Source of the DNA: Pseudomonadota bacterium | GTDB lineage: Bacteria; Bdellovibrionota; UBA1018; CAIMNF01 | Assembly: GCA_027486675.1 (NCBI GenBank) | Contig: JAIXOQ010000005.1 | Location: 124,001-188,000 of the forward strand | Direction: 5' to 3' | Length of the DNA: 64,000 nt | Part shown: positions 1 to 64,000 of the stretch, piece after piece | How the letters are laid out: every line of letters starts with the position of its first letter | Numbering within the stretch: position 1 is the first letter of the stretch | The notes under the pieces: model-generated | The model's input: only the letters and a program-made list of their open reading frames with translations | Told to the model about the DNA's origin: nothing | Database searches by the model: none | Program-made: the position numbers and the translations under genes

Positions 1-1107
1 GTTCCAGGTGGAGACGCACTCACTGTCGACCGTGATCTTTTCTCAAATGCCATGGACCACGCACTGAGAAGCCATCCCAACATCACTTGGGTCAGCGGAG
101 AAGTGACCGAGCCCTTCCCGGGTGCGATCAACCTCCTGGCTACGGGGCCCCTCACCAGTCCAAAACTCACCGAGTGGCTAGGGAAAGCAACTGGCGAAGA
201 CCAGCTCTACTTTTATGACGCGATCGCACCCATCGTCGACGCAAAAAGCATCGATTGGGATCATGCATTCATCGCGAATCGATACGGTAAAGGCGGCGAA
301 GAAGCCTACGTGAACTGTCCCCTAACAGAATTGGAATACAGTGCGTTCTACGACGCATTGATGTCTGCGGAACAAGTGGTTCCAAAAAACTTTGAGAAAG
401 AAAAATTCTTTCAAGGCTGCCAACCGATTGAGGCAATCGCTGCTACGGGGAAAAATTCTTTGCGGTTTGGTGCGATGAAGCCTGTTGGGCTGAACGCTCC
501 TGGGACTGAAAAGAAGCATCATGCAGTGATTCAACTTCGACCAGAGAACAGATCAAAAACCGCCTACAACATGGTTGGCTTTCAAACGAAACTCAAGTGG
601 GGCGAACAGAGTCGGATCTTCCGTATGATCCCGGCCTTAAAGAATGCAGAATTTCTGCGATTGGGCTCCATTCACCGCAACACATTCGTTTGCAGCCCAA
701 AAGCACTGCGAGCAGACCTTTCCCTGAAAAAAAGTCCTGACGTCTATTGTGCAGGACAGATCACTGGTGTGGAGGGTTACCTGGAAAGCTCGGCGTGTGG
801 CTTACTTGCTGGCCTCTTCATTGCACAAAAATTGGAAGGCTTGCCCATCTCTGCCCCACCGGCGACAACTGCGATCGGTGCCCTACTCAGCTTTCTGATC
901 TGCTCACCCGCTAAAAATTTTCAGCCCAATAACATCCAGTTTGGTCTCTTTGAAACCCTGCTTTTTAGAAACATGGAAGGGCTTAAGAAAGACGCGATCC
1001 GGGAGCAGATCGCCATTCAAACCAGAGAAGACTTCTCCGCCTGGAGTGATGGTCAGCGTTTGTTGACAAATTCAGGCGGTGAATCTAGGATTTCGGCATC
1101 CCTATGA
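1..1107 (+). CDS. trmFO: TrmFO, folate/FAD-dependent tRNA U54 methyltransferase (5' partial)
   Basis: Makes 5-methyluridine at position 54 of the tRNA T-loop, taking the methyl carbon from methylene-tetrahydrofolate with FADH2 as reductant; cytoplasmic. The reading frame is open from base 1, giving 368 residues, so roughly the first 70-80 residues with the N-terminal FAD-binding glycine motif lie outside the window. Family signatures seen are VDRDLFS near the left edge, GAMKPVGL in the middle and the FAD-closing segment GVEGYLESSACGLLAG. It is the first visible gene of a coupled operon: its stop overlaps the prs start as ATGA. The start is off the window, so the internal ATG at 52 is not the real one. 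Confidence 0.96.
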   Translation, partial: VPGGDALTVDRDLFSNAMDHALRSHPNITWVSGEVTEPFPGAINLLATGPLTSPKLTEWLGKATGEDQLYFYDAIAPIVDAKSIDWDHAFIANRYGKGGEEAYVNCPLTELEYSAFYDALMSAEQVVPKNFEKEKFFQGCQPIEAIAATGKNSLRFGAMKPVGLNAPGTEKKHHAVIQLRPENRSKTAYNMVGFQTKLKWGEQSRIFRMIPALKNAEFLRLGSIHRNTFVCSPKALRADLSLKKSPDVYCAGQITGVEGYLESSACGLLAGLFIAQKLEGLPISAPPATTAIGALLSFLICSPAKNFQPNNIQFGLFETLLFRNMEGLKKDAIREQIAIQTREDFSAWSDGQRLLTNSGGESRISASL

Positions 1108-2063
1108 ACATGGTTCGCAAACGTGATTGGATCCTCCTGACCGGCAGCTCGAACCCACCGCTTGCTGAAAAAATCGCGACGCGACTTCAGAAGCCACTTG
1201 GAAAGGTGGACATCCGTCGCTTCAGCGATGGCGAAGTTTTTGTCGAGATCAAAGAGAACGTGCGGGGTCGTGATGTATACGTGATTCAGTCCACATGTTC
1301 GCCGGCCAATGAAAGCCTCATGGAGCTTTTGATTATGATCGATGCGTTAAAACGCGCGTCGGCTAAAGAGATCAATGCGGTGATCCCTTATTACGGGTAC
1401 TCCAGACAAGATCGAAAAGTAGCGCCCCGTACTCCCATTAGCGCAAAGTTAGTTGCAAATCTGCTGACCTCAGCTGGGGCGACTCGGATCGTTTCTGTAG
1501 ATCTTCATGCGGGACAGATTCAAGGTTTCTTCGACATCCCATTTGATAATCTTTTTGCAGGTCCTGTGATCTATCAATACGTAGCAGAAACCATTAAACC
1601 GCACGGTGAGTTAGTGATCGTCAGCCCAGACGCGGGCGGCGTCGAGCGCGCTCGCAGTATGGCAAAGCGCCTGGAAGCGACCGTAGCAATTATCGATAAA
1701 CGCCGCACCGGACCAAACGTTGCGAAAGCGATGAATATCATCGGCGATGTAGCTGGAAAAAATGCACTGATCTTAGACGATATGATCGATACGGCAGGAA
1801 CGTTGACGGAGGCCGCTCAGGCAGTCAAAGATCATGGCGCTTTACGTGTTTTTGCAACGGCAAGTCACGGAGTTCTGTCAGGTCCAGCGATCGATCGCAT
1901 CGAAAAATCCACGATTGAAAAGGTGATTGTCACGGATACGATTCCACTTTCTCACTTGGGATCAGGCTGCAAAAAAATTGAGGTCGTTTCTGTATCTGAT
2001 CTACTGGCCGAGGCCATTTACCGCATACACAGTTACGACAGCGTGAGTTCTTTGTTCACATGA
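1104..2063 (+). CDS. prs: Ribose-phosphate pyrophosphokinase
   Basis: Makes PRPP from ribose-5-phosphate and ATP, feeding purine, pyrimidine, histidine, tryptophan and NAD synthesis; cytosolic. At 319 residues it has the normal class I length. Visible signatures are the conserved YYGYSRQDRK stretch near residues 95-104, the metal and ribose-phosphate region DLHAGQIQGFFDIPFDN, and the PRPP-binding loop DDMIDTAGT. The start overlaps the end of trmFO (ATGA) and the stop overlaps the pth start (ATGA), so translation is probably coupled along the operon. The second Met, two codons in, could also serve as start. Confidence 0.97.
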   Translation: MNMVRKRDWILLTGSSNPPLAEKIATRLQKPLGKVDIRRFSDGEVFVEIKENVRGRDVYVIQSTCSPANESLMELLIMIDALKRASAKEINAVIPYYGYSRQDRKVAPRTPISAKLVANLLTSAGATRIVSVDLHAGQIQGFFDIPFDNLFAGPVIYQYVAETIKPHGELVIVSPDAGGVERARSMAKRLEATVAIIDKRRTGPNVAKAMNIIGDVAGKNALILDDMIDTAGTLTEAAQAVKDHGALRVFATASHGVLSGPAIDRIEKSTIEKVIVTDTIPLSHLGSGCKKIEVVSVSDLLAEAIYRIHSYDSVSSLFT

Positions 2064-2659
2064 AGATCGTGGCTGGCCTTGGCAACCCGGGCACCAAGTA
2101 CGCTCGGACCAGACACAATGCAGGATTTCTTGCATTAGACGAAATAGTTCGTTTTCTTCACGCCGAAGGTCCGCAAGAAAAACACAAGGCACAGCTTTGG
2201 CGAACTAAAGCCGCGGGGACCGACGTCTTACTGATGAAGCCTCAGACCTTCATGAATCTTTCGGGCGAGTCGGTTGCCCCACCCTTTCATTTCCATAAAT
2301 GTGAAGCCAAAGATCTGATCGTGATTCACGACGAACTCGATCTGCCATTTGGTGCGATCCGAATCAAGGTGGGTGGCGGCAATGGTGGGCATAATGGGCT
2401 GAAATCGATCGATGAACATGTGGGTTCGGAGAATGTTGCATACATCCGAATTCGTGTGGGCATAGACCATCCGCGAAAACGCTCTCTTCCGCTGGATGTG
2501 GCAGACTATGTGTTACAGAAATTTGACCCCATCGAAGAGCAAGAGCTTGCTGAAATTTTAAAGAACGTCACAGGGGCGGTAGAACTCATTCTTCAAGGCA
2601 AGACCCAAGAGGCAATGAATCGTTACCATCCCGCTATGAAACAGGAGAAAGAAAAATGA
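2060..2659 (+). CDS. pth: Peptidyl-tRNA hydrolase
   Basis: Cleaves peptidyl-tRNAs that drop off ribosomes, recycling tRNA; cytosolic and normally essential. The 199-residue length fits bacterial Pth. The N-terminal GLGNPGTKYARTRHNAGF holds the family Asn and catalytic His, and HDELDLPFG carries the catalytic Asp. The GGGNGGHNGL motif follows. It overlaps prs and ychF by four bases on each side. The prs-pth-ychF order is a familiar bacterial arrangement, often with rplY between prs and pth; rplY is absent here. Confidence 0.97.
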   Translation: MKIVAGLGNPGTKYARTRHNAGFLALDEIVRFLHAEGPQEKHKAQLWRTKAAGTDVLLMKPQTFMNLSGESVAPPFHFHKCEAKDLIVIHDELDLPFGAIRIKVGGGNGGHNGLKSIDEHVGSENVAYIRIRVGIDHPRKRSLPLDVADYVLQKFDPIEEQELAEILKNVTGAVELILQGKTQEAMNRYHPAMKQEKEK

Positions 2660-3756
2660 GTTTACAGTGTGGAATCGTAGGTCTTCCGAACGTTGGCAAA
2701 AGCACAATCTTCAACGCGCTCACGAGTGCGAAAGCAGAGGCAGCAAACTATCCGTTTTGTACGATTGAACCCAACACTGGAATGGTGAAGGTCCCTGATA
2801 CACGTCTGGAGCAGATCCAAAAATACATCCCTACTGATCGCGTGATTCCTGCGGTGATGACTTTTGTCGACATCGCAGGGCTCGTGAAAGGTGCTTCTAA
2901 AGGTGAAGGCTTAGGCAATCAGTTCTTAGGCCATATCCGCGAAACCAATGCAATTCTGCATGTAGTGCGATGTTTTGAAGATGGGAACATCGTGCACGTG
3001 GATGGTGGTGTAGATCCCATCCGCGACATTCTGACGATCGATACCGAACTCATGCTTGCAGATTTAGACGCAGTGACTAAAAAGTTCACGAACCTGCAAC
3101 GCACTGCAAAGTCTGGGGACAAAAAAGCCCAAGCTACCCTAGGTGTGATGGAGCAAGTGAAGAAGGCTCTGGAGGATGGCCGCACCGTACGTTCCTTAAA
3201 GCTTTCAGCAGACGAGCTCGAATTGATTTATGAATTTCATCTGCTGACCGTGAAACCTGTGCTTTACGTCGCAAATATTCAAGAAAATGAGATCAAGAAT
3301 CCTAGCGTGAATCCCCACTATCAGGCGGTCGTGGCGCACGCCAAAGAAGAGGGCGCCGGTGTTGTCGCGATTTGTGGGAAAGTAGAATCTGAACTCGCTG
3401 AGCTTGAACCCGCCGATCGAGCTGGGTTCTTAGCTGATCTAGGAATGCCAGAGGCAGGCCTATCGAGCGTTATCCGCGCAGCCTACTCGCTGTTAGGGCT
3501 TCAGACCTACTTCACTGCAGGGCAGATCGAAGTACGCGCATGGACTATCGGCAAAGGCTGGAAAGCGCCGCAGGCTGCTGGCGTCATACATACTGATTTT
3601 GAAAAGGGATTTATTCGGGCTGAGGTTTTTCATTTTGATGATTTGATGCGCCTGAAATCAGAAACAGCGATCAAAGAAGCCGGACTTCTTAAGGTCGAAG
3701 GCAAAGACTACGTCGTGAAAGACGGGGATTTGTTGCACTTTAGATTTAACGTTTAA
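2656..3756 (+). CDS. ychF: YchF/Obg-like ribosome-binding ATPase
   Basis: A translation-associated P-loop NTPase of the Obg group that hydrolyses ATP in preference to GTP and binds ribosomes. The P-loop GLPNVGKS lies at about residues 8-15, switch II DIAGLVKGASKGEGLG follows, and the C-terminal TGS domain contains YFTAGQIEVRAWTI. A coiled helical domain lies between. At 366 residues it has full normal length. It closes the trmFO-prs-pth-ychF operon. No obvious intrinsic terminator is seen before the promoter-like sequence at 3775. Confidence 0.97.
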   Translation: MSLQCGIVGLPNVGKSTIFNALTSAKAEAANYPFCTIEPNTGMVKVPDTRLEQIQKYIPTDRVIPAVMTFVDIAGLVKGASKGEGLGNQFLGHIRETNAILHVVRCFEDGNIVHVDGGVDPIRDILTIDTELMLADLDAVTKKFTNLQRTAKSGDKKAQATLGVMEQVKKALEDGRTVRSLKLSADELELIYEFHLLTVKPVLYVANIQENEIKNPSVNPHYQAVVAHAKEEGAGVVAICGKVESELAELEPADRAGFLADLGMPEAGLSSVIRAAYSLLGLQTYFTAGQIEVRAWTIGKGWKAPQAAGVIHTDFEKGFIRAEVFHFDDLMRLKSETAIKEAGLLKVEGKDYVVKDGDLLHFRFNV

Positions 3757-3774
3757 AGTAGATCAGACTAATAC

Positions 3775-3801
3775 TTGACAACGTAAGTTCAAAGCTATTA
3801 T
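3775..3801 (+). promoter_or_regulatory. Candidate sigma70-type promoter
   Basis: A perfect -35 hexamer TTGACA (3775-3780) is followed after 15 bases by TATTAT (3796-3801). It sits between ychF and the DUF1460 gene, about 25 bases before the ATG at 3826. The spacer is two bases shorter than ideal, so it is only a candidate. Confidence 0.45.
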
Positions 3802-3825
3802 TCATGACGCTCCAAAGACCTTCAT

Positions 3826-4779
3826 ATGACCCCAATTCTATTTCTATTTTCCTGCGTCACAGCAATTGCACAACCTGCGGCACCTGTGACCCAAGCAGTG
3901 CTCCTAAAGAAGTTGGAGCTGCTGCAGCCCGTTCGTGATGCCTCACGCGGTGAGCGTGTCTTAGGTGCTTCATCTGCATTTCTAGGAAGCCCTTACATCG
4001 GCGGAGGATCCACGGGCGAAGGTCGTGGAGCCCGATTCGATCAGGACCCGGTGATCACGTTCCAAGGTTTTGACTGCACCACCTACGTGGAGGCGGCAAT
4101 CGCGCTGGCGGAGACAGCGCAAGTTTGCAGTGCATCTCAGGATGCCATCCTTCCGATTTTCCTGAATCAGTCCATCGCGATCAAATACCGAAATGGCTCC
4201 GACGTTTCATACGTGAACCGAAACCACTTTACAGAAGTAGACTGGCTGCCAGCTCTCCAACGTCTTGGGATTCTTGCTGATGCCACAGAACTCTTCTCAG
4301 AATTTGACGCCACAGAGCTTGAGATCTTCATCGAGCGCCATACCTGGGGAATGGCAAAGGGGAAAGATGACTTAAGAATTTACGAGTCGAGACAAATCTC
4401 AGAGAAAGAAAAAGATGCCAGACTCGGAGATCTTCATTTTGATTTTGACTCAGAAAGTAAGGCTGCAATTCCGTCTTTGCTTAGGGTCATCACCTTAGAA
4501 ACGCTTGCTTCCACTGAATTCGAAAAAAGTCTCACGTCAGTTTTACAGATACAAAAGATTCTTCAATTCCAGCTTGTGAAGAAAACCAGTCCAGCCTTCG
4601 GGATGCGTGTGACCCATCAAGGGTTCATCGTTCTCGGCCAAGATGGCAAGCCTGCTATTCGGCATGCGTCCCCCAGCGCAAAAGCTGTGGTCGACTTTCC
4701 TTTCCGCGACTACGTCGAAGCACGCAAAACAGACAAGCTCCCTACCCTTGGATTCAATATCCAACGATTTTTGAATTAG
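3826..4779 (+). CDS. DUF1460 (NlpC/P60-like, amidase-like) exported protein
   Basis: A predicted exported cysteine hydrolase of the DUF1460 family, whose known members fold like NlpC/P60 cell-wall peptidases/amidases; the substrate here is not known. The N-terminus (about 16 residues) is a signal peptide ending near AQPAAP. The family signature GFDCTTYVE supplies the nucleophile Cys84, and later histidines in VTHQGF and IRHASP are candidates for the catalytic partner. The GSPYIGGGSTGEG stretch fits the substrate-cleft region. The 317-residue length is usual. The gene stands alone with its own candidate promoter and is followed by the inverted repeat at 4804-4938. Confidence 0.8.
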   Translation: MTPILFLFSCVTAIAQPAAPVTQAVLLKKLELLQPVRDASRGERVLGASSAFLGSPYIGGGSTGEGRGARFDQDPVITFQGFDCTTYVEAAIALAETAQVCSASQDAILPIFLNQSIAIKYRNGSDVSYVNRNHFTEVDWLPALQRLGILADATELFSEFDATELEIFIERHTWGMAKGKDDLRIYESRQISEKEKDARLGDLHFDFDSESKAAIPSLLRVITLETLASTEFEKSLTSVLQIQKILQFQLVKKTSPAFGMRVTHQGFIVLGQDGKPAIRHASPSAKAVVDFPFRDYVEARKTDKLPTLGFNIQRFLN

Positions 4780-4803
4780 TTTCCGTACGGAAGCAATGCT
4801 GCC

Positions 4804-4938
4804 GAGTCCCTTCATTCTCAGAATAATATCTTCTGGTTTCGAGGGCTAAAAGAGCGTCGCATGGATGCGACGTGATCTGCCCAGGGATGGGTGCCGCCCG
4901 AGAAAACCGAAGATATTATTTTGAGAATGAAGGGACTT
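4804..4938. repeat. 135-bp long inverted repeat with inner hairpin
   Basis: Outer arms of 30 bases (4804-4833 and 4909-4938) are inverted copies matching at 28 positions. The arms read GAGTCCCTTCATTCTCAGAA onward and its complement. Inside lies a second short palindrome, CGTCGCAT at 4855-4862 facing ATGCGACG at 4865-4872 with a two-base loop, and flanking partly complementary GGTTT/AAACC segments. It lies between two convergent genes. It may be a bidirectional terminator, a palindromic MITE/REP-like unit, or a structured RNA. No second copy was noticed in the window. Confidence 0.85.
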
Positions 4939-4979
4939 AGGTTTCTTGCATCCACCCCAACGGACTTGAATTCAAAGAT

Positions 4980-6584
4980 CTATTTATACGTCGCTTCCAA
5001 ATCAAGCGGCGGAAGCCCCAAGTTCAATCGATACCAATACACATTCCGCAAAATCGACGTCACATAGTCCCGCGTTTCTCTATACGGAATGGACTCGATG
5101 AACTCATGAATTCCAGCCCCCTGAGGCAGATCTTTGCGCCATCGGTTCACACGAGTGGGCCCTGCATTATAAGCCGCAAGCGCTGCAGGCCAGCTGCCTT
5201 CATACCTTTGAAGCAACTGAGCCAAGTAGCCAACACCCAAACGAATGTTCAGCGCGGGGTCATGGAGATCCGCAAGCGCGATTGCACCATCCATCTCAAG
5301 CGCTGTCACCGGCATCAACTGCATCAACCCAAGCGCGCCGGAAGCGGAAACGGCTTGAGCGTAAAATGCACTCTCTTGCTTGATCAAAGACATCGTCAGA
5401 ATCGGATCCACAATCTTTTCATTTCCGGCAGTTTCAATCTCTTTGGAATACATCTTCGGGAAAGCAACTTGAGCCCAATCCGATACGCGCACAAGAGGTG
5501 ACTGTCGTTGCACTAACTCGGCCAAAATCTTAAGAGGGACAGATGCGAAGCCCACTTGTTTAGAAAGGTCTAAAATCTGCACGAGTCCAGCATCGCTATA
5601 TTGGCGGTAACGCGACATCGCTTCGAGCTCAAGCCGTGCCCCATTCAAGTCTTTCGCCTTTAACAGTGTGTGGACGCGTTGAACCTTAAGTTCATCCCAA
5701 GGACTAAAACCAAAATCTTCGCCTACGTAAGGGGCTAATGGGCTTTGGAGCAACTGGTCCTTTAAATTTTTATTGAGACGTCTGCCCGCAAGGACGGCAT
5801 ACCAACTCCATGGGGCTTTCTGAATGATCTCTTCGAAGATCGGTAACGCCTCTGCACCACGATTGTTGCGCGATAAGCTTTCGGCAATCAAAAAACGGAT
5901 CCGAAACTGGTGGGAGGACTTTGGGAATTCCAGCAAGAATTTTTGTCCAAGATTCGCAGTCTCTACGTAGTCTTTGCGCGTAAACGCTGCAACTATCAAG
6001 CCCAATGCGTCATCATCTTTTTCCCGTTTCTCTGTGTAGGTTCCGCTCAACCTCTCCCCAGTAACGGAAGTAGTGACTAAGGTAAGACTGGCGACAAGGG
6101 TCAAAATTGGCTGAAATTCTTTGGAGTTTTTAGGCAAGACCTCAGAGAGTCTCTTCAACCAATACTCACAGAGTGCGGGGCGGAGTTGTTTTGAGCACGC
6201 TCGCTCCAGTGCTGTAGCAGACCTTTCTGAAAAATAGAGCGGCCACCTGATCGTAGGAAGTTCGTTCAATGCACGCGAAAGAGCAGCCAACGCGAGGTCC
6301 GTTTGTTTGAGTGAAACCAGAAGCTCAAACCGTCGCACTTCAAGTGCGTAAACCAAAGTCTTCAATTCATCTTCAAGGCTGTTGACCTCGATCGACAATG
6401 GGACTTGAAGCAGCTGGCTCTGCATCCCTTCTAACTCAGATAGTGTGGGTTTCTTTTTTTTAACTAACTTCTCGGCCTGGCGATACAGAATGTGATCCTG
6501 CGGAATCTTTGGGACCTGTCTCGGGGACTTTCCCCAAGCACAAGGCAAAAGAAAAAAACCTGCTATTAGCAGGCGGAGGATCAT
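4980..6584 (-). CDS. Soluble lytic murein transglycosylase, SLT family
   Basis: Cleaves peptidoglycan glycan strands with formation of 1,6-anhydro-MurNAc; periplasmic. A signal peptide occupies about residues 1-18. Residues 30-370 are helical and repeat-like, as in the Slt70 superhelical domain. The C-terminal SLT domain (about 385-510) shows the catalytic glutamate in LIKQESAF (Glu404), then GLMQLMP, and AAYNAGP, all hallmarks of family 1 lytic transglycosylases. At 534 residues it is shorter than E. coli Slt70. The start overlaps the stop of the upstream HAMP gene as ATGA, so the two are probably co-translated. Confidence 0.93.
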   Translation of the reverse strand: MILRLLIAGFFLLPCAWGKSPRQVPKIPQDHILYRQAEKLVKKKKPTLSELEGMQSQLLQVPLSIEVNSLEDELKTLVYALEVRRFELLVSLKQTDLALAALSRALNELPTIRWPLYFSERSATALERACSKQLRPALCEYWLKRLSEVLPKNSKEFQPILTLVASLTLVTTSVTGERLSGTYTEKREKDDDALGLIVAAFTRKDYVETANLGQKFLLEFPKSSHQFRIRFLIAESLSRNNRGAEALPIFEEIIQKAPWSWYAVLAGRRLNKNLKDQLLQSPLAPYVGEDFGFSPWDELKVQRVHTLLKAKDLNGARLELEAMSRYRQYSDAGLVQILDLSKQVGFASVPLKILAELVQRQSPLVRVSDWAQVAFPKMYSKEIETAGNEKIVDPILTMSLIKQESAFYAQAVSASGALGLMQLMPVTALEMDGAIALADLHDPALNIRLGVGYLAQLLQRYEGSWPAALAAYNAGPTRVNRWRKDLPQGAGIHEFIESIPYRETRDYVTSILRNVYWYRLNLGLPPLDLEATYK

Positions 6585-7108
6585 TTCAAGTCACCGAGTA
6601 CCGATTCAATTTCAGCGCGTTCTTGCCCTGATGTCCGGGCCGCCAGTTGGGAAAGGCGTTCTTTGGCAGATTCTACTTGAGCCACTAAGTCCGCGTGTAC
6701 CTGAGCCGCGATGTTGTAGGCCTCTGATAGTTCAGTGAAATTATCTTTTTTGCGAAATTGCACATTCAATTCGGTCCGCCCACCCGACCATGCCTCAAGG
6801 GCCTTCTGAATTCGAAAAACAGGACCGGCAATGCGGTGTGACAGATAAATACTCCATAGGAAGCTCGCAGCGATCACAAGAACCGAAGTGACCCATAACC
6901 ACAGCAGTACCCCGCTCTGCAGGTCACGCACTGCGGCAAGCGCACCCGCGTCAACCTTACGCTGAACCAGCGTGAGGATCGTGTCGGACACCGAGGAGAC
7001 GATCCACGGGAACACGAGTGCAAGGAGTACAATCCAAGCACAGACAAATAATGCGAATTTCAACTGAAAGCGTCTATTGATGAGAATGATGCGTCGCTGG
7101 TAGTTCAC
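6581..7108 (-). CDS. Small HAMP-domain membrane protein
   Basis: A 175-residue inner-membrane protein with two transmembrane segments (about 16-40 and 67-88), a short periplasmic loop, and a cytoplasmic HAMP domain starting at HRIAGPVFRIQKALE. A helical tail (about 130-175) follows but no kinase, cyclase or MCP signalling domain is attached, so it is a stand-alone HAMP module. It is the first gene of a two-gene operon with the lytic transglycosylase (four-base overlap). It might relay a membrane signal or act as a scaffold for that enzyme; this is inference. Transcription starts divergently from the tRNA-Asn gene. Confidence 0.8.
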   Translation of the reverse strand: MNYQRRIILINRRFQLKFALFVCAWIVLLALVFPWIVSSVSDTILTLVQRKVDAGALAAVRDLQSGVLLWLWVTSVLVIAASFLWSIYLSHRIAGPVFRIQKALEAWSGGRTELNVQFRKKDNFTELSEAYNIAAQVHADLVAQVESAKERLSQLAARTSGQERAEIESVLGDLK

Positions 7109-7183
7109 TTAATAAATAGTCTAATCGACGACTCCACTCCTAGACAACGGAAGCCTAGGTTTGATATTCGAGTGAGTACACGT

Positions 7184-7258
7184 TCAGGAGTAGCTCAGTG
7201 GTAGAGCAACCGGCTGTTAACCGGTTGGTCGGGGGTTCGAGCCCCTCCTCCTGAGCCA
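7184..7258 (+). tRNA. tRNA-Asn (anticodon GTT), CCA encoded
   Basis: A complete cloverleaf can be folded by eye. The acceptor TCAGGAG pairs with CTCCTGA, the D-arm is GCTC/GAGC, the anticodon stem is ACCGG/CCGGT with loop CTGTTAA, which gives anticodon GTT, and the T-arm is GGGGG/CCCTC with loop TTCGAGC. The 3' GCCA supplies the discriminator base and an encoded CCA. An intrinsic terminator follows at 7306-7340. Confidence 0.97.
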
Positions 7259-7305
7259 AATTTAAAGGTTGGCCGTACCAGCAACCCGATATAGGCATCC
7301 AACCG

Positions 7306-7340
7306 AAACCCCGATGGCAAACCGCTGTCGGGGTTTTTTA
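7306..7340 (+). terminator. Intrinsic terminator after tRNA-Asn
   Basis: Stem AAACCCCGA (7306-7314) pairs with TCGGGGTTT (7328-7336) and runs into a six-T tract. It ends the tRNA transcript. It also lies just past the end of the minus-strand motB gene, but the minus strand has no comparable T-run. Confidence 0.9.
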
Positions 7341-7349
7341 TTATAAATA

Positions 7350-8252
7350 TCAACGAGTTGGCGGAGTTACAGGCGCAGTCGGAACGTCGCGTGTCGGCTG
7401 AACAATCACGGTCTCAGGCATCACAACTGGGGCTGGAACCACGACTGCTTCCGCTGTCTGCCCCCCTCCTGACGGCAAAGCGCCCGCCTCAGGATTCTCA
7501 GCCTGCCAAGGAATGGAATCAGCTCCAGGCAGAAGGACACGAATGATAACGCGTCTGCTTTTCGCAAGAGCCTCTTCATTCCATGACCCATCGGCATTTT
7601 TAGGACTCCCGATTGCACGCGTTTCCCCAAATCCAATCGCTAAAAGATTTTCACCTTTGTACCCATTGTCAGTAAAAAGCCGAACTACACGAGATGCGCG
7701 CGCACTGGAGAGTTCCCAGTTCGACGCGAAATCTCCACCAACGATGGGACGACTATCGGTGTGTCCTTCGACGACAACTTTGTATTCGGCATTTTCAATC
7801 TTTTGTTTTTCATTCAGAGCAGTGACCAGTTTATCAAGAGTCACGCGACCTTCATCCCGGAGTTCCGCACTCAGAGTGTCGAAGAACATCGTCGAGTGAA
7901 ATGCAATCGCGACACTCAGACCATCCGAAGTCACAGTTGCCTGTTTATCTACACCTGCACTCGTTAAAACACGCTTAATGAAAGCGATCATTCCGCCCGT
8001 TGGAGCTTCATACTGCACTCCCAAATCTTTTGCGACCTGCGCTTTCGCCTTTTCAAATTCCGGAACATTCATCTTCGACATTGAAAAAAGCATGATGTAG
8101 AAGATGCACAAAAGCGTCATCATGTCGGCGTAAGAAATGAGCCAATTGGATTCATCATGACCGTGTTGCGCACGCTTGCGCTCTTTCTCTAACTGCACAT
8201 TAGAGACTTCTGGCAGTTCATGTTCCGGTTTTAATTTTCTAATAATTGCCAT
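7350..8252 (-). CDS. motB: MotB-like stator protein, pair 1
   Basis: The peptidoglycan-anchoring half of an H+ or Na+ driven MotAB stator. From the ATG at 8252 it has 300 residues. That start is preferred because GGAGG lies six bases upstream; a TTG at 8270 would overlap motA. The single TM segment (about 37-59) holds the ion-binding Asp43 in NWLISYADMMTLL. The periplasmic OmpA/MotB domain (about 130-240) includes VEGHTDSRP and NWELSSARA. A Pro/Val/Thr-rich tail follows. It is the last gene of the minus-strand stator/FliG-like locus and follows motA by 14 bases. Confidence 0.93.
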   Translation of the reverse strand: MAIIRKLKPEHELPEVSNVQLEKERKRAQHGHDESNWLISYADMMTLLCIFYIMLFSMSKMNVPEFEKAKAQVAKDLGVQYEAPTGGMIAFIKRVLTSAGVDKQATVTSDGLSVAIAFHSTMFFDTLSAELRDEGRVTLDKLVTALNEKQKIENAEYKVVVEGHTDSRPIVGGDFASNWELSSARASRVVRLFTDNGYKGENLLAIGFGETRAIGSPKNADGSWNEEALAKSRRVIIRVLLPGADSIPWQAENPEAGALPSGGGQTAEAVVVPAPVVMPETVIVQPTRDVPTAPVTPPTR

Positions 8253-8266
8253 AGTGCCTCCTTCGC

Positions 8267-9052
8267 TCAAGCGGCATTACGACGACGAACACGTTCCCCT
8301 GGCAATAAAAATGAGTTGAGACTTTCGCGCATAAATACGGGATTTACACGCTGTTTCAGCAGAATCGCGCCCTCAATGATCATACGGCGTAGAGTGACTT
8401 CTTCTTCGGTCTTCTCTGCCAATGCCTCTCCGATGGGAAGAAACACAAGGTTTGCGAGTGCAATTCCGTAGAGAGTGCCAACGAGTCCTATCGCCATTGC
8501 GGGGCCGATCAGTTTTTCTGCACCCGGCTGACCAATCTTTTGTAAAAGTGCAATCATTCCAAGCGTTGTTGCTAATAGTCCAAAGGCGGGCGGATATTTG
8601 CCGATCTTTGAAAACATATTTGCCTCATGGAGGTAATGGTGTTCAATCGTACGCAGTCGCTGTTCTAAAATTGCGCGAATCTCCCGCTCGCTTAAGATTC
8701 CATCCGAAACGAGTGCCACAGCCTCCCTTAAAAAGGCGTTTTGAATCCCTTGAGTCGCGTCTTGGCTATTCACGAGGCCAAGTGACATCTTTTTATTCAG
8801 TTCAAGCATTTGCTCAATGGTTCCCTGGTAGTCTACTTGGTTACGGCCTAACAAGCGGAGTACGAAAACCTTAGCCAGGGTGAGGATCTTAGACATCGGA
8901 AAACTAATCGCCGCCGCGGCTAAGGTCCCACCGCAGACGATCAAAATTCCGTGCTTATTGAGGAAGAACCCCATGTCCATTCCTGTCTCAGATAGAGAAA
9001 GAAGCAGGACCACGAGGCCAACTACGATTCCAAAAAGCGATGAGAAGTTCAT
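8267..9052 (-). CDS. motA: MotA-like stator protein, pair 1
   Basis: The four-TM ring subunit of a MotAB stator; its cytoplasmic loop pushes on FliG in flagella. At 261 residues it has normal MotA length and layout: TM1-2 within the first 60 residues, a long charged cytoplasmic loop (about 65-150), then TM3-4, with the family proline region KYPPAFGLLATTLGM entering TM3. The ATG overlaps the stop of the upstream cyclic-nucleotide-binding protein as TAATG. Whether it serves flagella encoded elsewhere or the FliF/FliG-like proteins of this operon cannot be told from sequence alone; co-transcription favours the latter. Confidence 0.93.
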   Translation of the reverse strand: MNFSSLFGIVVGLVVLLLSLSETGMDMGFFLNKHGILIVCGGTLAAAAISFPMSKILTLAKVFVLRLLGRNQVDYQGTIEQMLELNKKMSLGLVNSQDATQGIQNAFLREAVALVSDGILSEREIRAILEQRLRTIEHHYLHEANMFSKIGKYPPAFGLLATTLGMIALLQKIGQPGAEKLIGPAMAIGLVGTLYGIALANLVFLPIGEALAEKTEEEVTLRRMIIEGAILLKQRVNPVFMRESLNSFLLPGERVRRRNAA

Positions 9053-9543
9053 TATGCCGTTTTACCTTTCGCGTCTAATGCATTGGACCAAAGCTGATAC
9101 TGAGCAACCATAAAGTTTTCATCGACATCGCGAAGGCGGCTCGCCAGCATGGTCAATGCATGTTCATAAAAACGCATCTTCCGTTCGGCACTGCCTGCCA
9201 AAAATCGATCAAAATCCATTTTCTCTATATAAAGTGTTTGTGATTCTGTCATCGCCCGCACGGTCGCAGAGCGAGGGTTAGAGTCAATGAGCGACAATTC
9301 ACCAAAGAAACTACCTGCAACCAGTTGAGCGACCTGATAGGTCGCGCCATGAAGTGGATCGTCGCGCAAGACTTCGCAAACTCCCTCGACGACAAAATAA
9401 ATTCCCCAGCTGAGTTCACCCTCAATAATGATGTTGGAATAAACATCGTGGCGAATGGTCTGCGCAAGTCGGGCTAGATCCCCGATTTCTTCATCGTTGA
9501 AGCAATGCAAGAGTGCTACTCGTCGGAGCGCATCGACAAACAT
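9052..9543 (-). CDS. Single-domain cyclic-nucleotide-binding protein
   Basis: A 163-residue protein made almost entirely of a Crp-type cNMP-binding beta-roll (about 15-130). The phosphate-binding cassette region is FFGELSLIDSNPRSATVRA, in which the Gly-Glu-Leu-Ser and Arg-Ser-Ala-Thr elements are retained. There is no DNA-binding helix-turn-helix, so it is not a Crp-type transcription factor. It sits directly between the FliF/FliG-like gene (adjacent codons) and motA (TAATG overlap). The context suggests ligand-dependent control of the stator or rotor, analogous in principle to YcgR/PilZ brakes, but this is inference. Which nucleotide binds, if any, is unknown. Confidence 0.85.
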   Translation of the reverse strand: MFVDALRRVALLHCFNDEEIGDLARLAQTIRHDVYSNIIIEGELSWGIYFVVEGVCEVLRDDPLHGATYQVAQLVAGSFFGELSLIDSNPRSATVRAMTESQTLYIEKMDFDRFLAGSAERKMRFYEHALTMLASRLRDVDENFMVAQYQLWSNALDAKGKTA

Positions 9544-11892
9544 CTATGCAACCCTCCGAATGCTCATCTGCGAGACTTCTTGCTGTTCAGGTGCTGCACC
9601 AGAGTTTGGTCCAAGTTCATAAGCAAACATGCGTTCATTGACTTCAGCGAGGTTCACATGACCCTGACTTGCTAGGACCTTAATTCGGTTCATAAACTTA
9701 CGTTCAACCTGGGAGAACGCTTCTTTGTTCACTGGCCCAGTCAGCTGGAGCTCTTCCCGCAGTTCAACTGAAAGGTCTTGTGGTGCCTTAATAAGAACCG
9801 CTTCCCTGGTTTCAGTGTTACAACCCTTTAGAAACACAAGGAGTTCATCGTGCTTCATACCAGAAATCACTTCAACAATCTGGCTGTCTTTCAAGAACCG
9901 CAATGTATCGACACTCACCAACTTAGACTTAACGTTCTGAAGAGTCTCAGCGCTCGAATTGAGAAGCTGTTGAATGACGCCCTTTTGAACTTCCAAGGAG
10001 GAGCGCTCTAAGAAGGTCACTAATACGTCAGTCCCCGGTAGAGCCTCGGTATTGAGTCTTGGATTCTCGGCCTTCTTGCGACGTAAAGCGGCAGCGACGT
10101 TATAGATATAATTTTTTGGAAGATTATCAATGCGAGTCAATTCGGCCATCAACTTCATCCGATTGGCCTCATCAAATGAATGGAACAGAGTCTGCCGCTT
10201 CTTGGAATCACACTGCGTTAAAACAATCGCTTTCACGGTTACCGATTCATTTCGAATCATTTCCATGATCTGAGGCGCGTCCATATCGGCAAGGTAGTCA
10301 AACAAGGTTGCAGACCTAGACCCATGAATCGCCATCTTTCCTGCAACGCAGCGGTGATGCAGACGGCGCAGTAGATTCAGGCGCTCTTCTTCATTGATGT
10401 CGAAAGTGTTTCGAGCGTAGAAATCCATGAGTTCCGTTAGGTCACCCTGAAGGGTTGGATCACGTAACAGATCCAGCACAATGGATTCACCAAAGAAAGT
10501 GATGTACTGCGCAGTCACCTCTATGCCTTCTTCAGTCAACACTTGCCCAAACACATACTTTGCAACCTTCGGCTGTTCGGAGAATGTCGCCATCAGTTCA
10601 TCCTGCAGACGATCGGCCTCCATACGCATCCCAACAATCTGCGCTCTTTCGTCCGAAGAAAGCGACGAACTGCCTTGATGGCCCAAAGACTGCTCTAAAT
10701 CCCGTACTTCACCCCTTGCGTGCGATGAGTTCGGCCAGAAAGTACCCTGACGCCTGAAAGCAAGCGCAACTAAGGTCATTAGCAGTGCAAGAATGACTGC
10801 ACCGAATATGACGGCATATCGGCTGTACTCCGAAAGTAGACTCTGTACCGCATCGCCACTTTCTACTCTTTCAATCTTTTCGAACCGTGAGTACTTACTC
10901 TCGTTTGCGTCCGTAGTCCGACTCGTCGTGTTTGTCTTAGAGTTAGCGCGTGAATCCTCTGAGGAAGAGGTTTTTGAATTCTGTTTAGACTCTATAGAGT
11001 TCTTCTGTTCATTCGAACTCAGAGATTCCTGCTTCGAGCTGCTCTCGAGTTTTGAGTCCTTACGCACACCGCCGCGGCCATAACCCCATTCTTCGGATGC
11101 AATACGCTCAATTTCAGGGAGACTTCGTTTCGCAATCACGGTTGGACGTGGGAATTTCATCATCTTCCCGTTGATCTCAACATTCTTGATAAAGTTCGTC
11201 TTCATTCGCGCCATTTCAAGGAGGCTATTCATCTCATCCGTTGGCAAAGTTTCGTCCATCAAGATCGTCGCCTTGACCCCACGCACCCGGATAGCTGCGC
11301 CACCATCCTGAAAATACTCGGTGTTGGATCCGTACTGAGCTTCCTCAGCGTTTACAGTGTCGGCTGAAACGTCAAACTCGCCTAAAGTACAAGCCTCAGG
11401 ACAGAACTGATTGAGAATTGAGGTGACTTGCTCTTTAAATTGCCGTGTGACACGGTCCCGAAGCTCGACCGATTTGTAAGCCGCACTTGCAGGCTGGGGA
11501 AATCGAAGCGTCTCTTGCTCAAGAGTCACCGGATAATTCAGGCCAGCGAGTTGCTTTTTCAGTAGATCTGTTACTTTTTGGGTAGAAACTTTTCCCAATG
11601 CTTCATCAATCAAAAGCCGAATTTTTGCGGCTGCTGGAGCTAAGGCCAAACGCGCAGAGGGCGCATCTTCAAAACCCGGAGCGACTTGGTCGTCAACGGC
11701 CACATCGACTTCAACGTCGATGCCAATAATCTTGCATTGTTCACCGCAGTGCTTTCCAAGGACAGCCTCGGTGATGCCGCGTACTTGGAGTTCACCTCGC
11801 TTTTGAGCGTCCTCGGTTGTCGAAGAAATCGCGAATGCGAGGGAGTTCATAAGAAGTATAGAAACAAAGAAGGGGAAAGTTAAAGTGTTCAT
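9544..11892 (-). CDS. FliF-like periplasmic domain fused to FliG-like cytoplasmic domain (protein 1)
   Basis: A 782-residue envelope protein counted from the ATG at 11892, which has AGGA just upstream and follows the previous stop by four bases. Order: signal peptide (about 1-21); periplasmic region, with a FliF ring-building-motif-like segment at about 200-251 (ATILMDETLPTDEMNSLLEM then a Val-Glu-Ile strand); a Ser/Asn/Lys-rich linker (about 278-333); one TM (about 359-379); a cytoplasmic domain (about 413-745) that aligns by eye to FliG middle and C-terminal parts. The FliG torque helix region LKGCNTETRE...LSVELREEL keeps Lys689 and Arg712-Glu713-Glu714, matching the charged torque residues of flagellar FliG. 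The EHPQ motif reads ESVT. In flagella FliF and FliG are separate proteins. Function is inferred as a rotor-like partner of the adjacent MotAB. Confidence 0.8.
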   Translation of the reverse strand: MNTLTFPFFVSILLMNSLAFAISSTTEDAQKRGELQVRGITEAVLGKHCGEQCKIIGIDVEVDVAVDDQVAPGFEDAPSARLALAPAAAKIRLLIDEALGKVSTQKVTDLLKKQLAGLNYPVTLEQETLRFPQPASAAYKSVELRDRVTRQFKEQVTSILNQFCPEACTLGEFDVSADTVNAEEAQYGSNTEYFQDGGAAIRVRGVKATILMDETLPTDEMNSLLEMARMKTNFIKNVEINGKMMKFPRPTVIAKRSLPEIERIASEEWGYGRGGVRKDSKLESSSKQESLSSNEQKNSIESKQNSKTSSSEDSRANSKTNTTSRTTDANESKYSRFEKIERVESGDAVQSLLSEYSRYAVIFGAVILALLMTLVALAFRRQGTFWPNSSHARGEVRDLEQSLGHQGSSSLSSDERAQIVGMRMEADRLQDELMATFSEQPKVAKYVFGQVLTEEGIEVTAQYITFFGESIVLDLLRDPTLQGDLTELMDFYARNTFDINEEERLNLLRRLHHRCVAGKMAIHGSRSATLFDYLADMDAPQIMEMIRNESVTVKAIVLTQCDSKKRQTLFHSFDEANRMKLMAELTRIDNLPKNYIYNVAAALRRKKAENPRLNTEALPGTDVLVTFLERSSLEVQKGVIQQLLNSSAETLQNVKSKLVSVDTLRFLKDSQIVEVISGMKHDELLVFLKGCNTETREAVLIKAPQDLSVELREELQLTGPVNKEAFSQVERKFMNRIKVLASQGHVNLAEVNERMFAYELGPNSGAAPEQQEVSQMSIRRVA

Positions 11893-11896
11893 AATC

Positions 11897-12625
11897 CTAC
11901 TTGACCTCACTTGCGATCGACCTCTGTGTCGACCTCTTTTCAATCAATCTCGCCAAAGAAGCATTTCCTGGCTGAAATTCAAGAGCTTGCTTCCAAGATT
12001 TCATCGCGAGATCCCTATACCCCAGGCGATCAAATACGGTGCCTCGCATCTCATAAAGTTTCGCGTTTGTTGGATAAGCGCGAAGAAGTTGATCGATCTC
12101 TAAAAGGGCGGCTTCGTATCGACCGAGCTTATAGAGCTGCTTAACCACATCTACCTTCGCCAAAAAACTCTGCTCCATATTTGGGAGCTCGTCTGAGCTT
12201 TTTAGCCCAAGTCCGGTTTCAATTTGGTTCCTTCTGAGATCGTTTTCAGGATTACTGCGCACAAAGGTTCCAGCGATCTCTCGATCTGAAGGTTGACTTT
12301 TTATGGATTCGTACCGCGAGTCGAGTTCCCCGACGGAAGCATTGGTTCTTGCTACTCCAAATTCCGGTGACATAGGGACTAAAACATCTGAGACACCCCG
12401 TTCAGCTGGAAGTTGTACTTCAAAACTTCGATCCCCATTCTTTGTGCGTAATGTCATTCCTTCTTCAGTCGAAGGCGCATGAGACACACCAAATGGATTT
12501 TCAATCGGACGGGATTCGACGTAACTTTTTTTGGTGCCGAAGAAGCCTTCAAGAGATGCACAGCCATGGACTGTGAGCGCGACCGCCATCATAAACAGAA
12601 TTTTTCTAGAATAGATAGCCGACAC
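11897..12625 (-). CDS. TPR lipoprotein
   Basis: A 242-residue predicted lipoprotein. I place the start at the GTG at 12625 because AAGGAGG lies five bases upstream and gives a clean lipoprotein signal, with basic residues, a hydrophobic stretch and Cys22 in LTVHGC; this overlaps the preceding gene by 20 bases. The middle (about 30-150) is low in recognisable structure. The C-terminus (about 160-235) contains two TPR motifs, for example YKLGRYEAALLEIDQLLRAY and RLGYRDLAMKSWKQAL. It lies between the outer-membrane protein gene and FliF/FliG-like protein 1, so it probably assembles with them in the periplasm. Confidence 0.8.
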   Translation of the reverse strand: MSAIYSRKILFMMAVALTVHGCASLEGFFGTKKSYVESRPIENPFGVSHAPSTEEGMTLRTKNGDRSFEVQLPAERGVSDVLVPMSPEFGVARTNASVGELDSRYESIKSQPSDREIAGTFVRSNPENDLRRNQIETGLGLKSSDELPNMEQSFLAKVDVVKQLYKLGRYEAALLEIDQLLRAYPTNAKLYEMRGTVFDRLGYRDLAMKSWKQALEFQPGNASLARLIEKRSTQRSIASEVK

Positions 12626-13721
12626 CGACGCCTCCTTCAATCCCACTCACCGCTGCTTCAACTGCAGAGGGTAAAACCGCAGTTGCTTTTGGCCGAAGCC
12701 CAAGCAGCACATTCATCGACCAGCGCTTAGCGAAGCGCCACTCATATCCACCTCGAAGTACTGCACCTAAGAAGCCAGATGCATAGGTGCCGCCAATGGC
12801 TCCAAAAATCGACCCACGCATAATGTTGTAGTTTTCTTCATCACCGATAAGGTTCCAAGCATGATGAAAGAGAAGAGTCGTATTAAAGCCTGAATACAGG
12901 GTGTTTGTGCCTGAGCTGAGGCCCACAAGACTTGAATAATCAATGTAGTAGTTCATCTCGAAACCGACTTCCTTCTTCCGATTGTCATAACGCTCTACCA
13001 TGCGAAACCCTAAAGCGAGAGCAGTGCTCGACCCACTGCCTGGTTTTGGAGTAATGATCGTGTAGAGGGCCGGACGGATTTGAATCGTTGGAACGTATTC
13101 ATTCTTTGTTCTGGCTTCTTCGTCTTGACTTGGATCAACGCCGCGACGAAACGCTGCAGCCCTTGAAGTTTCTGAGTTATAGCTCCTAGACCACATCATC
13201 GTCCCAGTTTCCGAATCATAAATATGTAAAGATAGGATCATTCCGCTCGGTTGATAGGCGTAGGCCACATCCATAAAATTCTGGATATTATTCATCTTTG
13301 CGATACGTCCGAGCTCGGCAGAGTTCGCTTCCGGTCGTGAAATGAGTATATTTCCGCCACTTAGACTGGCCCGCTTCGAGCGACATGCGCTGCAATTCAC
13401 AATACGTGTCTTTGTATTTCTCAGGATGCGTTCTGATATCAAGAGTTCGAGGTGGGTTCTGAATGAGGCCGGTACGTTTTCGCTCACGACTATGTCTCTG
13501 AGAGAGACATCTTTCAGGCCATAGACCTGGCCACTTTTCAGATCGTAGTCAAAGTCTGAAAGTAGATCCTCAAGCACAGAATAGAAGTTCCTAGTCTCTG
13601 ACTTTGGGTCAGACTCAGGCGCAAGCTTAGAGGCCGTGGACATAGGATCCTCAGCACCAAGCGCGTGATGCGCTACCAAAAGTAATGCACCTAATATTAC
13701 TAAGAGTTTTCTACTCTTCAT
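12606..13721 (-). CDS. Exported protein, CsgG/FlgO-like N-half and beta-barrel-like C-half
   Basis: A 371-residue exported protein with a signal peptide at about 1-23. The start is the ATG at 13721; the GTG one codon earlier is possible. Residues 50-185 recall CsgG/FlgO-type periplasmic domains (conserved pattern of a helix, a strand with NCSACRS, then SLHIYDSETGTMMWSRSY). That resemblance is weak and only by eye. From about 200 onward, alternating polar/hydrophobic strands ending in GVGVGYLF suggest an outer-membrane beta-barrel. In the same minus-strand locus as both FliF/FliG-like proteins, it may be the outer-membrane end of the machine. A 74-base gap separates it from the upstream gene, leaving room for an internal promoter. 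Confidence 0.6.
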   Translation of the reverse strand: MKSRKLLVILGALLLVAHHALGAEDPMSTASKLAPESDPKSETRNFYSVLEDLLSDFDYDLKSGQVYGLKDVSLRDIVVSENVPASFRTHLELLISERILRNTKTRIVNCSACRSKRASLSGGNILISRPEANSAELGRIAKMNNIQNFMDVAYAYQPSGMILSLHIYDSETGTMMWSRSYNSETSRAAAFRRGVDPSQDEEARTKNEYVPTIQIRPALYTIITPKPGSGSSTALALGFRMVERYDNRKKEVGFEMNYYIDYSSLVGLSSGTNTLYSGFNTTLLFHHAWNLIGDEENYNIMRGSIFGAIGGTYASGFLGAVLRGGYEWRFAKRWSMNVLLGLRPKATAVLPSAVEAAVSGIEGGVGVGYLF

Positions 13722-13795
13722 CACTCATTAGATCGGTCGTTAATCGAAGGCACTTAAAGGATTAGATCTGGGGAGGTGTGGCAAAGGATTGGCAG

Positions 13796-14395
13796 TTAAA
13801 AGTCGAAGTCGAAGGATACGCCACCTAAAAGCTGCGACTCCGTTACAGTGACATCAAAGTTCTTCAGCTGAGCATAGCTTCCAACCAAGAGGAGTCTCAG
13901 GTCTTGAAACAAATAGTACCCCAATGTGACACGACCGGCGAAACCCGTGTACGCCACGGTCTTACTCGAAAGTTGAAAGGAGCGCTGTGAAATATAAATC
14001 CCGAGATCTATTCCAAATTTCGGGGTCTTATCTAATAGGAGTGCATTGTCAAAATTCTGACGTGTCTGCACGCAAGAAAAGAGACAGTACGTTCCACCAA
14101 TATCAAATCCAGTAAATATCGATGCACCGCCTGAGCTTGCAGAGAGGCCTTGATTGAAGACTGCGGCGACTCCAATTTCTGGACTGATGTGGAATTGGTA
14201 AGCTAGATTGAGTGCGCCGATGGAGCTCAACTGACCAGAGTTCGTTTTTACTGCGAAACTACCCGCGAGAATAGCCAATGTGTGGCGGGCCTTAACTGTA
14301 GTTTCCTGAGCCTGACTTTGAGAGCTCAGCGAAATGGCCAGAAGGAGTGCCGCAGACCAAAGACGCAGGCGAAACTTCTGGATTCTAGGAAGCAT
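13796..14395 (-). CDS. Small outer-membrane beta-barrel protein
   Basis: A 199-residue protein with a signal peptide ending near SSQSQAQ (about residue 29). The mature part is made of alternating hydrophobic strands rich in Gly, Tyr and Phe and ends in FDFDF, with the C-terminal aromatic residue recognised by BAM. Two Cys sit close together (TYCLFSC). The start overlaps the end of FliF/FliG-like gene 2 by 11 bases, so it is coupled to that gene. No family name could be assigned. Confidence 0.75.
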   Translation of the reverse strand: MLPRIQKFRLRLWSAALLLAISLSSQSQAQETTVKARHTLAILAGSFAVKTNSGQLSSIGALNLAYQFHISPEIGVAAVFNQGLSASSGGASIFTGFDIGGTYCLFSCVQTRQNFDNALLLDKTPKFGIDLGIYISQRSFQLSSKTVAYTGFAGRVTLGYYLFQDLRLLLVGSYAQLKNFDVTVTESQLLGGVSFDFDF

Positions 14396-16121
14396 TCTTT
14401 AAAGGCTGTTCCCCAGGAACTTCCCTTCGTTTCTTTAGTACCTCTAGGACCATGGATCGCGCCTGTTTACTTGCATCGCTTCTGTACTGAAGACCGTCTT
14501 TCTCGGCCTTCTGCATCATGGATTCTGTCCAAAGACGTTTCTTAGCAGAATAGTTTCTGAGTACTTTTTCCCGCCATTCTTCGCTGTACCCGTAGAACGC
14601 ATGAGCCACTGTGTTTAAGGATAGTGCTTCCCAGTCTTGCTCCTGGAAACCGTCAACGCACTCTAAGACTGACATATTAGGGTACATCTTGACCCAGCCC
14701 TCAGACTCCATGCGTTCCTCTTCCTCTTTGAAAGAAGTCGCCTCCAAAAGCCCTTTCTCTAGAAACTGAAATTGACTTGATGGGGTGGATGTTCTGACGA
14801 GATCTAACTTCTTAACTTCCGCTTCTACTTTCGTAGCCAATGAAAGCTCGGCCTGTTTCTGCTCAACAGTAGTTCTTTGCTTCCTGGACGCTGCAGCAAG
14901 ATCCATCCGCACATCCTGCGGCAGATCGCTGGTCAATAGCAGTCTCCATGCAGGAGTGAGCCCGCTAATCAAAAGAATTTTTTCAATGTCATCCAGCTTC
15001 ATGAACATGGTCATGACGGTGTCATGGCTGAGCTTTGCAACCTGCTGAGTCAAGGCGGACCTTGAAGCACGCATGTACTCAGGCATACGCACAGACACCT
15101 CTTGCGCCCACTCATTCTCACCGATGCTTAGGCCAACCTGAAGGTGCTTCATCGCAAGCACTGTCCTTAAAGGGAATCCAAAGGTATTTTCGTAAAGTTC
15201 TTCCACCCGATTTACCTTGGTGATCGGAATCGTATGGTTCATCCAAGATTCGATCCCTTGAGGATAGGCCTCTAAGCCATCTCGAATGATCCAGATCCAG
15301 GTGTTTTCATCGATCATGTCTAAGACTGCACCTTGGCGCGCCGCCGGCATTTGAGACTGTCCACTACTAGAAGCCGATGGTGCATTGAGCGCAGGCTGTT
15401 GCCCACCCATGACTCCACTGAGCCCCATTCCACCCTCAAGCACTTCCACCAAACGTTTGGCCTGAGCCTCTAATCCTACGGTGAGATCTTTTGAAAGATT
15501 ACGAATGGTAAACAGGATCCCAAACATACCGCAGAGCAAAAGAATAGCAACCGCTACACCGCCGACAACAAACGGGAAAACGGTCGATGACTTTAACCAG
15601 TCGATCCATTCGTTGATGGGAGAGAGACTTTTCCAATACTCAGTCACTTCTGGGGAATACTCTACAAACTTAAAAGTGTCACCGCGGGACGTCTGTAGAC
15701 GAAGCGCTTTAGAAACCGCATTATCGATGAAAGATCTGATGCTTGCAGGCATATCCGGTGCAACGCGGACCTGAACATCTATTTTCTGTATCGAATCTAA
15801 ATAAAGTTGAAGTGGTCGCTCCGTGAGTTGTGCTCCTTGGAGCATCTGCATCTCATGGGTCGTCAGTGTTGTTTGGGAAAGCGGCAATGTAAATTCGCTC
15901 TCTTCATTGACTGACTTGAGTCGATTCCGATCGATCTTTAGATTGAGATCTACTGAAAACTTTCCTTTAGGAATGAATAGCTCGACTTCGCGCTCTGCCG
16001 AACCCTTAAGCATGGCAGAAAGATAGAGCTCTTCTGCGGAAGGAAGGTCGCTCTTTTGTGCTGAGGCGCTTAACGATAGGGTCATAAGAGCGAAAACAGA
16101 TATAATTTTACTTATTCTCAT
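14385..16121 (-). CDS. FliF-like periplasmic domain fused to FliG-like cytoplasmic domain (protein 2)
   Basis: A 578-residue protein with the same build as the 782-residue one. It has a signal peptide (1-21), periplasmic region with a FliF ring-building-like segment at about 114-155 (VQVRVAPDMPASIRSFIDNA, then SRGDTFKFVEY; the Arg-Gly-Asp is typical of FliF), one TM (about 182-205), a Gly/Ser/Pro linker (230-263), and a helical cytoplasmic part. The end (about 485-570) follows the FliG C-terminal pattern: YSEEWREKVLRNYSAKKRLW resembles the FliG SEE-REK-LRNMSKRA segment. The torque helix is degenerate, with TES in place of the paired acidic residues. The start has a strong ribosome site GGGAGGG and overlaps motB by 14 bases. 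The fusion claim rests on visual alignment. Confidence 0.75.
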   Translation of the reverse strand: MRISKIISVFALMTLSLSASAQKSDLPSAEELYLSAMLKGSAEREVELFIPKGKFSVDLNLKIDRNRLKSVNEESEFTLPLSQTTLTTHEMQMLQGAQLTERPLQLYLDSIQKIDVQVRVAPDMPASIRSFIDNAVSKALRLQTSRGDTFKFVEYSPEVTEYWKSLSPINEWIDWLKSSTVFPFVVGGVAVAILLLCGMFGILFTIRNLSKDLTVGLEAQAKRLVEVLEGGMGLSGVMGGQQPALNAPSASSSGQSQMPAARQGAVLDMIDENTWIWIIRDGLEAYPQGIESWMNHTIPITKVNRVEELYENTFGFPLRTVLAMKHLQVGLSIGENEWAQEVSVRMPEYMRASRSALTQQVAKLSHDTVMTMFMKLDDIEKILLISGLTPAWRLLLTSDLPQDVRMDLAAASRKQRTTVEQKQAELSLATKVEAEVKKLDLVRTSTPSSQFQFLEKGLLEATSFKEEEERMESEGWVKMYPNMSVLECVDGFQEQDWEALSLNTVAHAFYGYSEEWREKVLRNYSAKKRLWTESMMQKAEKDGLQYRSDASKQARSMVLEVLKKRREVPGEQPLKNAS

Positions 16122-16896
16122 TATTCCCTCCCGCCTTGTCGTCAGTTTTTACTAGACGCGGTTCGATTCTAAAGCTGATCCGACGTGGATGCAGGTCTTC
16201 TGTTGAAGCGATTGCACGCGTGTCCGCATACCCTTCGGCCGAGAGTGCTGAAGAATCAAATCCCTTACGAATCATGAAAGATAGGACACGAGTTGCACGC
16301 AAAACACTCAGTTCCCAGTTGTCTCTGTACTGATGTTTTCCAGGGCTGACCTGCCGGCCGTCTGTATGGCCTTGCACGGCTACGCGAATTTTGTCCTTAT
16401 GGGCGAGCATTACTTTTGAAAATCTTTCTACAATTCCTCTTCCTGTGGAAGTCAGCTCAATAGAACCAGGTGTAAAGAACTCGACCGTTCGGAAAGAAAC
16501 GTATACCGTTTCGGCCTCAGTCTTAACCTGAACGTTTTCTTTTTGATCCAAGGCTACGTTCAAAGACTCAATCCAGTCGGCATTAACCGCAGCCACGCTG
16601 GGTGCGGCCGAGACTTCAGAACGTTCCGCAGCAGGTTTACGATTCGTAGACGTTGAGTTTTGATCCTCTACGTTCCCAGTGACATCGCTGTTCCTACTCT
16701 CTGCGCTGCCAAATTGACCTACGATCAGGTTTAAAACTTCGGATTTCTTTTCTGTCTTTTCGCCCGCACTATAAAACACGATAAAAAAGCAAAGAAGCAA
16801 GGTAAGCACGTCAACATAGGAGACTGCCCAGTTCGCCTCACCAGAGCGCGCTTTTCTAAGTCCAGCTGATCTCCAAGTTTGACTACGCGACTTCAT
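16108..16896 (-). CDS. motB: MotB-like stator protein, pair 2
   Basis: A second MotB, 262 residues from the ATG at 16896; this start is preferred over one 22 codons upstream, which would lie within motA. The TM segment holds the ion-binding Asp29 in NWAVSYVDVLTLLL. The OmpA-like peptidoglycan-binding domain (about 130-250) shows VQGHTDGRQ, NWELSVLRA and ADTRA. A Ser/Asn/Thr-rich linker joins them. It overlaps motA by 14 bases and FliF/FliG-like gene 2 by 14 bases, which indicates a tightly coupled module. It is clearly diverged from the MotB at 7350. Confidence 0.92.
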   Translation of the reverse strand: MKSRSQTWRSAGLRKARSGEANWAVSYVDVLTLLLCFFIVFYSAGEKTEKKSEVLNLIVGQFGSAESRNSDVTGNVEDQNSTSTNRKPAAERSEVSAAPSVAAVNADWIESLNVALDQKENVQVKTEAETVYVSFRTVEFFTPGSIELTSTGRGIVERFSKVMLAHKDKIRVAVQGHTDGRQVSPGKHQYRDNWELSVLRATRVLSFMIRKGFDSSALSAEGYADTRAIASTEDLHPRRISFRIEPRLVKTDDKAGGNNENK

Positions 16897-17614
16897 AGAG
16901 ATCCATCTGTTCCTGCACATAGAACGGGGTTTCTCTTCGATGCCAGAGGCGCACAGCCTCAACCATCATACCCAAGTCTTCCTCATGCTCCCGCGCGATT
17001 CCCTCGAGCAACTCTCCCACCGGCTGGATAATAAAGTTAGATAAAACGAGACCATAAAGTGTTGCGGTCATAGCTACAGCAAGGTTGACGCCGATAAAAC
17101 GTTGCCCTTCGCTCGATCCTAAACTTCCAAAGATTCCGATAATCCCAAAGACCGTACCAATCATCCCGAGTGCTGGAGGATATTTTCCTAAGTTGAGCAC
17201 TGTGACTGCGCCTCGGCTGATGCGTTCAGCTTCTTGCCTGGCCGCTTCATTAAGGAGGTCATCCAATTGATCTTGAGTCAGTCCTGCACTAATCCAGGTC
17301 AAACCTTTATTGAGAGTGATGTACCCCGTCTCTTCAGGCATGCGGCCACGAGCGATTTCGTTCGTGACCTCCATGATTTTGGCTTTTAACTTTTTTCTTC
17401 TATCTTTTGAACCACTAAAGGCATGCCGTACCAGGTTCATCATGCTTCTAAAGTCGGCCATCTTTGAGTTAGTAAAAAGAACAGCAAATGTTCCACAGAC
17501 CACAATAATCAGACCTTCAGGATTAAAGAGTGCCTTCAAAGTGAGGGAGGACTTAAGAAATGCTCCGCCTAGAACAAGTACAGCAAGAATGGCACCAACA
17601 AAGAGGTTTCTCAT
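16883..17614 (-). CDS. motA: MotA-like stator protein, pair 2
   Basis: A 243-residue MotA homologue with four predicted TM segments (about 3-22, 30-48, 150-172, 183-205) and a charged cytoplasmic loop between TM2 and TM3. The MotA signature LGKYPPALGMIGTVFGIIGI is present. The TVFG element is shared with the wider MotA/TolQ/ExbB superfamily, but the TM layout and the MotB partner with an OmpA domain argue for a Mot-type stator. The ATG overlaps the stop of the PEGA gene (ATGA). Confidence 0.92.
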   Translation of the reverse strand: MRNLFVGAILAVLVLGGAFLKSSLTLKALFNPEGLIIVVCGTFAVLFTNSKMADFRSMMNLVRHAFSGSKDRRKKLKAKIMEVTNEIARGRMPEETGYITLNKGLTWISAGLTQDQLDDLLNEAARQEAERISRGAVTVLNLGKYPPALGMIGTVFGIIGIFGSLGSSEGQRFIGVNLAVAMTATLYGLVLSNFIIQPVGELLEGIAREHEEDLGMMVEAVRLWHRRETPFYVQEQMDLYEVA

Positions 17615-18204
17615 CGTCCACCTACTCTGCGTTTCATTCGGTCCACAACTGCTTGCACTGCCTCTCTGAGGACTCTTCTATTTTCAGGAATCTCTTTTAA
17701 CAAAGAAACATATATAGACTCTGCCTTCTGAAGCTCTCCGCCAATAAATAGGGAGTTTGCGTAAAGGAGTCGTGCCATCACACTCGCCGGAAACTCTGAC
17801 TTCAAAAGTTCTGAAGCTTGCTGTGCCTGTCTCACTTGTCTTTGATCAAGTAAGGATTGAATTTGAAGGACAGAATCTAAGGCCCCTTCGAGTCGACCTT
17901 TTACGGCGGCCTCTTGCGCTGCGGTCAACCACTCGGTTGCGTCTTTCATCTGAACTCGCAGGACGATTGCTCCAGATGAACCTTCAGGAACTGCGACCTG
18001 TACCGGAACATAGCCCTGCTTTTCCACTACATATGCCCCTGCTCGGCCCTCGGGCAAAACAGTAGGGGCTTCGCCCAAAAGCTTCTTTTGGCCGCCTTCG
18101 CTGACATCATAGACTTTTGATCCAGCCACATTGGATTCAATACGGACGTCCGCTCTTGCCGTCGAAGGATTGAATAGAATGATGGCCAACACTAAGCAGT
18201 TCAT
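17611..18204 (-). CDS. Exported PEGA-domain and TPR-like protein
   Basis: A 197-residue periplasmic protein with an 18-residue signal peptide. Residues 19-75 form a PEGA-like beta domain (VRIESNVAGSKVYDV, then LPEGRAGAYVVEKQGYVPVQ). Residues 90-190 are helical and TPR-like (YANSLFIGGELQKAESIYVS). It is the first gene of the minus-strand stator/FliG-like locus and is coupled to motA by ATGA. PEGA domains are often found in envelope and surface-layer-associated proteins, which fits a peptidoglycan or envelope contact role. Confidence 0.75.
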   Translation of the reverse strand: MNCLVLAIILFNPSTARADVRIESNVAGSKVYDVSEGGQKKLLGEAPTVLPEGRAGAYVVEKQGYVPVQVAVPEGSSGAIVLRVQMKDATEWLTAAQEAAVKGRLEGALDSVLQIQSLLDQRQVRQAQQASELLKSEFPASVMARLLYANSLFIGGELQKAESIYVSLLKEIPENRRVLREAVQAVVDRMKRRVGGR

Positions 18205-18212
18205 CTCTCTTC

Positions 18213-18220
18213 ATATCGGC
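18213..18220 (-). promoter_or_regulatory. Candidate sigma28 (FliA)-type -10 element
   Basis: Read on the minus strand, 18220-18213 is GCCGATAT, seven of eight matches to the flagellar sigma28 -10 consensus GCCGATAA. Fifteen bases further upstream only TTAC is found where TAAA is expected. It lies just before the ATG of the PEGA gene, which would leave a very short leader. A weak but suggestive match. Confidence 0.3.
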
Positions 18221-18336
18221 TCAAGTTAAGAAAACGTAACGAAAATGAAATGGGGTGTCATCGTTCTGACTCGATGCTAAAGACCTTTGAGGGGGAGACC
18301 TAAACATTCTTGCCGATCTGCCGACAAGGATTTGGC

Positions 18337-19032
18337 ATGGTACTGAACCTTCGTACGACTCTGTGTGTAGTCTCTCTTTTAAGCGCAGCCTCATCAGGCT
18401 GCTCGACCCTCATCTACGACCAAAGCGCCGAGGCACCCATTGTTGAAGAATCAAAAACTGCTGAAGTGCCATCTTACACGAGGATCCCCCATCCAGAGGG
18501 TCAGGAGAGTGCTGACTTAAGTGTGATATTCCTCTCTCCGCTTGCACCCAAAGATGCATTAGGTAAATTTGCCGAAAGCTGCGGCAAGGAAATGGACGTA
18601 CTGCGAAAACTTTCTGAATCTCAGGATGAACTGAGAGCAGGTGGTTCTGAGGTCGTCACCCTCGATCCCGAACGATCCCATTGGTGCTTCTACTCTAGAA
18701 TCCAGCGTCTTCATGCATTCTTAAAAAGTGACGCGACCTGGACCAAAAAAGAACGCGCTGTATTTTGGACTTATGAATACCTATGGCCCATTGCACAAGG
18801 CTTCATTCATGAGTTTAGTGACTCAAGATACCTGCGCTTTGCTTCCTCTTATTACCAGCGCGCATCCGAATGGATCTTTTTTAGAAAAGTAGAAGGGTCT
18901 GCAGAAAATACTTTGGCCCAGGTGAACTTAAATAGCAGAAGTCTAGAAGTTACTTCCCGCAAACCTGCTTCTTCGACCCCTTCGGTGCTACAAAAATACG
19001 GAATATCTAGCCTTTCCGGACCGCAGCAATAA
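18337..19032 (+). CDS. Lipoprotein of unknown function
   Basis: A 231-residue predicted lipoprotein with a signal peptide and lipobox Cys22 in AASSGC. The ATG at 18337 is chosen because AAGGA lies seven bases upstream; a TTG at 18310 is possible. The mature protein is helical and rich in charged and aromatic residues (SRYLRFASSYYQRASEW), with no recognised domain. It is transcribed divergently from the stator/FliG-like locus and may be functionally linked to it. Its last 26 bases overlap the convergent gene at 19007. Confidence 0.7.
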   Translation: MVLNLRTTLCVVSLLSAASSGCSTLIYDQSAEAPIVEESKTAEVPSYTRIPHPEGQESADLSVIFLSPLAPKDALGKFAESCGKEMDVLRKLSESQDELRAGGSEVVTLDPERSHWCFYSRIQRLHAFLKSDATWTKKERAVFWTYEYLWPIAQGFIHEFSDSRYLRFASSYYQRASEWIFFRKVEGSAENTLAQVNLNSRSLEVTSRKPASSTPSVLQKYGISSLSGPQQ

Positions 19033-20068
19033 GTCGAGATGAGAGTCCTTTGAGATACGCTTTATGCACCAGTGGGTGTTCCGCGTCATTCTTTGCGGCG
19101 TGGGTTAGCAAGTCTAAAATAGCACTTTCGACATCAAGGTATTTGCCGTTGGCTAGTGCGAACTCGACCACTTTTCTAAAATTCCTCACCCAGGGGGATC
19201 TTTGCTGAGGCTCAAGGTAACGGCGCAATTGAAATTTCATCTTTTGCTTCTCTTCGGGACCGTAAACAGACAGCGTGCTGCGCATCAGCTTCCGGACCCA
19301 ACGATCAAACGAAAGATCCATTTTGCGGTCAAACCGTAGTTCCTGAAGTACAATAGGATCTTTAAACCGCTTTGGAAGAAGAGCATCCGCAAGAAATGTT
19401 TCCACACGGTCAGGAAGATAAGGGATGACTCTTTGATTCCAAAGAACACGCAGGAACATCAAAAATCCAGCCTCAGCGATTGCAGAATGCATCAAGAAAT
19501 CAAACTCTGTGCCCGGAATAGAATACAGTCGATAAATGAGATAGCCCTCCGCCAGAAGAACTAAAGAGGACCAAACCGCAAGACTCGTTCGACGCCGTGC
19601 TTTCTCATAAAGCTCATGTTGGGCATAAACCCTGGTGTAGACTTCGCCCACCCGGTTGTACATGAACTCTGCAATCTCATCGATAGTTTGGTCATTAAAA
19701 CGGCTGGTGCGCATTTCTTCGACAGTTTGAGAAACGATATAATCATCATACTCAAACAGAACCCGATACAACCCAGTGGCTCCCTCGCGATCACCTACTT
19801 CCACAATCAGATGATCAAACAACTCACGAGCTGCTTTATGGTAACGCTTATATGCGTCTGAACCTTCCGTGACTTCGCGACAATAGACCCGCGGACTATC
19901 AAAAGACTTTCCACGACTCACGGTCTGCAGGTAATACTCAAGGGTAGATATTCTTGATCCACCGGTTGGAAAGAGTTCTGATGGGTGCAGTAAGAACCGC
20001 TGAGGAGTAGAATAGGCAACCCCCGAACCAAGCAGAATCCACGCTAGTATCCCCCAAGTCCAACTCAC
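19007..20068 (-). CDS. Unknown membrane protein with signal peptide
   Basis: Not recognised. 353 residues from a GTG. The N-terminus looks like a signal peptide (about 1-20), residues 25-160 are hydrophilic and helical, two hydrophobic helices lie at about 163-182 and 192-212, and a charged, Arg-rich C-terminal half follows. The 3' end overlaps the convergent lipoprotein gene by 26 bases, so transcripts of the two would be antisense at their ends. Confidence 0.65.
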   Translation of the reverse strand: MSWTWGILAWILLGSGVAYSTPQRFLLHPSELFPTGGSRISTLEYYLQTVSRGKSFDSPRVYCREVTEGSDAYKRYHKAARELFDHLIVEVGDREGATGLYRVLFEYDDYIVSQTVEEMRTSRFNDQTIDEIAEFMYNRVGEVYTRVYAQHELYEKARRRTSLAVWSSLVLLAEGYLIYRLYSIPGTEFDFLMHSAIAEAGFLMFLRVLWNQRVIPYLPDRVETFLADALLPKRFKDPIVLQELRFDRKMDLSFDRWVRKLMRSTLSVYGPEEKQKMKFQLRRYLEPQQRSPWVRNFRKVVEFALANGKYLDVESAILDLLTHAAKNDAEHPLVHKAYLKGLSSRLIAAVRKG

Positions 20069-20117
20069 GCATTAACCCTATACCTTGAAATCGCTTCCCA
20101 CGCTACAATGATCCTTC

Positions 20118-21413
20118 ATGCGCAGCACGGGAATGAGACTTGAAGACGCAAGCGGCCTACTCGCTGAAGAATTGGGTAAAAAGAGCCTTTTTGAAAAAAT
20201 CGTCTATTTCTGCATTCTCACTCAAATCCCCTTCTACGCGGTGATGGGTTTCCAGGGTGATGGATTGATCACCAGCCTCATCATGAGTGTTCTGACCTGC
20301 GCAAATATCGTGAGTCTTTATCTCTCCAAGACCGGCCGGGATCAGCAAGCAAGGCTATTGTTTGTACTCAGCACAAATATCTTGGTATTCATCTTCGCCG
20401 CCGTTGGAGATGACTACGCCAGAACCAGCGGGCATTTCAACGCGATTATCTGCATGCAGATTGTGATCGGAATCGGGGTCTCTGGAAATGGCCTCTGGCT
20501 TACAGTCCTTGGGCTTGTATTGCTGAATGTCTTGGAAATCAGCGGCTATCATTTACCAGTTCCTAAGGTGCCGATGGACGCGGAGACCAGCAAACTTCTC
20601 CGAGTTTTTGACGTCAATGCTACTTTTTTGATCATTTTATTTTCTCTTCATCGCCTGCACAAAACGAATCAGACCTTTAAGAAAAACATCAAACGGCAGC
20701 ATAGGCTTTTACTGAGCCAAGAAAAATTTAAAGCCTTAGGTGAGATGGCGGGTGGCATTGCTCACGAAATCAACAACCCTCTAACGATCATACGTGGACG
20801 CGCAGAACTCCTTCAGAACCAGATCGACAAGGGTACCTTTGATCCAATCAAAGCAACTGCAGACCTCGCCAAGATTGAGCAAACTGTCGAACGCATTGCA
20901 CAAATTGTGAAAGGGCTACGCACTTTTTCACGCGATGCTAAGGCAGATCCGATGGAGCGGGTGGACCTCAAAGAGATCGTAGAAGAAACCCTAGATATCT
21001 GTCGTGATCGTTTTGAACAAGAGCAAATCATTCTCAGAACAGAACTTGGGGACGATGTGAGTTGCGAGTGTCGTCCAACGCAAATTTCCCAGGTACTTTT
21101 GAATCTCCTCAATAACGCTCACGATGCAGTTTCCAAGTCTGATCTGAAGTGGGTCAGCGTTGAGCTTTCGCATGCAGGCAAGGACCGTATTCTTCTCAGC
21201 GTGACCGACAGCGGTCCGGGCATTCATCCCAACTTAACTGATAAAATAATGAAACCCTTCTTTACCACAAAACAGGTGGGTGAAGGAACCGGTTTAGGCC
21301 TCAGTATTTCTAAGTCGATTGCTGAGGATCATTCCGGCACTTTAAGAAGCGACACATCTTCGGCGCACACAAGATTTGTGCTGGAGCTGCCAGTAAGGCA
21401 GATGAACGCCTAG
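20118..21413 (+). CDS. Membrane sensor histidine kinase
   Basis: A 431-residue two-component kinase. The first 190 residues carry about six TM segments with no large periplasmic loop, so it probably senses within the membrane. HisKA follows, with the phospho-acceptor in GGIAHEINNPLTII, and the HATPase domain shows the N box NLLNNAHDAV, G1 DSGPGI and G2 GEGTGLGLS. No response-regulator gene is adjacent, so it is an orphan kinase. An alternative start at Met6 (20133) is possible. Confidence 0.92.
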   Translation: MRSTGMRLEDASGLLAEELGKKSLFEKIVYFCILTQIPFYAVMGFQGDGLITSLIMSVLTCANIVSLYLSKTGRDQQARLLFVLSTNILVFIFAAVGDDYARTSGHFNAIICMQIVIGIGVSGNGLWLTVLGLVLLNVLEISGYHLPVPKVPMDAETSKLLRVFDVNATFLIILFSLHRLHKTNQTFKKNIKRQHRLLLSQEKFKALGEMAGGIAHEINNPLTIIRGRAELLQNQIDKGTFDPIKATADLAKIEQTVERIAQIVKGLRTFSRDAKADPMERVDLKEIVEETLDICRDRFEQEQIILRTELGDDVSCECRPTQISQVLLNLLNNAHDAVSKSDLKWVSVELSHAGKDRILLSVTDSGPGIHPNLTDKIMKPFFTTKQVGEGTGLGLSISKSIAEDHSGTLRSDTSSAHTRFVLELPVRQMNA

Positions 21414-21589
21414 GCCATCCTTTTGAGGATCATCTCTAGCGGGCAGAAACGAGTGAATGCCGACTGAAGTAGATTCGCGCCAACAAAAGCGACGAAGTAG
21501 ATCCAATTTGGAGAATGAAAGTGGGACAACAATAGTCCCGCCAAGATGAATGACCCTGCAAATGCTCTGATTTTATTCTCTACCGTCAT
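21410..21589 (-). CDS. DUF2892 inner-membrane protein
   Basis: A 59-residue protein with two TM helices separated by a short loop, ending in FTRFCPLEMILKRM. The CP-L pattern is typical of DUF2892, the membrane module also found at the end of the rhodanese YgaP. The ATG at 21589 is chosen for the GAGGAGG nine bases upstream. It is the last gene of the ArsR-TolC-RND operon. DUF2892 genes are often near sulfur-related regulators and transporters, which agrees with the SqrR-like regulator at 26058. Confidence 0.8.
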   Translation of the reverse strand: MTVENKIRAFAGSFILAGLLLSHFHSPNWIYFVAFVGANLLQSAFTRFCPLEMILKRMA

Positions 21590-21593
21590 AACT

Positions 21594-24500
21594 TCAGACC
21601 TCCTCATTCTGAATTGCTTTTACCCTACTTTTTCCGACAAACCAGTAATAGAACACAGGGACCGCGAAGCGGCTGAGAACTGTTGCAGCGATTTCACCAA
21701 ACATCAGGCTTACGGCAAGCCCTTGGAAGATTGGGTCAAACAGCATGACCGAACTCCCAACAACAACTGCAGCAGCCGTCAGCAGCATGGGACGAAACCG
21801 AAGGACTCCCGCACTGATGACCGCTTCTTTAAGTGCCATGCCGCTCTTAATTTGATGTTCGATAAAGTCTACAAGGATTATGGAGTTCCTAACGATGATC
21901 CCTGCGCCTGCAATCACTCCGATCATCGACGTGGCGGTGAAGTACGCACCGGTAATCCAGTGACCGGGAAGCACGCCAATCAAACTAATAGGTATTGGCG
22001 CCATGATGATCAGGGGTACGGAAAAGCTCCTAAACCAACCAAGAACCAAAACATAGATCAGAACCATAACCACCGCGAATGCAGCCCCTAGATCCCGGAA
22101 GACTTCATAGGTAATAAACCACTCACCATCCCATTTGATGATGGGCTCACGGGTATCCCAAGGCACATCTGCTGTTTGTGTCGGAATCGTGATCTTCGGC
22201 GCCAACTTCAGCATTCCATAGACTGGCGCTTCTTCAGCCCCTGCCAACTCACTCATCACAAATTCGACTGGCTTTAGATTCTTTCGGTAAAGAGTCTGAG
22301 AATCTCTGATTTTTGATTCTTGTACGATATCTCCAACGCGCACAACACCCGAATCCATCGACCCTACACTTTGTCCCTGAAACGGCCTGGCCCCTCCTCT
22401 GACTTTTTCATCCAGAGATAAATCAATGGTCACCTCTTCCGGACTCAAAGAATCGTCTAAGGCAACCAGTGGAGTCTCTGAGAACATAAACTGGCCGGTC
22501 TGAGCTAACTGAGACGAAGACGCGCCTAAGGTTCCTCCACGAAGCAAGTCAAAATCATAGACTCTGCGAGGCCGCCCTAAGCGTAGTGTGGAATCAAGAT
22601 CCACAACGCTAGGTTCCGAAGCAAATGCTTTCAGAACTTCCCGCGCTGCTTGCTCTCGACTCTCTTTCGTTGGGCCATACACTTCCGCCAGCATGGTAGA
22701 TAAGACAGGTGGACCAGGCGGAATCTCCAGGACCTTAGTCACACCACCTATGTTAACGCCGAATTCAGCAATCATTGGACGCAGGGACTCAATGACTTGG
22801 TGGCTGGATCGCTTTCGCTGATCCTTATCCGATAGCACTACCTGGAGATCCACCTGGTAATCAGATCTCCGGAGCGCTGTATGTTTCACCATTCCGGAAA
22901 AGGAGAACGGTGCAGGCTCGCCGGAAAAAACTTGAACCTGTTTGACATCTGCATCTCCTGCGATCTTTTTGGCCAGCTCCGTAGCAGAGGTTAGGCTTTT
23001 TACGAGTGGGGTCTTTGTAGGGAAATCAATCAACACCTGAAACTCATTCTTGTTATCAAACGGCAGCATCTTCACCTTTACCGCTTTGAAGTAGACCAAT
23101 GAGGATGCAAGCAATAGAAGCATCACTGTCCCGAGGGTGAAAATGATCGCAGGCTTTTTTGAGGCAAAAAGCTTGAGCATCAGGGATCGATAGATACGAT
23201 CCAAACGCCCCTCCGACTCCTCATGACTGGAATGAGTCTTGGACAAGAGCCGCACCGCGGCCCAAGGCGTTACGATAAACGCTACAAACAGGGACAGGAT
23301 CATCGCTAAGCTGGCGCCCACGGGTATGGGCTTCATATACGGACCCATGAGGCCCTGAACAAACGCCATGGGCAAGATCGCTGCGATCACTGTGATCGTC
23401 GCAAGGATGGTCGGATTCCCAACCTCCGAAACGGCAGCAAGGGTCGCTTGTACTATTCCTCTAGCAGCGCCTTTCTTGAGGTGGCGCTCAATATTTTCAA
23501 CAACAACAATGGCGTCATCGACCAAAATTCCGATCGAGAATATGAGAGCAAACAACGTGACCCGATTCAGCGAGTAGCCCATGAAATAGTAGATCGCAAG
23601 CGTGAGCGCTAACGTCACTGGGATTGCAAGGGCCACCACCAGGGAAGCCCGTAGGCCCATCACGATTGCAATGAGAATCGCAACCGACAATGTGGCCAAC
23701 ATCAAGTGTTCGATCAGTTCTTTGGACTTTTGATTTGCCGTCTTTCCATAGTTCCGCACCTCAGTCATGGTCACGTCGGCGGTCAATGTCGTTTTAAACG
23801 TCTCAACACGTTTCAAGATTTGGTTAGAAAGCTCAACGACATTTGTCCCTTTTCGTTTTGAGAAAGCGATAGAGACAGCTCTCTCGGGTTCTGAACCCCG
23901 TGACCGATCCAGGATCACAGAGGCACGAGTCTGAACTTCTGGGCCATCAACAACTTTGGCCACATCTCGTATCCGCACTACACCACCAGCCCGCTGACCA
24001 ATCGCAACTGCTCCTACATCAGCTGCATTCGCTAATCTTCCACCCACCTCGACATCAAATGTTTCTTCAGTGCCCCAGCTCTTTCCAAAGGGGGCGGATG
24101 AATCATTCATCTTGAGCGCTTGTGCAACTGCAAGAATCGAAACGCCGCGGGCCGCCAATCGTTCAGGATCTATAATGACGCGAATCGCACGTTTCTGGCC
24201 CCCCAGCAGCTCAACCCGGCTGAGATCAGGTGTGCTTGAAAGCTCCCGGGCGAGTGGAGCGATCAGAGTTCTTAGGGTGTAATCACTTTGAGTCTTACTG
24301 CTAAAGGTGAGGGTAAGAAAGGGTACGTCATCAATCGAGAACGCCCTCACCACGGGCTGACCGACTCTTTCTGGAAGATCTGATCGAATACTCATCAACT
24401 TGTGATGAATCTTCACCAAACTGGGTTCCATCGGTTCGCCCACTTTAAACCGAACCGTGACTAGTCCAGCATGTTGGCGACTTGCGGAATAGACATACTC

Positions 24501-24764
24501 CACACCATCTAGACCCCATACAGCGCGCTCAATGGGCTCCGTCACCTTACGTTCTATTTCAGCAGCCTCAAAGCCTGGAGCCGCAAAGCTGATGTCAATC
24601 ATCGGGACCGAGATCTGCGGCTCTTCCTCTTTCGGTGTCGCCCATACAGCGAAAAGACCAAGAAGAATGCTTGCAACCGCGATCACTGGCGTTAGCTTCG
24701 ACTGAACGAAGACGTGTGCTAATTTGCCTGAAATTTTTAATTCAGCGCTTTTCTGATCCATCAT
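21594..24764 (-). CDS. RND-family efflux transporter
   Basis: A 1056-residue inner-membrane proton-driven exporter of the AcrB/HAE type. It shows TM1 near residues 22-42, a large periplasmic porter loop, TM2-6, with the proton-relay aspartate pair in GILVDDAIVVVENIER, a second porter loop, and TM8-12 near the C-terminus. Substrate is unknown; it most resembles the hydrophobe/amphiphile branch. The start overlaps the end of the TolC-like gene by 23 bases and has AAGGAAA upstream. A periplasmic adaptor gene, normally in such operons, is missing here. Confidence 0.92.
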   Translation of the reverse strand: MMDQKSAELKISGKLAHVFVQSKLTPVIAVASILLGLFAVWATPKEEEPQISVPMIDISFAAPGFEAAEIERKVTEPIERAVWGLDGVEYVYSASRQHAGLVTVRFKVGEPMEPSLVKIHHKLMSIRSDLPERVGQPVVRAFSIDDVPFLTLTFSSKTQSDYTLRTLIAPLARELSSTPDLSRVELLGGQKRAIRVIIDPERLAARGVSILAVAQALKMNDSSAPFGKSWGTEETFDVEVGGRLANAADVGAVAIGQRAGGVVRIRDVAKVVDGPEVQTRASVILDRSRGSEPERAVSIAFSKRKGTNVVELSNQILKRVETFKTTLTADVTMTEVRNYGKTANQKSKELIEHLMLATLSVAILIAIVMGLRASLVVALAIPVTLALTLAIYYFMGYSLNRVTLFALIFSIGILVDDAIVVVENIERHLKKGAARGIVQATLAAVSEVGNPTILATITVIAAILPMAFVQGLMGPYMKPIPVGASLAMILSLFVAFIVTPWAAVRLLSKTHSSHEESEGRLDRIYRSLMLKLFASKKPAIIFTLGTVMLLLLASSLVYFKAVKVKMLPFDNKNEFQVLIDFPTKTPLVKSLTSATELAKKIAGDADVKQVQVFSGEPAPFSFSGMVKHTALRRSDYQVDLQVVLSDKDQRKRSSHQVIESLRPMIAEFGVNIGGVTKVLEIPPGPPVLSTMLAEVYGPTKESREQAAREVLKAFASEPSVVDLDSTLRLGRPRRVYDFDLLRGGTLGASSSQLAQTGQFMFSETPLVALDDSLSPEEVTIDLSLDEKVRGGARPFQGQSVGSMDSGVVRVGDIVQESKIRDSQTLYRKNLKPVEFVMSELAGAEEAPVYGMLKLAPKITIPTQTADVPWDTREPIIKWDGEWFITYEVFRDLGAAFAVVMVLIYVLVLGWFRSFSVPLIIMAPIPISLIGVLPGHWITGAYFTATSMIGVIAGAGIIVRNSIILVDFIEHQIKSGMALKEAVISAGVLRFRPMLLTAAAVVVGSSVMLFDPIFQGLAVSLMFGEIAATVLSRFAVPVFYYWFVGKSRVKAIQNEEV

Positions 24765-26061
24765 TATTTCCTTGCGTTGTGTACATAAGTGAATGGGCGG
24801 CTAAATATTGATGCTCTTGGTCCGCTCTTAGGTTTGTAAGATCAGCCTGCCGGGCAAGAACCTCCACAAGCTGAAGAGCAGATATGGACCCGTTCAGAAA
24901 CAGACGGGACGCAGTCCTTGCCTGTTCTTTAAATAGCTCAACACTCTCCCGGGTGATTCTGAGCTGATGCTCCAATGCTGCGATGTTTCTGAGCGCAGCG
25001 AGACGCGAAGCCTGCAAATTGATCTCCATCGATCGAGCCTGGCGCTCAACCGCTTTTGCCTGTGCCGCCGCTTGATCCACAGCGCCGAGATTTGTTGCAT
25101 CAAAGAGATTCCATCTCAGGTAAGCGCCAGCAGTGTAACTGGTGCCCATTCCGCGCTGCCCCGCGTTCAAATCGCCAGTGCTAAATAGCCCAATCATCGG
25201 TAGGAACCTGGCACGCTCAGCCGTTATGGATTCCTCAACACCCGCTGCAAGACTCTTCATGGCGAGCACCTGCGCAGCTTGCTGCTGATCTACTTTCGGG
25301 AGCTTCTCTTTCACGAAAGCCTCTGGATCTTGATCCACTGGACTCCAGTCTGATTTCAGTTTCCCCGCTTGAATCGAAATCCCATCCTTGAAGTTTCCAT
25401 ATTGAGCATTCACGCCCACAAGAGTTGCCTCTACGCGCTTACGTAGAGTCTTTAGGCCTAAGAGTCCGGAGTATCCAACAGGATTGTTCTGAGATCCGAT
25501 TCGGTAGTGGGCAAGCAATTGATCTAAGAGTTGCGCAAGCTCATTAAGACTCTTTGTCTGCAGCTTTGAAACGAGCAAGCCTCCGTATGCGACTGCCAAA
25601 CGCGCGTATTCGTCGCTGATCTGTGCTTCAAGGTCTAAGCTTTTGGACTCCGCTTGATGGAGACTGGCTAACTTAATGGATTCTTTTACTCCGCCCTCAT
25701 AGATCGGCAGATCTAACCCAAGTGTTGCCCTTTGAAAGATACTCGATCCGGGATTGTTGAGTGTCTGAGGAACGAAATCTGCGCTACCGACTTGTCGTTG
25801 GGACAGTTGGGAAAAGAAAGTGAGACTTGGGTCATTGGTTGAGAACACTTTGCCTTCAGCAAAAAGCTTCGGATACCAGTGTCTGCTTGAGCGGTTGGCC
25901 TGAGCCTGAGAGACCTCAAGGGCTGCAGTCTTTGCATCAAGGGCCGGGGAATTTTTACGAACCAGGCTCCAGACTTCATCAAACCTATAGGTACCAGGGG
26001 CTTCCGCTGCAGCGGCTGTTTGGATACCAAAAATGAAAAGTAGTGTGCTGAGTGTTTTCAA
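24742..26061 (-). CDS. TolC-like outer-membrane efflux protein
   Basis: A 439-residue outer-membrane factor that forms the exit duct for an RND or similar pump. It starts with TTG inside a TTGA overlap with the ArsR-family gene, with GGAG upstream, followed by a signal peptide to about residue 19. The body is helical with the two internal repeats typical of OEP proteins, for example residues 27-52 and 355-400, and YEGGVKESIK as a strand region. It lies directly before the RND gene and is translationally coupled to it. Confidence 0.9.
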   Translation of the reverse strand: MKTLSTLLFIFGIQTAAAAEAPGTYRFDEVWSLVRKNSPALDAKTAALEVSQAQANRSSRHWYPKLFAEGKVFSTNDPSLTFFSQLSQRQVGSADFVPQTLNNPGSSIFQRATLGLDLPIYEGGVKESIKLASLHQAESKSLDLEAQISDEYARLAVAYGGLLVSKLQTKSLNELAQLLDQLLAHYRIGSQNNPVGYSGLLGLKTLRKRVEATLVGVNAQYGNFKDGISIQAGKLKSDWSPVDQDPEAFVKEKLPKVDQQQAAQVLAMKSLAAGVEESITAERARFLPMIGLFSTGDLNAGQRGMGTSYTAGAYLRWNLFDATNLGAVDQAAAQAKAVERQARSMEINLQASRLAALRNIAALEHQLRITRESVELFKEQARTASRLFLNGSISALQLVEVLARQADLTNLRADQEHQYLAAHSLMYTTQGNNDGSEKR

Positions 26062-26357
26062 CAGTAGATCTCCTTCAAGGCTAGGATCAGCTTTTTTAAT
26101 TTTTGATCCTGGATGCCGTAATAAATACTGGTGCCGTCCCGCCTAGACGTGAGCACGCCCTCTTCTTTCATACGCCCTAAGAATTGGGACATGGAGGACT
26201 GAGAAATCCCGCAAAATTCGGTTAGATCCCCGACAGTCTGGTCTGCATCAATGACGCGACAGAGGACTTTCAGCCGAACGGGATGGGACAAAGCCTTCAG
26301 GATCAGGCTGACCTCATCACACTTCTTTAATATGGCAAGCGCAGGATTACTCTTCAT
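26058..26357 (-). CDS. ArsR-family regulator, SqrR/BigR/YgaV-like
   Basis: A 99-residue winged-helix repressor. The DNA-recognition helix is in SQSSMSQFLGRMKEEG and the wing in SRRDGTSIYYGI. There is no metal-binding ELCVCDL motif. Instead Cys33 in RLKVLC and the terminal Cys99 match the spacing of the two cysteines that form persulfide bridges in SqrR and BigR; Cys13 and Cys49 are extra. It is therefore inferred to sense sulfide/persulfide or oxidants and to repress its own operon with tolC, the RND gene and the DUF2892 gene. The ATG has GAGGTAG about nine bases upstream. Confidence 0.85.
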   Translation of the reverse strand: MKSNPALAILKKCDEVSLILKALSHPVRLKVLCRVIDADQTVGDLTEFCGISQSSMSQFLGRMKEEGVLTSRRDGTSIYYGIQDQKLKKLILALKEIYC

Positions 26358-26403
26358 GTATCTCTACCTCATTCAGATACATACAAGGATATCGGCGCTC
26401 TGT

Positions 26404-26427
26404 ATATTATGCAAGGCTAATATTATG
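26404..26427 (-). promoter_or_regulatory. Direct repeats upstream of the ArsR-family gene
   Basis: Two copies of CATAATAT (minus strand; 26427-26420 and 26411-26404) are spaced 16 bases apart in the AT-rich gap before the regulator gene. They are candidates for an operator or for the -10 region of the efflux operon promoter. Confidence 0.3.
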
Positions 26428-26455
26428 TTTACTTAATATTTGAAATTACGCACAC

Positions 26456-27820
26456 TTACAGATCGTAGGACTGCCCCAGGCCGGGTATAGAAGCGACTTG
26501 GTGAAACTGATCTGTGATGCGAACTCGGAGCGCTTCCGTTGCGTTGGGTTCCCCATGTACAAGGAATATCCTCTTTGGAAAGGTTCCAAATTCCGAAAGC
26601 CATTGCAGAAGCTCCTTCTGATCCGCATGCGCAGACAAGGAAGACACATCCGCAATTCGCGCCCTCACCGGCACATAAGCGCCGAAGAGTTTTGCTTCTT
26701 CTGTACCTTCTTTGAGCATCCTTCCTAAGGTCCCTGCGGCTTGATAGCCCGTTAAGATGACCGTATTTTTAGCATTTGGAAGTCGCGACTCGAGGTGATG
26801 TTTGATTCGCCCTCCCGTCAACATTCCGCTTCCTGCCAGAACGATGGATAGAGTGCTACTTCTACACAGAGACATCGATTCATTTCCATTGGCGACAAAG
26901 TGGAACGCTGTCGATAGCCGCTTGAGATCCCCTTTTGAAATTCCGTGCCAGCTTGAATACTGCTCAAAGATATCTGTGGCCCTGGCTGCCATAGGACTAT
27001 CTAAATAGATAGGCACGTCGGGGATACGCCCTGCGTCTTTGAGGCTTGCAAGTAGATGCAAAAGATCCTGAGTGCGACCGATAGCAAAGGTTGGAATCAG
27101 GACATGTCCATGCTGGGCCAAGGTTTCCCGGATGATTCTGGCGAGGCTTTCACCCGGATCTTCCTTGGGGTGGCAGCGATCACCATAAGTGGATTCGATC
27201 AACAACACATCGGCAGAAGTTAGACTTGCCCGGCGCTTGAGTGTGAGCGGTGCATCCCGTCCAATATCACCACTAAAAACGAAGTACCTTCCCGAAGCTT
27301 CAATCTCTACAAATGTGGACCCTAAGATGTGTCCACTGTTCACAAGATTCAGACGAGCGTGATCCTTTAAAATGGGATGCCATTGATCTAAGTCGAGTGT
27401 CTCAAACAGTGGAAATACCGCTTCAGCATCGGCGATTTCGTAGAGTGGTTTAGCGGGCTTGTGTTTCGAGTAGCACCCACGATTGGCGTTTTCGGCATCC
27501 TCTTCTTGGATTTTTGCGGCATCTAAAAGAACCAATCGCGCAAGTGCTGCCGTGGGTTCTGAACAGTAAATGGGGGCTTGAAATCCCTGCTTCACCAGAA
27601 GTGGCAAATACCCGCAATGGTCCAGATGCGCATGTGTGAGCACAACAGCATCGATGGTTATAGGGTCCGTCCCCAGGGGCGCCCAGTTGAGGAGGCGTTG
27701 CTCTTTAACACCCTGGAAGAGTCCGCAGTCGATGAGGATTTTTTTTTAATCTAAAGTGAGCAGGTGTTTTGACCCCGTGACAGTCCCCGCCCCGCCTAAT
27801 AATGTAAGATTTGCTTTCAT
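26456..27820 (-). pseudogene. MBL-fold beta-CASP ribonuclease-like gene with in-frame stop
   Basis: A metallo-beta-lactamase/beta-CASP/RMMBL protein (YSH1/RNase J relatives, single-chain RNA hydrolase type). From the ATG at 27820 the frame reads a normal family N-terminus (LLGGAGTVTGSKHLL) and then TAA at 27748-27746 as codon 25. It continues in the same frame with KKILIDCGLFQG and the metal motif THAHLDH. The rest is intact: GDIGRD, the beta-CASP domain and the RMMBL end SSLSAHADQ and VHGEP. Without the stop it would be 454 residues. The stop abuts a run of nine A. Only a much-shortened protein could start internally, e.g. the GTG at 27643, losing about 59 residues. It could be a true nonsense mutation, a readthrough gene or a sequence error. 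Confidence 0.85.
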
Positions 27821-27826
27821 TACGGC

Positions 27827-28159
27827 TTAGTCCTTTGTGATTTGAACTTCATGCGTCTGAAATTTGCAGAACGATACGGCATCGTCGCAAACACCCACGC
27901 GGACCTCTGCGGTTCCGGTCTGCGTGAATTTACACTCCATTCCACTAGCATCTATCGACGAAACGATGCCGCCAACGCCGCAGGAATGAGGAGCCTGAGC
28001 GTTTAAGTGATGCCCTGCAATGGCATGAAGCTTAAACGATGCACCTACCGGAACGGTCCTTGCGGCAGGGGCAAGGAGTGAACCTGTCTTTGGTGTGCAT
28101 GCAAAAATACCGATAGCCAAAGAAACGATCAGAGGAACCGGGGAGACCCTAAGACTCAA
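27827..28159 (-). CDS. Small lipoprotein, unknown
   Basis: A 110-residue predicted lipoprotein with lipobox Cys21 in AIGIFAC. The mature part is beta-rich with five further Cys residues (HSCGVGG, MECKF, GVCDD, SFCKF), suggesting two disulfides or redox/metal binding outside the cytoplasm. It overlaps the upstream membrane protein gene by ATGA and precedes the MBL gene by six bases, so all belong to one operon with the P-type ATPase. Confidence 0.7.
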   Translation of the reverse strand: MSLRVSPVPLIVSLAIGIFACTPKTGSLLAPAARTVPVGASFKLHAIAGHHLNAQAPHSCGVGGIVSSIDASGMECKFTQTGTAEVRVGVCDDAVSFCKFQTHEVQITKD

Positions 28160-28632
28160 GACTCTTCTCCTGGCTCCTGATGCACTTCAGCGTCTGAGCG
28201 AATTTCTGTGTGTCGGATATGCCCGCCCAAGAAAGCTGTTCGAGCCATGGCAATACTGGACACCGCTGCCACTAAGAGGACCACATACTGGGTCGCCTTA
28301 AAGAACCGAGCGCGATAGACAGAAACAAACTCCATCAAAAGGGCTAAAACAGCCAGCACTGTGGCGGAGATATTCGCAAACTCAGCCGCCTCTTCATGGT
28401 CGTGAATGAGCGCTTTCGTCACTCCAGGTAAATTCTCCACGATCTCTTCTGCGGATTCGCCCGTTTCCATGGCAATCCAACCTGCAACTCCCGCCAAAAC
28501 AAAAAAGAAAACAGCCGCCCATCGTACGTCTTTAGACTTCCGCAACATGGACCAGAGGAGAAGCAACAGACCAAAAGAAACCCCAAAAAGTGGAATGTGA
28601 TTTAAGAGCAAGTGTTGGTGAGCGCCGTTCAT
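28156..28632 (-). CDS. Four-TM membrane protein, unknown
   Basis: A 158-residue inner-membrane protein with four TM helices (about 12-28, 38-55, 88-105, 115-133). Conserved-looking His residues at the membrane edges (HQHLLLNHIP, HDHEEAAEFA, GGHIRHTE) suggest heme or metal ligands. Proteins of this look recur as conserved hypotheticals in several phyla; I know no function. It lies 34 bases after the P-type ATPase gene and overlaps the small lipoprotein gene. Confidence 0.75.
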   Translation of the reverse strand: MNGAHQHLLLNHIPLFGVSFGLLLLLWSMLRKSKDVRWAAVFFFVLAGVAGWIAMETGESAEEIVENLPGVTKALIHDHEEAAEFANISATVLAVLALLMEFVSVYRARFFKATQYVVLLVAAVSSIAMARTAFLGGHIRHTEIRSDAEVHQEPGEES

Positions 28633-28666
28633 AGAGTGTGTCTCCTACCGCTCAGCGTACTCGCTC

Positions 28667-31057
28667 TTATGTGTGTAATCTACCTCTCCGACGCAGAAGA
28701 AAACATGGGACTGATGCAAGCATCCCAATACATATTGCGAATATAACTTGCGGAAGACTGATGCTTCCGAAATGAAATACTTCTGCTATGAATGGAACCC
28801 AAAGCATTCCGGCGGTCAATGATACAAGCGTTCCAAGGGTAATGAAGAATCTTCGGGTTTGGAATGGCCAGCTGTCCACAAAGACAAACGCTACATTACC
28901 CATAAGAATTCCAGCCAATGAAACTGCCCTCGCAGTCTCTTGATTCGAATACATCCAAAAGTAGCGGTAAAGAAATAAACATCCAATGCTCAGCAACAGT
29001 CCAGATAAGAGTGCCTCAAGCAGACGTCGCACACTGACCAGCTTCCGAGATGCATGCGAATCGCTGACGGGCAGCGCCTCAAAAGCAAAAGCAGATACAG
29101 GATGAACGATCAGCTCTAATAGAACGATATGGATAGGAAGGAGCAGGTCTCCCCATCCCAAGGCGGGTGGAACGAGCGCTAAAAGAACTACTGGAACATG
29201 AAATGAGATCAAGTAGGAAAAGCTACGTCGTAGGTTAGAGAAAATCCTTCGCCCCTCAAAAACCGCTTTTACAATTCCGTCAAAGTCGCTCTTCAAAAGA
29301 ACAATCTGCGCTGACGAACGCGCGACGTCTGTTGCATCTGCACCCATGCTGATTCCAATATTGGCGAGCTTGAGTGCTGGGGCATCATTGATCCCGTCCC
29401 CAGTCATTGCAACCACTTTCCCGTTTGCTTGAAGGGCCTGCACCATCTCATGTTTTTGCTCAGGCAACACACGAGAAAAAATCACTCCTTTCAGATACGC
29501 AGACCAACGAGTCTCTTTCGACATCTTTGCAAGTTGATTGCCCGTAAAAATTTGATCGTGTCTATGAGTAATCCCAGTCTCATCGGCGACTGCATGTGCG
29601 GTGAGTGGATGATCTCCCGTGAGCATCTTGATGGTGATTCCTGCAGTCTGGCAGGCTTCAATTGCTCCTTTGGCAGATGTCCGAACGGGATCGCTGAAAA
29701 TCAGTATGCCAGCGAACTCTAATCCTAATTCGTCTGAACTTCTATTTCCGTCAAAGCTGCCCTTTCGAATCGCTAGTCCTAAAAGCCGCTTCCCTTTACC
29801 TGCCAATGCATCAACCCAGCTGAGTAGCTCAGTTCTTTCATCAGTGCTCAGAGTGCAGTGATCCACTACACCCTCGACGGCGCCCTTCATCGCTAAAATC
29901 ATCTGGGACGGGTCACTTGAACGAACCCATACATGGGACATATTTTTTCCGACCGGGTCAAAGGCATTGTCCCACTTGAGATGCCACTCTTTCAAATGTG
30001 GTACTGATGCTTCAGCTTTCTTGTAGATTGCAGTCTCCATCGCATCGATGGGCTTTTCTTCACAGGCCATCAACGCATAGAGCCAGAGTTCCTCTTGCGA
30101 AAGTTTCGAATGAACCGAACGCAACTCCTCCAACTGAAAGCGACCTTCTGTGAGCGTGCCTGTCTTATCGGTACAGATCACGTCCACACTCCCTAATGTT
30201 TCAACACTAGGAAGCGATTTCACTAATACGCCTGTTTTTGTTAAGCGCCATGCTCCAAGACTCAGATAGAGGGTGAATACGATGGGAAACTCTTCAGGTA
30301 CGGCCGCCATACCGAAGGTTAGAGCAACCACGAGACTCGCAAGAAAGCCACGCGAGCGCGCGTATTCTAAAATGAACAAAACGATCGCAAGCACTATGGC
30401 CATCAATAACATGCGATTGACGATGCGATTCACTTTGATCTGCAGCGGGCTCTTTACGCTTTTTGTTTCTTGAAGGAGGCTTGCAATCTTCCCAAATCGT
30501 GTTGCCTTACCAATACTTTTAACTAAGCCAAGACCTCTCCCCTGAAGTACAACCGTACCTCCGAAGAATTCGCTACTCACTTCTTTGTCGATGGGGAGCG
30601 ACTCACCGGTCACAGCAGCCTCGTTCACCTGAAGCTGATGCACCTCAAGAATGATTCCATCTGCAGGAATCGCTTGCCCCTCTTCAAACACAATCACATC
30701 CCCGGTTACGATGGTGCGAGTGGGGATCGTTTGAACGGATCCATCACGAAGCACTTTTGCGGTCACCTTCAACGTCTTCTTTAAAGCCTGGAGCGCCTTA
30801 TGGGCCTTGAGCTCAAGAAGCACGTCCACGGCAGTGACTGGGATGTATGCAAGGAAAAGAATGATCGCGTCGGTTTTATGGCCGAGAACTGCGTAGATAG
30901 AACCAAGCCCTAAAAGCATAATGCCCATGGGATCTAGGAGGAGTCGCTTCAGCTCAGACAACCGGGATTCCAGATGTGAAGGAACTACTTCGTTGGGCCC
31001 GTTCACTTGAAGACGGACCTCAGCTTCAGCGCTGCTTAGGCCTTGAGCTTCATTCAT
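28667..31057 (-). CDS. P-type cation ATPase with PEEFP/ELIVHP motifs
   Basis: A 796-residue P-type ATPase. It shows an N-terminal cation-ATPase domain, actuator TGES at about 150-153, phosphorylation motif DKTGTLT with Asp297, and hinge MTGDGINDAPALK. The ion-site motifs are unusual: TM4 reads PEEFP (254-258) instead of the Ca2+-ATPase PEGLP, and TM6 reads LELIVHPVSAFAFE instead of the usual NLVTDG. No heavy-metal CPC motif is present. It falls with P2-like pumps of unassigned ion, so no substrate is given. It starts the 31.1-26.5 kb minus-strand operon. Confidence 0.92.
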   Translation of the reverse strand: MNEAQGLSSAEAEVRLQVNGPNEVVPSHLESRLSELKRLLLDPMGIMLLGLGSIYAVLGHKTDAIILFLAYIPVTAVDVLLELKAHKALQALKKTLKVTAKVLRDGSVQTIPTRTIVTGDVIVFEEGQAIPADGIILEVHQLQVNEAAVTGESLPIDKEVSSEFFGGTVVLQGRGLGLVKSIGKATRFGKIASLLQETKSVKSPLQIKVNRIVNRMLLMAIVLAIVLFILEYARSRGFLASLVVALTFGMAAVPEEFPIVFTLYLSLGAWRLTKTGVLVKSLPSVETLGSVDVICTDKTGTLTEGRFQLEELRSVHSKLSQEELWLYALMACEEKPIDAMETAIYKKAEASVPHLKEWHLKWDNAFDPVGKNMSHVWVRSSDPSQMILAMKGAVEGVVDHCTLSTDERTELLSWVDALAGKGKRLLGLAIRKGSFDGNRSSDELGLEFAGILIFSDPVRTSAKGAIEACQTAGITIKMLTGDHPLTAHAVADETGITHRHDQIFTGNQLAKMSKETRWSAYLKGVIFSRVLPEQKHEMVQALQANGKVVAMTGDGINDAPALKLANIGISMGADATDVARSSAQIVLLKSDFDGIVKAVFEGRRIFSNLRRSFSYLISFHVPVVLLALVPPALGWGDLLLPIHIVLLELIVHPVSAFAFEALPVSDSHASRKLVSVRRLLEALLSGLLLSIGCLFLYRYFWMYSNQETARAVSLAGILMGNVAFVFVDSWPFQTRRFFITLGTLVSLTAGMLWVPFIAEVFHFGSISLPQVIFAICIGMLASVPCFLLRRRGRLHT

Positions 31058-31202
31058 GGTGGATCGTCATAGAGGAGCTCCAGTGAGCGTGATGCTCCGC
31101 TGCAGGACTAGGGATGTCAACATACGGTGAAGTACCGCTAAACTGCTCCCCAGAACCCATACCTAGCCCATTGATAGCTCTTTATGATAAGACATCGAGT
31201 CT

Positions 31203-31673
31203 ATGCAGATAATCCAAGCGGTTGTGTTGGTCTTTGTCACGATTTGTACGCTCCAGGGTACGCAAGCAGCAACCAGCACGAACGTGCGTAAATGCGCCTT
31301 ATCAGCCGTATTTGATTTCGTTCAGGATCGCGGCCAATACCGAGTGGCTAAACTTCATCTGGAAAGCCGCAGGACATTAAGCAAAGGTTGGAGGTCGGTG
31401 AAAGACGGAAGGAACACCCTTGATTTTAATTTGAAAGGTGCACTCAACCTTCTGAGCGACCCCACTTACGGCAAGAATGTAAAGGGTTGTGTCACTTTGG
31501 AAATAGTGAAAGAAGAATCGTTTTATACCTGCTCGATCGATCGATACAGCCGACCAGGGAGGTTTGGTCATCAGGCCACTTTCCATGACGACATCAGCAT
31601 TTACTCGGCTCTTTCAAACGAGCTCTTAGTCGGCAGTGAATCGGAATCATGTTTGAGATATCTCATGCGCTAG
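31203..31673 (+). CDS. Small secreted protein, unknown
   Basis: Not recognised. 156 residues with a clear signal peptide (about 1-22, ending TQAAT). The mature part is basic, beta-rich and has four Cys (VRKCAL, KGCVTLE, YTCSID, ESCLRY), which could form two disulfides. It is isolated, divergent from the P-type ATPase gene. Confidence 0.6.
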   Translation: MQIIQAVVLVFVTICTLQGTQAATSTNVRKCALSAVFDFVQDRGQYRVAKLHLESRRTLSKGWRSVKDGRNTLDFNLKGALNLLSDPTYGKNVKGCVTLEIVKEESFYTCSIDRYSRPGRFGHQATFHDDISIYSALSNELLVGSESESCLRYLMR

Positions 31674-32022
31674 CATTAAGTGGTGAGCTTTCTTGTGCCG
31701 CATTCTGTCTAAGAAATAGACGTTGCCGTCCGAAAGCCGGGCACCCTCATATTTTTCGGAATCAAGGATGTGATTTGGAAGACTTTATACGGGGTGATTA
31801 GTGCAAACGATGCAGACTGCAACGTGATGCTGGAGCAGATCCCTGCTTTAGCAAAGTCGCTTAATGAGTAAGCATGACTTGATCGGCCGCAATGAATCGA
31901 TGATCTCAGCCCGAACCGTCTTCGCTGGTACATCGCGCATCCTGTTCCAGCACCTGCTCCCGAATCTCACGGGCCCCATCCTTGTTTCGATGAAACTTCA
32001 TTGAGGTTCTCTCAACCGACCC
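31674..32022. other. Gap without recognised gene
   Basis: A 349-base stretch. A frame of about 50 codons on the plus strand (about 31718-31873, reading RKPGTLIFFGIKDVIWKTLY) looks protein-like but lacks a usable start, and a minus-strand frame of 74 codons looks like its shadow. It may be a gene remnant. No hairpin or tRNA was seen. Confidence 0.4.
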
Positions 32023-33225
32023 TTAGCCCTCTTTATGGAATTCTAAAATTGCACGAATGAGCTCCTTTTCAGGAAGGAGTGCGTTGTTCTGCAGATAACC
32101 CCAAAGCACGTGCGACAGGGCAGGATCATCTGCTTCGCTATTCATCTCCCTTAAGGCAGCCTCGAAGCCTTTGTAAATCTGGTCTGGATTTTCGTGCCAG
32201 TAGTCAAAATAAGCATCCACTAAGAGGTCTTCATGCGGAGTACCTTGGAACAGTAACCTCGTTTTTTCATAACGGGTCCACTCGATAGCATGGGCGAGTA
32301 ATCTCACTTGAATCCCAGTGAGCGTTCCACCAGTTATCCCAAGAGCTACCAGTGCCTCTTTGAACCATGAATTCTCAGATATCGGATAATGCAGATTTGT
32401 CATAATGACAAAGTCTTGATAATGGCCTAGATCATGGTCGTAGAGAGCCTCCGCAAAACCCTCTGTATCATCAAAGTAGCCCAAACCCTGAACGACCTCT
32501 GCTATATGAATCAAGTAGGAAATTTTATTGAACTGTTGTTTTGAAATAGGGCTAAAGATGGTTGCAATCGGTTTCGGGCCCGAACGATCCTCCAAAAGAT
32601 GCTGAACGTACGCGTTAGTCCGGCGGGACTCTGAACGCGAAGTCTGAGGCTGAGTGAGGATATGTGTGTAAATTTGAAACGGATGAGCGCGGGTCAGGAG
32701 TCTTGCTAGTCCAGATATCATTTCTAAATTGATATTTTCAGACCGTAGCGCTTTCTTAACTCGTGAGGCTAGCTGAACAGAATACTTTTTTTGAACTATC
32801 ATTGCGTCTTGGTAAAGGCGCTCAAGATCCAAGGGTGCTAAGGATTTGATCGTCCGGACAGGGAAAGACAACTTATCCGAATGAGCGAAGAGTGAGATGA
32901 ATTGGCTGCGGCTCTCTTCGGCATCGCCTCCTAACCCTGGAATGCTTGAAGCAGCCTCTGCTCGCTGCAAGAGTATTTGTAGAACAGGTTTAAGAAAAGA
33001 ATCTGCTGCCTTTTTTTTGAGATCGATATCCTCAAAATTACTGTTTGTGGCTAACCAATATTTGAGCTGAAGCAGGTACTCTCTTGAGGCTGGCCAGGAC
33101 CCCTCTGAGATGAACGAACATGCTAGGCGTGTGTATACAGCCTCCACCGATGGCGGCAAAACAGGGGGTGCCGCAAATGCTCGGGCACTCAGGATGAGCA
33201 AAGTTATCAAACGAAAGAAATGCAT
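32023..33225 (-). CDS. Exported helical protein, unknown
   Basis: Not recognised. I set the start at the ATG at 33225, which gives a standard signal peptide (MHFFRLITLLILSARAFAAP) and a 400-residue protein; a frame 31 codons longer is open but looks like non-coding upstream sequence. The body is mostly alpha-helical. A His/Asp-rich patch EALYDHDLGHYQDF near the middle recalls metal-binding HD-type motifs, but the full HD pattern is not present. Confidence 0.65.
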   Translation of the reverse strand: MHFFRLITLLILSARAFAAPPVLPPSVEAVYTRLACSFISEGSWPASREYLLQLKYWLATNSNFEDIDLKKKAADSFLKPVLQILLQRAEAASSIPGLGGDAEESRSQFISLFAHSDKLSFPVRTIKSLAPLDLERLYQDAMIVQKKYSVQLASRVKKALRSENINLEMISGLARLLTRAHPFQIYTHILTQPQTSRSESRRTNAYVQHLLEDRSGPKPIATIFSPISKQQFNKISYLIHIAEVVQGLGYFDDTEGFAEALYDHDLGHYQDFVIMTNLHYPISENSWFKEALVALGITGGTLTGIQVRLLAHAIEWTRYEKTRLLFQGTPHEDLLVDAYFDYWHENPDQIYKGFEAALREMNSEADDPALSHVLWGYLQNNALLPEKELIRAILEFHKEG

Positions 33226-33756
33226 GGCGGCAAGATATAGCAACGATGATCTTATCGTCAATGGGGCCCCGGCCGATCCTAAGCCGTGGGTGATTAGCCA
33301 AATGAACCCAAAAGACAAATGAGAACTGCTGAAGTTTAATCTCTGTATAGCCTGCCACGGGACCTGCAGTCTTCAACAATACCATAGAGCCCAATCCATA
33401 CTGGCGAAGCGTTTCCAGGCTTTAAGCCGAATTCTTGCGATTAAAGATGGGAAACGATGTCCCCCGTGACAGACAGAGTCTCCCGTTTTGGACCTATTGA
33501 TCAGACATTCGTCTGTGCCGATAAAAGGTAGGCCTATACGCCCCCACGGGCTCCATTTTTAGGAGGATTTCGTTTTTGGTCCTTTGGGCTAAAACTGAGA
33601 AGACCAGAAATAGGACTTTCTGGGGCCACTGAATCAACCCGAACATGCACGAGACTTGACTAGTCCCCCCGCGAGCAAGCTTTTGCCGGCTGGCAAAGCA
33701 ATTGCAAGCAAGCATCGGCTTTTGACTTCAAAAATCATTCAGCTTTTAAAAATGCT
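33226..33756. other. Gap without recognised gene
   Basis: About 530 bases between two minus-strand genes. Small open frames on both strands have no family signature. A small hairpin CAGAC/GTCTG with a four-base loop lies at 33502-33515. An untranslated RNA or long leader for the gene at 32023 is possible, but nothing specific is seen. Confidence 0.4.
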
Positions 33757-34467
33757 CTACTTCCCATCTAAGTACATTAGATCTAAGTATGATGGATCTT
33801 TTAGATAGTAGTCTTCAGTCCAATCAGCAAATAGTGGTGGGAAGCCATGATGCGATACCGCAATCAACTTTCCTTCGTAAAGAAATCTTTGTCGAACCAT
33901 CACCTCACTCCTAAGATCGACAATTGGAACTTCAGATCTTTGCACGGGGGTACCTTTTTCGTTCACGATACGGGTCGCGTACATTGCCTCGAGTTCACAA
34001 GTATTCTCTGGTGGTATAGCGGAGCCATACGTCTTGGTCGTATCTGATATCTTTGACACGGCAAAACCAATGAAGCGATCCATACCAACTCGGAAACCAA
34101 AGGAGACAAAAATTCGATCATGGGCTTGAGCAAAATCTGCTCGGCTCAAAGAAAACGCATTGAACCATTCGTAGGACCGGGAGTATCCGTTATAGCCTTC
34201 ATGGTACTTGGCCTGCAGAACATCTCCATCAATCGCAGGAAAATAAACAGTCTTTGACTCCAATCGGAACAACGATTCGGCGACATACCTAGTGCTGCGC
34301 TCCAAACTAATCGCCGCATCACCCTGTAGTTTAAGAGAATCCTTCAACTTTGTTTGGACTTGGGACCGTACACCATCACGACATTTTTCATATAGGCTTA
34401 GGCTCTGCTCTGCGCTTGCTGTGACAGACAAAAACGCCAAGAATGGGGCCAAACTGATCAAAATCAT
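33757..34467 (-). CDS. Secreted protein, unknown
   Basis: Not recognised. 236 residues with a signal peptide (about 1-18, LAFLSVTASAEQ). The mature protein has many Tyr, Phe and Arg residues (EGYNGYSRSYEWFNAF; FFSFGFRVG-like strands) and two Cys. No domain could be named. It is the only gene between two poorly coding gaps. Confidence 0.65.
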   Translation of the reverse strand: MILISLAPFLAFLSVTASAEQSLSLYEKCRDGVRSQVQTKLKDSLKLQGDAAISLERSTRYVAESLFRLESKTVYFPAIDGDVLQAKYHEGYNGYSRSYEWFNAFSLSRADFAQAHDRIFVSFGFRVGMDRFIGFAVSKISDTTKTYGSAIPPENTCELEAMYATRIVNEKGTPVQRSEVPIVDLRSEVMVRQRFLYEGKLIAVSHHGFPPLFADWTEDYYLKDPSYLDLMYLDGK

Positions 34468-34791
34468 GGTGCGGAACGTAAGCCACCCGATTCATGTTTG
34501 TCAATGGTCGCTCCACTGCATTCAATCTATCCGATTGCCTTTTGATATAGTGTTTCATCACTCAAATCCAAACCAACACCGTGAAACTCAGCACGCTCCA
34601 TTAACCTCTAACGACCCTCACCACAGGCGCCACCCGTGCCTTACAAGAAACCCCAAACCGCGACGGCTTAAGGTTCCGCATCAAACGGGCGATCCAAAAC
34701 TTAGAAAAAACTCCGATTGAAATGAAAGGCGGGAAGGCTTGGCCGTTTCCGGAAACGCGGCTGGCCGCGTCGGTTCGTGTACTGTATCAAG
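34468..34791. other. Gap with possible gene remnant next to tRNA-Leu
   Basis: On the plus strand a frame without a proper start reads a protein-like stretch from about 34605 to 34790 (GLRFRIKRAIQNLEKTPIEM) that then runs antisense into tRNA-Leu; an in-frame TAA precedes it after a short GTG-initiated stretch. It may be the decayed end of an element that inserted at the 3' end of the tRNA, but no integrase is present. Confidence 0.25.
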
Positions 34792-34874
34792 TGGTGCCCG
34801 GGAAAAGACTCGAACTTTCATGCTTGCGCGCTCGCCCCTGAAACGAGTGTGTCTACCAATTCCACCACCCGGGC
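34792..34874 (-). tRNA. tRNA-Leu (anticodon CAG), CCA encoded
   Basis: On the minus strand the acceptor GCCCGGG (34874-34868) pairs with CCCGGGC, followed by an encoded ACCA. The D-arm region GTGGAATTGGTAGACAC is typical of leucine tRNAs. The anticodon stem is CTCGT/GCGAG with loop TTCAGGG, giving anticodon CAG. A long variable arm and T-arm GAAAG/CTTTT with loop TTCGAGT follow. The total is 83 nt. Confidence 0.95.
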
Positions 34875-35099
34875 CCCGAGTAGGAAGAGTGCAGTCTACC
34901 GATCCGCAGCCTCGCAGGCAACATCCACAGAAGCTCTTCAATACGGCCTGAAATGCAAATTTCCCTAGATTTCGTCCCTCACGCGCCGCCAATGCTCCTG
35001 GATTTGAGACTATATTTACGGCAAAGCATACAACCCCAACCCTTGTTTTGCCGCCATTTTGCCTTGCCACCCTAAAGGCGCTGCACTTAAAAGTACCTG

Positions 35100-36353
35100 A
35101 TGAACTCCCGCCGATGGACCTCCGGAAACACTCTGGTATTACCGATCTTTGTAGGGCTCCTTTTCAATCATTCTTCGCAAGCCACTCCGCTTGGGGTGTC
35201 CGGTTTTGCAGATCGTTTAGCAAGCTTTGGGCTGGTGGAGACCGCACGGAGCTGGGCCTGCAAAAAAATAGCTCAGCACAATGAAAGCTACAAAGCAGAA
35301 ATTCTAAAACACTCCAGTTCACCCGTTCGATGGCTGGCCCTGTTGTCTACTCTATCCGCAGAGGTCCGCATCAAGGCGGCAGAGGTATTTTTGCGCCACC
35401 TTACCGACCTGAATCCTGAGGATGTATTCTCTGAGGCTTGGGTTTCGATCGACGATGCGTCATTGAAAATCGAACCTAGCTTAACCACAAGCTTGGAGCT
35501 ATGGGCCGAATCTCAAATCAACGGTATGCCAGTCGTAGCGATGTCTAAAACAACGGCTAAACGACAACTCATTCATGCCTATTGGCAGCTCTATGGCTTA
35601 GCGTGGCTGACACTCGAGGAATCAAATTGGCAAGCCCTGAACCTGCGATATCCCCATACTACTCAAAAAGAAAAGAAAATGAGGGCGAGCTCTTTAATTC
35701 GAATTGTCGATTTCTTTGAAGAGCTTCCGGGTATCGCTGAAATCGACTTTGAAAAAGTGAGCTTAAATCGCAACAATAATGTCACCCTTCCCAAACTCAT
35801 CAATGAACTTGTAATCCTCGGACGTGATGCCCACTTGGAAAATGGAGGGCAGCTTAAATTTTCAGACTTTGACCTTCAGCTGGTTGGGTTTCTGAAGACG
35901 AATGAATTCTTCTTACTTCTTAATACGCTGGACGGACCGGTAACCCGTAGTTATGAAGACTCACGTAAGAGTTTTAGCCTAGTGACAAGCGCTGGCAGCC
36001 ACAAAGAACAACTGAAGTTATGCGGTCAGCTCATCGAGAAATTAAGAGAATTAAAGGAGCTGACGCAAGACACGAAGACACGCCTGAAGTCGCTCGCAAA
36101 GAACTTACTGTCACAGACACAGATCCTTCAAGATGAATTGTCGCGCATGATGCCTGCGTGGGCTGCAAGTCTGGACCCAGAGTTCAGTGGCAGAACGTTC
36201 CTATCTACGAATCCTGAAGAAATTGATGAAATTCTTCAGGAAGGGATTGAGAAGATGGCCATGCAGCAAATCCTGGAAGATCTAGACCCCGATCATTTGA
36301 ATAAAATAATTGATGGCTTGGATGACCAATTACGCAGCAAGCTAGGCAAGTAG
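35100..36353 (+). CDS. Exported helical protein, unknown
   Basis: Not recognised. 417 residues. The N-terminus has basic residues, a hydrophobic core (LVLPIFVGLLF) and a cleavage-like site near SSQATP, so it is probably exported. The remainder is helical and charged; the last 140 residues (KLCGQLIEKLRELKELTQ) have coiled-coil character. No family signature, no obvious operon partner. Confidence 0.65.
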   Translation: MNSRRWTSGNTLVLPIFVGLLFNHSSQATPLGVSGFADRLASFGLVETARSWACKKIAQHNESYKAEILKHSSSPVRWLALLSTLSAEVRIKAAEVFLRHLTDLNPEDVFSEAWVSIDDASLKIEPSLTTSLELWAESQINGMPVVAMSKTTAKRQLIHAYWQLYGLAWLTLEESNWQALNLRYPHTTQKEKKMRASSLIRIVDFFEELPGIAEIDFEKVSLNRNNNVTLPKLINELVILGRDAHLENGGQLKFSDFDLQLVGFLKTNEFFLLLNTLDGPVTRSYEDSRKSFSLVTSAGSHKEQLKLCGQLIEKLRELKELTQDTKTRLKSLAKNLLSQTQILQDELSRMMPAWAASLDPEFSGRTFLSTNPEEIDEILQEGIEKMAMQQILEDLDPDHLNKIIDGLDDQLRSKLGK

Positions 36354-36469
36354 AACGATCCATCAAACCAAAAAACAAGAGCATCAAAAGTTCGGGCAAT
36401 CCTTGCGACCAGATGCCTCGCGGCAGACTCAGTGAGGCACGACCATCACTTCAAAGATCTGAGCACACC

Positions 36470-37036
36470 CTACGGCCGCTTAATCCAAATTTGCCCAGGC
36501 AAAGATGCGTTTTTGAACATCATGGACTCTACGGGCTCGCTCGAACGTGTTCCGTACTTAGCATTGGATTTGGTGTTGTACTTGGTCTTCACGTCACCGT
36601 TCACATCAAAATAGATCAGCTGACCAATGGGCATCCCAGCATAAACCCGGCAAGGCTTGTGCACTGAGATCTCAAGGGTCCAGTGATTGCAGAAGCCAAC
36701 GTCACCCTTACCCGCAGTTGCGTGAATATCAATTCCTAAACGCCCTGTGGAAGACTTCCCTTCTAAGAAAGGAACGTGAGCGTGTGTCTCTGTGTATTCA
36801 AGCGTGACGCCTAGATAGAACTTCCCGGGCTGGAGCACATATCCCTCTTCTGGGATTTCAAATTTCTCTATTTTATTGTGCTGCTTGGCATCTAAGACGT
36901 CGTCTACATAGAGAGCAAGTGTCTTCCCCAAATGCACATCATAACTATTAGTTCCTAAGCACTCTTCGTGGAAAGGCTCAATCTTGATTGTACCCTTCTT
37001 CATTTCACCCAAAATTTGAATATCGCTTAAGATCAT
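36470..37036 (-). CDS. dcd: dCTP deaminase
   Basis: Deaminates dCTP to dUTP, supplying precursor for dTMP; cytosolic trimer. 188 residues, normal length. The signature GKSSTGRLGIDIHATAGKGD is followed by GFCNHWTLEI, whose Glu is the catalytic base. The N-terminal TNSYDVHLG and the C-terminal YGTRSS are also typical. The closest look is to the Dcd type seen in Bacteroidota and related lineages rather than the E. coli form. It lies six bases after leuS and is probably co-transcribed. Confidence 0.95.
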   Translation of the reverse strand: MILSDIQILGEMKKGTIKIEPFHEECLGTNSYDVHLGKTLALYVDDVLDAKQHNKIEKFEIPEEGYVLQPGKFYLGVTLEYTETHAHVPFLEGKSSTGRLGIDIHATAGKGDVGFCNHWTLEISVHKPCRVYAGMPIGQLIYFDVNGDVKTKYNTKSNAKYGTRSSEPVESMMFKNASLPGQIWIKRP

Positions 37037-37042
37037 GTGCCT

Positions 37043-39454
37043 TTACCTCACTACAAAATTAACAAGTTTCTTCGGCACATAGATTACCTTCTGCACCGTC
37101 TTACCTTCCATAAACTTCGCTACACTTGGCAATTCCAGGGAAAGCTTTTCAATCTCTGCCTGAGACGCATCCACCGCCACCTCAATAGTCCCGCGAAGCT
37201 TTCCTAAGACCTGAATTGCAATCGTCATGTTGTCTTCGACCACTAGCTTGGGATCAAAAACCGGCCAGGCAGCATAACTCAAAGAATCCGTCCGCCCAAG
37301 AGCCGCCCAGATTTCTTCAGACAAATGCGGAGCATAAGGATGAAGCAACTGCACAAAGGGAGTCATGGCTTCGCGCGGTGCTGTGTTTTTTCCCGTGAAG
37401 TGATTTATAAAAACCATCATCTGACTGATTGCCGTATTGAATCGAAGGCCTTCAATATCTTCGGTCACTTTCTTAATTGTCTGATGCAAAATCTTTTTGT
37501 CGTCATCCGTAAGTGGGGTATCTGTGACTGCAAAGGTATCCACGCCATCTTTTTCGGTGTACATCAAACGGTAAGCACGGTTTAAAAACCGGTATACGCC
37601 CTCGATCGCTTGTGTGGACCAGGGCTTATCTTTTTCCAGTGGCCCCATGAACATTTCATACAGACGTAAGGTATCTGCACCGTACTCTTTCACTACATCG
37701 TCTGGGTTAATCACGTTCCCACGGGATTTAGACATCTTTTCCCCGTCGCCGCCTAAGATCATTCCTTGATGCACTAACTTCTGAAACGGCTCAGAGTGAC
37801 TGACAACGCCTGCATCAAACAGCACCTTCATCCAAAATCTTGAATAAAGCAGATGCCCTACAGCGTGTTCGTCCCCACCTAGGTAAAGATCCACTGGCAT
37901 CCAGTACTTTTCAGCTTCTTTAGAAATCGCTGCCCTATCGTTGTATGGGTCGCAGTAGCGTAAGAAATACCAGGACGACCCAGCACTTCCTGGCATGGTG
38001 TCCGTCTCGCGGAAGTAGGTCTCAGCACCGCTCTTCACTTCAACCCAAGACCGAATCGCAGCGAGCGGACTTTCGCCCGTTCCTGTGGGTTCATAAGATT
38101 TCACTTCCGGTAAAGTCACTGGAAGGTCCTCATCTTTCACTAGGCTTGTCGCACCATCTTTTGTCTTAAGAACTGGGAATGGTTCACCCCAATAACGTTG
38201 GCGTGAAAAAAGCCAGTCGCGAAGTTTGTACTTCACGGTCCCTTTTCCAATTCCTGTTTCTTCAGCCCAGAGGATCACTTTCTTTTTCGCTTCAGAGGCC
38301 TTGAGCCCATTAATGAAGCCGCTGTTCACACACTTTCCTTCACCGGTAAAACATGCGCCCTCCTCACCGCCTTCAATCACTTTGATCACGGGCAAGGCAA
38401 ACTTTCTTGCGAACTCAAAATCGCGTTCATCGTGAGCGGGCACCGCCATCACAGCACCTGTGCCGTATCCCATCATCACGTAGTCACTGATCCAAACTGG
38501 GACTTTTGCGCCAGTCGCCGGATGTAGAACATATGCACCCGTGAAACAGCCTGTTTTTTCTTTGCTCTGATCTTGGCGCGCGATTTCTGATTTTTGAGAA
38601 GACTCTGAAATGTACGCACTCACTGCGTTCTTTTGTGACGCCGTTGAAATTTTCTGTACCAACGGATGTTCTGGCGCAAGGGTCACGAACGTGACACCAA
38701 ACAAGGTGTCTGGACGAGTGGTGTAGACCTCGACACGCTCCTTCATACCATCGACATCAAAGAAGAACTGCAAACCTTCGCTCTTGCCGATCCAGTTTCG
38801 TTGCAGTTCCTTGGTGCCTTCCGGCCAATCTAAGCCATCTAGGTCCCTAAGCAGTCGTTCTGCATAGTCCGTGATTTTTAACATCCATTGTTTCATCGGC
38901 ACGCGGAAAACAGGATGTCCGCCGCGTTCACTTTTGCCATCGACCACTTCTTCATTCGCAAGAACGGTCTTGAGTTCTGGGCACCAGTTCACGGCGACTT
39001 GCGTTTGATAAGCTAAACCCCGCTCAAAAAGGCGCGCAAAAATCCACTGCGTCCATTTGTAGTAACCTGCATCACAAGTAGAAATTTCTCGCTTCCAGTC
39101 ATAACTAAATCCAAGCATTTTCAACTGACGCCGAAAATTATCCATCGCCTCACGTGTCGTAACCGCAGGATGAACACCCGTTTTTAACGCGTACTGTTCT
39201 GCCGGCAAACCAAAAGCATCCCAACCCATGGGATGCAGAACATTAAATCCTCGTGCACGTTTGTAACGCGCGACAATATCTGTAGCCGTGTAACCCTCGG
39301 GGTGACCCACGTGTAACCCACTGGACGATGGGTATGGAAACATATCGAGCACGTAGTACTTCGGCTTCGATGTGTCCGTCGTAGTTGCGAATGTCTGCTG
39401 TTTATCCCAAGTGGCTTGCCACTTCGGTTCAATGAGGTCTGGGCGATAGGACAT
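37043..39454 (-). CDS. leuS: Leucyl-tRNA synthetase
   Basis: Charges tRNA-Leu; class I synthetase. 803 residues, in the usual bacterial range. The HIGH-type motif is in PYPSSSGLHVGHPEGYTATD near residue 40, the CP1 editing domain contains GTGAVMAVPAHDERD, and the KMSKS loop is GEKMSKSRGN. A tRNA-binding C-terminal domain closes the protein (ending KKLVNFVVR). It heads a leuS-dcd operon and is divergent from the gene at 39570. Confidence 0.98.
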   Translation of the reverse strand: MSYRPDLIEPKWQATWDKQQTFATTTDTSKPKYYVLDMFPYPSSSGLHVGHPEGYTATDIVARYKRARGFNVLHPMGWDAFGLPAEQYALKTGVHPAVTTREAMDNFRRQLKMLGFSYDWKREISTCDAGYYKWTQWIFARLFERGLAYQTQVAVNWCPELKTVLANEEVVDGKSERGGHPVFRVPMKQWMLKITDYAERLLRDLDGLDWPEGTKELQRNWIGKSEGLQFFFDVDGMKERVEVYTTRPDTLFGVTFVTLAPEHPLVQKISTASQKNAVSAYISESSQKSEIARQDQSKEKTGCFTGAYVLHPATGAKVPVWISDYVMMGYGTGAVMAVPAHDERDFEFARKFALPVIKVIEGGEEGACFTGEGKCVNSGFINGLKASEAKKKVILWAEETGIGKGTVKYKLRDWLFSRQRYWGEPFPVLKTKDGATSLVKDEDLPVTLPEVKSYEPTGTGESPLAAIRSWVEVKSGAETYFRETDTMPGSAGSSWYFLRYCDPYNDRAAISKEAEKYWMPVDLYLGGDEHAVGHLLYSRFWMKVLFDAGVVSHSEPFQKLVHQGMILGGDGEKMSKSRGNVINPDDVVKEYGADTLRLYEMFMGPLEKDKPWSTQAIEGVYRFLNRAYRLMYTEKDGVDTFAVTDTPLTDDDKKILHQTIKKVTEDIEGLRFNTAISQMMVFINHFTGKNTAPREAMTPFVQLLHPYAPHLSEEIWAALGRTDSLSYAAWPVFDPKLVVEDNMTIAIQVLGKLRGTIEVAVDASQAEIEKLSLELPSVAKFMEGKTVQKVIYVPKKLVNFVVR

Positions 39455-39569
39455 GGGTGTTTATTGTGCCTGCTTCCCGTGCCTCCTTGCACCGGCAACT
39501 TAGGTAAATGGACAAGATAGAGGACTCCAAATCCCTCACATTGCAATTTCTTACTTTTTAAGTTAGGTA

Positions 39570-40349
39570 TTGATCGTGCTCCGAAAAACGCTTTTCTTCG
39601 CTCAATTCGTCATATTTCCCCTCACAAGCCTTGCCGGGTCTGCCCTGTTGCGTCCTGCCGAGATCAAGGAATCCTGCGCACTCGCCGCGGTGGGAATCTA
39701 CCTACGCACCGCGGTCGAAGTACTGGCTCCGGAGGAAACAACATTCAAACTTGCTGAATTTAAGAATTCTGTCACAAAGGGGGTCATTCAATGGGAGCAA
39801 GATGGCGCAAAGGAAGTAGCTCAAAACGCTCGCAGTCTCTTAGATGAACCAGAAAATTTTTCCATGGCGTTTGTACGGCACGACGAACTGCTGAACCTGC
39901 TTTCTGTCGCACGAAAGACACTCAATGTTGCGCAATCCACTCAATATTCCGCTAACGAGAAGCAAAGCCTTTTTAGATTGATTCAAAGATCCCGAGATGT
40001 CGAAATAGGAGTCGCAATTTTTGCAGCGAGCACTACGTTCATTGCCAGCGGCGTATTTTTCTACCAAATGGAAGCGCTAAAGAGCCTGGGCGCTAGCCTC
40101 ATGGGTTTTGGAATCGGCGCTGCTGTGATGGAAGCCTTCGCATTGTGGCTCTCATCGAAAATACCACCCCGGGACAGCTCACCTTTAGGGGATGATCCAA
40201 ACCTTATCGATACACCGATGGATCTTTGGCTTCGTGCGCAGTTTGATGAGACTGAAATGGCCGAAACGCCCAACTTCATTGAAGATTCTGGGATTCTGAT
40301 CTTCAGATCGAGCGATAGTTCAGAGTACCTCATTGCTCGAATTCCATAA
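39570..40349 (+). CDS. Exported two-TM protein, paralogue family member 1
   Basis: Unnamed family with the genes at 40408 and 43772. 259 residues; TTG start at 39570, or the GTG two codons later, which has better spacing to AGG. Signal peptide (about 1-22), a Cys soon after it (KESCALAAVGIYLR), a hydrophilic domain of about 110 residues, two adjacent TM helices (about 150-190), and a C-terminal segment SSPLGDDP...DLWLRAQF...EDSGILIFRSSD. It is the most diverged of the three: the endings PQLVS and GAKFLF seen in the others are missing. Confidence 0.7.
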   Translation: MIVLRKTLFFAQFVIFPLTSLAGSALLRPAEIKESCALAAVGIYLRTAVEVLAPEETTFKLAEFKNSVTKGVIQWEQDGAKEVAQNARSLLDEPENFSMAFVRHDELLNLLSVARKTLNVAQSTQYSANEKQSLFRLIQRSRDVEIGVAIFAASTTFIASGVFFYQMEALKSLGASLMGFGIGAAVMEAFALWLSSKIPPRDSSPLGDDPNLIDTPMDLWLRAQFDETEMAETPNFIEDSGILIFRSSDSSEYLIARIP

Positions 40350-40407
40350 ATTCTTGGCTCTGCTTGCTCGCTTGCCCCGCGATAAACTCTTAGGTAGAAC
40401 CGTCGGC

Positions 40408-41202
40408 ATGACTCAGTTGCTAGCGATGCTGCTTTTGGTTCCGAATTCTTCCAACGCAATAGGTCTAGGGACCAGGTTCAAAGCGGAAAAGCCTGTACCG
40501 AGCGTCTATTGCTTGCATGTGGCTGAGGGCATCGCGATTCAGCAGATTATAAAAAAAATTCCTCGGGAACACTTTCAGCGCACCTTAGCCGAGTTTGAGA
40601 ATAATCCTGCACTTGCCTTCATCCCCGAACAAGAAAGAAAGGAATACAACAATGGGCTTATACAGGTGATGTACGAGGCTTTTACTGACTATTCCTTTGC
40701 TGTTGTGGATGGGGAAGATCTTAAGAAATTCCTTGAGTTTGGGAAAGCCGCTGCGAGTGAAAAACCCTACAATGCACATTTGATCGCGACGGCCCAAGCG
40801 ACATCAGATCAAGCCGACTTTTTGCGCGGAAGAAAACACCTCAGGACGCTTTTAATTGAAGCAGCGGGTATTTTTGCTTTCGGTGCAGTTGGTACTCAGC
40901 TCCTTCTTCCCGAGGCATCTGCTTTGGTTGCTTTGTTCAGTGGTGGCGCGTTAGGTAGCCTGGCAGGACTAGGCTACACCTTCAATCCCAGCACCGATCT
41001 AAATCCAAAAACCCCTTCACGCCAATCGGTTGAAGGGGAATCCCCACTCGGAGACTGGCTGAAAGCATTTATCGATTCTCCGCAGCTTGTTTCCGTTTCT
41101 CCTTATTTCAACGAAGGGGACATTCGAGTGTTTAGAAAAGATGGCCCGGACTACAAGAATCCTAAAATCGGTGCGAAATTCCTCTTTTATAAGAGTGAGT
41201 AG
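40408..41202 (+). CDS. Exported two-TM protein, paralogue family member 2
   Basis: 264 residues from the ATG at 40408, which gives a signal peptide (MTQLLAMLLLVPNSSNA) like that of member 3; a TTG at 40333 would overlap the previous gene. Shared blocks with the 43772 gene are VYCLHVAEGIAIQ, FAVVDGEDLKKFLEFGK, a two-TM hairpin (about 150-190), and the C-terminal SPLGDWLKAFIDSPQLVS, EGDIRVFRKDGP and NPKIGAKFLF. No known domain. Tandem duplication with the gene before it is likely. Confidence 0.7.
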   Translation: MTQLLAMLLLVPNSSNAIGLGTRFKAEKPVPSVYCLHVAEGIAIQQIIKKIPREHFQRTLAEFENNPALAFIPEQERKEYNNGLIQVMYEAFTDYSFAVVDGEDLKKFLEFGKAAASEKPYNAHLIATAQATSDQADFLRGRKHLRTLLIEAAGIFAFGAVGTQLLLPEASALVALFSGGALGSLAGLGYTFNPSTDLNPKTPSRQSVEGESPLGDWLKAFIDSPQLVSVSPYFNEGDIRVFRKDGPDYKNPKIGAKFLFYKSE

Positions 41203-41287
41203 ACATTTAGTGGTGTCGGACTCGAAATCCACAGGCTCACTGTAAGTGCGTTTAGCCTCATTTCTATTGCAAGGATAAAGAAAGAAC

Positions 41288-42889
41288 CTACTTGTCTGAT
41301 GGACTCGAACTACCCATTACCGTAACCACAAGATCGTCCACGGAAGACTTCAACACTTCTGCCTCTTTCGCCAACGAATTTGCAAATGTTGACGCTCGAT
41401 TGCTTGCACCTGAATTCTGCTGTGTCACTGTATCGAGCTGGACCATTGCCTTATTAATTTCTGCAACTCCATGAGCTTGTTCGCGAGCAGCCAAAGCAAT
41501 CTCCGCAGCACTGCTGGTCAGACTTGTGATATCCACGACGATCTCCGAGAGAATCTCTGAACATCTTTTTACCTTTACGACGCCATGCTCCACCTTTTCT
41601 CTTCCGTTCGAAATCAAGACACCTACCTGTGACTTCGTCTGACTTACAATGGCCTCAACCTTGGCAGTGCTGGACTGTAACAATTCTGAAATCTCCATTG
41701 ATGCTTCACCGCTCATTCGAGCCAAATTACCCACCTCTTCCGCAACCACAGCAAACCCCTTCCCTTGCTCTCCGGCACGGGCCGCTTCTACAGAAGCGTT
41801 GAAAGAAAGCAGCTTAGTCTGAAACACAATGTCATTGATGACGTTGGTTTTATCAGCAATTTCTTGAATAACTTTTACAATTTCAATCATCTGATGATTG
41901 CTCTGGTCGACTTGCTCCATAATAGAGTTGTTACTTCGACTGATTTCTTCCATTGAACTCAACATCTCCTGAACTGCAATCATCCCTTCATCGGCTCTCA
42001 GTTTCGAAGACTTTGCGCGCTGATCAATGCTGGATGTGTTTTCAGAAGATTGGGCGATCATTGAATTGATCTCTTCTAGGGCCGCGGTTGTCTCTTGAAG
42101 GGACGCCGATTGTTCTACCACAGCCTCAGATAGGGACCGTGAATCGTCTGCAATCTTTTCTGAAGCAGTGCTCACAGATAAGGTTGAATGAGATATCTTT
42201 TCAATAATCAATCCAATGCTTCTTGAAAGCCTACTTGAAAAAAAGAAAGCAAAAATCACGCACGCTGCCGACGAAAGCACCGTGACCCATAAATTGATCC
42301 GCCTTCCTGTTTTGGATACGTTTTCCGCACTCTCTACGGTCTGCTCAGTTCTCTTGGAATGAAAATCCACAAGCGCCTTGGTAGCATCACGCACCTTCAC
42401 ACTCAGTTGACCTCCGATATCCAGATACACCAATTTTGCAATTTCTTTGAATTCATTAGACGTCTGGACCTTTCCTTTCACGTAAAGATTTAACGCCTTG
42501 GTAAAATGGTCACGCATCTCGTCTATATGTGTCTTCCACTCAGCAAACAGGGCCTTTTGCTCTTCCGAGTTCACTAGGCTTTCATACCGCTTCAAGTCCG
42601 CATCAAAAGATTCCCACTGAGCTTTAACCACCTCAATGGAATTTAGATCGGCCTCGTCGGTGGTTTCATTTGCGATCGCTTGCAATAACTCAATTCGAGC
42701 AAGCCGGAAAGCCAACAACATTCGGTTCAATGCTCGAATAGATGGCACATCGACCTGCGTGATCTTTTCAAATTCTACAGTCGTTCTATCTGTCACCCAG
42801 ACACCAGCACTTCCTACCAATACAGACACAAGTGCCATAAACCCGAACAAAGAAAGAAGCTTAGCCTTAAGGCTTAAGGTGTGTTGCAT
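41288..42889 (-). CDS. Methyl-accepting chemotaxis protein
   Basis: A 533-residue transmembrane chemoreceptor, ATG at 42889. TM1 (about 10-32), a periplasmic four-helix-bundle type sensing region (35-190), TM2 (about 195-215), then the cytoplasmic signalling domain. A canonical HAMP is not obvious. The hairpin tip that contacts CheA/CheW is [20 protein letters not shown] and then [15 protein letters not shown]. It signals to a CheA pathway encoded elsewhere. It is inserted, in reverse orientation, between members 2 and 3 of the paralogue family. Confidence 0.94.
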
Positions 42890-43045
42890 AAGGAACAAGT
42901 CTATCCAAAAACAGATTAAAATTTCAGTTTAACTTAGTAGCGTCCGTAAAAGGCTACACGCTGAGACATTTGGACCACCGAGTCTGAAACGATAGAAAAC
43001 TCACTCTGATCTTGCCAATGGCATCAGAACGCTCGACGCTAAATC

Positions 43046-43720
43046 ATGCTCTTTTTGCTTTCACTGCTCATGATTTCTAGTGGAACTGCACACGCAGCAA
43101 CAACACAAAGCTTCACCTCATGGACCGGCGTCTTTGCTCAAGGCTGGATCACAGAGAAGTGGGGATGGTTTGCAGAATCGCAATCGCGTATTGCTGAAGA
43201 CACCGCGCTGGCTCGCACGAACCGACTTCTTTTGCGCGCAGCTGCACGCTATCGCGCAAGCGAACATCTTCAGTTGTTTGCAGGCTATGGATGGACACCG
43301 AACCTAGCGCCATTTGGTAATGAGAATCGATTCTGGCAGCAGGCCCTTTATTCGGAAGATTTCGGCATTGGAGTCCTGCAGGGAACTTGGCTTGCGCGAT
43401 TCCGCCAGGAACAGCGGTTCATTCAAAATAATCCGCTCATGGCTCACCGCAGCCGCCTCCTGCTCCGCGCAACCTTTCGTGCTTGGGAAAACGAGACCAT
43501 CCGCATCGCGTTCTGGGACGAGTATTTCATGACCCTTAACCGCGCACCTCAAGGCGGATTTGACCAAAACCGGATTTTTATTGGCCCAAGCTTCAAACTT
43601 GGATCTGTAGCAATTGAGCCGGGGTATATGAATGTATTTACACGCTCGACCAGGGAAGCCACTGTGCCTAACGGCTTAAACCAGGTGTTTGCCGTGTATA
43701 TCTTCGTTGATTTTCCTTGA
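43046..43720 (+). CDS. DUF2490 outer-membrane beta-barrel protein
   Basis: 224 residues; signal peptide (about 1-18), then paired amphipathic strands typical of DUF2490 (WTGVFAQGWITEKWGWFAE; RFRQEQRF; RLLLRATFRAW; FWDEYFM; GPSFKLG) ending in VYIFVDFP. Family members are predicted to be outer-membrane barrels of about this size; function is unknown. Divergent from the MCP gene. Confidence 0.85.
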   Translation: MLFLLSLLMISSGTAHAATTQSFTSWTGVFAQGWITEKWGWFAESQSRIAEDTALARTNRLLLRAAARYRASEHLQLFAGYGWTPNLAPFGNENRFWQQALYSEDFGIGVLQGTWLARFRQEQRFIQNNPLMAHRSRLLLRATFRAWENETIRIAFWDEYFMTLNRAPQGGFDQNRIFIGPSFKLGSVAIEPGYMNVFTRSTREATVPNGLNQVFAVYIFVDFP

Positions 43721-43771
43721 CTACACTTATCGGATATTGACGGGCTGCATAAATCCAGGTATCAAAACGGC

Positions 43772-44563
43772 ATGTTTTCTTTACTCATGCCTTTGCTTGT
43801 TATGATCCCTAGCCCTACGCATGCTGCTGAAACCGCGGCGCAAATTTCAGGCCCGAATCACGGCATCTACTGCCAGTACGTCGTCGAAGGGATAGCGATC
43901 CAATCGGTCACCAAAGGCTTAGATAAGGCTCAGATCGAAAGTGCAATTTCCGAATTTACTGAAAATCCACGTGTACCCTTGCTTCACCCTGACTTGCGCA
44001 TTGCCTACGATAATCGCATTAAGATTCTGCGCAATAATTCAAAAAATAGAGGCTCCATAGCAATCATTGATGGAGACCAACTTGAAACCTTTCTTGCACT
44101 TGGAAAACATGTCGCCAAAAGAAAAACTTACGAATTTCATTCTGCCACTCAGGCGCAAATGCATTTATCAGCAAAGAACTTAGAGGAGTTTAAAAAGAAC
44201 CTCGGTTGGGGGGAAAGGATTTCAGCGGTAGTATGTCTGACGGGTTTCGGTCTGTCATTTATCGATCACCCGTTGTTCGATTTCTATATCACCCGGGAAT
44301 GGGGACTAACATCGTTCTACGTGGGGTTACTCCTTCTTTACGGGAAGACCATTCGGTCTAACTTCGAACTCTCACGCGCATACCCTGTGCAAGCAACAGA
44401 GGAGTCTCCGCTTTCAAAGTGGTTGAGCGGGTTTATTGAATCCCCCCAATTGGTCTCAACCGAACCTTCGATTCAAGAGGGTGATATTGTTGCCTTCCGT
44501 TTGGACGGACCAAATATGGAAAACCCTAAGGATGGCGCAAAATTCCTATTTATGAGCTACTAA
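43772..44563 (+). CDS. Exported two-TM protein, paralogue family member 3
   Basis: 263 residues with a signal peptide (about 1-18). It is closely related to the 40408 protein: IYCQYVVEGIAIQ, IAIIDGDQLETFLALGK, TM hairpin (about 150-195), SPLSKWLSGFIESPQLVS, EGDIVAFRLDGP and NPKDGAKFLF are shared. The conserved Cys just after the signal peptide and the C-terminal EGDI/GAKFLF block mark the family. It is separated from the other two by the MCP and DUF2490 genes. Confidence 0.72.
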   Translation: MFSLLMPLLVMIPSPTHAAETAAQISGPNHGIYCQYVVEGIAIQSVTKGLDKAQIESAISEFTENPRVPLLHPDLRIAYDNRIKILRNNSKNRGSIAIIDGDQLETFLALGKHVAKRKTYEFHSATQAQMHLSAKNLEEFKKNLGWGERISAVVCLTGFGLSFIDHPLFDFYITREWGLTSFYVGLLLLYGKTIRSNFELSRAYPVQATEESPLSKWLSGFIESPQLVSTEPSIQEGDIVAFRLDGPNMENPKDGAKFLFMSY

Positions 44564-44569
44564 GACGGT

Positions 44570-45268
44570 ATGCTTCAAATCAGAAAACGTACCGACCGCG
44601 GCTACTTTAATCACGGCTGGCTTGAAACTTTTCACACCTTTTCTTTTGGCGACTACTACGACCCAAACTTCATGGGCTTTCGATCGCTTCGGGTGATCAA
44701 TGAAGACTGGGTCGATGCAAAGACGGGCTTCCCCACCCATGGCCATCGCGATATGGAGATCATCACTTACATCGTGGAAGGCGCGCTGGAACACAAAGAC
44801 ACACTTGGCACTCATTCCGTGATCCGTCCTGGCGAAGCGCAGCGCATGAGTGCGGGCACAGGCATTCGCCATTCTGAAGCCAACCCCATCCAAGAGGGAC
44901 GCACACATCTTTATCAGATTTGGATTTTGCCGGAAAAAAATGGCATCACCCCAGGCTACGAACAAAAAGTGATTCAAGCTCCCGATGCTCAAGGCTGGGC
45001 TCTTGCGGTGAACCGCGACGGGTCAAACGGCGCCATCTCGGCGCATCAGGATTTTTCTCTCTGGGTGGGTCATGGCAGCAAAGAACTTCCCCTTAAGAAA
45101 AAACTCGCCCCTCATCGCTTTGGCTGGCTGCAAGTGGTCAAGGGTCAGGCCATATGGGGCACGCATGCATTAGAAGCGGGCGACGGTGTGTCCTTTGATG
45201 GAACTCAGGAAGTGAACCTCACTGCAAACAGTGACGCACTGGAAGTCCTGCTTTTTGATCTCGCCTGA
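44570..45268 (+). CDS. Pirin-family bicupin
   Basis: 232 residues, like E. coli YhhW, which has quercetin 2,3-dioxygenase activity in vitro. The N-terminal cupin shows THGHRDMEIITYIVEG and RHSEANP, giving the expected two His near residue 60, a third His near 103, and Glu for metal binding. A second, degenerate cupin half follows. It starts six bases after the preceding gene. Physiological substrate not known. Confidence 0.92.
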   Translation: MLQIRKRTDRGYFNHGWLETFHTFSFGDYYDPNFMGFRSLRVINEDWVDAKTGFPTHGHRDMEIITYIVEGALEHKDTLGTHSVIRPGEAQRMSAGTGIRHSEANPIQEGRTHLYQIWILPEKNGITPGYEQKVIQAPDAQGWALAVNRDGSNGAISAHQDFSLWVGHGSKELPLKKKLAPHRFGWLQVVKGQAIWGTHALEAGDGVSFDGTQEVNLTANSDALEVLLFDLA

Positions 45269-45282
45269 TCTGGACACGAACT

Positions 45283-46125
45283 CTATTTCTTCACCAAGCC
45301 CAATTCCAAATGACGCTCATGCAGGTACTGCCCTGCTGTTTTTGTAGGGCTCAGCTTCACATCGGGACGCGGGTGCAGAAACAGCGGCATGGAATAGCGG
45401 GAAGTCTTAGCGCCATCCCCTTTTGGATTCACCACCCTATGTGTTGTTGAAATGTAATACCCACCCGAAGCAAGCTGCAGCATATCGCCCGAATTGATCG
45501 CAATACTACCCGGGTCACAAGGAACAGAGTGCCAATTTCCGGCAGTGTCCTTCACCTCAAGCCCTGACGCAGTTGCACTGCAAAGCAGTGTGATCAGATT
45601 GATGTCCTCATGTGCTGCGGCACGGATTGCTCCCGTCTCTTCGGACCCCGACAGTGGCGGATAATGCAAGATGCGCAAAAGATGCTCTTCAGATCGATCG
45701 ATCATCCGAGGAAGCGGAACCGAAAAGTTCTTTCGTACTTCATCGGGGGTTGCTTCTTCAATCCACGTCAGAAGCTCCGAGGAAAGTGTAACAAGCTCTG
45801 CATAAAGCCTACGCGTTGGGGCCTCAAGTTCTTTTGGCATTCTGCTGCGGGGATAGACGTGGAAAAACTCTTTTAAGTCTTTGATGGAGTAACCCTTCGC
45901 GTTTTCTGAGCGAAACGGAAAGTACCCAGACTGAGATTTCTCTTCAAAAGTGTACTGATGCTTCGTTTCCGACCGAAAGAAGTCTGCCCAACCGGCATAC
46001 ACCTCATCGAGCAATACTTTTTTGATGGGATGATGAGTTAATACACCAAAGCCGGTTTCCCTGAGGGAACGACAAAAGGTGGCCGGCGCATCCTTAGACC
46101 CATAAGCAACTTGAAGAACCTTCAT
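45283..46125 (-). CDS. 2-oxoglutarate/Fe(II) oxygenase, isopenicillin N synthase-like
   Basis: 280 residues, typical of the IPNS-like non-heme iron oxygenases. The HxD part of the facial triad is in AAHEDINLITLL, the distal His is in THRVVNP, and the co-substrate-binding Arg-x-Ser is in SRYSMPLF. The N-terminal half resembles the DIOX_N domain. The actual reaction cannot be predicted from sequence; many such proteins act on small molecules. Convergent with the pirin gene, 15 bases apart. Confidence 0.9.
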   Translation of the reverse strand: MKVLQVAYGSKDAPATFCRSLRETGFGVLTHHPIKKVLLDEVYAGWADFFRSETKHQYTFEEKSQSGYFPFRSENAKGYSIKDLKEFFHVYPRSRMPKELEAPTRRLYAELVTLSSELLTWIEEATPDEVRKNFSVPLPRMIDRSEEHLLRILHYPPLSGSEETGAIRAAAHEDINLITLLCSATASGLEVKDTAGNWHSVPCDPGSIAINSGDMLQLASGGYYISTTHRVVNPKGDGAKTSRYSMPLFLHPRPDVKLSPTKTAGQYLHERHLELGLVKK

Positions 46126-46178
46126 GTAAGCGTTTTAACGCTATTGCTACTCAATTGCCAAATCGTAAGGATAGAAGG

Positions 46179-47060
46179 GTGACCCACGACCCCTATGAAC
46201 CCTGGCGAAAACGCGCTGAACGGGCGGCTGCTCAGGAAACAGAAGCAAAACGCCTGTTGCCGAAAATTTCAGCGAAAGCCAAAAAATGGGCCTTTTTGAC
46301 TTTCGGGGAAACCATTCGGGATGAAATCACTGTCCGCGCCGAATCCCTCTCCTACCTCACACTCTTTTCGATCCTCCCGATCTGCGCAGGGGCCTTTCTT
46401 GTTGCTGGCGTCTTATCCCGGTTCGCCCCGATAGAAGACAAGATGATTGATTGGATCGCTGAAGCCCTAACCCCGGTCCCTGCCGAACACCGGGACTTTT
46501 TGATCGACTTCATCCTTTCATTCCAGGAACAGTACGTTGCCACAGTAGAAAAGAAGGGACTTTTGATCGGGGCTGTCGCCGTGACGGGGCTGCTCTGGGT
46601 CTGCTGGAAGATGCTTTTTAATGTCGAGCGCGTCTTAGACCGAATCTGGGAGTCAAAACAAAGACGCAGCGCGCTGCTCCGCGTCAGAACTTTTGCAATC
46701 TGGATGACGCTGCCACCAGGAATTTTCTGTGGCCTCTTCATCTTAGCAGCATCCTTCACTCACCTAGCATGGGTCTCGCATTTTGGTTTTTTTCTTTTGT
46801 TCTATGCAATCTATAAATTTCTTCCTTCTGCAAAGGTAAACTCGAAATCTGCCCTCATTTCGGCCGCATTTATTACATTTTCTGAAATCGCTACCTCACG
46901 ATTTATGAGCTTCTATTTTCGTGTTGCCACTAACTCGGCTTACGGAAAAGCCTCTGCGATCCCGCTTGTCGCATTCTGGATTTACGTTTTGTGGGTCTGT
47001 TTTTTACTCGGAGCCGAGATCGGATTCCTCAGCCAGAAGCGTCAAGAAAGTCACATCTAG
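46179..47060 (+). CDS. YihY/BrkB-family membrane protein
   Basis: 293 residues from the GTG at 46179, chosen for AAGGA upstream; a TTG at 46155 is open too. About six TM helices form the Virul_fac_BrkB domain, with typical segments SLSYLTLFSILPICAG, the FNVERVLDRIWESKQRRS loop and YGKASAIPLVAFWIYVLW. The family was once misnamed ribonuclease BN; the actual function is unknown, possibly transport. It is followed closely by the DksA-like gene. Confidence 0.9.
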   Translation: MTHDPYEPWRKRAERAAAQETEAKRLLPKISAKAKKWAFLTFGETIRDEITVRAESLSYLTLFSILPICAGAFLVAGVLSRFAPIEDKMIDWIAEALTPVPAEHRDFLIDFILSFQEQYVATVEKKGLLIGAVAVTGLLWVCWKMLFNVERVLDRIWESKQRRSALLRVRTFAIWMTLPPGIFCGLFILAASFTHLAWVSHFGFFLLFYAIYKFLPSAKVNSKSALISAAFITFSEIATSRFMSFYFRVATNSAYGKASAIPLVAFWIYVLWVCFLLGAEIGFLSQKRQESHI

Positions 47061-47107
47061 ATATCTCTGAGATTTTAGGGATACTTGGGAAAGTTTGGGG
47101 GGACGCT

Positions 47108-47482
47108 ATGACAGCGGACAGAAAGAAACTCACGGAAGAGTGTCGACGAAAGCTACTTCGGGCTCGCGAAGAAGCGATGAACGGTCTACACGCATTGAAT
47201 CCTAGCCTAACCACTGAGATGAGTGGGGACGAAGCTGACCTTGCGCAAGCACACATCAGTCAGACCCAGGCACTCAATCAACGGGACAAGCTCCTGACGA
47301 AGCTCAGAGAAATCGACCAGGCCTTAGCCCGTGTAGAAACGGGATCCTATGGGATCTGCGAAGAAACAAGCGAGCCCATCGAAGAAAAGCGCTTGCTTGC
47401 GATTCCATGGACCCGCTTAAGCCTGGAAGGTGCTGAACTTCGCGAACGCGAACAAAAGCGCTACGACCAGAAACTCGCTTAG
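47108..47482 (+). CDS. DksA/TraR-like protein with degenerate zinc finger
   Basis: 124 residues from the ATG at 47108, which has GGGGGGA upstream; a longer frame from 46991 overlaps yihY. The coiled-coil N-half (KKLTEECRRKLLRAREEAMN) and the C-terminal YGICEETSEPIEEKRLLAIP match the DksA/TraR family, which binds RNA polymerase through its secondary channel. Only one of the four zinc-binding cysteines remains. The coiled-coil tip region has DEAD instead of the DxxDxA of DksA. It may act as a cysteine-independent DksA relative. Confidence 0.85.
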   Translation: MTADRKKLTEECRRKLLRAREEAMNGLHALNPSLTTEMSGDEADLAQAHISQTQALNQRDKLLTKLREIDQALARVETGSYGICEETSEPIEEKRLLAIPWTRLSLEGAELREREQKRYDQKLA

Positions 47483-47497
47483 GGCTATACTGGCGCG

Positions 47498-48088
47498 ATG
47501 ACAGACGTGATCGCGCGCATTCGCCCCTATTTTCAAGGTCGTACTCGGTTTGCCCTCGCTTGGGTTTTTACCGGACTTTTGATCCTCACCACCACACGCG
47601 GACCTAGCGCCTTCGGAATCTCAATTTGCTTCTTCGGCGCTTCATTGCGGTTCTGGTCGGCTGGCTTCTTACGAAAAGAAGCTTCCCTCGCTGTAGGCGG
47701 TCCTTACTCTTACACCAGAAATCCTCTCTATCTTGGAACCTTGATCATGGCGGTGGGCGCATTTGTTTCGGTGGGTGCTTACGCACTTGGGCTGATCACT
47801 GCGGTCTTGTTCACCATCAACTACGGTTTTGTAATTGAGCACGAAGAGGAAAAACTACCTCGCTACTTCGGCGCTCCTTACGATGCGTATCGCGCATTGG
47901 TGCCGAGGTTTATGCCCAGGTTTCCGGCAGCACCTCGCGAGGAATTGCTGAAGATCAATCCACGTCCTGAGGTTCATCGTTTTGATATGAATCTTGCGAT
48001 GAAGAACAAAGCTTACGAGGCCTACGCAAGTTTTGCCGGCATCGTGGTCGGACTCACAATGATCGCACTGATTCGCTCGATGATTTAG
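47498..48088 (+). CDS. Isoprenylcysteine methyltransferase-like membrane protein
   Basis: 196 residues with about four to five TM helices. The ICMT/PEMT signature GGPYSYTRNPLYLGTLIM and the downstream EHEEEKLPRYFGAPYDAY (SAM-binding and catalytic region) are clear. Bacterial members act on unknown lipids or small molecules rather than prenylated proteins. 15 bases after the DksA-like gene. Confidence 0.88.
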   Translation: MTDVIARIRPYFQGRTRFALAWVFTGLLILTTTRGPSAFGISICFFGASLRFWSAGFLRKEASLAVGGPYSYTRNPLYLGTLIMAVGAFVSVGAYALGLITAVLFTINYGFVIEHEEEKLPRYFGAPYDAYRALVPRFMPRFPAAPREELLKINPRPEVHRFDMNLAMKNKAYEAYASFAGIVVGLTMIALIRSMI

Positions 48089-48118
48089 GGGACGCGGGAA
48101 GTAGGTGCTTATCTGCTT

Positions 48119-48214
48119 TTGTGGAATTACAGTCTCTGGACCATCGCTGCAGCGGCGGTGGGATTAGGGTGGCTCCTGTACAAAGTTCTACGGGGTGAGC
48201 GGCTTGGGGATTGA
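48119..48214 (+). CDS. Possible 31-residue single-TM protein
   Basis: After the ICMT-like stop, a frame from a TTG at 48119 reads a compact membrane segment (WTIAAAAVGLGWLLYKVLRG) with a positive tail and stop at 48214. It looks like a real TM helix, but there is no ATG/GTG and the ribosome site is poor. It could be a small protein or a lost C-terminal part of the upstream gene. Confidence 0.25.
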   Translation: MWNYSLWTIAAAAVGLGWLLYKVLRGERLGD

Positions 48215-48260
48215 ATCGAGTGGATCCTGGCTGGATGACAATGACGCGGAATAGAGACAC

Positions 48261-48279
48261 CCGTCTCGAAACGAGACGG
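48261..48279. other. Short perfect hairpin
   Basis: CCGTCTCG (48261-48268) and CGAGACGG (48272-48279) form an eight-pair stem with an AAA loop. There is no T-run on either strand, so it is not a standard intrinsic terminator. The rest of the 48.1-48.5 kb gap shows nothing recognisable. Confidence 0.5.
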
Positions 48280-48478
48280 AAAACGGATCAACAACATCGG
48301 ATAGGTTTTTCATTTTTTCGTCATCGACACTCTTGATCTACTCGTCCGTAATACTCGTTGTACTGGCCTGTATTGCATGATCTGCGCAGAAGTGTTCTTG
48401 CTTTTCATTTTTTGTATTTTGATGCATCAATAAGCCATTTTAAGCCTCTGAAACCATGGGGTTACACTTATCGATGGC

Positions 48479-49481
48479 ATGACCAACTTTAAAAATTTCA
48501 CTGATCTAGAACTCTTAGACCTCACCAAGACTGCGGCAAAAAATGAAAAGGCTGCAACCCTGGTACTCCTCACTCACTTGGAGGAAGTCGACAAACGCCG
48601 AGCATACGCGACCGATGCGTACTCTAGTCTGTTCGATTATGTAGTGCGTGGCTTAGGGTACGCCGAAGGTCAGGCTGCAGAGCGTGTATCCGCAGTGAGG
48701 CTCATGCGCGAAGTACCTGAAGTGAAAACACACATTGAAGAGGGCAATTTAACGCAGACCTCCGCGGCACTGATACATCGACATCTGAGGGCTGAGAAAG
48801 CAGTGGTAGAAAAAAACCGGGCAAAGAATCGCACAAGCTACAAGCCTGGAGTTAGTCACTCAATGCTTAGGGCAGTCCAAACGAAGTGTAGAAAAAATTC
48901 TATTTTCACACTCGTCTGAACCCGTCCGGTCGGCCACCCAAGAACGAACACGTCAGGTCTCAGAAACCCTGACTGAGATCAAAGTACTCATCGATGAAGA
49001 AACCCGGGGACTACTTCAAAGGGCGAAAGAATTATCACTAACCCAAACTACTGCTGAGCTTCTGAAACAAACGCTCAAGACCTTTATCGATCAACGCGAG
49101 AAGCAAATGGGGAAAGCGGAGGCGTCTTCGAAACAGAACTGTTTGCCAGTTAAGTCGCAAACGTCTGCAAAATTTAGCAACTGCGCCCCGCCAACTCGGC
49201 CGGATGTGCAACCCGCTCAGTCAAACGATCCTTACTCCCGCTTCATTCCCATTCAAATGAAACGCGCCATTTTCGCGCGATCCAAAGGCCAGTGCGAATA
49301 CCTTGCGCCGAACACCCTTGCCCGCTGTCCGTCAAAAGCGCATTTGCAAATCGATCATGTGATCCCGCTCGCAGTGGGCGGAAAAACAGAACTCAAAAAC
49401 CTCCGGCACTTGTGCCCTGCTCACAACTTGAAGGCTGCACAGATGGCTGGGATTTCATGTTTGAACTATTTTCCGTCTTAA
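48479..49481 (+). pseudogene. HNH endonuclease gene with +1 frameshift
   Basis: An HNH-family nuclease-like gene of the DUF222-like kind frequent in Bdellovibrio. The first frame (48479 onward) encodes the N-terminal helical part (LFDYVVRGLGYAEGQAAERV). At a run of seven A (48810-48816) the coding sense moves by one base into the frame that continues with QATSLELVTQCLGQSKRSVE and on to the C-terminal HNH domain (CEYLAPNTLARC, IDHVIPLAVGG, NLRHLCPAHN) to the stop at 49481. Removing one A gives a 333-residue protein of normal order. Without correction the first frame ends at 48919 and the HNH part has only internal starts such as 49107. Mutation, slippage-dependent expression or sequence error are all possible. 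Confidence 0.85.
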
Positions 49482-49513
49482 CTAAAAATTGGGGCTCTAC
49501 CGACTCGGGGACC

Positions 49514-50572
49514 CTACTCCACGCGTTCGTTATAAAGCGTGCGCACTGTTTCTTGGAAAATGATCTTAATGCATGCAGCAATGGGCACCGCGATCAGCAT
49601 CCCAATCACACCGTAAACGACTTGTCCCACGGCGACACTTGCCAAAAGAGTGAGGGGACTTAAGTTCACCCAACGGGCGACGAAAACCGGGAAAATATAG
49701 ATCGCATCGATAATATTTGCGCCCACAAAAACCAAAGAAGACAGACCCAACAAATGCGAAGAGTCGCGATTCACACCAATGATCACCAATGCGGGAATCG
49801 CGCCAAGCACAGGCCCGATGTAGGGCAACACATTGGTCACTCCCGCAATCAATCCAAACAAGAAAGCATACGGCGCACCAATAATGCTTAAGCCCACGAA
49901 CACCATCGCTCCCACAACCAATGCCTCCAGCAACTTGGCCTGAAGGTACATAAACAAAGTGGCACCCGCCCGGGTCCCAATCACCATGAACGACTCAAAA
50001 TAACGATTCGGCAGAAGCTGGATCACCAGCTTCTTTAAGGACCGCGAGTCCTTCAGCAGGAAAAATGTAAAGATCGGCGCAAAAAAAAGTGCGCCCAAGA
50101 AAGCAGACGCAAATTCCGGCGCGGCTGCAAAAGTCTTCTTTTGTAAGATACTTAACGCTACAAGGATCTGTGCTTCGACATTGATAGGGATGGATACGCC
50201 AAGCAAAAGAGAGAGTTGATCGCGGAACGCTTCCGCCTTTTTGGCAAGTCCCGCCTGAATCTGCGGAATTTGAGCAGAAAGTGTATTCCACTGCGCGCCA
50301 AAGCCACTCGCGCCCATAGTCACACAAACGCCCACAAACAAACCGCCCAAGGTCAAAAGCAACAACGAAGCCCAGACCCGGGAAATGCCCTTACGCTCCA
50401 TGAACTGCACAGGGATGCTTAAGATCAAAACATTCACGATCGCCAACAACGAAGAAGGCCTCAGGGCGGGGGTAAGAAAAAACACTGAAAAAATGAGTGC
50501 GGTAAATCCGGCCAAAAACCAAAGTTTTAAAGAGTCCTGCTGGGGCCGGGCCAGCTCAAGTTGCTGGGGCAC
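49514..50572 (-). CDS. AI-2E family (PerM-type) transporter
   Basis: 352 residues from a GTG. Eight or so TM helices with a large cytoplasmic or periplasmic domain after TM3, and the family signature PYIGPVLGAIPALVIIG. Known relatives include TqsA and sodium/proton antiporters; substrate cannot be predicted. The start overlaps the stop of the cyclic-nucleotide-binding gene by 17 bases. Confidence 0.9.
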   Translation of the reverse strand: MPQQLELARPQQDSLKLWFLAGFTALIFSVFFLTPALRPSSLLAIVNVLILSIPVQFMERKGISRVWASLLLLTLGGLFVGVCVTMGASGFGAQWNTLSAQIPQIQAGLAKKAEAFRDQLSLLLGVSIPINVEAQILVALSILQKKTFAAAPEFASAFLGALFFAPIFTFFLLKDSRSLKKLVIQLLPNRYFESFMVIGTRAGATLFMYLQAKLLEALVVGAMVFVGLSIIGAPYAFLFGLIAGVTNVLPYIGPVLGAIPALVIIGVNRDSSHLLGLSSLVFVGANIIDAIYIFPVFVARWVNLSPLTLLASVAVGQVVYGVIGMLIAVPIAACIKIIFQETVRTLYNERVE

Positions 50573-51080
50573 CGACGACCTTCACTTCCCCATCGATACT
50601 TTTTGTAATGTTGGACAACCGTTGCGCCAAAGCAGAAGAAATATCCCGGTAAACAAGAACTCCAAGTGCAGGGTCGCGAATAGATATGTGGTTTAAACTT
50701 TCACGAAACAATGCAAGGCATCTGCATTCGGTCAGTGCGACCACCTTCGCCGTGCGCCCCACCTCGTCACACAGCAATGCGACTTCGCCAAAAAAATCCC
50801 CGGTCGCTAAACGTGCGACTTCTTGATCCGTTTTCCCATCCCAGTATTGAACCGAAACATCACCCGCACGAATCAGATAGAGCGCATGCCCATTCTGTCC
50901 CCGGTCGAAGATCACTTCACCGGCTTGAAACCTTCGCTCATGCAAATGGTCATTGAGTTTTTCAGCTTGCTGTCGGGAGAGATCTGAAAATATTGAAAAG
51001 CTTCTGAGCGCCTGCGCGTCTACAAGACCCGCACCACGAACTGACTTCAGACTGGACCAGAGTTCCGCGAACGCGCTCAT
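50556..51080 (-). CDS. Cyclic-nucleotide-binding domain protein, second copy
   Basis: 174 residues from the ATG at 51080, coupled to the upstream stop as ATGA. A Crp-type beta-roll spans about 25-140 with the cassette FFGEVALLCDEVGRTAKVVA; the Arg-Thr pair is kept. There is no DNA-binding domain. It is the same architecture as the 9052 protein but lies next to the AI-2E transporter, so it may gate that transporter. Confidence 0.85.
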   Translation of the reverse strand: MSAFAELWSSLKSVRGAGLVDAQALRSFSIFSDLSRQQAEKLNDHLHERRFQAGEVIFDRGQNGHALYLIRAGDVSVQYWDGKTDQEVARLATGDFFGEVALLCDEVGRTAKVVALTECRCLALFRESLNHISIRDPALGVLVYRDISSALAQRLSNITKSIDGEVKVVGAPAT

Positions 51081-51316
51081 TGACCCAGTTTCGTACAGCC
51101 AACCCATTTCTTATCGTATGCATCTAAGCACTGAGCTGCTTTTGTGATGTCGGCTGCTGGAACACTCGGAAATTTTGGCCCGTACTTGGTGGATGCCCCT
51201 TGAAATGAGTTTTGAGTCATCTCGAGGAAAAAGAAGACGGAAAGGATACCTAGAACACCAACAAAACCCCCGACTATGGACATTCCAACGAGAGTAGTTT
51301 TGATTTCGGATTTCAT
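51077..51316 (-). CDS. Small single-TM protein
   Basis: 79 residues from the ATG at 51316 (AGGGG directly upstream); a longer frame exists but is unlikely. One TM helix (about 10-32), then a short tail with two Cys (AAQCLDAYDKKWVGCTKLG). No family. First gene of a three-gene operon with the cyclic-nucleotide-binding protein and the transporter. Confidence 0.6.
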   Translation of the reverse strand: MKSEIKTTLVGMSIVGGFVGVLGILSVFFFLEMTQNSFQGASTKYGPKFPSVPAADITKAAQCLDAYDKKWVGCTKLGQ

Positions 51317-51451
51317 ATCCCCTAAAGATACGCCAAGGAGGCAACCAGCCGCAACGGAATGAGAGCAGGCGAGTGGCATAAACTTAACAGGTTGATCAAA
51401 CAGCTTTCCTCGTGGTCAGATGGCGACAAAAACGCTAGTCTATCGCCCAAT

Positions 51452-53296
51452 ATGTCAGCCTCAATCATGAATGTGAGTTTCCCTTCAACTCTTCGCAACG
51501 AGGCGCTGCGCGCCTGGGTTCAAGAGGTCGCAACCTTAACCCAACCCAAGGATGTTTATTTCTGCGATGGATCGCAGGAAGAGTACGACCGCATGTGTGC
51601 CGCACTGGTTCAAAGTGGCACATTTAAGAAACTCAATGAAACCAAACGTCCAGGCTGCTTCCTGGCCTCTTCTGACCCAAGCGACGTCGCGAGGGTAGAA
51701 GACCGCACCTACATTTGCACAAAAAACAAAGCCGACGCCGGTCCAAACAATAACTGGATGGAACCTTCGGAGATGAAGGCGAAACTCAAAGGCCTCATGA
51801 AAGGCTGCATGCGCGGCCGCACTCTTTACGTTATCCCATTTAGCATGGGGCCCATCGGTTCTCCGATCTCTCAAATCGGTGTCGAGCTGACCGACTCGGC
51901 TTATGTCGTTGTGAACATGAAAATCATGACCCGCATCGGGACACAGGTTCTGAACACCTTAGGCAATGGTTCATTCGTGAAAGCGCTGCATACCGTAGGC
52001 GCACCCCTTGAGATTGGCCAGAAGGACGTTACCTGGCCGTGCAACAAGGATGAAAAATACATCACTCATTTTCCTGAAGAAAACACGATCATCTCTTTCG
52101 GATCGGGCTACGGCGGAAACGCTCTGCTGGGGAAAAAGTGTTTCGCACTTCGCATCGCTTCATGGATGGGCAAGAGCGAAGGATGGCTTGCTGAACACAT
52201 GCTCATTTTAGGCGCTGAATCACCCAAAGGCGAAAAGACCTACATCGCTGCTGCATTCCCAAGCGCTTGCGGAAAAACCAACTTCGCGATGCTGATTCCA
52301 CCGAAAGAACTCAGTGGCTGGAAAATCACCACGATCGGGGATGACATCGCGTGGATTAAGCCTGGGAAAGACGGTCGCCTTTACGCGATCAATCCTGAAG
52401 CTGGATACTTTGGTGTTGCTCCCGGAACATCCCGTTGGACGAATCCCAACGCGATAGCAACCATCTCAAAAAATACGATTTTCACAAACGTAGCGATGAC
52501 TCCAGAAGGCGACGTTTGGTGGGAAGGCAAAACCAAAGAACTCCCTGCAAAACTCACTGACTGGACCGGGAAGGAATGGACTCCGGATTGTGGGCGTGCA
52601 GCTGCACACCCAAATGCTCGATTCACGGCCCCAGCTGCTCAGTGCCCATCGGTCGATGCAAATTGGGAGAACCCAGAAGGTGTTCCGATCAGCGCATTTA
52701 TTTTTGGTGGTCGTCGTGCAACGACAGTGCCTTTGGTTGTGGAACCGAAAGATTGGGAATCAGGCGTTTACCTTGCTGCAACCATCGGATCAGAAACAAC
52801 GGCGGCTGCTGTGGGTGCTACTGGCCAAGTCCGACGCGATCCATTTGCGATGCTTCCATTCTGCGGCTATCACATGGGCGATTACTTCAATCACTGGCTC
52901 AAAATGGGAAAGACCCTCACTCACCCACCCAAGATTTTCGGTGTGAACTGGTTCAGGAAAGGTACGGACGGAAAATTCATCTGGCCTGGTTATGGCGACA
53001 ATATGCGCGTCTTAGAGTGGATCATTGGACGCGTCCAGGGGACCGCCCACGGAAAAGAAACTCCATTAGGAGTTGTCCCTGAATACAGCGATCTTTCTTG
53101 GGACGGTGTCGATTTCAGCGCACAGAAATTTAATGCCGCAATCGAGATCAACCGCGATGAGTGGGTGAAAGAACTAGAGTCCCATGAGGAGCTTTTCTCA
53201 AAGCTACGTGATCGTTTACCCGTGGTTCTTGAGAGCAAACGCAGGAAGCTCCAGGAGCAGTTTGCTGGCGCAAAACCTACAGTCGCTCATCCTTAG
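51452..53296 (+). CDS. pckG: Phosphoenolpyruvate carboxykinase (GTP)
   Basis: Converts oxaloacetate and GTP to PEP, CO2 and GDP, the entry step of gluconeogenesis. From the ATG at 51452 it has 614 residues, close to the usual size; Met37 of the longest frame (51467) is an alternative. The GTP P-loop FPSACGKTN, metal-binding IGDDIAW, the mobile-lid area and [18 protein letters not shown]-like segment (here [19 protein letters not shown]) all identify the GTP-type enzyme, not the ATP-type PckA. Use of gluconeogenesis fits an amino-acid-consuming lifestyle. Confidence 0.96.
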
Positions 53297-53342
53297 AATC
53301 GGTAGTCCCAGATCTCATTTCAAAAAAAGAATAAATCGTTTT

Positions 53343-54272
53343 ATGATGAGCGCTTTTTTGTTGGTTGGCCTCCTAGTCGGCCCATTCGATGCCCGCGCTG
53401 GCTTTTGTGATGGGGTTGTCGCGCAGAAAATTCTGATTCTGAGCGGCACGACCCTAAGTGGAAAAAATGAGCTCGAGCAACTCCCTTTTCAAATCTTTGT
53501 CACTCTTGATCAAGTTGGAGGCGGATCCGTTTTTCAGAAAGGGCTTCAAGAAGGGAGTTCAGATTTAGAGGAATTTAAGTTTGATGACATTGTCATGTCT
53601 TCTCCCTTGCAAGCGTTCGGAACCTACTCGGAGACAGTCCGGGACGCTCATTCGAAAGTCAAAAAACATCAGAAATATTTAAGCCTTTTCGATCGGGCGA
53701 ATCGTGAAGGTGGTGAAGTGACGATTCAGTTTTTTAAGACATCCGAATCCAGGGTGCAAACAGAAGTGGGAAGGCTTGTTTCCATACGTGGCCAGCCGAA
53801 TGCGTTCAAAGGAACACTTAGGACTGAGGCTTTGGGTATAACCGCACGTAGCTTCTTGAGCCTTCCTTATAATAATTCTTTGATCTATTCATTCCCTGTC
53901 GTTCTTGAAAATCAAACTCAGGCGAAACTTTCAATTAATCTCTTCGAACACTCGATAGACCTAATTACGGCTGAGTCTTCTCAAAAAATATATTTCTCAC
54001 GTTTTAAATGCACTCGGGCCTATAGCCCTCTTGACCGCGACTACTACGGATTTCGGATCGCTGAAATCTTCGGAGGAGTAAATCAAGATCGAATCATAGA
54101 TACTTTCATCGATCTTTTCTCCGAACGCGCTTCAAACATGAAGTTCTTTAGCCTTACGGAACTCGTGCTTGAAATCAGCAATGAGGGAGATAGCGGCATT
54201 CCGGACGGCACGGTGAGTGGCACACTTCTGCCCGAAGGAAGGCTATCGGGGACCTCATTTCTCATCCTCTGA
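53343..54272 (+). CDS. Secreted protein, unknown
   Basis: 309 residues from the ATG at 53343, which gives a signal peptide (MMSAFLLVGLLVGPFDARA); a frame open from 53184 lies inside pckG and is unlikely. The mature part is mixed strand and helix with a Gly-rich end (SGTLLPEGRLSGTSF). No domain recognised. Confidence 0.65.
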   Translation: MMSAFLLVGLLVGPFDARAGFCDGVVAQKILILSGTTLSGKNELEQLPFQIFVTLDQVGGGSVFQKGLQEGSSDLEEFKFDDIVMSSPLQAFGTYSETVRDAHSKVKKHQKYLSLFDRANREGGEVTIQFFKTSESRVQTEVGRLVSIRGQPNAFKGTLRTEALGITARSFLSLPYNNSLIYSFPVVLENQTQAKLSINLFEHSIDLITAESSQKIYFSRFKCTRAYSPLDRDYYGFRIAEIFGGVNQDRIIDTFIDLFSERASNMKFFSLTELVLEISNEGDSGIPDGTVSGTLLPEGRLSGTSFLIL

Positions 54273-54359
54273 TGCCAGCCATCCTTTACCTGAATATTTT
54301 GCTCAAGTTTTAGCCCCTCCACACCGATAGGTAAGCTGTAGAGCAATTGGAGGGTACAT

Positions 54360-54587
54360 ATGAAAAAGAAGCCAGAAGTCGTTCAAACCGAGGCAGCGCC
54401 GGTAGCGCAACATTGTAAATGCCAGGGATGCAAAAAAATGGAGGCTCGCTTCACATTTTGCGACACCCATTTTGAGTGGTTCAAATTCGGTCTCATCACT
54501 AAAGAAGGTAAAAAAGTCCGAGACTTTGAAGCCAAGTGGACTGCATTCGAACGCCACGGTTTTGCTAAACCCGCAAAAGCCGCTTAA
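54360..54587 (+). CDS. Small Cys/His-rich protein
   Basis: 75 residues with a strong ribosome site (GGAGGG). The centre has CKCQGCKKM and FCDTHFEWF, a Cys-x-Cys-x2-Cys ... Cys-x2-His set that could hold a zinc ion. The rest is basic with an Ala/Pro/Lys-rich tail. Possibly a small nucleic-acid-binding or regulatory protein. It ends before the terminator at 54661. Confidence 0.75.
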   Translation: MKKKPEVVQTEAAPVAQHCKCQGCKKMEARFTFCDTHFEWFKFGLITKEGKKVRDFEAKWTAFERHGFAKPAKAA

Positions 54588-54660
54588 TTCAATTTTCGTT
54601 CCGAAAGTTGCGTGATTCCCGCTGGGATATCGCAAGAGTGCTGTACCCACCAACTCCTCA

Positions 54661-54704
54661 GGAGCCAGTAGCCGCTAAAAACGGTTGCTGGCTCCTTCTT
54701 TTTG
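54661..54704 (+). terminator. Intrinsic terminator
   Basis: Stem GGAGCCAGTAGCCG (54661-54674) pairs with CGGTTGCTGGCTCC (54682-54695), one mismatch and one G-T pair, followed by a T-rich tract. It ends transcription of the small Cys/His protein gene. Confidence 0.9.
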
Positions 54705-54762
54705 TCCGTCCCAACAACCACTCCAATTGGTAGACGGCGCAAACTCTTATAAGCTTTGAGGC

Positions 54763-55515
54763 ATGCGCTGGTTGTTACTCCGAGGCCTGATGCGAGAGTC
54801 CCGCCACTGGGGCAATTTCCCGAAAACTTTGGAAACCAAACTCCGAGAGAAAGATCCGTCTGCCACGGTGGAAACGATCGACCACCCCGGGTTTGGTACT
54901 GAATACCAACGCAATAGTCCCACAAGCATCTCTGGTATTGCTGATGACGACAGAAGGAGATTTGAGCCCCGCTACCACGAGCCTGCCGTACTCGTTGCCA
55001 TCAGCTTAGGCGGCATGGTCGCGATGGACTGGGTCAGTCGCTATCCAAATGACTTCAAATTTCTTTTCTTGGTCAACTCAAGTGCACGCGGTGCGTCGAA
55101 GGTGACCGACCGACTACAGCCTAAAAATTGGCTGAAAGCCTTTAGGATGGCGCTCATGCGCGATCAGGCGCTCAGGGAAGAATACATTCTCAGTATGACT
55201 ACAAATCTCAGCGCAGAGAAAATAGAGAGTCAGGCAAAGATCCATTTTGGATACTACCAAGAACGCCCCTACACCACACGCAATGCCCTCCGCCAAATGA
55301 TGGGGGCCGCCCGATTTCAAGCGCCAGGTAGTCTTCCTATTCCAGGCAAGATCTTAGTCTCTACAGAGGATCAACTCGTAAGAGCTGTTTGTTCTTATGA
55401 ACTTGCAGAACGGTTTGGCTATCCTGTGATTTCAAATCCAGCTGCAAACCATGATCTATCTTTAGATGATCCCGAATGGTTGGCGACAACCCTTGCAAGC
55501 ACGTCAATCCCTTGA
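54763..55515 (+). CDS. Alpha/beta hydrolase
   Basis: 250 residues, cytosolic. The nucleophile elbow ISLGGM holds the catalytic Ser, TEDQLV a likely Asp, and NHDLSLDDPEW the catalytic His. The N-terminal LLLRGLMRESRHWGNF is the oxyanion region of this family. Substrate unknown. Alone between the terminator and the coiled-coil gene. Confidence 0.9.
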   Translation: MRWLLLRGLMRESRHWGNFPKTLETKLREKDPSATVETIDHPGFGTEYQRNSPTSISGIADDDRRRFEPRYHEPAVLVAISLGGMVAMDWVSRYPNDFKFLFLVNSSARGASKVTDRLQPKNWLKAFRMALMRDQALREEYILSMTTNLSAEKIESQAKIHFGYYQERPYTTRNALRQMMGAARFQAPGSLPIPGKILVSTEDQLVRAVCSYELAERFGYPVISNPAANHDLSLDDPEWLATTLASTSIP

Positions 55516-55574
55516 CCTTGTTGCTTTAGGGCACTCCATGAAAACATAAGGAATGTCCATGGAGGGACGTATCG

Positions 55575-56414
55575 ATGACACAAAAGAATTCCGAAGACGC
55601 ACTCAATCAGCGTCTCTGGGTGAAAGAGCAAGAAGTACAGGCGCTCAAGACTCAAAATCGGCACCTCATCGCACGCCTTGAAGACTTGGAAAAAAAGAAG
55701 ACAGACGTCGAAGAGAATACTGCGGCATTAGGTGAATTTCGCGGAACACTAACGACACAACTATCGGCTGCCCTCAACGCAATCCAAGAGCAAATTCATC
55801 GATTCACCAGCCAAATCTTGGCTTCAACAGAAACTTCACTTAAGAGTGGCTTTGATACGATTCAACAAACGATGCGTGCACTCTATACGCAGAATCAACG
55901 CGGTCAGCAGCAAATTGAAACCGCTGTGGGTAGTATTGGAAATCTGGAAAAACGTGTAGACCAGCAAGCGAATGAAGTCATGAATCAAACTAAGGTTCAG
56001 AACTTTCAGTTTCAAGACAAGGTTCTTGGGAATCTGAATGGATTCATGGACCGCATCGAACGACTGATGGAGTCGAGGCTTCAGGGTCTTTCGGAGCTCG
56101 CTCGGATCGACTACAAGCAGGAAGAGTTATTAAGAGAAATCAAGGCACTTACGGCGGCGAGTCCGCGTGCAGAGATCAAACTCCTGCGCGGACAGCTGCA
56201 AGCAGTGCTCAGTGACATGGAAAATCTGCGGTCCCAGCTTCAGGCGAGTAGCCCACAAGACGCGATCGAGGTCCTGGTACAAGCCCAGGAAAAGAAAACG
56301 CGTGCCATCGAAACAAAATCGGAGATGGAGACCTATCTAAAACGCATTCAGAACAACCTGACCATTTCAGAACCGGAAATCCAAACACCAGACATTCAGC
56401 AAAAGATCGACTAA
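55575..56414 (+). CDS. Cytoplasmic coiled-coil protein
   Basis: 279 residues with a GGAGGG ribosome site. Nearly all heptad-repeat helix from about 10 to 260, rich in Gln, Glu and Lys, with no TM segment or signal peptide. The segment LQGLSELARIDYKQEELLRE is the only break. It may be a structural or scaffold protein; no family was recognised. Confidence 0.75.
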   Translation: MTQKNSEDALNQRLWVKEQEVQALKTQNRHLIARLEDLEKKKTDVEENTAALGEFRGTLTTQLSAALNAIQEQIHRFTSQILASTETSLKSGFDTIQQTMRALYTQNQRGQQQIETAVGSIGNLEKRVDQQANEVMNQTKVQNFQFQDKVLGNLNGFMDRIERLMESRLQGLSELARIDYKQEELLREIKALTAASPRAEIKLLRGQLQAVLSDMENLRSQLQASSPQDAIEVLVQAQEKKTRAIETKSEMETYLKRIQNNLTISEPEIQTPDIQQKID

Positions 56415-56441
56415 GTCGTTCTTTCGTCTCAAAATGAGGAT

Positions 56442-57983
56442 GTGCGTTTCACAGTTTCCCTTGGTTTGCTCTTTCTTGCTCAAATCCTCACTCTTTGGGG
56501 CGCACCGATTCTCTTGACCGGGGATCAGAAGACTTATCTAGCCATCGCAACTGAGATGCACGAGAGGGGCTCTTGGTTGATTCCGTACCTCTTTGGTGAA
56601 GCGAACTATTTAAAACCCCCACTTCAACTCTGGGCGACTCTCTTATCCTGGAAATTTTTTGGATTCTCTTTGGCTGCTGCAATTCTGCCATCCATTCTGG
56701 CTTGGGTTGCCAGTGCCGCACTTTTCCGGCAAACGCTGATCAAACTTGCATACTCCGAGCGAGTCGCCGATGTGGCAGGCCTGCTGCTGATGGGGACCTT
56801 CGGTGCGATGACTTATGGCACGACGGTGCAAATGGACGTTTGGATTTTATTCTTTTGGATGCTGATTCCATTTTTGGCACTCAGAGCGGCCGAACGACCT
56901 GTGTTCTTACGATTTCTCAGTGTTTGGTTTACCGCAGGGCTGCTCGCTTGGGTGAAGGGGCCTTTGTATTCAGTCCTGATGGGCTTAAGCCTTCTCTATT
57001 TTCTAAGGAAACACCTCAAATCCATCAGCCAATGGTGCGCCATTTTAATCGGGATTTGTGTAGGTGCAGCTTGGTTTGCAGCACTTTACTTTCATGATCC
57101 AGATGCATTTCTTCGTTTCCTCTTTGTTGAGAACGGAGAAAAAATGGGTGGAAATCAAAGCTCAATCTTTGATCTTTGGGGGGCGTTCTTTGCAGCGCTC
57201 CTCCCGGTTGGCCTACTGATCCCTATTTCCTTAAAGAGAACGCCCCTTTTTTTTATCGTGTTTTTTTCACCCATCGCGCTCTTTTTTAGCTTTTTTCCGT
57301 ACCGAGTGGGGAGTTACCTGTTTCCACTTACAGGCCCCGCGCTCGTTCTGATCGCCTCCCGCCTGGTCGAAAGACCATTGTCAAAGCCAGTCATTCTCAT
57401 CACCTCTCTTTTGGCATTCGCACTCGCTTCATTCTCGTTATTTCTATTTTCAGCAGACTTTATCGGGATGCCCACCGCCTGTTCAGTCGTCGTTTTGGTC
57501 CTGACGTGCACTCTCTTCTTACAGCGTTTTCGTCCGATGAGTACGGCGATCATTCTTGGCCTTCTAATGGCGACCACTCGCAGTGCCCTGGTTGAGATTG
57601 GAAATCCGGAATACATCCCTTTGAAGCACGTATCTCAATTCAACCCTGACCGTACCTTGATGATTTGGGTTCCTGAAAAACACTGGTGGCATGAATTTGG
57701 ATGGCTTTCGGCGATTGCAGGCAGAGCGATCCAGGCCCCACTTGGGGGTGATTTAGGTGCTCACCTCTTACATAGCCCTGATGCGATCTGGATTCTCACG
57801 GATGAGGAACACTCCAAGATGGCCGCCCATTTTGGTCAAAATGAATGTACCCCTTGGGTCAGAATCGCAAAGCGTGGGATGTTGCCTAAGACCTTGATCG
57901 GGTGGATGGACTTGAAACGCTCGTCGAAATCGCTCCAAAGGATTCAGTTCTTTTGCTCAAAAAAAGAATTCCGTTTTTTATAG
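56442..57983 (+). CDS. GT39/ArnT-like membrane glycosyltransferase
   Basis: 513 residues from a GTG. At least ten TM helices; the first periplasmic loop holds the acidic motif TGDQKTYLAIATEM and YLKPPLQLW, typical of PMT/ArnT-type polyprenyl-phosphate-sugar transferases (Asp acts as the base; the KPPL-W segment is diagnostic). Likely transfers a lipid-linked sugar to lipid A, lipoprotein or another envelope acceptor. It fits with the two GT2 genes just downstream on the other strand. Confidence 0.85.
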   Translation: MRFTVSLGLLFLAQILTLWGAPILLTGDQKTYLAIATEMHERGSWLIPYLFGEANYLKPPLQLWATLLSWKFFGFSLAAAILPSILAWVASAALFRQTLIKLAYSERVADVAGLLLMGTFGAMTYGTTVQMDVWILFFWMLIPFLALRAAERPVFLRFLSVWFTAGLLAWVKGPLYSVLMGLSLLYFLRKHLKSISQWCAILIGICVGAAWFAALYFHDPDAFLRFLFVENGEKMGGNQSSIFDLWGAFFAALLPVGLLIPISLKRTPLFFIVFFSPIALFFSFFPYRVGSYLFPLTGPALVLIASRLVERPLSKPVILITSLLAFALASFSLFLFSADFIGMPTACSVVVLVLTCTLFLQRFRPMSTAIILGLLMATTRSALVEIGNPEYIPLKHVSQFNPDRTLMIWVPEKHWWHEFGWLSAIAGRAIQAPLGGDLGAHLLHSPDAIWILTDEEHSKMAAHFGQNECTPWVRIAKRGMLPKTLIGWMDLKRSSKSLQRIQFFCSKKEFRFL

Positions 57984-58002
57984 ATTCTGACAGTGTTGGG
58001 AG

Positions 58003-58665
58003 ATGAATAACTTCCTAAGATCCCTGTTAGTTGGTGCACTTTTGATTTCCTCATTTCAGGCGCGGGCGGAAAATGCCTGGGTTCAAATCTCTGATGCGGA
58101 TGGGGTAAAGACCTTTCAACGTCAGGTGGAAAATACAAGCATCGTAGCGTTCCGAGGGGAAACCGAAGTGGATGCCCCAATCGAGCGAGTGGCAGCAGTG
58201 CTTGCGGATGTAGAATCACGCAAGGAATGGATTGATGATCTGATCGAAGCTAAAAATCTTGAAGTAAAAAATCTTTTAGACCGTGTGGACTACAACTACA
58301 CCCACGTTTCGTGGCCGTTCCAGGACCGTGATCTTGTGTATACAGTAAAAGTAGACGTCGACCAAAAATCGCGGGAAATGAAGATCCTGATGAAAACAAC
58401 GGAACACCCTTCGATGCCACCGCGTCCAGGAATTGTGCGGGCTGAGATGAAGGAGAGTCACTATTTCGTAAAAGATCTTGGTCAAAATAAAACGTTCATT
58501 TCCGTTGAAATTGCGGTGGATCCGAAAGGTAATGTCCCTCTCTGGCTGGTTCGAATGAAGCAGAAGAAATGGCCTAGGAAAACTCTGCTCGCATTTAAGA
58601 AGTTCACCGCCGGATATACGAAACCAATTCCAGCTGAATTTGAGGCCTATAATAAGAAAAAATAG
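58003..58665 (+). CDS. Exported START-domain protein
   Basis: 220 residues; signal peptide (about 1-22, FQARAENA) followed by a START lipid-binding fold (about 30-205) with ADVESRKEWIDDL, WPFQDRDLVY and a C-terminal helix. Bacterial secreted START proteins are thought to bind lipids in the periplasm. GGGAG sits just before the ATG. 20 bases after the GT39 gene, so probably co-transcribed. Confidence 0.85.
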   Translation: MNNFLRSLLVGALLISSFQARAENAWVQISDADGVKTFQRQVENTSIVAFRGETEVDAPIERVAAVLADVESRKEWIDDLIEAKNLEVKNLLDRVDYNYTHVSWPFQDRDLVYTVKVDVDQKSREMKILMKTTEHPSMPPRPGIVRAEMKESHYFVKDLGQNKTFISVEIAVDPKGNVPLWLVRMKQKKWPRKTLLAFKKFTAGYTKPIPAEFEAYNKKK

Positions 58666-58667
58666 CC

Positions 58668-59498
58668 CTAATTCCCCTTGGGGTGGCCGCGCCAAAGTTG
58701 GAAGAACGGCGCCCCAGGGACTTTCTTTTGCTCTTGAATTTGCCATAGCTTCAAACAACGGATCATCCGCGCTATGCCCTCGAGCAAGCTGATCGCGAAC
58801 CCATAGCGGCCATCTTTAAAGCCGCCGAAGTAAACGTAAGTTTTAATGAACATAGCAGGAAACACTAAGGTCGCTTGAAGAAGGTTTGTACGCACTCCTT
58901 GATGAAAATCTCGCTCGGCTTCAAGCGTTGTGTAACGGTTCACGCGATCAGAAATATCTTCAACGGTCCTTCCGATCCAGTGATCGATCGGTGCTTCAAT
59001 GCGACCATTGCGTCCCGATCCTTCAAAACCCTCATGAAGCAGCTTAGTATACTTGCCTGCGCCTTCGCGTAAAAACCTTGGATGATACGAGGGATTCCAA
59101 GAACCATGCTTGATTTCCCGACCTAAAAAATATTCACGCCGTCGTACATGGTAGTGCGTGGTGGATTCATCTGTGCTGACCCGTGCCGCAATGGAGCGCA
59201 ATTCCAGCGCAAGCTCTGCGCTACAGGCTTCGTCAGCATCTAAAAAGAAGCGCCAGGTTGCAGAGGTTTGGCCTAACGCGAAGTTTCTTTGAGCAGAGAA
59301 TCCTGGCCAAGGGTTTCTGACGACGCGAACCCGATTCGCCCAGGGTGAAGTGGGGTCGAGTGTTAGTGCAACAGATCCGTCGGTACTTTCTGCATCAATG
59401 ACCAAGATCTCATCACACCAAAGCAAAGAACTGAGAGCCCTGGGCAGAGCTTTCTCTTCATTCTTTACTAAAACTATTCCAACAATTTGAGGTTTCAC
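58668..59498 (-). CDS. GT2 glycosyltransferase, WaaE/KdtX-like
   Basis: 276 residues with a GT-A fold at the N-terminus: GIVLVKNEEKALPRALSSL, ESTDGS and the DxD-like FLDADEAC. Such enzymes add a beta-1,4-glucose to LPS inner core. A C-terminal amphipathic segment (FVFPAMFIKTYVYFGGFKDG-like) may touch the membrane. The start overlaps the preceding gene as GTGA. Part of a three-gene operon. Confidence 0.88.
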   Translation of the reverse strand: MKPQIVGIVLVKNEEKALPRALSSLLWCDEILVIDAESTDGSVALTLDPTSPWANRVRVVRNPWPGFSAQRNFALGQTSATWRFFLDADEACSAELALELRSIAARVSTDESTTHYHVRRREYFLGREIKHGSWNPSYHPRFLREGAGKYTKLLHEGFEGSGRNGRIEAPIDHWIGRTVEDISDRVNRYTTLEAERDFHQGVRTNLLQATLVFPAMFIKTYVYFGGFKDGRYGFAISLLEGIARMIRCLKLWQIQEQKKVPGAPFFQLWRGHPKGN

Positions 59499-60328
59499 GC
59501 GCTTTGACTACCAGTATGCCCTGCGAGTCCCTTTTCACAACGCACGATCCGCTGCGTGCGGACGAGCTCCAATCTCTGTTCATTGCCTGGCGTAAAGCCC
59601 AGCCGCTCGTGCCAAACGTGGTATTGCAAAGCGACCCCTTTTAAAGATTTGATCCTAAGGCCGAGATGCTGGAGCCTGAGCTCCACATCCGTATCCTCTC
59701 GGCCATAACCTTCATAGGACTCGTCAAAGCCATTGATCGCCTCCATGGCTTCACGACTGACAGAAAAATTGCAGCCCTTAAGATCATCGACCATCTCAAA
59801 CTTCATCCACTTTCGAAGCAATGGATGAGTTACCCGATAAGTTCTTTGAAGATGCTCAGAGTCTTCAAAAAGAAAACTTGAGATCAGTCGAAAATTGAAA
59901 CGATCAAAGTAACCCTCAGAAACTTGCGCTGCATTTAAGGAATTACTTATGTTTTGACCTAGTTCCACCCTCCGGCCAGCACAGTAAAATCCCTCTTCCT
60001 GACGATCTAAGTGGTCTCGAACAAAATCCATATCAGGAACACAGTCCCCGTCCAAAAAGATGAGCGTTTTTCCACTCGATCGGGCGATTCCCTCGTTGAG
60101 AATTTTAGACTTACGAAATCCTTGGTGTTCCTGCCAAACGTGAAGAATAGGAAATAAGAATCGAGCGCGGAATTGTTCTAAAACGGCTGCTGTTGCCGAT
60201 CCGCTTCCATCGTCACAAAGAATGATTTCAAAATTTTTTTCTGTTTGGCGCGACAGACCTGCAAGCACAAGGCCTAGATGCCGAGGCATATTGTAAGTGG
60301 CAAGCAAGATAGAAGCACGGGGACTCAA
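59495..60328 (-). CDS. GT2 glycosyltransferase with galactosyltransferase-type C-end
   Basis: 277 residues from a TTG in a TTGA overlap. GT-A signatures: SILLATYNMPRHLGLVLAGL, LCDDGSGSA and the DxD LDGDC. The C-terminal GCNFSVSREAMEAINGFDE and GREDTDVELRLQ segment is of the Glyco_transf_7C type, typical of LPS or capsule glycosyltransferases. Coupled on both sides to neighbours. Confidence 0.9.
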   Translation of the reverse strand: MSPRASILLATYNMPRHLGLVLAGLSRQTEKNFEIILCDDGSGSATAAVLEQFRARFLFPILHVWQEHQGFRKSKILNEGIARSSGKTLIFLDGDCVPDMDFVRDHLDRQEEGFYCAGRRVELGQNISNSLNAAQVSEGYFDRFNFRLISSFLFEDSEHLQRTYRVTHPLLRKWMKFEMVDDLKGCNFSVSREAMEAINGFDESYEGYGREDTDVELRLQHLGLRIKSLKGVALQYHVWHERLGFTPGNEQRLELVRTQRIVRCEKGLAGHTGSQSA

Positions 60329-61179
60329 GGGATGAGCTGCTCCAACTGGTATTCCTTCTGAGCCACTATAATGTAAAGATTCATGCGATCCTTTCGAATC
60401 CTTCTTGGTTTCGCTTCCATCAAGGCATCAAACAATAACTCAAATTCAACTTTTAAAGCATCATGCGCATGATGTGCCCATGTTCTAATCTGGGCAGGAG
60501 GTTGGTTTTGGTAATGAAATTGCCTCAGAATTCCAAGTAAGACCTCGATTTGAGCAAGATACTCCGTTACTACCGCCTTTGAAACCGTGGAAAACTCATC
60601 TGCTGCCTCAGCGAAAACTGGGTTCCGCAGTGTGTACCTCTCCTTGGGATATAACTGTCTGTTCAGTTTACCCTGCAATGAGTGGGCAACCTGAGCGTGC
60701 AGTTCCTCAGACAAGAGATGATTCTTCACTAAGATTTTTTCTCGATCCGTTGTGCGCGCGAGTAGCACCCACTTCAAGTCCTCTATGAACTCATCCAGCG
60801 ATTGCAATTGCACAGCCGGATCAGATGTTTGTTGTTGCGCTACCTGCGCATACAAGACCTTAGCTTTTGCAAAATCCACGATGGTGATAGAGCCAATATC
60901 TAGAAAAATTCCCGTCTTTTTTAAAAGCTGCCGAATCTGAAGGTTACCTAGCTGAGACTCATGTTCCGTGCTGGAGTAAAAATGATGCCCATCTTTCTTC
61001 CATATTCGAAGACTTGCAAGCAGAAGCTGAAACGAGGAAGCCTCATTTGCATGGCCCTCAGCCCAACGTTTTAGCCGTATTACCGGTAGCCCTTCACTTA
61101 CGCGGCAGAACTGAGAGCTTGCATGAACTGGCAAAGGTCCGGTGATGAGGCCAATGACTATCGCTGAGATTCCAAGCAT
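60325..61179 (-). CDS. Exported helical protein, unknown
   Basis: 284 residues with a signal peptide (about 1-20, GPLPVHASS). The mature part is helical and rich in His, Gln and Leu (AHHAHDALKVEFELLFDALM). No domain recognised. It is the first gene of the operon with the two GT2 genes. Confidence 0.65.
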   Translation of the reverse strand: MLGISAIVIGLITGPLPVHASSQFCRVSEGLPVIRLKRWAEGHANEASSFQLLLASLRIWKKDGHHFYSSTEHESQLGNLQIRQLLKKTGIFLDIGSITIVDFAKAKVLYAQVAQQQTSDPAVQLQSLDEFIEDLKWVLLARTTDREKILVKNHLLSEELHAQVAHSLQGKLNRQLYPKERYTLRNPVFAEAADEFSTVSKAVVTEYLAQIEVLLGILRQFHYQNQPPAQIRTWAHHAHDALKVEFELLFDALMEAKPRRIRKDRMNLYIIVAQKEYQLEQLIP

Positions 61180-61214
61180 TTCATTGAAAGCCTAGCTAAA
61201 AAAAGAGGCCGACG

Positions 61215-63434
61215 CTACACCACAAGCAACATTTCCCGATACTTCGGGAGCGGCCAGTACTGATCGGCCACTAAACACTCCAGCTGATCACACGCAGAGC
61301 GTGTCTCTTCCAGCAGGGGCGCCAGGGTGGATGCAATCTTCCTTGCCTTCTCTTCTTCACTTTCTAGACCTTTGATCGCGTCTAGCGAGGAAACCAGGCG
61401 CTTAAGGGAAGCATTCGCTTCAGCACACAGCTTTGCGATGCGAGCTGCAGATTCTTCCTGAGGTACTGCAATTCCGGCTGCTTTCGCACTTGCCACGCCC
61501 GATGTCAGAACACTGAGGTATTCGTAACTGGCAGGTAGTACCGAAGTCTCAATCAAGGTTTGCAAACACTCAGCCTCAATCAATACGCGTTTCACGTAGT
61601 TCTCAAGCCGCACATGGTAGCGGGACTGAATCTCAGCCTCTGAAAATACGCCGAGTGTCGTGAGTAGCTTGATTGCCTTTGGGGTTACAAGCTCATGGAG
61701 CGCCTCGGGCGTTTTCTTTAAGTTTAAGAGCCCGCGCTTTTCGGCTTCAATGACCCATTCTTGCGAATAGTTATTGCCTTCAAAACGAATCGCCTTCGTT
61801 TCTTGAATCGCGTCTTTTAAGACTTCAAAGATCGCATCTTCACGCGCTTTGCCGGACTTCAACTTCGCGTCTAACGCTGCTGTTACTTGCGCAATCCCAT
61901 CGGCGACGGCGCAGTTCACCAATGTCACGGGGAATGCACAGTTCGCACTTGAACCCACCGCACGGAACTCAAATTTGTTCCCAGTGAATGCAAACGGCGA
62001 GGTTCGGTTGCGATCGGTATTGTCCTTTGCAACCTGCGGCAAACGACTCACTCCAAGAGCGATAATGGCCTCTTTGTAGCTCGCATTTTTATGCGTATTC
62101 GCTTCGATTTGATTCAATACGTCATCCAGCATCTTCCCTAAGAAGACGCTGATGATTGCAGGAGGTGCTTCGTTTGCGCCTAATCGGTGATCATTTCCAC
62201 TCGATGCAATCCCTGCACGCAGTAAACCCGCGTTCTGAAATACGCCTTTCAAAGTTGCGACTAAAAACAATAGAAAACGAAGGTTCTCCTGCGGAGTCTT
62301 CCCTGGATCCAGCAGGTTTAAACCAGCGGTTTCTGCCCCACCGCGAGCAACCATCATAGACCAGTTGTTGTGCTTTCCACTTCCGTTCACTCCAGCAAAG
62401 GGCTTTTCATGGAAAAGCGCTTCGAAGTCGTGTTTCCGAGCAATACGACGGGTCACTTCCATCGTGAGTTGGTTGTGGTCCACAGCAACGTTTGCCTCTT
62501 CGAAAATTGGCGCACTTTCAAACTGGTTAGGCGCGACTTCGTTGTGACGGGTTTTTGTAGGAACTCCCAACTTAAACAGCTCAGCCTCAGCGTCTGCCAT
62601 AAACGCAAGAACGCGAGGAGGAATACTGCCGAAGTAATGGTCCTCCAACTGCTGCCCTTTCGGTGGACGTGCACCTAAGAGAGACCGACCCGCCATGATC
62701 AAGTCCGGGCGCAATGCATACAGAGCGCGATCGATCAGGAAGTATTCCTGTTCAGGCCCAAGAGTCGTGGTGACGTGCTCTACGTCTTGATCGCCGATCA
62801 GCTTCAGTAATGCGCATGCTTTTTCAGACAACACTTCGTTACTGCGCAGAAGACCGGTTTTTTCGTCCAAGGCATCGCCGTGATAGCTAATGAATACGGA
62901 TGGAATACAAAGAGTTTTTGTAGCGCCTGTATCTAGGATGAACATGGGTGAAGTGGGATCCCATGCTGTATATCCACGTGCTTCAAAGGTGGTCCGCATT
63001 CCCCCCGATGGGAAACTTGAGGCATCCGGCTCTGATTGAATGAGTTGCGAGCCTGAAAATCTTTCGATGGCCTGCCCTGAAGAATCAACTGTCAGAAATG
63101 CATCGTGCTTTTCCGCGGTTGTCCCTGTCTGCGGCTGAAACCAGTGACAGAAGTGGGTGACTCCGTATTCTAGCGCCCACTCTTTCACGGCATGAGCGAT
63201 GTTATTGGCCAATTCCTGATCTAACTTTTGTCCGTGCGTTGAGATTTGCACAAATCTCTTGAAAGCTGCAGATTGCAAACGCTCCTGCATCTTCTTTTGA
63301 CTGAAGGTATAAACCCCGTAGAAATCCGAAACCTTCTGCGCAATGCCTTTGGCATTTTTTGGAAACTCGGTCTCTTTGGGTTTACGCGCGATCACGGTTT
63401 GAAGCGCTTGAAATCTTGAGGTGGAATAGCCCAT
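61215..63434 (-). CDS. glnN: Glutamine synthetase, type III
   Basis: Assimilates ammonia into glutamine. From the ATG at 63434 it has 739 residues, typical for GSIII and far longer than GlnA type I; a TTG 19 codons upstream is less likely. AAGGAG lies about ten bases upstream. GSIII landmarks seen are GGMRTTFEARGYTAWDPTSP, GPEQEYFLID, NQFESAPIFEEAN, NGSGKHNNWSM and NRTSPFAFTGNKFEFRAVGSS. No PII gene is adjacent. Confidence 0.97.
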   Translation of the reverse strand: MGYSTSRFQALQTVIARKPKETEFPKNAKGIAQKVSDFYGVYTFSQKKMQERLQSAAFKRFVQISTHGQKLDQELANNIAHAVKEWALEYGVTHFCHWFQPQTGTTAEKHDAFLTVDSSGQAIERFSGSQLIQSEPDASSFPSGGMRTTFEARGYTAWDPTSPMFILDTGATKTLCIPSVFISYHGDALDEKTGLLRSNEVLSEKACALLKLIGDQDVEHVTTTLGPEQEYFLIDRALYALRPDLIMAGRSLLGARPPKGQQLEDHYFGSIPPRVLAFMADAEAELFKLGVPTKTRHNEVAPNQFESAPIFEEANVAVDHNQLTMEVTRRIARKHDFEALFHEKPFAGVNGSGKHNNWSMMVARGGAETAGLNLLDPGKTPQENLRFLLFLVATLKGVFQNAGLLRAGIASSGNDHRLGANEAPPAIISVFLGKMLDDVLNQIEANTHKNASYKEAIIALGVSRLPQVAKDNTDRNRTSPFAFTGNKFEFRAVGSSANCAFPVTLVNCAVADGIAQVTAALDAKLKSGKAREDAIFEVLKDAIQETKAIRFEGNNYSQEWVIEAEKRGLLNLKKTPEALHELVTPKAIKLLTTLGVFSEAEIQSRYHVRLENYVKRVLIEAECLQTLIETSVLPASYEYLSVLTSGVASAKAAGIAVPQEESAARIAKLCAEANASLKRLVSSLDAIKGLESEEEKARKIASTLAPLLEETRSACDQLECLVADQYWPLPKYREMLLVV

Positions 63435-63503
63435 GGAGGAAGGGCTCCTTTCTGGTGGCCCTACCTTGTCATTGTGAACTATTTTTTTCAAGAGATGCAG
63501 GGG

Positions 63504-64000
63504 CTACAAACGATAAAGTCTTGCGTCGGTGGGAAGGGTTCCATTCCTAAACTTCAGGGTCCGGTCCGCCTTAGGTCCAAGCGAATTTAAGGCATCTAAA
63601 TTAGAGGACAGAAGCACCAAGTCCCATCCATCGAACTCCTGGACCATGTGTTTGTAAAAATCACGGTAAAGCGTGTGAAGTGCTCGGTCTTGCTCCATCC
63701 GCTCGCCATAAGGAAGATTGGCAACAATCAATCCAGAATCCCCGCAACGCGGGGCAACCAAAGCGTTTTGCTCTGAAAATGAGATCGTTTTCTCGGCCTT
63801 GGCGCGCTCGCTATTGGATTTCGCAATCCGCACCATCGCGGGATCGATGTCGGACGCAATGATCACTTGCTCTGCATTTACTGCGTCCCGCGGCTCAGAA
63901 CAAACCTTTCGATACAAACGATCATCGTGCCAACGCCAGTGCTCCAGTCCCAAATGGGCAATCAGAAGTGAAGGCTGAACCTGATGTGCGATCCAGGACG
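63504..64000 (-). CDS. RlmL/RlmK-like RNA methyltransferase (5' partial)
   Basis: The frame is open to the window edge, so the N-terminus (THUMP domain) is cut off. About 165 residues are visible. SAM-dependent class I methyltransferase: ASDIDPAMVRIAKSNS is the SAM adenosine-binding loop and VANLPYGERM is the NPPY-like catalytic motif with Leu in place of Pro at the second position. That fits the 23S rRNA guanine-N2 methyltransferase family (RlmL). The exact target is not certain from this part. Confidence 0.85.
   Translation of the reverse strand, partial: SWIAHQVQPSLLIAHLGLEHWRWHDDRLYRKVCSEPRDAVNAEQVIIASDIDPAMVRIAKSNSERAKAEKTISFSEQNALVAPRCGDSGLIVANLPYGERMEQDRALHTLYRDFYKHMVQEFDGWDLVLLSSNLDALNSLGPKADRTLKFRNGTLPTDARLYRL

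Follow-up and report, generated by a model that had tools for sequence, protein, structure and literature searches.

Whether the rotor and stator parts of the flagellum can form a machine that builds no flagellum is the question raised by a locus at positions 7350-18204 of the window, that is, of the whole 64,000-nucleotide stretch of DNA analysed, from a bacterium related to the predatory Bdellovibrio. Both FliG and FliF count as rotor components specific to the flagellum, and we know of no earlier flagellar-type rotor-stator machine that builds no flagellum, so that the present one would be the first. The literature searched, the scope of which left out most subscription papers and preprints, yielded no description of such a module. 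In the reading favoured here, which rests on no experiment and to which we assign a probability of roughly 0.62, each of two modules in the locus is a free-standing rotor-stator motor driven by ions, which descends from the flagellar one but is separate from it and turns an envelope-spanning complex. That a non-flagellar rotor-stator motor is present at all appears quite probable.

The original prediction of eleven minus-strand, mostly overlapping or abutting genes was borne out in coordinates and strand (Table 1), with nine of the ten junctions overlapping or abutting within 4 bp and the remaining one measuring 71 bp. These open reading frames form two motor modules; that they are separable goes beyond what could be seen in the stretch by itself. 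The two predicted MotAB stators were recovered with Pfam, which matched MotA_ExbB twice and MotB_plug together with OmpA twice, as were the TPR and cyclic-nucleotide-binding (cNMP) parts, while the predicted PEGA domain is supported only by a marginal Pfam match in the 197-aa protein. Some starts need correction: the 782-aa protein, whose frame begins with a TTG (799 aa), likely starts at the ATG at 11892, and for MotB of module 1 the probable start is an ATG six codons into the listed frame. No cargo or adhesin gene was found within the locus.

Table 1. Features of the two motor modules and of a possible additional partner (E-values are given after the model names).
Feature	Positions	Strand	Support
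Module 2: PEGA-like and TPR periplasmic protein, 197 aa	17611..18204	-	TPR_16 1.4e-5, PEGA 0.12
Module 2: MotA-like stator subunit, 243 aa	16883..17614	-	MotA_ExbB 1.6e-18
Module 2: MotB-like stator subunit, plug and OmpA, 284 aa listed, start uncertain	16108..16962	-	OmpA 4.6e-13, MotB_plug 2.7e-9
Module 2: fusion of FliF-like periplasmic domain, TM and FliG-like part (modelled), 578 aa	14385..16121	-	AF2, Foldseek PDB
Module 2: small predicted outer-membrane beta-barrel, signal peptide, C-terminal Phe, 199 aa	13796..14395	-	conserved after 578-aa fusion, 6 relatives
Module 1: OMP372, periplasmic domain and predicted C-terminal barrel, 372 aa	12606..13724	-	homologues 48-60% identity
Module 1: TPR lipoprotein, 249 aa	11897..12646	-	TPR_2 2.1e-6, lipobox Cys
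Module 1: FliF/FliG-like fusion (modelled), 782 aa	9544..11892	-	FliG_C 2.4e-15, FliG_M 9e-9; AF2; Foldseek; hhalign
Module 1: cyclic-nucleotide-binding-domain protein, 163 aa	9052..9543	-	cNMP_binding 6e-15
Module 1: MotA-like stator subunit, 261 aa	8267..9052	-	MotA_ExbB 3e-19
Module 1: MotB-like stator subunit, plug and OmpA, 306 aa listed	7350..8270	-	MotB_plug 1e-15, OmpA 1.2e-14
Possible extra partner: TPR-SLT lytic transglycosylase	4980..6584	-	SLT 1.7e-27

The identification of a rotor depends on the two long proteins. The 782-aa protein consists of a signal peptide, two alpha-beta-beta-alpha-beta domains, a linker rich in Ser, Asn and Thr, a transmembrane segment and a FliG-like region, its AlphaFold2 model showing the two domains, a transmembrane helix and a helical FliG-like half. 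All 16 Foldseek matches of this model in the PDB at E<=0.001 are flagellar FliG or FliF, as are the best 24 matches of the model of the 578-aa protein, and in both the C-terminal half matches FliG and the periplasmic half the FliF rings. Confidence in the models is modest (pLDDT about 72, 71.7 for the 578-aa protein, and pTM 0.34-0.37), and they describe single chains, without a ring or complex. Profile comparison with hhalign gave 97% for the 782-aa protein against FliG and a negligible score against FliF; the 578-aa profile reached 44% against FliF, at the end of RBM3 plus TM2, and was negligible against FliG, and this protein has no meaningful Pfam match. Because these scores are weak or negligible, the FliF likeness of both proteins and the FliG likeness of the 578-aa protein rest on the models, the latter also on an iterated family profile, without an independent sequence match. 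With this qualification, the modelled evidence identifies the two long proteins as natural fusions of FliF and FliG; Pfam recognises FliG_M and FliG_C only in the one of 782 aa, and a FliF-type ring-building fold is predicted in the membrane rotor. Absence of a FliG or RBM fold would have refuted the original assignment of FliG- and FliF-like parts to these proteins; structure prediction returned both folds.

Judged from sequence, the 782-aa protein meets the expectation of FliG M and C domains with most of the charges of the torque face. In the alignment of module-1 fusions, the equivalent of K264 is basic in 17/17 proteins and those of D288 and D289 are acidic in 17/17 and 16/17, respectively, while that of R281 is displaced or changed and that of R297 not strictly kept; in the 782-aa protein the torque face falls at residues about 689 and 713-714. 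The FliM-binding EHPQR loop has been lost, only the Glu of EHPQ being kept (17/17). The stators retain the residues of the proton path: the equivalents of P173, T209 and P222 are present in the module MotAs, in which flagellar E98 cannot be aligned, and that of MotB Asp32 is found within SYADMMTLL in module 1 and SYVDVLTLL in module 2. TolQ/ExbB models score far weaker on the A subunits than MotA models. In a MotA tree that contains long branches, the module MotAs form a clade (98/97) apart from the flagellar one, which comprises the other MotA of the host, that of E. coli and the third MotA of the HD100-type genome; the MotAs of module 1 and of module 2 each form a clade of their own (both 100/100). 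Lying outside the flagellar MotA clade, the module stators do not qualify as flagellar stators by this measure.

A gene-neighbourhood survey, proposed with the original prediction, revealed that the order OMP372, TPR lipoprotein, 782-aa rotor, cNMP protein, MotA and MotB is the same in all 18 relatives compared, which rules out a chance arrangement; the cNMP gene occupies its position in 12 of the 18 and is absent from six of the same family. The 782-aa rotor occurs in 40/55 genomes of the order. Module 2 exists without module 1 in six relatives, in which homologues of the 578-aa fusion and the barrel gene following it are conserved, and a PEGA-like/TPR homologue precedes MotA wherever the contig reaches that far (L135-L139). 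In a single scan of named genomes only close relatives matched, nearly all of them titled as Bdellovibrionota-type MAGs. Modules of a similar FliG-fusion/MotAB type recur widely among Bdellovibrionota as paralogues, several relatives carrying extra ones, so that one genome can hold several; the paralogous fusions have strongly diverged from one another. In the HD100-type genome, which matches that of Bdellovibrio bacteriovorus HD100 in size, a divergent fusion module adjoins motAB2, with its fusion gene at 2,913,423-2,915,153, and this neighbourhood is the HD100 counterpart. The motAB1 pair, guessed from the gene number Bd0149, was rejected as counterpart, because the MotAB pair at 128-129 kb has no recognisable fusion gene next to it.

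Each module also brings its own envelope partners. OMP372 has homologues of 48-60% identity in 15 relatives of the order, with a C-terminal aromatic residue in 17/17 aligned sequences, and the 199-aa protein ends in GGVSFDFDF. Pfam assigned neither to a clear family, OMP_b-brl/DUF3575 matching weakly in a few OMP372 family members. The lipobox Cys of the module-1 TPR lipoprotein is invariant in 16 homologues.

From these parts a mechanism can be proposed, in which ring formation, rotation, outer-membrane coupling and output are all inferred. Judging from the folds, the FliF-like periplasmic domains would let the fusion protein assemble into a ring in the inner membrane, with a FliG ring attached on its cytoplasmic side; the residues kept suggest that this rotor would be turned by ion flow through the module's own MotAB pair, which the OmpA domain would hold to the peptidoglycan. 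Because the FliM-binding loop is lost and the module has no FliM/FliN of its own, flagellar-type direction switching is probably absent. The periplasmic ring may pass torque to an outer-membrane assembly, putatively the barrel protein plus the TPR lipoprotein in module 1 and the barrel plus the PEGA/TPR protein in module 2, and the cNMP-binding protein is likely a regulatory input of module 1. The torque would most likely move something on the cell surface; surface motility as the output is itself an inference, and a tentative one.

A conventional flagellar cluster is present elsewhere in the host, which obliges us to consider an accessory flagellar role, in which the extra MotABs would be alternative flagellar stators and the fusion an added ring or specialised stator docking partner. 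The locus is not part of that cluster, a finding that would have overturned the original claim of a locus without other flagellar genes: the only FliF, FliM, FliN and FlhA of the genome all lie in the flagellar cluster on contig C28, whereas the window is on C13, and no flagellar FliF, FliG, FliM/FliN or FlhA was found near the locus. The single FlhA places the type III export gate on C28, and a FliM-binding loop with partner FliM/FliN, expected of a flagellar switch rotor, is likewise missing here, the sole FliM/FliN pair belonging to the C28 cluster. Flagellation is universal among the near-complete genomes of the class, which favours the accessory role; FlhA occurs in 55/58 genomes and the three without it are less than 80% complete, so that presence or absence of the module within the class cannot separate it from the flagellum. 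The same role is favoured by a 2011 HD100 study, known here only by its title as cited in PMC10225642, according to which three motAB stator products contribute to motility by a single flagellum, and by the strong changes of motA2/motB2 expression in fliL mutants (PMC11323537). Nevertheless, the separate clade of the module MotAs, the flagellar-type MotAB that the host has on another contig, the loss of the FliM-binding loop and the possibility of several fusion modules in one genome all speak against it, as do flagellated genomes with a single MotAB (G062 and G064, one MotB each), the lack of a detectable fusion in flagellated G062 and flagellated f3 genomes without the 782-aa protein. An accessory role is not excluded, and we regard it as rather unlikely.

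Somewhat less unlikely is that the ion flow does envelope work other than locomotion, with the outer membrane or the peptidoglycan as its target, for instance to shift lipoproteins, polymers or proteins of the surface, or to support the remodelling of walls in predation. The outer-membrane barrel and TPR lipoprotein of the operon fit this, as does the lytic transglycosylase gene after MotB1 in the window and, at 449-541 bp, in four same-family loci, and the Agl-Nfs motors of Myxococcus are reported to turn a polymer on the surface of the spore (PMC3858216). However, the conserved core has no gene for a transport channel, polymer synthesis or secretion, and the transglycosylase is not in the module outside this family. 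It could also be that the fusions do not rotate and that the FliG-like half is a scaffold of helical repeats keeping MotAB channels in place, as an anchor or a sensor, for which low sequence identity to FliG, a weak match to MgtE_N (another helical-repeat domain) and the divergence among paralogous fusions could be cited. An anchor alone would need neither the torque-face charges, kept at K264, D288 and D289 in 16-17/17 module-1 proteins, nor the FliF-like ring domain kept by both fusions, and this explanation is improbable. For the free-standing motor, the anatomy is well supported, gene content and order, folds, residue conservation and a separate stator clade having been documented.

If true, a flagellum-type rotor-stator without a flagellum, made of a natural FliF-FliG fusion, MotAB from a non-flagellar clade and proteins of the outer membrane, would be repeated across the phylum, which bears on how flagellar parts arose or were reused and on published work taking all Bdellovibrio MotAB pairs as flagellar stators. 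A 2026 review considers the gliding machinery of Bdellovibrio unidentified and its motor a major open challenge (PMC13104615). The modules are a candidate for this undiscovered surface-movement engine of Bdellovibrio relatives, although a gliding or other surface function is an inference, and the question is directly testable in HD100 because a homologous module adjoins motAB2 in the HD100-type genome. The full proposal, that a new family of free-standing rotary motors in Bdellovibrionota (natural FliF-FliG fusion rotor, own MotAB and own outer-membrane complex), apart from the flagellum and in several copies per genome, is the unidentified gliding engine, including that of B. bacteriovorus, must be considered speculative and doubtful.

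Among known ion-driven systems, the AglRQS/Glt gliding machinery of Myxococcus shares with the modules a stator-like motor, envelope-spanning TPR and outer-membrane partners and, possibly, a role in surface motility. In contrast to AglRQS/Glt, in which we know of no FliF/FliG rotor, the modules have a true plug in MotB and a FliF/FliG-like rotor. A TolQ/TolR-like stator (AglR, AglQ, AglS) is not what they contain, MotB_plug and OmpA being present in both B subunits, and Agl proteins group with TolQR/ExbBD-like generic transporters (PMC12505986). Comparison by curated models, without direct alignment, gave no Glt match, a TPR lipoprotein and barrel proteins being present. The anti-phage system Zorya (ZorAB) also has a MotAB-like stator that is encoded apart from the flagellum; this identity, which calls for ZorA plus ZorB plus ZorC/D or ZorE, was rejected, PADLOC matching at the locus neither ZorA nor Zorya effectors and only ZorB models, through the MotB fold. 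GldLM/PorLM of type 9 secretion and Bacteroidota gliding is likewise a proton-driven motor (5:2) linked to the outer membrane, described for GldLM as non-homologous to MotAB (PMC13104615), and the locus showed no T9SS genes. With the bacterial flagellar motor the modules share the FliF-type periplasmic fold and FliG M and C domains, MotA/MotB with a plug and an OmpA peptidoglycan-binding domain, and key stator and rotor charges. They differ from it in that the FliF- and FliG-like parts are fused in one gene that has lost the FliM-binding loop, in the lack of FliM/FliN, export, rod, hook and filament genes, and in having their own outer-membrane proteins and a MotA of a separate clade. Engineered FliF-FliG fusions of Salmonella and Vibrio (PMC6079021, PMC11481574) are laboratory constructs of flagellar proteins, whereas the fusions here occur naturally, have diverged and do not lie in a flagellar locus; because the engineered ones are known to assemble rings, a natural FliF-FliG fusion is mechanically plausible.

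The stator/rotor locus consists of eleven ORFs spaced -80 to +71 bp apart, overlaps being in the majority. Pfam and NCBIfam identify two MotA, two MotB, a cNMP-binding protein and TPR proteins, as well as FliG_M and FliG_C domains in FG782, the 782-residue fusion, and together with ORF calling they show that the original prediction of an eleven-gene minus-strand stator/rotor locus was accurate. The absence of a conventional flagellar cluster at the locus, also predicted, was confirmed: in the 2.7 Mb host genome (33 contigs), a flagellar cluster with its own FliF, FliG, FliM, FliN and FlhA lies on a contig other than that of the window. A third host MotAB pair, of flagellar type, is found on contig C19, immediately preceded by a gene for a 506-aa membrane protein without Pfam match.

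The locus comprises two modules (see table), arranged head to tail in the window; in six relatives, module 2 occurs on other contigs with no module 1 adjoining. Gene order in module 1 is identical in all 18 relatives compared, with frequent four-base overlaps. Among the genomes searched, several of which are incomplete, FG782 is present in 40 of the 55 of the order and was not found in the four genomes of family f3 or in the three genomes that represent other orders of the class. A lytic transglycosylase gene comes after MotB1 in the window, and homologues lie 449-541 bp past MotB1 in four same-family relatives; according to a title cited in PMC13104615, Myxococcus gliding complexes are linked to the wall by such an enzyme.

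Location and content of the features of the window, its host and related genomes
Feature	Location	Strand	Remarks
Eleven ORFs	window 7350-18204	minus	ORF calling on window
TPR-SLT lytic transglycosylase gene	window 4980-6584	minus	after MotB1
Module 1			OMP372 (predicted outer-membrane barrel), TPR lipoprotein, FG782, usually cNMP, MotA, MotB
Module 2			PEGA/TPR, MotA, MotB, FG578, OMP199 (predicted outer-membrane barrel)
Fusion of genome G207	2,913,423-2,915,153		577 aa
Very large fn3/FG-GAP/Ig-like/LamG proteins	L176:11050-15750, L174:8165-11998, L243:14259-18398, L255:11725-16074		beside fusion modules
HAMP-SpoIIE phosphatase genes	L169:7673-9424, L173:11375-13291, L242:7173-9101		separate loci
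Membrane protein, 506 aa	L145:7580-9100		host C19
Third, divergent MotA type	L251:9088-9987, L237:1722-2534		two same-family genomes
Stand-alone FliG_C-like proteins	L146:9675-10115, L147:9347-9772		about 145 aa, relatives
FliG-like proteins	L055:6971-8071, L056:6791-7426, L057:6722-7411		211-366 aa, other families of phylum

The FliF-like and FliG-like halves proposed for both fusions are supported by PDB structure matches, more weakly for the 578-residue FG578. In the AlphaFold2 model of FG782, built on 17 homologues, a signal peptide is followed by two domains, at about 26-129 and 138-245, whose alpha-beta-beta-alpha-beta topology is that of FliF ring-building motifs. A Ser/Asn/Thr-rich linker, disordered in the model, leads to a TM helix at about 347-382, and the half of the protein that starts at 413 is all helical; all 16 of the model's PDB matches at E <= 0.001 are FliG or FliF. 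For FG578, for which no sequence match was found, the best 24 PDB matches of a model from 12 homologues are FliG, C-ring subunits and FliF rings; because just one of these 24 passes 0.001, the model-based case is one of consistency more than of strength. Profile comparison gave 97% for FG782 against FliG and 44% for FG578 against the FliF RBM3-TM2 boundary. Both models are of modest confidence (pLDDT about 72, pTM 0.34-0.37).

Rotor-stator contact in the flagellum involves the pairs R90/D288-D289 and E98/R281 (PMC12505986). In E. coli FliG numbering, module-1 fusions are basic at K264 (17/17) and acidic at D288 (17/17) and D289 (16/17), often with a basic residue near R281. Close to R90, the module-1 MotAs carry a conserved pair, either Lys-Lys or Arg-Lys; the E98 position is not alignable. 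Of the EHPQR loop, which is of functional importance where FliM and FliG meet (PMC7355467), the fusions retain the Glu alone, and alignment to FliG revealed no MFXF hinge in module-1 fusions. As this loop is lost and the host genome contains no FliM or FliN beyond those of the flagellar cluster, module 1 is most naturally read as a motor that lacks the flagellar switch.

In a maximum likelihood MotA tree, in which several long branches leave the detail uncertain, module-1 and module-2 MotAs each form one clade (100/100 for both) and every fusion-linked MotA falls on the same side of one branch (98/97, 55 rows). A separate group (100/100, branch of 2.52) unites the host C19 MotA with E. coli MotA and the third MotA of HD100. 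Six fusion-side rows have no recognised fusion nearby, in some cases because the locus sequence is short. All MotAs in the alignment retain the ion-path proline and threonine positions, and both window MotBs retain the aspartate. A third MotA type, in two same-family genomes, has no recognised fusion partner.

Outside the order, too, phylum and family searches recovered divergent fusions close to MotAB, and several genomes have more than one fusion module. Genome G207 (one contig, 3,782,950 bases), which matches B. bacteriovorus HD100 in size, encodes a fusion (FliG_C 4.6e-10, FliG_M 1.4e-7) within a few kilobases of a MotAB pair, inferred from position alone to be motAB2 (Bd3020-Bd3021). The interval between the two holds three same-strand genes, for a PEGA/TPR protein, a small barrel protein and a protein of 325 aa, and one gene on the opposite strand whose 205-aa product is barrel-like. 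The three MotB genes of G207 agree with the number published for HD100 (PMC11323537). Charges diverge more in the HD100-type fusion (K264 lost, R281 kept), and the rotor-interface argument therefore applies to module 1. Another genome, G361, has OMP372, the TPR lipoprotein, MotA and MotB together with a fusion of 545 aa, with the genes differently ordered. In the family of genome G215 the HD100-type fusion is patchy, 11 of 61 genomes matching strongly, a count from a query that would miss other fusion types. Some relatives encode stand-alone proteins with little beyond a FliG_C-like domain, none of which was found in the host genome, and beside the FliG-like genes of other families of the phylum, neither MotAB nor another module gene was recognised.

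The flagellar ancestry of rotor and stator is clear, and the modules' mechanism is inferred to be the flagellar one. An accessory role within the flagellum cannot be excluded, since flagella occur in essentially all genomes of the class and, judging by the title of a 2011 study, all three HD100 motAB stator products reportedly contribute to motility of its single flagellum. However, such a role has to be set against module stators that form a clade apart from flagellar MotA, fusions without the FliM loop, several rotor-like fusions within one genome, and two flagellated genomes (G062 and G064) with a single MotAB pair.

Conservation of an outer-membrane barrel and a TPR lipoprotein argues for torque being passed to the outer membrane, although this transfer is inferred. 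Very large proteins with fn3, FG-GAP, Ig-like or LamG domains, of the kind expected in surface adhesins, are encoded next to fusion or MotAB modules in several other genomes and are possibly such adhesins, an observation made without comparison with a background rate. HAMP-SpoIIE phosphatase genes, which may encode regulators, recur beside MotAB or fusion modules. According to a 2026 review, gliding in Bdellovibrio depends on neither flagella nor pili, and its machinery is unidentified (PMC13104615). This gliding is regulated by 3',3'-cGAMP (PMC9140294), which makes the cNMP-binding gene of module 1 of interest, with no link shown. No description of the modules was found in the literature searched, which left out most subscription papers and preprints. 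Because no known system was found that pairs a FliF-FliG rotor with MotAB outside the flagellum, these modules would be categorically new if their motor were shown to work apart from it.
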